Source of the DNA: a virus
Reading direction: 5' to 3' (one strand)
Length of the DNA: 20,571 nucleotides
Virus record (IMG/VR): IMGVR_UViG_3300024433_000079
Span: 1-20,571 of that record
A program made the position numbers and the translations under genes. The stretch's first letter is position 1. Every line of letters starts with the position of its first letter. The notes beneath the pieces were generated by a model. The model did no database searches. It saw nothing but the letters and a program-made list of their open reading frames with translations, and was not told the DNA's origin. Below are positions 1 to 20,571 of this stretch, piece after piece.

Positions 1-1
1 A

Positions 2-190
2 CAGATTGAGGAAAAGGAGAAGATAGTCAAACGGCCTTATCTTGACCTAACACTTTCGGAAAAGGAGAAGCTGCAAAGGCTTAACGCTTATGCGAATACT
101 TTGGATTTAGAGGTATTGGAAAGAGGAACGGAACACAAGATTTGGCAATCGGGGTATAAAAAAGGATACAGAAGTGGCAGAGCAAGATAA
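2..190 (+). CDS. Hypothetical protein, C-terminal part only
   Basis: This frame is open from the window edge to a TAA stop and encodes the last 62 residues of a protein whose start lies outside. The fragment is highly charged (EEKEKIVKRPYLDL, later GYKKGYRSGRAR) and looks helical. I do not recognise a family. The next gene starts inside it at a GTG, with AGGA about 8 bases upstream, a 17-base overlap typical of a phage operon. Coding status rests on the open frame and this overlap only. Confidence 0.5.
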   Translation, partial: QIEEKEKIVKRPYLDLTLSEKEKLQRLNAYANTLDLEVLERGTEHKIWQSGYKKGYRSGRAR

Positions 191-386
191 AAAGACAGCT
201 TTAGGACAGCAAGCAGCAGAACGAATGTCTGTTGCGGCAATATTTGTGATTACTACAGGCCTTTTAATCCTAATCTTGATAGATATATTTGATAAGGCTT
301 TGTGGGCAATAGGATTAGCTTTGGGTATTAATATAATATCAGCGATTTTGTGGGAGAAGGCAGATAAAAAAATAATTGGGAAATAA
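174..386 (+). CDS. Small predicted two-helix membrane protein
   Basis: A 70-residue protein starting at GTG, with AGGA at about 163-166 as ribosome-binding site. After a polar N-terminus (about residues 1-17) there are two hydrophobic stretches, roughly residues 19-38 (AAIFVITTGLLILILIDIF) and 43-61 (ALWAIGLALGINIISAILW), followed by a lysine-rich tail. It therefore looks like a small inner-membrane hairpin with both ends cytoplasmic. Small two-helix proteins before terminase genes include holins, but nothing here proves a lysis role and no endolysin is visible nearby. Function unknown. Confidence 0.55.
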   Translation: MAEQDKKTALGQQAAERMSVAAIFVITTGLLILILIDIFDKALWAIGLALGINIISAILWEKADKKIIGK

Positions 387-572
387 TTGGATAAAACAAC
401 TCAAACCTTTGAAGTTTTGCGGGAGAAATGTAAACAAATCGGACACGGGGAGTGGCCGATAAAGCTGATTATTTTTGCTGGGAGTGCAGTCGGCTTTGAC
501 GAAATTGATAGACCGATTATTAAGTTTAGAGCCAATAAAGAACAAAAAGAAAGAGTCGGTGATGAAGAATGA
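387..572 (+). CDS. Hypothetical protein, 61 aa
   Basis: A short frame starting at TTG immediately after the preceding stop, with a weak GGGA upstream. It ends in a GAATGA junction where its TGA overlaps the ATG of the next gene, suggesting translational coupling. The sequence is soluble and mixed in charge, ending in a Lys/Glu-rich tail (ANKEQKERVGDEE). No motif or family recognised. The TTG start and short length make it moderately supported; the end-to-end packing with neighbours is the best argument. Confidence 0.45.
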   Translation: MDKTTQTFEVLREKCKQIGHGEWPIKLIIFAGSAVGFDEIDRPIIKFRANKEQKERVGDEE

Positions 573-751
573 GTCTGCTTTATCTTCTTATATTCAAAAT
601 ATTTGATGAATTTTTAATAAGTGGTTATTTCCGCTTAGGAAGATTTATAAATCTCTTGTGTTTTGACATTCTTGCCATAGAGTTAGCAATTATTGTGCGT
701 TGTAACTTATGGAGAATTAAACGGTTACAGAGATTAGATAAAGAAAAATAA
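569..751 (+). CDS. Hypothetical small hydrophobic protein, 60 aa
   Basis: ATG at 569 overlaps the previous stop by four bases (ATGA). The 60-residue product has a hydrophobic first half (MSLLYLLIFKIFDEFLISGY) and a second hydrophobic stretch around residues 28-43 (INLLCFDILAIELAIIV), then a basic tail (RIKRLQRLDKEK). It could be a small membrane or membrane-associated protein. It is the last gene before the promoter at 761, so it probably ends an upstream transcription unit. No family recognised. Confidence 0.45.
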   Translation: MSLLYLLIFKIFDEFLISGYFRLGRFINLLCFDILAIELAIIVRCNLWRIKRLQRLDKEK

Positions 752-760
752 TCTTTTTAC

Positions 761-788
761 TTGACATTTGCTTATTATGTGATATACT
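761..788 (+). promoter_or_regulatory. Sigma-70-type promoter for the terminase/head operon
   Basis: TTGACA at 761-766 matches the -35 consensus exactly. TATACT at 783-788 is one base from the -10 consensus. The spacer is 16 bases. Transcription would start near 795 and enter the structured leader ahead of the terminase genes. The stretch TTTTTACTTGACAT around this -35 also occurs in the minus-strand HNH promoter near 20350. Confidence 0.7.
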
Positions 789-794
789 TGTATA

Positions 795-958
795 AATTAC
801 TTTTTGCGTGATAACTAAATAAACAAACTAAAACGCTGGACATAAATCATACAGCCGTTTAGTTTGACCTTTAATCAGATGAATAATCTGTTTATGCGTC
901 AAATTCTGCGGTTTTTTTATTAATATGGACATTTCGCCTAACGCTTTCTAAGAAACGA
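795..958 (+). promoter_or_regulatory. Structured leader with two mutually exclusive stems (attenuator-like)
   Basis: No credible gene occupies the 215 bases between the promoter region and the terminase genes. One stem pairs 825-838 (AAACTAAAACGCTG) with 852-865 (CAGCCGTTTAGTTT), two mismatches in 14. A second pairs TTTGAC (863-868) with GTCAAA (898-903), encloses the hairpin CAGAT-GAATA-ATCTG (876-890), and can extend through CCG (855-857)/CGG (909-911) to a run of seven T (912-918). The first stem uses the same bases as the left arm of the second, so only one can form. This is the layout of a transcription attenuator. The terminator-like stem has a 5x5 internal loop and is weak. Confidence 0.4.
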
Positions 959-967
959 TTGAAAGTT

Positions 968-1456
968 ATGAAGAAGAGAAAAGTGGGCAGGCCATCCAAC
1001 AAAGATAAGATTTCGCTAAAACAACTTGAAAAACTTGCTGGATATGGGCATACTGATAAAGAGATTGCTGATATTATTGAAATATGTGTAGCATCCCTCA
1101 AAAATTACAAATCCAACCCAAAATTTTTAGCTGCCTTAAAAAGCGGTAAAGAAAAAGCCGATAACTATGTTGTTGGTAGTCTTTTCCATAGGGCAATCGG
1201 CTATACCCATCCAGAAATACAAACATTCTGCTATAAGGGCAAAATAGTTACCGCTAAGGTCTTAAAACATTATGCACCTGACCCAACTTCTGCTATTTTC
1301 TGGCTTAAAAATAGGAAACCAGCTAACTGGCGAGACAAACAAGAAATAGCCCATACCGGCTTAACTCTGGCCCAAGTAATCAAAAATGTTACCAATGGGA
1401 ATGCCGACAATAAGCGAACAGAAGAAGTTCGTCCAGATTTACAAAGACAATCCTAA
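968..1456 (+). CDS. terS: Terminase small subunit
   Basis: Recognises phage DNA and recruits the large subunit for packaging. The 162-residue product begins with a basic AT-hook-like stretch (KKRKVGRPSNKDK). A helix-turn-helix-like region follows at about residues 20-50 (KQLEKLAGYGHTDKEIADII). The C-terminal signature of this terminase family is clear: RAIGYTHPE, KHYAPDPTSAIFWLKNR, and NWRDKQE. The family assignment is from memory of these motifs. It overlaps the large subunit gene by about 70 bases, the usual arrangement. The start is uncertain: ATG at 968 is used here, but TTG at 959 in the same frame adds three residues, and neither has a strong ribosome-binding site. Confidence 0.85.
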   Translation: MKKRKVGRPSNKDKISLKQLEKLAGYGHTDKEIADIIEICVASLKNYKSNPKFLAALKSGKEKADNYVVGSLFHRAIGYTHPEIQTFCYKGKIVTAKVLKHYAPDPTSAIFWLKNRKPANWRDKQEIAHTGLTLAQVIKNVTNGNADNKRTEEVRPDLQRQS

Positions 1457-3812
1457 GCGTTTTTTCCTTGAAAGGCTTAAAGTAAAAGAGCTTTGGCAGG
1501 GCGAAGATATTATCCTTGAAACTGTTAAGGAACATAAAAAAGTTGCTGTTGCTTCTGGACACGCTTTAGGTAAAGATTTTATAGGCGGTGGGCTTCCTTT
1601 ATGGTTTCTACTTACCAATTATCCTTCCAAAGTAATTATCAATGCTCCTTGTTCAGATGCAGAAACAGAGATATTAACTGAAAAAGGATGGTATAAATTT
1701 CCTAATTTGCCTCATAATATTGCAGTAGCAACATTAGAAAAAGGACAATTGATTTATCGAAAGCCCACAGATTATATTGAATATGATTACAAGGGCTATT
1801 TGTTGGGGTTAAAAAGCAAGCGATTGGAATTTCTGGTAACACATAATCACCGATGCTACGTAAAAAAGCGATATAGCAATCATTATGAAATAAAACAAGC
1901 GGAAGATATATTTGGTAAGGATGTTTACTTCAATCAAGAAATTTTGTGGACTGGAAATGATTGTGGTTTTTCCAATAGCCAATTAGAGCTTTTTGGATTT
2001 TGGTTTGGGGATGGATATGTTAGGAATTCCAACAGACGATGCGATGTCGTTTTTACCCAATCTAAATATCCAGATTATATAAGGCAATTACTTGTCAAAA
2101 ATAAAGAAACTTTTAGTGAATATCAAAAAAATAAAAGATTTGATTTTGTAATTTATAGTAAACAAAAAGCAAATTTTTATATAAGTAATTTTATTGGTGA
2201 AGGTAAAAAAACAATACCTAATTGGCTCAAGCAAGCTAAGCCTTCCCAAATTTGGTCATTTTTATATGGGCTCTTTATGGCCGATGGTTCTTTTGCTAAT
2301 GGAGATAGGACTAAAACAGATAGAATTAGAATATATGGCGATAAACAACAGGCAGATGATATTTATGAACTGATAATTAAATCTGGCCGTATTGCGAATA
2401 TGACTACAAGAAAAGTTAATCGGATTTCTTATTTGAATGGAAGAAGGATTGAAAGCAAGGCTGATGAATATGACATACGAATATTGAGGCAAGGTAAAAA
2501 GGTTCGTTCTGGTAAAAGACGATATTGGTATAAAAAGAAATATATCGGAAAAGTCTATTCGGTTACTGTGCCTTCGGGTATTGTTCTTATTCGTAGAAAT
2601 GGCAAATATCATTGGACAGGAAATACCGACCGTCAAATAGAAGCAATTATGTGGGCTGAATTAACAGGTCATTATGAACACGCAGGAGGCAAGAATGTAG
2701 TAGGTGGAGAATTATATGCTCGAAAACTTGTATTTGATGAGAAAAATTGGTTTTGTATTGCTTTTACAACAAAGGAAACTAAAGGACAAATAGGCAAATT
2801 CCAGGGTTTCCACAGTTCTAATATATTAATAATTGTTTCTGAGGCTCAAGCAGTAGATGATGAAATTTTTGGGCAGATTGAAGGAATTATGACTTCTGAA
2901 AATTCCCGTCTTGTGCTTTTTGGTAACCCCCTACGAAATACTGGTTTTTTCGCCAGAGCTTTGCGTGAAACGAAATTAAGTTTTAAGGCCATTCATTTGG
3001 ATTGTCGGGATAACCCCAATTATGTTCAAAAAAGAGAAGTTATTCCAGGTTTGGCAAGTTATCAATGGGTTGAAGATATGCGCAAGCGACACGGAGAAGA
3101 TAGCCCTATATGGCAGGCGAGGGTTGAAGGGAAAATTCCAGATACTTCAATTGATACTGTAATTGCCTATAGTTTGGCTACACAAGCAAAAAATCGTTAT
3201 CCCATCTATGATATAATCAGAAACATAAAAATTGTTTCTGTAGACCCAGCCAGCTTTGGAGACGACGAAATAGTTATCTATTTGATTGAAGATGGCAAGA
3301 TAACTGATTGGGATATTTGGCTTAAGCCTTCTTCATTGGTTTCTGCAACGGGTGAAATAATCGGTCGAGCTCTTTTAATGAAAAAGAAGCACGAGGCCGA
3401 TGGTTTTGTAGTTGATGGTATAGGGGAAGGTCGAGGCGTAGTAGATGGTTTGATAGATGCTAAGGAGAATGTCATAGAATTTAAAGGTTCTTTTGCGCCT
3501 CAAAGTTATTTAAAAGATGACTATCAAAATCTCCGGGCAGAGGCGTGGTTCTTATGCCGTGATGAATTAGTAAAAGGTTATGGCAGTATTCCAAATGACG
3601 AGATATTGATAGAGGAACTAACAGAGCCTAAGTATTTTGTTAATCGTAGAGGTAAATATCAAATTGAAGAGAAAGAAGAATTGAAAGAAAGACTTAAACG
3701 TTCACCTAACAGGGCAGATGCTTTTGTGCAGGGAATATGGGCTTTACCGCAAATTAAAGCAAGAAAAACCGGTAAATACAATCCCCAGCCCTGGCAGTTA
3801 CAAACGGCATAG
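1386..3812 (+). CDS. terL: Terminase large subunit interrupted by an intein
   Basis: The ATP-driven packaging motor and headful nuclease. The 808-residue precursor holds a 325-residue intein (residues 89-413), so the spliced protein is 483 residues, normal for the family. The ATPase half has a P-loop-like segment at residues 57-64 (SGHALGKD) and a Walker B region near 480-488 (ILIIVSEAQ), then LFGNP at about 511-515. The nuclease half has VSVDPASFGDDE (about 617-628), FVVDGIGEGRGVVDGL (about 674-689) and PNRADAF near the C-terminus, supplying the acidic metal-binding residues. Two oddities: the P-loop ends GKD rather than GKT/S, and Walker B has Ser485 where Asp is usual. ATGs at 1386, 1395 and 1401 are in frame; the longest is given, though 1401 (MPTISEQKK) is also natural. 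Confidence 0.93.
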   Translation: MLPMGMPTISEQKKFVQIYKDNPKRFFLERLKVKELWQGEDIILETVKEHKKVAVASGHALGKDFIGGGLPLWFLLTNYPSKVIINAPCSDAETEILTEKGWYKFPNLPHNIAVATLEKGQLIYRKPTDYIEYDYKGYLLGLKSKRLEFLVTHNHRCYVKKRYSNHYEIKQAEDIFGKDVYFNQEILWTGNDCGFSNSQLELFGFWFGDGYVRNSNRRCDVVFTQSKYPDYIRQLLVKNKETFSEYQKNKRFDFVIYSKQKANFYISNFIGEGKKTIPNWLKQAKPSQIWSFLYGLFMADGSFANGDRTKTDRIRIYGDKQQADDIYELIIKSGRIANMTTRKVNRISYLNGRRIESKADEYDIRILRQGKKVRSGKRRYWYKKKYIGKVYSVTVPSGIVLIRRNGKYHWTGNTDRQIEAIMWAELTGHYEHAGGKNVVGGELYARKLVFDEKNWFCIAFTTKETKGQIGKFQGFHSSNILIIVSEAQAVDDEIFGQIEGIMTSENSRLVLFGNPLRNTGFFARALRETKLSFKAIHLDCRDNPNYVQKREVIPGLASYQWVEDMRKRHGEDSPIWQARVEGKIPDTSIDTVIAYSLATQAKNRYPIYDIIRNIKIVSVDPASFGDDEIVIYLIEDGKITDWDIWLKPSSLVSATGEIIGRALLMKKKHEADGFVVDGIGEGRGVVDGLIDAKENVIEFKGSFAPQSYLKDDYQNLRAEAWFLCRDELVKGYGSIPNDEILIEELTEPKYFVNRRGKYQIEEKEELKERLKRSPNRADAFVQGIWALPQIKARKTGKYNPQPWQLQTA
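1650..2624 (+). mobile_element. Intein with LAGLIDADG endonuclease inside terL
   Basis: This in-frame 325-residue insertion excises itself from the terminase and encodes a homing endonuclease. The N-terminal junction is VIINAP/CSDAETEILTEKGW, with Cys1 as nucleophile. Block B is FLVTHNHRCYV (about intein residues 61-71, TxxH). Two LAGLIDADG motifs are visible, LFGFWFGDG (about 114-122) and LYGLFMADG (about 205-213). Block F is VYSVTVPSG (302-310), and the C-terminus is RNGKYHWTGN with the terminal Asn followed by Thr as +1 residue. Joining the exteins gives INAP-TDRQIEAIMW, a normal terminase sequence, which fixes both junctions. The penultimate residue is Gly rather than the usual His; His321 lies close by. 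Because both LAGLIDADG motifs are intact, the endonuclease is probably active. Confidence 0.92.
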
Positions 3813-3824
3813 AAAGGATATTAA

Positions 3825-4124
3825 ATGGCAATCAAAGTAATCCCAGTAGGCGACAGACTCTTAATTAAACGAGGCCTTACGCCGGAGAAGACCAAAGGCG
3901 GTATTGTAATTCCCGAAACATCCAGAATGAATACCGAAGTGGCTAAGGTGGTATTTGTATCGCCTGAGGTGAAGGATTTTAAAGAAGGTGATATAATTAT
4001 TTGCGGAAAATATTCAGGAATTTCGCTTGATATCGAAGGTGAAGAATTTACGCTTTTGAGAGCAGAGGATGTCGTCGGAAAAATAATAAGCATTGAGGAA
4101 AATAGTGAGAAAGAAAAACGGTAA
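3825..4124 (+). CDS. groES: GroES-type co-chaperonin
   Basis: A 99-residue protein, the usual length for GroES, preceded by AAAGGAT. GroES caps the GroEL chamber for protein folding. The start VIPVGDRLLIKR matches the family N-terminus. The mobile loop that contacts GroEL is KTKGGIVIP (about residues 22-31). The C-terminal half keeps GDIIICGKYSG and the closing LLRAEDVVGKI. No GroEL is in the window, so it would work with the host chaperonin. T4 gp31 is the known precedent for a phage co-chaperonin needed to fold the capsid protein, and the same job is inferred here from the location among head genes. The HNH gene starts within its last codons. Confidence 0.92.
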   Translation: MAIKVIPVGDRLLIKRGLTPEKTKGGIVIPETSRMNTEVAKVVFVSPEVKDFKEGDIIICGKYSGISLDIEGEEFTLLRAEDVVGKIISIEENSEKEKR

Positions 4125-4812
4125 ATATCTATTCTGCAATTATTGCGGAAAAGAATTTTATGTTACAAAAAAACGGATTGAAGATGCCAAATATTGTTCT
4201 TGTGAATGTTATTGGAAATCTTTAAAGGGTAGAAAACTTTCTGAACAACATAAAAAGAAAATAAGTTTAAGTTCAAAGCCCAATAGTGGTCAGTTTCAAA
4301 AAGGATATAAATCTTGGAATGTAGGAATTAAAAGTTGGGTTAAGCCTTGGCTTGGTAAACATCGTTCTGAAGAAACTAAAGGAAAACTTAGAAGTTTTAT
4401 GAAAGGAAGACATCATTCTTCGGAAACCGAATTTAAAAAAGGCCAATTTTCAAAAGAGAAACATCCTAACTGGAAAGGTGGAATTACTCTACTTTGGAAT
4501 AGAATTAGAGGTTTAGTTGAATATCAACAATGGGTTAAAGAAGTTTTTAAACAGGATAATTACATTTGCCAAATATGTTATAAAAGAGGCGGAAAACTAA
4601 ATGTTCATCATAATACAAAATCTTTTAGTGTTATTTTACAAGAATTTTTAAAAGAATACAATCAATTCTCACCTATAGAGGATAGAGAAACTTTGGTAAG
4701 ATTAGCAATGAAATATCAGCCCTTTTGGGACATAAATAATGGAATTACTTACTGTGTAGAATGTCATAAGAAATTTCATAAAGCACAAAGGAAAGAGGCT
4801 CAAAATGTCTAA
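4105..4812 (+). CDS. HNH homing endonuclease with NUMOD3 motifs (free-standing)
   Basis: A 235-residue site-specific endonuclease. The N-terminus carries a Cys-rich finger (CNYCGKEF...YCSCECYW). Basic NUMOD3-type DNA-binding motifs follow (LSEQHKKKISLSSKP, RSEETKGKL, HHSSETEFKKG, HPNWKGG). The C-terminal HNH nuclease is CQICYKRGGKLNVHH...NNGITYCVECHKKFH, with metal-binding Cys pairs and the HH of the active site. GTG at 4105 is chosen because GAGGA (about 4095-4099) is well placed; TTG at 4093 is an in-frame alternative. It overlaps GroES upstream by 20 bases and the next gene downstream by 8, so it is inserted without disrupting either. Its NUMOD3 string resembles that of the endonuclease at 19641-20204. 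Confidence 0.85.
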   Translation: MRKKNGKYLFCNYCGKEFYVTKKRIEDAKYCSCECYWKSLKGRKLSEQHKKKISLSSKPNSGQFQKGYKSWNVGIKSWVKPWLGKHRSEETKGKLRSFMKGRHHSSETEFKKGQFSKEKHPNWKGGITLLWNRIRGLVEYQQWVKEVFKQDNYICQICYKRGGKLNVHHNTKSFSVILQEFLKEYNQFSPIEDRETLVRLAMKYQPFWDINNGITYCVECHKKFHKAQRKEAQNV

Positions 4813-5053
4813 TGAAACCACCCAGGACCAGAACGATAACAAAGACCAGTTAATCTTTCAGGCTACCCTAACCCCGGATAAGAAAATCAAGGTTGAGGTC
4901 AAGAGCAGTAACCTTATGGGCTTATCTTACGCCTATAAGCTCTTAGGCCTGCATATAGATAATATCATTATCGGCCAGGTTATGCCCAAACCTAAGATTG
5001 TTAAGATAGGACAAGGTGGATTGCAGAGTTTGAGGAGGTTTTTGAATAATTGA
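4805..5053 (+). CDS. Hypothetical protein, 82 aa
   Basis: ATG at 4805 overlaps the HNH stop, with GAGG about six bases upstream. The protein opens with a hydrophilic Gln/Asn/Asp-rich segment (TTQDQNDNKDQ). A beta-rich stretch follows (LIFQATLTPDKKIKVEVKSS), then a helix-like LSYAYKLLGLHIDNIIIGQV. The C-terminus is basic (KPKIVKIGQGGLQSLRRFLNN). No family recognised. It lies between GroES and the portal, apart from the two endonuclease genes, so before their insertion it was probably directly part of the head operon. Confidence 0.6.
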   Translation: MSNETTQDQNDNKDQLIFQATLTPDKKIKVEVKSSNLMGLSYAYKLLGLHIDNIIIGQVMPKPKIVKIGQGGLQSLRRFLNN

Positions 5054-5151
5054 GCGTTTTTGTTTAGGTGTTTTAGCTTTAAAACAATAACATCTTCCGC
5101 TGAAATAATGCGTGAGGGCTTTGGTTCGGAATATAAAAAGGGGAGAATTAA

Positions 5152-5523
5152 ATGAATAGACAAAGTTTTTTAGCAGGTTTAATTTGTGGTGAAGGCAGTT
5201 TTTTTTATTATATATCTAAAGGCAAAAAAGCTCCAAGATTTAGATTTATGGTTCAAATGCACAAACGAGATTATATGCCTTTAGTTTTATTATCCGAAGA
5301 ATTGGGTGTAGGAAAGATAAGAAATCTTAAATATCGTCCTACTATGTGTAGATTTGAAGTTACAACCTTTGAAGAAAATGTTAAGAAAGTAATCCCTTAT
5401 TTTGATGGACAATTGATTGGATATAAAAAAGCACGATTTGAAATGTGGAAAGAAAAATTGCTTAAATATTATTATGCCAACCATAAAGAGAGAAAAAAAT
5501 TTGCAAGTGCTCTAAAATATTAA
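5152..5523 (+). CDS. LAGLIDADG endonuclease, single-motif type (free-standing)
   Basis: A 123-residue protein with GGGGAGA as ribosome-binding site. It has one LAGLIDADG motif at residues 5-15 (SFLAGLICGEGSF), whose final acidic residue would bind the catalytic metal. The rest has the expected mix, including a basic RFRFMVQMHKRDY and a C-terminal helix (IGYKKARFEMWKEKLLKYY). Single-motif enzymes of this size act as homodimers (I-CreI type, from family knowledge). I looked for group I intron core pairings in the flanks and found none, so it appears free-standing between head genes. Its ATG overlaps the stop of a possible 15-codon frame starting at 5108. Confidence 0.83.
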   Translation: MNRQSFLAGLICGEGSFFYYISKGKKAPRFRFMVQMHKRDYMPLVLLSEELGVGKIRNLKYRPTMCRFEVTTFEENVKKVIPYFDGQLIGYKKARFEMWKEKLLKYYYANHKERKKFASALKY

Positions 5524-5621
5524 TGGATAACTTTAGGTCAAGTAGAGTTAACTGTAATTAAGTCAACTACTTAACCCTGTGGATAAGTTTCTAATAACCT
5601 GTGGATAAGTAAGGAAACCTA
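5524..5621 (+). promoter_or_regulatory. Pre-portal regulatory region with two DnaA boxes
   Basis: Two exact DnaA boxes (TGTGGATAA, complement TTATCCACA) lie at 5578-5586 and 5600-5608. They are in the same orientation, 22 bases apart start to start (about two helical turns), within an exact 13-base direct repeat CCTGTGGATAAGT (5576-5588 and 5598-5610). A weaker relative, AATGGATAA, lies near 5522. Just upstream, AAGTAG...CTACTT forms an imperfect inverted repeat (about 5539-5572). The second box ends 13 bases before the portal start codon, so bound DnaA would block or modulate portal expression; an origin role is the alternative. Confidence 0.55.
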
Positions 5622-7829
5622 ATGCCAAAACCAGAGAATATTATTAAAAAGATTGCCAAAAAAATACCGAAATCCGAAGAGAAGCTGAATAAGCAGAGCC
5701 AAGAGGATTATCAGGAATATATTGACCGCATCAAGGACAAGAACAAACGGTATCTGCTCAAGCTCTCTCAAGAAGAAAAAGAACGCATCGTCAAGACCGT
5801 AATTGAAGACTGGTATAACAAAGACCTGTCTCATCATCAGGACATTTGCGACAAGATAGACAAATACGACGAACAATGGCGAATGACCCGCCAGGAAGTC
5901 AAGGGAACAGATAATGCGCCTAATTATCGGCAAGCCATTTCTACGGTAATTCTGGAGGTAGTGCACGCCAATGTAATGAATGTATTCTTCGGGCAGAAGG
6001 ATATATTAACCGCTCTTCCCACCGAACCTAATGATGTTTCGAAAATTCCGAAAGTAAATACCTTTATGAACTGGTCATCCTTAAACGAATTGAAGATGTT
6101 CGAGCGATGCGATAGGATGTTTCATAATTCCGGTAAAACCGGAGGCACTCCATATAAGATTTACTGGAAGAAAGAATATGGAATGGTTACCAAACGCAGG
6201 AAGCTCTTTAACCCCTTTGACCCTGCTCAGCCTTTGATTGACCCTGAAACTAAGGAAGTCTTGGAGCAGGAATACAATGAGGCTAAATTAACTTATGATG
6301 GGCCGGTATTGGAGGTATTCTCGCGCAAGGATTGGATTATCCCCGAAAGTGCCTCTCAAGACAGAAAAATTCCTCACGAAATACACAGGATGATTAAAAC
6401 CAAAGATGATTTAATCAAAGGGGTCGAAAAAGGGGATTATTATAGTGATATTTTAGTTGAAGACCCTGAAAGACCATATATCAAGTTTGGCCAAGCATCC
6501 GAAATTAGCGAAGTAGAAAAGAAAGACCGGGAAGACCAAGATATACCATTAGCTAAGAATGAGAAGACAGTTTTGGAGGGTTATGGCGGATTTGTGCTCA
6601 AAGAAGAAGATGATGATGAAAACATCAGTGAAGTTGAAGAAGAATATATCTTTACGGTGTGTCTTGAGGATAGAACCCTTATTGCCGCCCGTAAGAACAA
6701 GTTTCCTTTGAGAGAACGTCCTACTGGGCTCTGCTCATTTATGCCTGATGATGAGGGAAGAATTGACCCAATAGGGGTTATGGAATTTATGGAGAATATC
6801 CAGTTGGAATATGACGCTTTGCATAATCAGGGACTAAAATCAGTTATTCTGCAAAATGAGCCTATTATATTTTTTACTCCTATGGGTAATCAGAAGACTG
6901 AACCGATGAAAGTGCAGTCCGGATATATGTATCCTTCCGCTGATCCTGCGGGGGTAAAGATATTTCAGTTTCCCGGGCCTTCTGCTCAATTATTCACCTA
7001 TATGAAAATAGTTTTGGACTGGGCAGAGAAGGTTTTCCCTATGGGCGAATACGCTGCGGGGAAGATTTCCGAGATAGACCCTGACGCCCCGGCCAGAAAG
7101 GTTGAACGGATACTGGAGCAAATCAACACCCGTTTAAACTTGATTGTCAAACGCTACAATATCGTAATGAAGGCAATTTTCAGAAAACTCTTTTTACTGT
7201 ATCAAGCCAATATGCCTCCAAATAAGTTTATGCGCATTACCGGAGCAACCAGCGGCAAATGGACGGAGAAGGATTTTATGCGGGTAAGCCTGTCTGATTT
7301 TGCCTTGAAATCTATTCCTGATTTTGAGCTTACAGGTAATATCCTTGCTTCCAACAAAGTCTTAGAAGCACGCAAGGCGACGGCTATTTACGACAGGATG
7401 CTCAACAATGTGCTCTTTGACCCCAGAAGGCCGGAGGGGGCACAGGCATATTATCAGCTTACTAAATGGTGGCTGGATAAAATGGATGCCCTGGGGGTAT
7501 CGGACTTCCTGCCGAAACCTCCGGAAGGACAATCGCAAAATCCCGAACAAGAGAATGTTATAATGCTTGAAGGCGGGACAGTTGAGCCCAATGACCAAGA
7601 TGACCATTTAGCGCATATTAAAAAAGTTAATGAGTTGGTTGCTAATCCGACTATCCCGTTGGAGATAAAAAGAGTGGCAATAGCACATTTGCAGAAGCAT
7701 TATAAGATGTTACAGGCACAAATGCAGAAAGAAATGTTTTACGGAAAGGGAATGGCTGGTGGCAAGCGAGAAGGAGCAGAGAGAGCAGGAGCTGGAATAC
7801 CTGCGCCTGTTGCAGGAGCTGTGCAATAG
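5622..7829 (+). CDS. Phage portal protein
   Basis: A 735-residue protein forming the dodecameric DNA gate at one capsid vertex, where terminase and tail attach. The size suits a large podovirus-type portal (P22-like portals are about 725 residues). The N-terminus is Lys-rich. Residues from about 90 to 125 (DNAPNYRQAISTVILEVVHANVMNVFFG) match the clip/wing entry of such portals. The core includes the DEGRIDPIGVMEFMENIQLEYDAL helix and the AAGKISEIDPDAPARKVERILEQIN segment near residues 484-510. The C-terminus is Gly/Ala-rich (GKGMAGGKREGAERAGAG). It starts at ATG with AAGGAAA upstream. The assignment rests on size, position after terminase and these motifs. Confidence 0.85.
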   Translation: MPKPENIIKKIAKKIPKSEEKLNKQSQEDYQEYIDRIKDKNKRYLLKLSQEEKERIVKTVIEDWYNKDLSHHQDICDKIDKYDEQWRMTRQEVKGTDNAPNYRQAISTVILEVVHANVMNVFFGQKDILTALPTEPNDVSKIPKVNTFMNWSSLNELKMFERCDRMFHNSGKTGGTPYKIYWKKEYGMVTKRRKLFNPFDPAQPLIDPETKEVLEQEYNEAKLTYDGPVLEVFSRKDWIIPESASQDRKIPHEIHRMIKTKDDLIKGVEKGDYYSDILVEDPERPYIKFGQASEISEVEKKDREDQDIPLAKNEKTVLEGYGGFVLKEEDDDENISEVEEEYIFTVCLEDRTLIAARKNKFPLRERPTGLCSFMPDDEGRIDPIGVMEFMENIQLEYDALHNQGLKSVILQNEPIIFFTPMGNQKTEPMKVQSGYMYPSADPAGVKIFQFPGPSAQLFTYMKIVLDWAEKVFPMGEYAAGKISEIDPDAPARKVERILEQINTRLNLIVKRYNIVMKAIFRKLFLLYQANMPPNKFMRITGATSGKWTEKDFMRVSLSDFALKSIPDFELTGNILASNKVLEARKATAIYDRMLNNVLFDPRRPEGAQAYYQLTKWWLDKMDALGVSDFLPKPPEGQSQNPEQENVIMLEGGTVEPNDQDDHLAHIKKVNELVANPTIPLEIKRVAIAHLQKHYKMLQAQMQKEMFYGKGMAGGKREGAERAGAGIPAPVAGAVQ

Positions 7830-8007
7830 CAAGTTTTGGGGCCCATTGAGGTGGTATCTCAAGACTGCTTATGAGAATGCCGATAGTATCCTGCATACTA
7901 TAAATTGCAAAATTACGGATTATTATAAAGGCCAGTGTTCTGTCTATAAAGAGTTGGGCAATCTCAAGGATTATGCGGATAACGAAGTAGCGAGGTTGGA
8001 GAAGTGA
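7759..8007 (+). CDS. Hypothetical protein, 82 aa, overlapping the portal end
   Basis: GTG at 7759 with AAAGGG eight bases upstream, inside the last 71 bases of the portal gene. The protein begins with a charged helical segment (ASEKEQREQELEYLRLLQEL). WGPLRWYLKTAYENADSI follows, then a Cys-containing stretch (CKITDYYKGQCSVYKEL). It ends LKDYADNEVARLEK, and its stop overlaps the GTG of the zinc-finger gene by three bases. No family is recognised. The dual overlap and continuous open frame beyond the portal stop make it credible. Confidence 0.6.
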   Translation: MASEKEQREQELEYLRLLQELCNSKFWGPLRWYLKTAYENADSILHTINCKITDYYKGQCSVYKELGNLKDYADNEVARLEK

Positions 8008-8177
8008 GAGAATATCGCTGTGCAAATTGCAAAAAGTTGTTGTTTAAATATAATCCCAATGCTATTTTTGAAATACTTGTCGTATGTCCAAAATGCGACT
8101 ATAAGAAAGAGCAAATTGTTGCAAATTATCTTTTGGATATAAGTAAGTGGAGTTTTTCAGTAGGAAGTTGTAAATAA
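8004..8177 (+). CDS. Com-like zinc-finger protein
   Basis: A 57-residue protein starting at a GTG that overlaps the upstream stop (GTGA). The pattern MREYRCANCKKLLFK...VVCPKCDYKKEQ gives two CxxC pairs that would bind one zinc ion. It resembles the Com family, whose founder in phage Mu is an RNA-binding activator of mom translation (family knowledge). No mom-like modification gene is seen here, so the target is unknown. It lies between portal and scaffold genes and directly precedes the structured RNA region at 8179-8271, which makes that RNA a possible but unproven target. Confidence 0.7.
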   Translation: MREYRCANCKKLLFKYNPNAIFEILVVCPKCDYKKEQIVANYLLDISKWSFSVGSCK

Positions 8178-8178
8178 C

Positions 8179-8271
8179 ATAGAGCGTCAGAGAACGCCTA
8201 TAGTTTTAAAATAGAAGCTCAGAGAAGCTCATCGTCAGAGGAATGGTTCCCTTTGATTGGTGGGCTTTTTT
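8179..8271 (+). terminator. Hairpin cluster ending in a rho-independent terminator
   Basis: Hairpin 1 pairs 8179-8187 (ATAGAGCGT) with 8194-8201 (ACGCCTAT), one bulged A, loop CAGAGA. Hairpin 2 pairs AGCT (8216-8219) with AGCT (8226-8229) around the same loop CAGAGA. The terminator stem pairs GCTCATC (8227-8233) with GGTGGGC (8259-8265), including G-U pairs, and TCAGAGGAA (8235-8243) with TTCCCTTTGA (8247-8256), one bulge, followed by six T. Hairpin 2 and the terminator share 8227-8229, so they compete. TCAGAG occurs three times. An SD for the next gene follows at once, so read-through must occur. Confidence 0.6.
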
Positions 8272-8288
8272 ATTAGGAGGTGGTTAAA

Positions 8289-8450
8289 ATTCCTAAGAAA
8301 GCAGAACGCAAGGCACGCAGACGGGGCGGAGTTTTAAAATACCGAATGATGAAAAAAGGCGGAAAACTATATCGCTGTATGATTACCCGCAAGAAAGGCC
8401 CCAAAGGGGGAAGAAGTATATGTTACAGAGTCAAACGGAAAAGGAGGTGA
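8289..8450 (+). CDS. Small basic protein with probable ATT start
   Basis: A 53-residue, very basic protein read as MPKKAERKARRRGG...YRMMKKGGKLYRC...GRSICYRVKRKRR. A near-perfect Shine-Dalgarno AGGAGGT (8275-8281) lies seven bases before ATT at 8289. The only in-frame alternative is GTG at 8280, which overlaps the SD itself, and TAG at 8274-8276 closes the frame upstream. ATT is therefore the best-placed start, as known for infC. The product would bind nucleic acid or acidic protein surfaces by charge; no family is recognised. It is the first of three small charged proteins before the scaffold candidate, and its TGA lies inside the next gene's SD region. Confidence 0.6.
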   Translation: MPKKAERKARRRGGVLKYRMMKKGGKLYRCMITRKKGPKGGRSICYRVKRKRR

Positions 8451-8455
8451 AAATA

Positions 8456-8617
8456 ATGCCAAGAGTAGGACGAAGAGGATTAAAAAATGGTAGCGGTAGA
8501 GGCCGGGGTCAACCCGGTGGTGGTGGTAGAAACCGCAATACAGGAGGTTGTCGAAGTGGTGGTCCAGGAAGAGGATTAGGCAGAGGTAAAGGACGAGGCC
8601 GGGGACGCCTCGGATAA
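8456..8617 (+). CDS. Small Gly/Arg-rich (RGG-like) protein
   Basis: ATG at 8456 is chosen because AAAGGAGGTGA (about 8440-8450) sits just upstream; an in-frame ATG at 8420 lacks such a site. The 53-residue product, MPRVGRRGLKNGSGRGRGQP onward, is almost entirely Gly, Arg and Asn with repeated GRG and GGG units and no hydrophobic core, so it should be disordered. RGG-type sequences usually bind nucleic acid (general knowledge), so packaged-DNA or scaffold contact is possible but unproven. Low sequence complexity means spurious coding cannot be fully excluded, but the strong SD favours a real gene. Confidence 0.55.
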   Translation: MPRVGRRGLKNGSGRGRGQPGGGGRNRNTGGCRSGGPGRGLGRGKGRGRGRLG

Positions 8618-8647
8618 AAACAATGACTAATGAGGGGAGGTGAAAAA

Positions 8648-8956
8648 ATGAGTATAGCAAAGATGAAAGCACGGGAAAAAGTAAAACGACAAGAACGAGA
8701 GAAGGCAGAAGTGATAAGAAGGAAGATTGATAAAGATAAAGAAAAAGCCGATGCTGAAGCCCAGGCTTTAGCCAGAAAGAAGGCAGAAGAAATCAGCAAA
8801 CAGCCTCAACAGCCTAAGCTCAAAAAAATTCGACATCTCTTCAGAGAAGACAAAGTAGAGCAGAAAAAAAAGGAAGGCTGGAAAGTAATCGGACAGGATG
8901 TTAATCGTGCGACAGGAGTTCCTGCGGATTTAGTGTTAATGGAAAAAGACGCCTGA
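8648..8956 (+). CDS. Charged coiled-coil protein, 102 aa
   Basis: GGGGAGGTGA (about 8634-8643) supports ATG at 8648; an in-frame ATG at 8630 lacks it. About residues 1-55 form one long charged helix (MSIAKMKAREKVKRQEREKA, then KDKEKADAEAQALARKKAEE). The C-terminal third is more globular (VIGQDVNRATGVPADLVLMEKDA). Function is unknown. Position between the small basic proteins and the scaffold candidate suggests a head-assembly role. Confidence 0.6.
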   Translation: MSIAKMKAREKVKRQEREKAEVIRRKIDKDKEKADAEAQALARKKAEEISKQPQQPKLKKIRHLFREDKVEQKKKEGWKVIGQDVNRATGVPADLVLMEKDA

Positions 8957-8981
8957 ATAAGGCGGGAAAAAGGAGATTAAA

Positions 8982-9839
8982 ATGTCACTGGAAACAGACG
9001 AAAAGACTACTGTCATTTCGGAGGAGGAAAGGGGATTTTTAGAAAGAGAACTCCCCAAAGAAGAAGGCGATACAGACGAATTGTATGAGAAAAAACTCAT
9101 TAGCTATAAAAAGGCCAAGGACAAGGGTTTCCAGAAAGGTGCGCAGCAAAGGATAGATGATATGACCAAGAAATCCCGAACCGCTGATGAGGAGTTCAAT
9201 CAACGCTTGTCTGCTATTGAAGAAGAAAACCGCCAGTTGAAAGAAAGTGGCGGAAAACAAGAGCAGGAAATTAGCGATGCCGATATTATCGTGGCTGGGG
9301 GAAAGAAATGGTATTCGGATAATGCCTTAGAGATTATGACTTCTAAGGGAGAGATTACCGAGGCTGCGGCGAAGACTTACGAAAGAAAAAGAGATAAAGC
9401 TATAATGACCGAGGAAGTCAAGGCCGACCTCAGGAAAGAATACACAAAAGCCGAAGAGAATAAAATACGCCAACAGGATAAAGACTCGGCCTTAGAAAAA
9501 TATCCGTTTCTCAAAGACCACGATGACCCCAAGTATCAATTGGCTAATCAGCTGTGGAAAGAAGGATATTACGCTAATCCACGAGGAATGAGTTTAGCGG
9601 CTAAAAGAGCTGAGGAGATGTTCAAGAAGAATGAACCTGAACTTACTCCCGAAGAAAGAGAGAAACGCTCAAGAGAATTAGGCGTAGAAATGCCGACACC
9701 TTCATCAAGGCCTAAGCCTAAAGAGATTGTATTATCTGATCAGGAAAAGGAAAGGGCGCGTCAAACCTGGAAAGGGCTTACGCCTGAACAGGCAGAGGCA
9801 AAAGGCTTGAAGGCTAAAAAACGAAGGATGGAGGCATAA
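8982..9839 (+). CDS. Putative capsid scaffolding protein
   Basis: A 285-residue, strongly charged and mostly helical protein with AAAGGAGAT before the ATG. Residues from about 20 to 90 are Lys/Glu-rich coiled coil (KKLISYKKAKDKGFQKGAQQ, LSAIEEENRQLKESGGKQEQ). The middle has IIVAGGKKWYSDNALEIMTS and ALEKYPFLKDHDDPKYQLA. The C-terminus is basic (ARQTWKGLTPEQAEAKGLKAKKRRMEA), as expected for scaffold-coat contact. No scaffold sequence motif is universal; the call rests on composition, length (P22 scaffold is about 300 residues) and position between portal and major capsid protein. No protease active site was seen. Confidence 0.6.
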   Translation: MSLETDEKTTVISEEERGFLERELPKEEGDTDELYEKKLISYKKAKDKGFQKGAQQRIDDMTKKSRTADEEFNQRLSAIEEENRQLKESGGKQEQEISDADIIVAGGKKWYSDNALEIMTSKGEITEAAAKTYERKRDKAIMTEEVKADLRKEYTKAEENKIRQQDKDSALEKYPFLKDHDDPKYQLANQLWKEGYYANPRGMSLAAKRAEEMFKKNEPELTPEEREKRSRELGVEMPTPSSRPKPKEIVLSDQEKERARQTWKGLTPEQAEAKGLKAKKRRMEA

Positions 9840-9842
9840 AAA

Positions 9843-10388
9843 ATGGAAGAGAAAAAAAGAGGCAGACCGAGAAAAGAAGAAATAGAGAAGGTGGAAACAA
9901 TAGAAAAAACGCCTGAGGAATTGCAGGCTGAGATGAAGAAAACAATGGAACACGCAAATATACGCACAGAATGGCCTGATGTTAGTGTTTTGAAGGATTG
10001 GGGCAGGACTGACCCGTTGAAACTGACGGCAGAAGACCCCCAATGGGCTTATCGCTGGTTAAGGGATAAGTCCGATAACATTAACTTTAAAACTTCTAAT
10101 GACCCTACTATGGGATATTGGAAGATTGTGCCTTCTGAACATTTAGACGAACTTGAGAAGAAGTTCGGGGTTAAGATTTTGCGCGCTGGCGATGGCCTTT
10201 GCCGCAGAGGAGATTTAATCCTGGCTTATATGCCTAAGAAATTCTGGATGGGTAAAGTCAAGATTAAAGAAGAACGGGCAAGAGCAGCCAGAGCGGCGAT
10301 AGACGAGATGCAAAAGGATGGGATACCTGGTAAAGGTATCCAAACCGAAAAGCAACTTGGGATGGAAGGAAAGAACTTTAGAAAATAA
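9843..10388 (+). CDS. Hypothetical head-region protein with AT-hook-like start
   Basis: ATG with GGAGG ten bases upstream (about 9829). The 181-residue protein begins with EEKKRGRPRKEE, an AT-hook-like stretch that could bind DNA minor grooves. A helical segment follows (TPEELQAEMKKTMEHANI), then a conserved-looking globular part: DPQWAYRWLRDKSDNINFK, MGYWKIVPSEHLDELEKKFG and GDGLCRRGDLILAYMPKKFW. It ends with a Lys/Arg-rich helix. I do not recognise a family. It sits between the scaffold and capsid accessory genes, so a virion or head-assembly role is inferred from position only. Confidence 0.65.
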   Translation: MEEKKRGRPRKEEIEKVETIEKTPEELQAEMKKTMEHANIRTEWPDVSVLKDWGRTDPLKLTAEDPQWAYRWLRDKSDNINFKTSNDPTMGYWKIVPSEHLDELEKKFGVKILRAGDGLCRRGDLILAYMPKKFWMGKVKIKEERARAARAAIDEMQKDGIPGKGIQTEKQLGMEGKNFRK

Positions 10389-10407
10389 TCGTTGAAAGGA
10401 GAATAAT

Positions 10408-10971
10408 ATGGCGAATATTGACCGACCCCGGGGATTTACACCTGTCGCTATGTTTAACGGTGCTAAAATTCCAGTTTGGAGATTTCCCGTTGACAGCTCA
10501 AATGGCACTGCTATTTTTATTGGTGATGTCATTGACGCTGAAAGTGATGGGAATACTGCTCCAGCTGCTGCTGGGACTGATGATTCAGCCCTCGGAGTTT
10601 GCGTAGGAGTTGCCGATTCTAATGGCGCTCCTGCCGGAGACCCAAATAGTTCTTTAAATAGTAACTATTTGCCTGCGTCTACGGCCGGTTATATCGATGT
10701 AGCATTGGCATTACCTGAAGCAATTTTCAGGGTTCAGGCTAATGCCGCAGTTACAGAGGATGACCGTTTCAACAACGCAGACCACGTAGCAACAGCCGGT
10801 AGCACATCGATGGCTCAATCAAGACACGAATTGAGCGGGACAACTGGAACTGGAACAGCACAGTTTAAAATATGGGACAAGGTTAACGAACCCGGGAATG
10901 ACTGGGGAGCAGACGTAGACCTTCTGGTTACCTTTAACGAAAGCCGGTTTGTTTCAACTACCGGAGTTTAA
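10408..10971 (+). CDS. Putative head decoration/accessory protein
   Basis: A 187-residue protein preceded by AAAGGAG. It is rich in small residues and beta-prone, beginning MANIDRPRGFTPVAMFNG, with GTAIFIGDVIDAESDGN, DDSALGVCVGVADSNG and YIDVALALPEAIFRVQANA. This resembles the small beta proteins commonly encoded directly before the major capsid gene in tailed phages, some of which decorate the head surface. That role is inferred from position and composition, not from a diagnostic motif. The capsid gene starts 20 bases downstream with its own SD. Confidence 0.6.
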   Translation: MANIDRPRGFTPVAMFNGAKIPVWRFPVDSSNGTAIFIGDVIDAESDGNTAPAAAGTDDSALGVCVGVADSNGAPAGDPNSSLNSNYLPASTAGYIDVALALPEAIFRVQANAAVTEDDRFNNADHVATAGSTSMAQSRHELSGTTGTGTAQFKIWDKVNEPGNDWGADVDLLVTFNESRFVSTTGV

Positions 10972-10990
10972 TTGGCGAAAGGAGAGATAA

Positions 10991-11244
10991 ATGCCTATTC
11001 AAAGAAGCACACTTCCGGAGACTCTTGATGCCAACTTGAACGAAATCTGGATGGATGGAAAAGACCGTTGGCCAGAAGAGTATTCCAAAGTTTTAGTGGT
11101 GGAAACATCTACTAAGGCTACAGAGAAAGACAGTTATCTTTCGGGGTTTGGAAAGTTCCCGGAAAAGACTGAAGGTTCAGCAGCACAATACGATACTGTT
11201 TATCAGGGGCCAAGCAAGACGTATGTAATGATTACGTATGCGCT
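10991..11244 (+). CDS. Major capsid protein, exon 1
   Basis: The first exon supplies 84 codons plus two bases of the major capsid gene. The start is MPIQRSTLPETLDANLNEIW, after GGAGAG. The exon ends ...QGPSKTYVMITYA + CT, where the split Leu codon (CT/A) is completed by exon 2. Joining 10991-11244 to 12047-12701 gives 909 bases, exactly 303 codons including the stop, so a 302-residue protein, close to Mu gpT-like capsid proteins (about 305). Without splicing the frame reads into the intron and stops at 11320, giving a truncated 109-residue product lacking most of the fold. Confidence 0.88.
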
Positions 11245-12046
11245 AAATTTACTTGGCGTCCTCAAAAGTAATTTTGAGGTAAGAAAGAAAGCTATATCGG
11301 TGGAACCCCTATTTACATAGGGCAATACCGAGGGAAGGCTGGAATGGAAAGAGAAATTAGATTAGGTTGGTTGGCCGGAATATTGGAGGGCGAAGGAAGT
11401 TTTCAAATCAATAAAGCAGGAAGTAAAAGAAAACACTTTGTCTATGGTATTGCTATAACCAATTCTGATTTAATAATTTTGGGTAAATGTAAAGAGATAT
11501 TAGAAGAAAATGGTATCTCTTGTAGTTTATACCCAGGAAAGATTTATTATAAGCATCGTAAAAAAATTTACAATCTGGTTATACGCCGTATAGATGATTT
11601 AGTTAAATTACTTACTATCATCTTGCCGTATTTAATCGGACAAAAGAAATCACAGGCAAAAATTATGTTAGATTTTCTAACAAGGAGAAAATATCTAACA
11701 GAGGCTAATAAGAATTTTAGCCCAAGACAAATTGCCTATGATGATGTTGACAATGCTTATTTTAAATCATTAAAAGCTCTAATGCATAATCCAGCCCCTG
11801 TAGAGACTATTACGCTTTCTACCCATACTAAAATTGCTAAAACTTGTCAGATAGAAAACTGTAACGCTAAATATTATGCTAAGGGATACTGCCAAGAACA
11901 TTATGAAAAATTGGTTAAATATCCCAAAGACAAGTTAAGAGAAGCATTGATGGGTAAAGATAGAGTCCGAGCTGGCAAGCAATTGCCAGAGTTGGCAGAA
12001 ATGACTAACCGCCTTAATTAAGTTAAGGTTATCAAGTAACAGGTTG
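11245..12046 (+). ncRNA. Self-splicing group I intron in the major capsid gene
   Basis: The 802-nt insertion has a full set of group I pairings. P1: exon GCGCT (11240-11244) with guide GGCGT (11255-11259), ending in the required U-G pair. P2: 11260-11267/11272-11279. P3: AGAAAGC (11286-11292)/GCTTTCT (11814-11820). P4: TCGGT (11297-11301)/ACCGA (11327-11331). P5: CCCTAT (11307-11312)/ATAGGG (11317-11322). P6: GGCTGG (11337-11342)/CCAGCC (11791-11796). P7: GACT (11805-11808) with AGTC in 11962-11968, weaker. P8: ACCCAT (11821-11826)/ATGGGT (11950-11955). P9: CTGGCA (11972-11977)/TGCCAG (11984-11989). J8/7-P7' reads AAAGATAGAGTCC, close to the classical signature. P10: exon 2 AGGT (12047-12050) with ACTT (11251-11254). 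The last intron base is G. Confidence 0.92.
11344..12021 (+). CDS. Intron-encoded LAGLIDADG homing endonuclease
   Basis: A 225-residue endonuclease presumably cleaving intron-less capsid alleles. The LAGLIDADG motif is at about residues 7-18 (GWLAGILEGEGSF). The nuclease fold continues through ITNSDLIILGKCKEILEENG and LVKLLTIILPYLIGQKKSQA. The C-terminal part holds a small Cys/His element, CQIENCNAKYYAKGYCQEHY, typical of phage nuclease DNA-binding tails. The gene starts just after the 5' strand of P6, with GGGAAGG (about 11332-11338) as likely SD. It does not stay in one loop: codons after about 150 also form P6', P7, P3', both strands of P8, P7' and P9, and the Cys/His element lies in the P8 loop. 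It stops 25 bases before the 3' splice site. Confidence 0.88.
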   Translation: MEREIRLGWLAGILEGEGSFQINKAGSKRKHFVYGIAITNSDLIILGKCKEILEENGISCSLYPGKIYYKHRKKIYNLVIRRIDDLVKLLTIILPYLIGQKKSQAKIMLDFLTRRKYLTEANKNFSPRQIAYDDVDNAYFKSLKALMHNPAPVETITLSTHTKIAKTCQIENCNAKYYAKGYCQEHYEKLVKYPKDKLREALMGKDRVRAGKQLPELAEMTNRLN

Positions 12047-12701
12047 AGGTTATGAAATCACCGAAGAAGCAATTGAAGACAATCAGCATTCCGCTGATAG
12101 CTTCAATCAGTTTCCTGCGGCCTTGAGTGACAGTGCGCAAGAAACAATAGAAGTATTAGCAGCCGATGTGATAAACAACGGCTGGTCGTCAAGTTATAAC
12201 GGCCCTGATGGAGTGCCTCTTTTTTCAACGGCACATCCTAATGTGGGTGGCGGAACACAGGGCAATACACCGTCAACTCAAGCCGACCTGTCTGTAACTT
12301 CTCTACAGGCAGCGTTACAGACCATTGAGGATATGACGGACGAACGTGGTAAAAAGGCAATGACAAAGGCAGTTCTTTTGGTTGTGCCTACTGGTAATAT
12401 GTGGACGGCACACGAATTGCTGAAGTCGGAATACAAGCCTTATGTCGGAAATAACGAAGTCAATGCGCTTCAGATGAAGGATTTAACATACTTTATTTAC
12501 CACTATATGACAGATTCTGATTCTTGGATCCTTCTGGCGCAAAAATCTAAACTGAAGATTAAGTTCTTCTGGAGAGTAAAACCGGGTGCATTAAGGCGTG
12601 GAACGGATTTTGACTCTACTAACCTAAAGCACTTGGCAAGATTTAGATGTGATGCTGATTTCTCGCATTACATTGGAACCTACGGCTCGCAGGGAGCGTA
12701 A
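12047..12701 (+). CDS. Major capsid protein, exon 2
   Basis: Exon 2 begins with A, completing the Leu codon, then reads GYEITEEAIEDNQHSADSFN. An in-frame TGA overlapping the splice junction (12045-12047) shows the frame cannot come from upstream without splicing. The body shows the Mu gpT-like capsid pattern: LAADVINNGWSSSYNGPDGVPLFSTAHP, ALQTIEDMTDERGKKAM, LLVVPTGNMWTAHELLKSEY, NNEVNALQMKDLTYFIYHYM and WILLAQKSKLKIKFFWRVKPG. A gene caller working without the intron would start it falsely at TTG 12123 and lose 25 conserved residues. The spliced product forms the capsid shell and is the probable client of the phage GroES. Confidence 0.88.
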
Positions 12702-12720
12702 AAGCAGAAAGGAGCAAACT

Positions 12721-13047
12721 ATGGCAAAGAGAGCAATAGTTATGACAGTTGCATTTGCTTTATTGGCTGTCCCGCTCTGCTTTGCGCAACCCAGAGACGG
12801 GACAGTTCCAACTCCAGAGGGACAAACGACCTTTGGAAGTATTGAATGCACTGGACTTCAACAGGGAGCACCGGGGTATATTTGTCTTCACGAAGCTACC
12901 GGAGATGAGAGATTTTACATCTGGGTAGATAGTAGTGGGGATTTAAGGATTGCCTCTGATGTGCAACTTACACCAGCTACAAATGCATCTCCGCCTTTAT
13001 TACAATGGGGTGATGAAGGCGTTGCAGTTGGAGACCAGACAGATTAA
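12721..13047 (+). CDS. Hypothetical protein with Sec signal peptide
   Basis: ATG at 12721 is selected because AAAGGAG (about 12708-12714) precedes it. The 108-residue product begins MAKRAIVMTVAFALLAVPLC followed by FA/QP: basic n-region, hydrophobic core and a plausible signal peptidase I site. The mature part of about 85 residues is beta-prone with two Cys (SIECTGLQQGAPGYICLHEA), then ERFYIWVDSSGDLRIASDV and PPLLQWGDEGVAVG. Similar 'image/value' phrases occur in phage and secreted beta proteins, but I do not recognise a family. It lies directly after the major capsid gene and before a terminator, so it ends the head operon. Confidence 0.7.
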   Translation: MAKRAIVMTVAFALLAVPLCFAQPRDGTVPTPEGQTTFGSIECTGLQQGAPGYICLHEATGDERFYIWVDSSGDLRIASDVQLTPATNASPPLLQWGDEGVAVGDQTD

Positions 13048-13052
13048 CTAAT

Positions 13053-13105
13053 CGGGTAAAAGGGGGGAGCGATTTATACCCGCTCCCTTCCTATACCCGT
13101 TTTTT
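13053..13105 (+). terminator. Rho-independent terminator after the capsid operon
   Basis: An outer stem CGGGTA (13053-13058)/TACCCG (13094-13099) encloses an inner G/C-rich stem centred on GGGAGCG/CGCTCCC. Six T follow (13100-13105). This is the strongest terminator in the window. It separates the capsid unit from the O-antigen ligase-like gene, whose start codon is only six bases beyond the T-run. Confidence 0.85.
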
Positions 13106-13111
13106 GCTTAG

Positions 13112-14272
13112 ATGAGAAGAATAATCATAATTTTAGCGATAATTAGTATTCCGCTTGCTGCAGCTATACCTACGCAAGATAATCTATGGTATGGCCAGTA
13201 TTTAGCACTTTTGGTGTTTTTAGGTTTATATGGTTCTTTGGCAATTTGGAAGTTCAATAAGTATATCTCGCTATTTATGTTGCTTTGTTTATCTTCGGTG
13301 ATTTACCCTGGGCGAATGGGAACACGGGCGATATTTTTATTAGCCACTTTATATGGAGCAATATACGGGATATACGGAGTAAGCAAATTAGGGAAAAGGA
13401 GTGGTATTTCTTTAGCTATTGCTTCCTTAACCCTGTTTATGGGCGGATATTTGCTCATTCAGTATTTTAATTTAGACCCGTTCTTTGATTTAATCGGAGA
13501 TACCAGCAAAGACGGAATGTATAGTTTTTTAGGTGCTAATAATCAAGTAGGAAGTTTCTTTGCGATAACTATGCCTTTTGCCATAAAACATTTTAGACTT
13601 AAAGGGTTTCCTATAATTTTACCTTTTTCTTTGTTAGGGTTGTATATTTCTAAATCTTCATTTGCGATTATGGCAGTGTGTATAGGAATGAGTTTTTATT
13701 ACTTCTTTAAGAATAGGAAACTGTTTAAGAAGATTTTCGTAGGCCTTTTAATTCTTGGATTTATTTATGTATTCAAGATAGATAGAGTCAAAGAGGCAGA
13801 TTTCTCAACCCGTTTCAATGTATGGAAATATGCTATTGCTTCAACTATTAAAGGCAGGATGGAAGTAAACATATTTGGCGCAAATAGAATAGCAGTAGCA
13901 AGACCTTGTTTAGGGTTTGGATTTAGTAACTGGTCGGCCTTTTTTACAAGAGTGCCGCAGAGGGATAGAGGCTTCAATTATGTAAATGAGAAGTTTAGGC
14001 ACGCCCACAATGACTTTGTAGAAGGATTTTTTGAGATGGGTATTCCCTTTGCGGCCATCGGATTATTATTCTACTTAAACTTATTCAGGCGGTTCTTGAG
14101 GGCGAAAAAGACAGATGAGCTTTTGATGTTTAGTTCGGCGTTTGTGATATTCTCAGTTAACGCAACTGGAAATTTTATCTGTCATCTGGCCTATTCGGGT
14201 TTGCTTCTAATTGTAATTCTGGGATTACTTTTCGGCGAATTAAAAGAAAGGGAGTTTGTGAGATATGGGTAG
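13112..14272 (+). CDS. O-antigen ligase/polymerase-like membrane protein (WaaL/Wzy family)
   Basis: A 386-residue polytopic membrane protein with about ten hydrophobic segments. The large loop near residues 230-315 carries the family signature: RFNVWKYAIAST, RPCLGFGFSNWSAFF and HAHNDFVEGFFEMGIPFA. The conserved Arg, the G-G motif and the H-x(n)-E region match the Wzy_C/O-antigen ligase domain, which transfers or polymerises lipid-linked glycans at the periplasmic face of the inner membrane (family knowledge). In a phage late region it is most likely a moron that changes the host surface glycan, either to block superinfection or for serotype conversion. It follows a strong terminator with no clear SD or promoter, so its expression is unclear. 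Its stop overlaps the next ATG. Confidence 0.82.
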   Translation: MRRIIIILAIISIPLAAAIPTQDNLWYGQYLALLVFLGLYGSLAIWKFNKYISLFMLLCLSSVIYPGRMGTRAIFLLATLYGAIYGIYGVSKLGKRSGISLAIASLTLFMGGYLLIQYFNLDPFFDLIGDTSKDGMYSFLGANNQVGSFFAITMPFAIKHFRLKGFPIILPFSLLGLYISKSSFAIMAVCIGMSFYYFFKNRKLFKKIFVGLLILGFIYVFKIDRVKEADFSTRFNVWKYAIASTIKGRMEVNIFGANRIAVARPCLGFGFSNWSAFFTRVPQRDRGFNYVNEKFRHAHNDFVEGFFEMGIPFAAIGLLFYLNLFRRFLRAKKTDELLMFSSAFVIFSVNATGNFICHLAYSGLLLIVILGLLFGELKEREFVRYG

Positions 14273-14444
14273 ATTACCTCATTGGGCAGAGGGGAGAATG
14301 AGAAATTGTGTCGTATGCGATTATTGGTATCCGGAACGCTCGGGCAAAATAGTTAAAGATAGAGATGGTAAATGGAAATGTGTCAAAACTTGTATAGACA
14401 CATTAACTCAAGCCGAAAGGCAGGAACAAATAATCAAGAGATAA
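14265..14444 (+). CDS. Small zinc-ribbon-like protein, 59 aa
   Basis: ATG at 14265 overlaps the end of the O-antigen ligase-like gene (ATGGGTAG). The 59-residue product has CVVCDYWYPERSGKI and WKCVKTCID, two Cys pairs (CxxC and CxxxC) separated by about 20 residues, consistent with a zinc-bound knuckle. The C-terminus is a charged helix (TQAERQEQIIKR). It resembles the small 'Cys-rich' proteins frequent in phage structural operons; no function can be given. Its stop is followed by the SD of the next gene, AGGAGGAAAGGA. Confidence 0.6.
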   Translation: MGRLPHWAEGRMRNCVVCDYWYPERSGKIVKDRDGKWKCVKTCIDTLTQAERQEQIIKR

Positions 14445-14457
14445 GGAGGAAAGGAAG

Positions 14458-14841
14458 ATGAGAAAAATATTGGCAGTTTTAGTGATTTTGGCAATAGGAT
14501 TATTTTTAGCAGATTTGGCAATGGCTGAATTACCAACTCAATTATATTCACCCATTGTGAAGCAGGCAGAATATACAACTGCTCAAACTAATACAACTAT
14601 CTGGACACCTACGATTTATGACTGTGTAGTTTGTGATGGTTTTGTTATTTCCGCTAATACAAGTCAAAAGGTTACTCTTTCTGCTTCCGATACTGTTATA
14701 AAAGTCCACGTAACTGCTTCTCATCCTGTAATATCACCGGCAGGATTTTTGTGGAAAGGAAGCAATTTAGAAACTATGAGAGTTACTACGGATTGTGGAG
14801 AAGTAACGATTACTCTCTCAGGGTGGGAAGAAATAGACTAA
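14458..14841 (+). CDS. Hypothetical secreted protein with signal peptide, 127 aa
   Basis: ATG with a strong SD (AGGAGG at about 14444-14449, then AAAGGA). The N-terminus MRKILAVLVILAIGLFLADL + AMA/EL has a textbook Sec signal: basic start, long hydrophobic core and an AMA cleavage site. The mature domain of about 100 residues is beta-rich and Thr/Val-rich with three Cys (YDCVVCDGFVISANTSQKV, ...TDCGEVTITLSGWEE). It resembles small virion beta-sandwich proteins, but no family is recognised. It starts the tail part of the operon, before an unknown gene and the adaptor. Confidence 0.7.
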   Translation: MRKILAVLVILAIGLFLADLAMAELPTQLYSPIVKQAEYTTAQTNTTIWTPTIYDCVVCDGFVISANTSQKVTLSASDTVIKVHVTASHPVISPAGFLWKGSNLETMRVTTDCGEVTITLSGWEEID

Positions 14842-14857
14842 ACGAAAGGAGCTCACA

Positions 14858-15133
14858 ATGTCAAACGGCACAGCGAGAGAACTATCCGTAAAGATTAAAC
14901 CACAGCTTCGTTTAACTGACGAGGATGTGGATATTGGCGAAGTCAAGGTAGGCGAGAATATCTCTTTAGAGGTTAACGCCAAAGTAAAAGGTATTCGTTT
15001 GAATGACGAGGAAACAGAGAAAAGCAAAAAATATAAAGAATATACATTTGAGATTTCTAACGCTTCTGTTTCCTCTGGCAAGAAAAAGAAAGAGGATTTA
15101 GGAGATGTGATAGGAAACAGGCTTGTAGAATAA
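14858..15133 (+). CDS. Hypothetical protein, 91 aa
   Basis: ATG after AAAGGAG. The protein is acidic/basic mixed and beta-prone: MSNGTARELSVKIKPQLRLT, VDIGEVKVGENISLEVNAKV, then a Lys-rich stretch (EKSKKYKEYTFEISNASVSS) and a C-terminal GDVIGNRLVE. It has no signal peptide or membrane segment, unlike its upstream neighbour. No family is recognised. Its place directly before the head-tail adaptor suggests a structural or assembly role. Confidence 0.6.
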   Translation: MSNGTARELSVKIKPQLRLTDEDVDIGEVKVGENISLEVNAKVKGIRLNDEETEKSKKYKEYTFEISNASVSSGKKKKEDLGDVIGNRLVE

Positions 15134-15148
15134 TTTAAGGAGAGGATT

Positions 15149-15811
15149 ATGAAAACTTTTTTAGAATTGGCAACAGATGTTGCTAATTTTACTCAACATT
15201 CTACTGATGATAGCGATATGATGACAAAAATTAAAAGTTGGCTTAATCTTTCTCAACGTTCATTAACTGAACAATACGATTTTTGGACAGAACTCGAAAC
15301 GACTTATGACTTCAATACAGCAGACGGAATAGAAGCTTATGATATGCCTTCTGATTTTGATAAGGCTTTTAGGGTAGCAGACTTGACGAACAAAGTGGAA
15401 CTTACTCCAATGACCGAGCAGGAATATGTTGCAAGTTATTTATCTAATATCGCTAATGCTGATGAAGGAAAGCCTACTATCTATCGTATCTACGGCGTAT
15501 TAAGCAGATTAAGACAAATGAAGTTGGGTTTAATCCCTGACGCTGTTTATTCTATGCGGATATGGTATAAGAAAATTCCCGCTGATATGTCTGCCGATGG
15601 AGATTATGCTTTTGTAGATGCGGATGTATTTTTAATTTTCAATACAATGGGGCATACTTTTAAATGGGAAAAAGAAGATGAAAAAGCAAGAGGGGCTTGG
15701 GCTAAAGCAAAAGAAGCGTTATATCAATTATTGACCAATCAAATGCGGAAGCACGGTACGAACTACCAACACAAGATTGTTTCCAATTTTGCCTCGGCCC
15801 ATCGGTCTTAA
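15149..15811 (+). CDS. Putative head-tail adaptor (connector) protein
   Basis: A 220-residue protein after TTAAGGAGAGG. It starts with MKTFLELATDVANFTQHSTD followed by KIKSWLNLSQRSLTEQYDFW, the helical opening common to phage adaptor proteins of the P22 gp4/T7 gp11 kind. The middle is DGIEAYDMPSDFDKAFRVAD and the beta segment AVYSMRIWYKKIPADMSADG. The C-terminal helices include HTFKWEKEDEKARGAWAKAK. Adaptors sit under the portal and join it to the tail. The call rests on this pattern, on size, and on its place immediately before the large tail protein, whose ATG follows its stop by two bases. Confidence 0.7.
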   Translation: MKTFLELATDVANFTQHSTDDSDMMTKIKSWLNLSQRSLTEQYDFWTELETTYDFNTADGIEAYDMPSDFDKAFRVADLTNKVELTPMTEQEYVASYLSNIANADEGKPTIYRIYGVLSRLRQMKLGLIPDAVYSMRIWYKKIPADMSADGDYAFVDADVFLIFNTMGHTFKWEKEDEKARGAWAKAKEALYQLLTNQMRKHGTNYQHKIVSNFASAHRS

Positions 15812-15813
15812 AA

Positions 15814-17430
15814 ATGCTTAAAAAAAAAGTTATAAAATATATCCTACCGTTAGTTTTTCTCCTTACTACTTCCCTTGCCTTTTCAGATGAACTCTGGAAG
15901 GTATCTGTAAATGATTTCTCAAAAGGACAAAATTCTTGGGATTTACCTCACCAGATTTCTTCCAATGCTGGCCCTGTAGTCAAAAATGCTATCATTAACC
16001 GTAAAGGACGAATATCCAAGCGCAAAGGTGTTACTCTATTCGCCACTGATTTATCCAATACGGCTTTTGTAGGTATAGGGCGTTTTACTCCCACAAGCGT
16101 AAATGATTATTTAGTTATCGCCTCTGGCCCCTCAGTTCTGCGTTCAACCTCTGCGGCCTCCTGGGTAACGGTTACTAATGCCTTATCTTCCGGCCACAAT
16201 ACCGAGTTTGTCCAGTGCAATAAGGAATTAACCATTTTAAACGGAGTTGATTATCCCGGCTGGTATGATGGAGTAACCTTTACCGCTGGAGCAGCAGGTT
16301 CAGCCTCTCCGCCTGTCGCTAAATATGGAACGTGGTTCAAGAACTATCTCTTTTTAGCTCACGGGGAAACCGAAAAGGACTGGGTCTGGTTCTCGGATAA
16401 TCTTACGCCAAAGGTCTTTACTGCTGGCAATCTCTATGTATTCAAAGTAAATACAGGCGACGGCCAGGCTATTATGGCCTTAAAGCCTTTTAAGTTAGAT
16501 GAACTTTGTATCTACAAAGAAAGAAGTGTCTGGGTATTAAACTGTGCTGGCGCAACGCCGATGACAGACTGGACGCTTCAGCCTGTATTGGAAGATGTCG
16601 GCCTGATTGCCCCTCGTTCAGTTGCTACGGTAGGCAATGACCAATGGTTCGTATCTTCCGTGCCTGTGGGCGTGAGAAGCCTTGTCAGGACTGCTTATGA
16701 TAAGATACAGACCTCTTTGGTATCTACGCCGATACAGGACATTTTTGATGGCACAGGGAATACTGTCATCAATATGACCCATATCAACAAGGCAGCAGCT
16801 ATTTTCTATGACAATAAATACCTCTTAGCTGTGCCTTCTAACACCTCTACGGTAAACAATTTAGTCTTAGTCTATGACGGGATTACTCAAGGCTGGTATC
16901 AGATAACCAACTGGTATGTAGCAGATTGGCATATCTTTGACGATAAGCTCTATTATATTGACTCGATTGACGGCAGATGTTTCAGGGCTTTCTATGGCAA
17001 TAATGACCAAGCTTCCGGGCCCAGAGTAACTTATACTGACGCATCCGGGCCGACTACGCAAGGGATTGCTTTTCACTACGAGAGCAAGTCTTTTGATTTT
17101 GACTCGCCGGAACTCTATAAAATTCCTGATAGTTTAAAAATAACCTGTGCATCTTCAGGAAATTTTACATTGGGTGTATATCTGCAACTCGATTTCGGAG
17201 GCTGGCAATATCTGGGTGAAATGTCCTTGGCGGGGGAGTCAACTAACTTACCACAAGACTTACCATTCACGCTCAACAGTGAAAAACTCGCAAGAAAAAC
17301 TTTTGATTTACAGCAATATGGAGAAGCGAAAAATTTTCAAGTGGGTTTTCATCAAGATGCTTCCGACACAAGCTGTGAAGTGCATTCATATATACTATTT
17401 GGTAAAAAACGGAAATTTCGCCGTAATTGA
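15814..17430 (+). CDS. Large tail (nozzle-like) protein with N-terminal signal sequence
   Basis: A 538-residue beta-rich protein. After the N-terminus comes VNDFSKGQNSWDLPHQISSN, then KNAIINRKGRISKRKGVTLF, the opening found in podovirus tail tube/nozzle proteins (T7 gp12-like). Repeating strands follow, such as FKNYLFLAHGETEKDWVWFS, DELCIYKERSVWVLNCAGAT and DGITQGWYQITNWYVADWHI, consistent with a propeller-like body. The surprise is the start MLKKKVIKYILPLVFLLTTS + LAFS/DE, a convincing Sec signal peptide with no alternative start before it except inside the mature domain. There is no SD; translation is probably coupled to the adaptor gene. The stop directly abuts the minus-strand HNH stop at 17431. 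Confidence 0.75.
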   Translation: MLKKKVIKYILPLVFLLTTSLAFSDELWKVSVNDFSKGQNSWDLPHQISSNAGPVVKNAIINRKGRISKRKGVTLFATDLSNTAFVGIGRFTPTSVNDYLVIASGPSVLRSTSAASWVTVTNALSSGHNTEFVQCNKELTILNGVDYPGWYDGVTFTAGAAGSASPPVAKYGTWFKNYLFLAHGETEKDWVWFSDNLTPKVFTAGNLYVFKVNTGDGQAIMALKPFKLDELCIYKERSVWVLNCAGATPMTDWTLQPVLEDVGLIAPRSVATVGNDQWFVSSVPVGVRSLVRTAYDKIQTSLVSTPIQDIFDGTGNTVINMTHINKAAAIFYDNKYLLAVPSNTSTVNNLVLVYDGITQGWYQITNWYVADWHIFDDKLYYIDSIDGRCFRAFYGNNDQASGPRVTYTDASGPTTQGIAFHYESKSFDFDSPELYKIPDSLKITCASSGNFTLGVYLQLDFGGWQYLGEMSLAGESTNLPQDLPFTLNSEKLARKTFDLQQYGEAKNFQVGFHQDASDTSCEVHSYILFGKKRKFRRN

Positions 17431-17952
17431 TTATTTATTTTTTCCAAGAAGCGAACCTTTTGGATAATGAAATCTATGATGTGCACTTGCATTTTTGAAC
17501 AATTTAAGATTTTCTGGTCTGTCGTCATTACGAATACCGTTAATATGATGCACAATTTCTTCAGGCTTAAGAAATCTGCCTATCTTTTTCTCCATAACAA
17601 GATGACTTCGGCGAACATATCCAGTTTTCGTAGCAAAAGGATGAAAAGGTTGAAAAATATGAACATATCCTTGATTGTCTTTAATTTTTCCGTTTTTCCA
17701 ATGGCCTGCTTTGTTGCCTCTTTGTCCTTTTTTAAAACTACCCGAATTAGGCTTACAAAGTCCCTTAGTATTTTTATTCCACGGAATAGGCATAACTCCT
17801 TTTTTGTTTTTATTCCACGGTATATGACCTTTGGGAAAATGATGCCCTTGTTTATGTCCTTTTTTAAAAATAGATTTAGGAAGGTGTTTTTTCACTCCTT
17901 CTTTAATTTTTCTTTTGTGTTTTTTAGTTTGTTTATAACCTTTTTTAGGCAT
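17431..17952 (-). CDS. NUMOD3/HNH endonuclease, minus-strand module 1
   Basis: A 173-residue endonuclease transcribed against the late operon. The N-terminal two-thirds are Lys/Gly/His-rich NUMOD3-like DNA-binding units (KQTKKHKRKIKEGVKKH, FKKGHKQGHHFPKGHIPWNK, repeated PWNKNxKG). The HNH domain is GYVRRSHLVMEKKIGRFL, EEIVHHINGIRNDDRPENL, then LFKNASAHHRFH, with His-His-Asn at the active site. ATG at 17952 is preceded by GGAGG (17962-17958 on the minus strand); a TTG four codons upstream overlaps that SD and is rejected. It is paralogous to the endonuclease at 19641-20204 and is driven by its own promoter and structured leader. Its stop touches the tail gene's stop, so neither gene is damaged. 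Confidence 0.85.
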   Translation of the reverse strand: MPKKGYKQTKKHKRKIKEGVKKHLPKSIFKKGHKQGHHFPKGHIPWNKNKKGVMPIPWNKNTKGLCKPNSGSFKKGQRGNKAGHWKNGKIKDNQGYVHIFQPFHPFATKTGYVRRSHLVMEKKIGRFLKPEEIVHHINGIRNDDRPENLKLFKNASAHHRFHYPKGSLLGKNK

Positions 17953-18066
17953 TTTATCCTCCAAAAAGTAAGGACAGTTTTCGGTGAGTTAAAGAGAATA
18001 CAGTTATGTATTCAACACCTACGACTGCCCTTGATTAGACATAAAAAATCTGCACTCTCTTTAACT
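17953..18066 (-). ncRNA. Pseudoknotted leader RNA of HNH module 1
   Basis: Read on the minus strand from about the transcription start. Stem a (18066-18056, AGTTAAAGAGA) pairs with a' (17997-17987, TCTCTTTAACT), 11 of 11. Hairpin d is GATT...AATC (18050-18033) around a conserved loop. Stem b (18032-18024, AAGGGCAGT) pairs with b' (17978-17970, ACTGTCCTT), one G-U pair. Hairpin c pairs GAATACA with TGTATTC (18013-17996). The order a-d-b-c-a'-b' makes a and b a pseudoknot. The leader ends eight bases before the HNH SD. No promoter or fold of this type is known to me for these genes. Confidence 0.65.
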
Positions 18067-18072
18067 AATTGT

Positions 18073-18102
18073 AGTATAGCATATAAATTAGGAGTATGTC
18101 AA
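18073..18102 (-). promoter_or_regulatory. Sigma-70 promoter of HNH module 1
   Basis: On the minus strand, TTGACA (18102-18097) is an exact -35. TATACT (18078-18073) is a one-off -10, with an 18-base spacer. Transcription would start near 18066, the first base of stem a. The -35 overlaps the start-codon region of the oppositely oriented LamG gene. Confidence 0.75.
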
Positions 18103-19322
18103 TGAAAAAATTATTTTTAGCAATACTTTTGTTATTCACCTTTTCAAGTTCCACTTCTTATAGTGATAGCGTATCTTTTTACGAGGAGTATGGAGTAAAC
18201 TCAGAGGTGAATTGGCTAAACCTAAATGGTAACCTGCGCGCCTTAATTAACTGGGCTAATGGTGGGATTTCAAATGTTAACCTAAAAACCGGCTTCCGTA
18301 TGATTGAGATATTAGGCGACCTTCCAGTTCCAGAAGTTCCAGGTAGAGTAGTTTATCTTACTACGGATGACGTGCTTTATATCGACGACGGAGGTGCTTT
18401 TTGGGGCTCGGCTACTTACGCAGGCACACCCGCTCAAGGCGAAATGCTGGCATTCAACGGCACGAACTGGGTTCGCTTGGGCGTAGGCACAGCAGGAGAT
18501 ATATTAAAAAGTGGTGGTGCAGGAGCAAATATTTCTTGGCTTACAACTTTGCCTATTGCCAATGGTGGAACTGGCACTACATCAGGGACAGGAGGAACAG
18601 CAGGCGGCGACCTGACAGAGACATATCCTAATCCTTTAGTAAGCATTCCTGCGAGGTATTATGAACCCGACGCCTGTTGCGTTCTTGCTTTAGGTGGGTA
18701 TAATGCCGACCCTACTGCTGCTGTGTATAAGGACTTAAGCGTCTATAGAAATGATTTTACTATAACTTCTGCTCCTCCAGAGGCAGAAGGAAAGGTGAGC
18801 AAGACCTGTATAGATTTAGATGGTGAAGCCGATTATATTGAGAGAGCGGCGATAGACTGTGCTGATTTTGGAGATATGGATAACATTACTATAGAACTGT
18901 GGATTAAGTTTGATGCACTCACTACAGTCCAATATATTATTCATAATGCCAGCAGTGGAACCGGAATAGGGTATTTGCTTTTTCTGGGGACAACGACTGA
19001 CAAACTATCTTGGCAGACAAAAGGAGGTGCAGGGCTTGTAACTTTCAGTTCCGATGATGCTATTACCGATACCGACTGGCATTATATCGTGCTGACTTAT
19101 GGCATAACTGCCCATACGATGAGGATATATATAGATGGGGTCGCCTCAGGAACTAATGATACACAAACAGGGGATATCAATGCGGCAAACGATGAAAATT
19201 TTACAATCGGGGCAACTAATGTCCACGCCTGTTGCGTTAATGGAAAAATAGATGGCTTCCGAATCCTCCGAAGAGTTATGTCAGCGGCGGAGATATTAGC
19301 GAGATATAATGCATTTAAGTAA
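18102..19322 (+). CDS. LamG-domain tail fibre/host-binding protein with signal peptide
   Basis: A 406-residue protein. ATG at 18102 is used because AGGAG (18090-18094) is seven bases upstream; ATG at 18096 is too close. The N-terminus MKKLFLAILLLFTFSSSTSY + SDS looks like a Sec signal peptide. A fibre-like Gly/Thr-rich linker follows, with ANGGTGTTSGTGGTAGGDLT and ETYPNPLV (the GGDLxGTYPNPxV motif common in phage fibres). From about residue 235 a concanavalin-like LamG/jelly-roll domain is clear: CIDLDGEADYIERAAIDCAD, ITIELWIKFDAL, DTDWHYIVLTYGI, MRIYIDGVASGT and GKIDGFRILRRVMSAAEILA. Such domains bind glycans or surface protein (family knowledge). A role in receptor recognition is inferred. 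Confidence 0.8.
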   Translation: MKKLFLAILLLFTFSSSTSYSDSVSFYEEYGVNSEVNWLNLNGNLRALINWANGGISNVNLKTGFRMIEILGDLPVPEVPGRVVYLTTDDVLYIDDGGAFWGSATYAGTPAQGEMLAFNGTNWVRLGVGTAGDILKSGGAGANISWLTTLPIANGGTGTTSGTGGTAGGDLTETYPNPLVSIPARYYEPDACCVLALGGYNADPTAAVYKDLSVYRNDFTITSAPPEAEGKVSKTCIDLDGEADYIERAAIDCADFGDMDNITIELWIKFDALTTVQYIIHNASSGTGIGYLLFLGTTTDKLSWQTKGGAGLVTFSSDDAITDTDWHYIVLTYGITAHTMRIYIDGVASGTNDTQTGDINAANDENFTIGATNVHACCVNGKIDGFRILRRVMSAAEILARYNAFK

Positions 19323-19376
19323 ATGGCAAAACAAAAACAGTACAAAGACGGGAAGTTTGAGAAGAAGGAAAAGTGA
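19323..19376 (+). CDS. Possible 17-residue peptide
   Basis: ATG immediately after the fibre stop encodes MAKQKQYKDGKFEKKEK. Its TGA overlaps the GTG of the next gene, a coupling arrangement. There is no SD, so translation would depend on re-initiation. It may be a leader peptide or a relic. Confidence 0.25.
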   Translation: MAKQKQYKDGKFEKKEK

Positions 19377-19666
19377 TTGAATACCTCATCGATGACAAGG
19401 ATAATAAATGTGTTGCCTTCTTAGAATATCATCTAACAGACAGCGACGGGAAACTTAAAAATGGCGGGGAGTATTTGTATTTTAGGGAATTGTGGTGCTA
19501 TAAATCAGGCAACGGGCTGGCTAAACAACTTGTCCGACGGATTTATGATAAAACGCCAAGTGCCAGATTTGCTTATTGGAAACGAGAGAAGTTTTCGGGA
19601 CGGATGAAAACTATAATAAAAGGGAGGCTATTAAAATGGCTTACAAGGTGCGACCATCAAAAATAA
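19373..19666 (+). CDS. GNAT-like small protein
   Basis: A 97-residue protein starting at GTG (19373), with AAGGA three to eight bases upstream. It reads MIEYLIDDKDNKCVAFLEYH, GEYLYFRELWCYKSGNGLAK, then a basic C-terminus (ARFAYWKREKFSGRMKTIIK, GRLLKWL). The 'yl-LW-h...lk.li...fW.REKy.gR.k' pattern matches short acetyltransferase-fold proteins found beside phage tail-fibre genes; the acetyl-CoA loop is not convincing, so activity is doubtful. It ends 26 bases into the region where HNH module 2 begins on the other strand. The last residues (TRCDHQK) look less typical and may have changed when that module inserted. Confidence 0.5.
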   Translation: MIEYLIDDKDNKCVAFLEYHLTDSDGKLKNGGEYLYFRELWCYKSGNGLAKQLVRRIYDKTPSARFAYWKREKFSGRMKTIIKGRLLKWLTRCDHQK

Positions 19667-19701
19667 TTTCATCAGATTTCATTCCTTTTTGGATAATATG
19701 A
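19636..19701 (+). pseudogene. Start of a gene apparently cut off by HNH module 2
   Basis: GGGAGG (about 19622-19627) precedes ATG at 19636, which reads MAYKVRPSKIISSDFIPFWI and then stops. The SD and start look real, but the frame ends inside sequence homologous to HNH module 1. The last residues of the HNH2 protein (FDGRTL) are the antisense of this gene start, suggesting the module landed here and its reading frame ran out into the old gene. Confidence 0.35.
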
Positions 19702-20204
19702 AACTTTCTATGAGCCCCCATATTTTTGAAGAGCATAAGATTGTCAATACGGTTATCGCTTTTAATTTCGTTAATATGATGCACAACTTCTTCACGAGTA
19801 AGATAGCGTCCAATCGCTTTTTCCATTACAAGACGATGCTCGCGAACATATCCTTTACATTCACAAAAAGGATGTTTGGGTTTGAAAATAAAGATATACC
19901 CATAACCGCCCTTAGTTTTTCCGCCTTTCCAATGAAAAGCATTTTTACCAGAAAGATGTTTACCAAATCTATGATGTTTTTCTCCTCTTGGCATAAGTTC
20001 TGGATGAAGTTTAGACCAAGATATATGTCCCTTTTTAAATTCAGTTGTAGGCGAATGATGTTTGCCAAGATTACCTTTACTTATTTTTTTCTTGGTTTTT
20101 TCAGAAAGTATTTTACCTGTATTGCTTGGAATATGTCCTTTTTTAAATTCTGTATCAGGAGAAATATGGTGTCCTTTTATAAATCTTCCCAATTTATCAC
20201 GCAT
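19641..20204 (-). CDS. NUMOD3/HNH endonuclease, minus-strand module 2
   Basis: A 187-residue paralogue of the module 1 enzyme. NUMOD3-like units come first (LSEKTKKKISKGNLGKHHS, TTEFKKGHI, KNAFHWKGG). The HNH domain follows: GYVREHRLVMEKAIGRYLT, EEVVHHINEIKSDNRIDN, then LFKNMGAHRKFH. The catalytic His-His and Asn positions are the same as in module 1. ATG at 20204 has GAGGT (20215-20211) at good spacing. The string HHSPTTEFKKGH is shared with the HNH at 4105-4812 (HHSSETEFKKGQ), suggesting module exchange. The C-terminal tail after AHRKFH is longer than in module 1 and reads into a broken plus-strand gene start. Confidence 0.85.
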   Translation of the reverse strand: MRDKLGRFIKGHHISPDTEFKKGHIPSNTGKILSEKTKKKISKGNLGKHHSPTTEFKKGHISWSKLHPELMPRGEKHHRFGKHLSGKNAFHWKGGKTKGGYGYIFIFKPKHPFCECKGYVREHRLVMEKAIGRYLTREEVVHHINEIKSDNRIDNLMLFKNMGAHRKFHIIQKGMKSDEIIFDGRTL

Positions 20205-20317
20205 TATATTACCTCAAATATAAGGGCGACTTTCAGGTTGTTAACGGAAATACGGTTAAGTGTTTCCACCTTACTCATCGCCCAGATTAAACATAAAAAA
20301 TCCGTAAGTCCGTTAAC
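20205..20317 (-). ncRNA. Pseudoknotted leader RNA of HNH module 2
   Basis: Same architecture as the module 1 leader, on the minus strand. Stem a (20317-20309, GTTAACGGA) pairs with a' (20248-20240, TCCGTTAAC), 9 of 9. Hairpin d (20302-20285) is 17 of 18 identical to module 1. Stem b (20283-20278, GGGCGA) pairs with b' (20229-20224, TCGCCC). Hairpin c pairs GGAAACAC with GTATTTCC, one mismatch (20267-20246). Stems a, b and c differ in sequence from module 1 yet remain paired, so the fold appears to be maintained. The SD lies nine bases past b'. Confidence 0.65.
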
Positions 20318-20324
20318 TGATTTA

Positions 20325-20353
20325 AGTATAACATATTAACTAATAGATGTCAA
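20325..20353 (-). promoter_or_regulatory. Sigma-70 promoter of HNH module 2
   Basis: On the minus strand, exact TTGACA (20353-20348), spacer 17, TATACT (20330-20325). Transcription would start near 20317, at stem a. As in module 1 the -35 forms the edge of the module, right before the next plus-strand gene's SD. Confidence 0.78.
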
Positions 20354-20373
20354 GTAAAAAATAGGAGGCTTAA

Positions 20374-20571
20374 ATGTTCAAATTTATAGAGTGGATAATC
20401 AAAAATTCGCAATGGACACGCAATAACAGGGGTGGGGGGGAAGACGAACCAGAAATGCCCAAACCAAAGACACCTGCGGAAATGTTCAGCGAACAGGCGT
20501 CTTGGATGGGAGGACAATTCCCTGAAACCTTTAAATCACGAGAAGAAGCAGCAGGTTATCTTTCTGGCCTG
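20374..20571 (+). CDS. Hypothetical protein, N-terminal part (runs off window)
   Basis: ATG at 20374 with AGGAGG about eight bases upstream. The frame stays open for 66 codons to the window end. The start MFKFIEWIIKNSQWTRNN is amphipathic; a Gly/Glu linker and a proline-rich MPKPKTPAEMFSEQASWMGG follow, then PETFKSREEAAGYLSGL. The 'PKTPAEM' style is common in phage structural proteins, but no family is recognised. A run of seven G at about 20435-20441 could hide a sequencing frameshift. Confidence 0.6.
   Translation, partial: MFKFIEWIIKNSQWTRNNRGGGEDEPEMPKPKTPAEMFSEQASWMGGQFPETFKSREEAAGYLSGL

Follow-up and report, generated by a model that had tools for sequence, protein, structure and literature searches.

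A predicted family of pseudoknotted leader RNAs with two competing pairings upstream of phage HNH nuclease genes

The window analysed here is the whole stretch of 20,571 nucleotides of the IMG/VR virus record IMGVR_UViG_3300024433_000079. On its minus strand lie two separate units (17431-18102 and 19641-20353), in which a promoter is followed by a leader, a Shine-Dalgarno sequence (SD) and an HNH gene, as a first-pass annotation of this DNA had described. The two promoters are the top two sites in a promoter scan. Stems a, b and c are present with the sequences that the annotation quoted, and an 18-nt block, which it called hairpin d, is identical at 17 of 18 positions between the two leaders. 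The features of the two cassettes are the following:

Cassette 1
18073-18102, minus: sigma-70-type promoter (TTGACA 18102-18097, 18-nt spacer, TATACT 18078-18073)
18066-17953, minus: leader, 114 nt
18050-18066, minus: 5' strand of the 17-bp helix P1 (a + f), AGTTAAAGAGAGTGCAG
18033-18049, minus: conserved U-rich/AUGUCUAA block, earlier "hairpin d"; sequence conserved, pairing unsupported
18024-18032, minus: 5' strand of pseudoknot stem b, AAGGGCAGT
18020-18022, minus: invariant GUA of the b/e internal loop (with GAAA, putatively loop-E/bulged-G-like)
18016-18019, minus: 5' strand of helix e, GGTG
18008-18015, minus: 5' strand of c (TTGAATAC), rival of the P1 top for one partner
18004-18007, minus: c loop, conserved UWAA-like part, here AUAA
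17987-18003, minus: shared 3' strand, which serves as P1 3' strand (f' + a') and whose first part can instead be c'
17983-17986, minus: 3' strand of helix e, CACC
17979-17982, minus: conserved GAAA of the internal loop
17970-17978, minus: 3' strand of pseudoknot stem b, ACTGTCCTT
17958-17962, minus: SD, GGAGG
17431-17952, minus: predicted HNH_3 homing-endonuclease-type gene, 173 aa
17467-18105, plus: antisense open frame spanning HNH gene, leader and promoter

Cassette 2
20325-20353, minus: promoter (TTGACA 20353-20348, 17-nt spacer, TATACT 20330-20325)
20318-20205, minus: leader, 114 nt
20302-20318, minus: P1 5' strand, AGTTAACGGACTTACGG
20284-20301, minus: conserved U-rich/AUGUUUAA block
20277-20283, minus: stem b 5' strand, GGGCGAT
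20268-20274, minus: GUA and helix e 5' strand AGGT
20256-20267, minus: c 5' strand GGAAACAC and loop UUAA
20240-20255, minus: shared 3' strand (P1 3' strand or c')
20231-20239, minus: helix e 3' strand (AACCT) and GAAA
20224-20230, minus: stem b 3' strand, GTCGCCC
20212-20215, minus: SD, GAGG
19641-20204, minus: predicted HNH_3/NUMOD3 homing-endonuclease-type gene, 187 aa
19689-20339, plus: antisense open frame running through the cassette

The stop of the antisense frame of cassette 1 overlaps the start of the next gene (ATGA). For the flanking window gene no relatives were found. Both window proteins match the Pfam family HNH_3 (unit 1: E=1e-7, 31.7 bits; unit 2: E=2e-10, 40.7 bits; cut-off 24.8), and the protein of unit 2 also matches NUMOD3 (E=1e-4, 22.6 bits; cut-off 20.4). 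By these domain matches above the curated cut-off, the window genes are predicted to be of the HNH_3/NUMOD3 homing-endonuclease type. Neither a RuvC-type nor another RNA-guided domain was matched in the two window proteins, which have HNH-type Pfam matches only, in agreement with the annotation's remark that RuvC is lacking.

A profile built from the two window leaders retrieved homologues at the same place upstream of other HNH genes. The resulting family has 23 distinct leaders, from the window and 16 other phage contigs, and single phages can hold repeated RNA-bearing cassettes. Judged by this comparison, both window leaders are members of a new structured RNA family of ~100 nt, whose carriers are apparently a set of uncultured tailed phages. 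The Rfam 15 covariance models gave no family match in the window and eight homologous loci, and when the leaders were compared by blastn with 50,697 phage records, the matches were at chance level only. In bacteria, one match was detected among 384 genomes of the phylum of an Omnitrophota bin, on a contig equal in length to the viral contig L114. Homing endonucleases are common in phages. To our knowledge, conserved RNA families linked to them are not known outside introns and IscB-type systems, and neither Rfam nor a limited survey of open papers yielded one.

All 23 leaders precede a His-Me/HNH nuclease gene, one of which is decayed. The nucleases behind the same RNA are unrelated to each other and include HNH_3/NUMOD3 and PF01844 HNH proteins, one Endonuclease_7-like protein and one further short HNH protein. 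Conversely, relatives of the HNH proteins mostly occur without the RNA: 95 of 96 further loci collected had no match, and the sole match, L030, is a duplicate of the L028 leader.

In each of the 23 leaders a sigma-70-like promoter was found, the -10 box of which ends 5-8 nt before P1, so that P1 begins at the predicted transcription start and the messenger of the HNH cassette probably begins with the leader. Within the leader helices, G-U outnumbers A-C by 62 to 4 when the HNH strand is read, which indicates selection on the nuclease-sense RNA strand and led us to reject a DNA-level inverted repeat such as a protein operator or cruciform. Downstream of b, a short A/U-rich stretch leads to the SD, 6-12 nt away. 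No intrinsic terminator was scored in either window leader, and the U-rich stretch 3' of b is uneven among the family members. Sequestration of the SD by b' is not general, with a mean pairing probability of 0.22; in 7 of the 23 leaders the value is close to 0, and it reaches 0.60 in w1 and 0.94 in L184b.

The alignment of the 23 leaders was made manually and with knowledge of the helices, a procedure that biases paired-cell counts toward structure; in this alignment 97.1% of the 615 cells of P1, stem b and helix e are paired. Stem a extends into helix P1 of ~17 bp (15-17 bp), with 95.6% of cells paired and double changes at 16 of 17 pairs, while pseudoknot stem b and helix e reach 99.3% and 99.0%, respectively. 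Over the three helices, 178 cells are doubly changed compared with 48 in shuffles, and the covariation score is 0.735 versus at most 0.14 when the strands are slid, a control that answers the bias of hand alignment only in part. When partners were swapped among the first 16 leaders, the strands of every helix paired better within their own leader than between leaders (0 of 100,000 permutations). Stem b and helix e flank an internal loop, GUA/GAAA, which by sequence counts has GUA in 23 of 23 leaders opposite GAA in 23 of 23, with a preceding A in 19, and which may be loop-E/bulged-G-like. The conserved unpaired stretches of the leaders are UUUUU, GUA, UUAA and GAAA.

The first-pass annotation had proposed the fold a-d-b-c-a'-b', of which a, b and c stand; it missed helix e and did not extend stem a to ~17 bp. 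Hairpin d does not covary, with no double changes and a result equal to that of shuffles. A short upstream frame was also considered in this region, with an AUG in the conserved block and a stop in GUAA, making 6-8 codons in both window leaders and in several more. It was rejected as a conserved feature: in L186a, L194, L184a and L002 the AUG is replaced by AUA, GUA or UUG, and L032, L023, L028, L190 and others no longer have the frame. Homologous leaders, covariation among them and a possible Rfam family were each looked for, and the broader claim of a selected RNA pseudoknot before HNH genes is borne out by compensatory changes, by homologues elsewhere and by its absence from Rfam.

Hairpin c excludes the extension of stem a: its 3' arm doubles as the P1 top strand, and the two pairings are mutually exclusive. 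Both covary in the same 23 leaders. In the same hand-made alignment, hairpin c is 92% paired with all six of its pairs doubly changed, and its covariation score is 0.767 versus at most 0.23 when slid. For the contested part of P1 (columns 10-14 with 74-78), 87.7% of cells are paired and the score is 0.779 versus at most 0.33 when slid. For the P1 middle the value was 88, compared with 63 +/- 4 on permutation, and for hairpin c it was 101, compared with 69 +/- 4 (0 of 20,000 permutations in either case). The contested segment is weak: G-U makes up 21% and mismatches 12%, whereas stem a has ~3% and ~1%, a pattern that would be expected where two pairings need to be balanced. Computed energies overlap as well, from -16 to -24 kcal/mol for P1 alone and from -9 to -22 kcal/mol for the b-e-c arm. 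The leaders have two exclusive pairings that are both conserved, as do riboswitches and other bistable leaders.

Comparison of the leaders supports P1, b, e, the GUA/GAAA loop and the strand shared by the P1 top and hairpin c, and two competing conserved folds suggest an RNA switch that times nuclease production. With slightly better than even confidence, we infer that the leader is a bistable 5'-UTR element that regulates homing-endonuclease expression in cis. Hairpin c could form first while the leader is transcribed; stem a would nucleate next and the top of P1 could displace c by branch migration. The b/e pseudoknot, perhaps together with a bound factor, would stabilise the state reached, and this state would set the amount of nuclease made from the SD, the controlled step being either translation or transcription. 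Among the options listed in the annotation, regulation of endonuclease translation appears closest to this reading. Hairpin c could also be a mere folding intermediate without a regulatory role. Two conserved exclusive pairings within ~100 nt make the leader a directly testable candidate for a natural RNA switch.

The orientation of the cassettes is a further characteristic. Out of the 22 RNA-bearing cassettes with a nuclease gene, 17 are antisense to their neighbours, compared with 7 of 59 HNH genes without the RNA. Cassettes antisense to late operons avoid codons that give stops in the opposite frame; such codons number 11 of 327 there and 41 of 115 in the others. Such opposite-strand codon avoidance would offer a measurable signature of how a selfish gene reduces the burden it places on the operon around it. 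Read in the opposite frame, the leaders fall into two groups with different peptides, KHKKS-like and DIKxP-like, so antisense protein coding cannot explain the conservation of the RNA. Tentatively, and with more doubt than belief, the cassette may be read as a two-strand selfish element, with promoter, bistable switch and HNH nuclease on one strand and an open frame on the other. If so, the nuclease would be exchanged between elements while the RNA stays, and the late operon, sometimes an interrupted structural gene, would be translated straight through the element.

Several other functions were considered besides the bistable element. The leader might be a static pseudoknotted 5' cap, guarding the end of the mRNA or keeping the ribosome site open, with c transient and no switching; the position of P1 at the expected transcription start in 23 of 23 leaders, the short A/U-rich stretch from b to the SD and the lack of general SD sequestration would agree with this. 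A simple protective hairpin would need neither the invariant internal loop nor the conserved c loop, nor the retention of both exclusive pairings, and we regard a static cap as unlikely. Another candidate is autoregulation on the pattern of T4 gp32, with the HNH protein, or a different protein of phage or host, binding the leader to repress its own messenger. Feedback of this kind would benefit a toxic nuclease, and a 5' pseudoknot followed by an A/U-rich SD stretch is the layout of the T4 gene 32 leader (PMC3014915). Since unrelated HNH proteins lie behind the same RNA, a common nuclease-specific binding site would be hard to keep, and the proposal is decidedly unlikely, though a phage or host protein could be the binder. 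That the leader pairs with the operon mRNA, or is built to resist such pairing, would fit the excess of antisense cassettes, but the same RNA occurs in five cassettes in same-strand or mixed surroundings and two antisense HNH cassettes with their own promoter (L025 and L031) lack it, which makes an antisense regulator very improbable.

The annotation also compared the gene layout to HEARO/omegaRNA-IscB. A guide or scaffold RNA acting in trans with the HNH protein would account for a conserved RNA adjoining an HNH gene and for cassettes repeated in single phages, but no RNA-guided domain was found, unrelated nucleases share the RNA, and most HNH relatives are without it. Moreover, a 5' guide would have nowhere to lie, since the structure begins where transcription is expected to start: only 5-8 nt separate the -10 box from P1, with no variable guide-sized segment. 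IscB/HEARO-like guiding is therefore unlikely, and we give minimal credence to any role in trans of this kind. The compact pseudoknot with several conserved unpaired stretches could suggest that the leader is processed by a small self-cleaving ribozyme, either HDV-like or new, but this is scarcely credible given the 15-17 bp P1, the absence of an HDV P4 element and the absence of any Rfam ribozyme match in the window and eight homologous loci. Cleavage at the 5' boundary of stem a, as the annotation envisaged, is unlikely because P1 begins at the predicted transcript start and a cut there would release almost nothing.

HDV-like ribozymes and the new leaders have the stem order with a pseudoknot in common, whereas helix e, the strand exchange, the long P1 at the transcript start and the missing P4 set the leaders apart, and no Rfam HDV-like model matched in the window and eight homologous loci. 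HEARO and omegaRNA with IscB or IsrB likewise adjoin an HNH-type gene in mobile DNA, but the new RNA is much shorter and has neither a RuvC protein nor a guide; the Rfam HEARO model gave no match in the window (up to E=5) or in eight homologous loci (up to E=3). With riboswitches and bistable leaders the family shares mutually exclusive pairings and a conserved unpaired core in the 5' UTR, although only HNH/His-Me nuclease genes lie downstream and no consistent expression platform was found.

Control of phage homing endonucleases by leader RNA structure is known: the leaders of I-TevI, segB and Aeh1 mobE in T4-like phages carry, before the homing-endonuclease gene, a structure with a known or presumed role in controlling translation (PMC2988022, PMC3014915). 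These T4-like leaders are simple hairpins hiding the SD in read-through transcripts, with a late promoter inside. In the new leaders, by contrast, the promoter precedes a pseudoknotted RNA which ends before the SD, does not generally hide it through b', and forms a conserved family. The autoregulatory pseudoknot of T4/T2 gene 32 (PMC3014915) similarly lies in a leader before an A/U-rich initiation region, but has another topology, a much smaller conserved core and another gene. Free-standing HNH_3/NUMOD3 homing endonucleases are the same type of gene, dispersed between genes with several copies per phage, and the cassettes described here differ from them by their own sigma-70-like promoter and RNA and by an often antisense position with an open opposite frame.

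Two minus-strand cassettes of promoter, leader RNA and HNH gene had been claimed for the window by the first-pass annotation, and both are there (17431-18102 and 19641-20353), each with a near-consensus promoter, a 114-nt leader, an SD and an HNH gene of 173 or 187 aa. The 20.6-kb virus record also has a SU10-like portal gene. No known RNA family fits the leaders: neither window leader was matched by any of the 4227 Rfam families at E-values as high as 5, and with a limit of E=3 eight homologous loci yielded a single weak match, outside the leader. Homologues were found elsewhere. The loci retrieved along with the HNH proteins included five at which a profile built from both window leaders matched in the same position before the HNH gene, and DNA patterns of the conserved blocks were then scanned across IMG/VR and one genome collection. 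The covariance model recovered 23 distinct leaders scoring 38-84 bits, a set from which divergent members may be absent since the search patterns were derived from the leaders themselves. Several sources hold more than one: the window, the phage loci L186 and L184 and the L032 contig (L032 and L260) have two each, and L236 has three. Pairwise identity has a median of 0.61, with 0.92 for the closest pair. The sampled loci are often fragments, and one contig only gives a host clue, L114, which is binned in an Omnitrophota MAG.

From 5' to 3' the leader consists of the P1 5' strand (a, then f), a U-rich block with AUGUCUAAAA, b, (RA)GUA, e, the 5' strand of hairpin c, UUAA, a shared 3' strand, e', GAAA, b', a U/A-rich stretch of 6-12 nt, the SD and AUG. 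The compensatory pairing described from the two window copies holds in a hand alignment of the 23 leaders, where 97.1% of the cells of P1, b and e are paired and 27 of the 31 pairs are doubly changed in at least one member. When the partner strand is shifted by one column, pairing falls to roughly 45%, and the covariation score, 0.735 in register, becomes 0.14. Helix e, whose inner pairs vary freely (GC, UA, CG), had been overlooked, and of the proposed hairpin d the block's sequence is conserved but the helix is without support. The GUA/GAAA internal loop is nearly invariant and may resemble a loop E/bulged-G motif.

Columns 73-78 have two partners, 10-15 at the top of P1 or 61-66 in hairpin c. 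Across the 23 leaders c is 92% paired with all six pairs doubly changed, and the P1 middle is 87.7% paired; when the partner strands of both pairings were permuted independently the observed score was never attained, in tests of covariation and permutation that kinship among sequences can inflate. The 17 different c' strings among the 23 leaders, together with the slide controls, argue that relatedness is not the cause of the signal. In two leaders C15-G73 and C66-G73 both changed to U-A, and most G-U pairs and mismatches of P1 fall in its contested part. We read this as selection keeping both pairings in balance between two folds, which might constitute a regulatory switch.

The genes downstream are more varied. 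Of ten further cassette proteins scanned with Pfam, seven are HNH_3-like; five of these score over the curated cut-off and two under it, and some also carry NUMOD3. The other three are a PF01844-type HNH, a protein with weak similarity to Endonuclease VII, and a protein that lacks a good Pfam match but has a readable HNH motif. At L114 2780-2960 (the same as L123) the promoter and leader are intact while all of the HNH gene but a C-terminal remnant has been deleted, and HNH relatives mostly occur without this leader. Thus it is the RNA that stays constant among the cassettes and the nuclease that varies, and the RNA is dispensable for HNH genes.

Many cassettes lie antisense to their neighbours, and their opposite strand is commonly open. 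The antisense frame is codon-aligned with the HNH gene and usually continues across leader and promoter; besides L002, L104, L225, L194 and others, it is found in both window cassettes:

17467-18105, plus strand, codon-aligned antisense frame through HNH gene, leader and promoter
19689-20339, plus strand, codon-aligned antisense frame through HNH gene, leader and promoter

TTA, CTA and TCA, whose complements are stop codons, make up 11 of 327 Leu/Ser codons in antisense cassettes, against 41 of 115 where the cassette's surroundings are same-strand or mixed (p about 1e-17) and 351 of 1071 in control HNH genes co-oriented with their neighbours (p about 1e-33), both values ignoring kinship. The strong avoidance is confined to the antisense cassettes. 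In L104, L002 and L225 the frame runs in frame into the downstream structural gene, with a good SD and ATG on the cassette's far side; the L104 cassette (4192-4960) separates the SD/ATG of a structural gene from its signal-peptide-like region, and this gene is open across the cassette. In the related phage L032 the two genes neighbouring the L104 cassette are directly adjacent with an ATGA overlap (~1743-1746), which from sequence looks like the empty site. The window frame at 17467-18105 ends in ATGA, its TGA overlapping the ATG of the next plus-strand gene. The simple reading would be that the frame is kept open for operon translation through the insertion.

At 18085-18108 (plus strand) the minus-strand promoter spacer holds the complement of the SD (TTAGGAG) of the next plus-strand gene, and similar overlaps occur in L186a and L188. 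At L025 ~2830-2890 and L031 ~2860-2905 there are antisense HNH genes that have a promoter-like site of their own and no antisense stops but lack the RNA leader. The near-identical phages L225 and L229 differ in the region of the cassette (L225 3087-3537), agreeing at 93.8% across a compared stretch of 2.8 kb, and share an identical leader and 500 identical bases downstream of the HNH gene, which, judged from the sequences, might be a conversion tract.

Selfish genes are dense in the 20-kb record, as indicated by an 808-aa ORF (1386-3812, plus strand) with an internal LAGLIDADG_3 match and by endonuclease-like ORFs at 4093-4812 and 5152-5523. The 808-aa ORF is possibly the large terminase, and its LAGLIDADG_3 region is consistent with an intein. 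On the plus strand, a short ORF (10991-11320) and a head-protein-like ORF (12123-12701) flank a LAGLIDADG gene (11344-12021), an arrangement that would suit a capsid gene interrupted by an intron or intein; the Rfam search gave no group I intron model match in the window.

The leader helices contain 62 G-U combinations against 4 A-C, which marks the RNA transcribed from the HNH promoter as the strand under selection. The promoter-like -10 site ends 5-8 nt ahead of P1 in all 23 members, hence the folded RNA should start at the first transcribed bases, where a 5' guide would have no space and cleavage on the 5' side of stem a would make little sense. Computed energies of P1 and the competing b-e-c arm overlap, in a calculation without pseudoknots. 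With modest confidence, we favour regulation in cis by strand exchange. A static 5' cap is unlikely, a protein-binding site quite unlikely, and an antisense, guide or ribozyme role very unlikely.

Leader control of homing endonucleases is established in T4-like phages, where hairpins keep the ribosome site masked until transcription starts from a late promoter (PMC2988022; PMC3014915). The present RNA is like those hairpins in position and probably in purpose, and unlike them in that pairing between b' and the SD is limited to some members.
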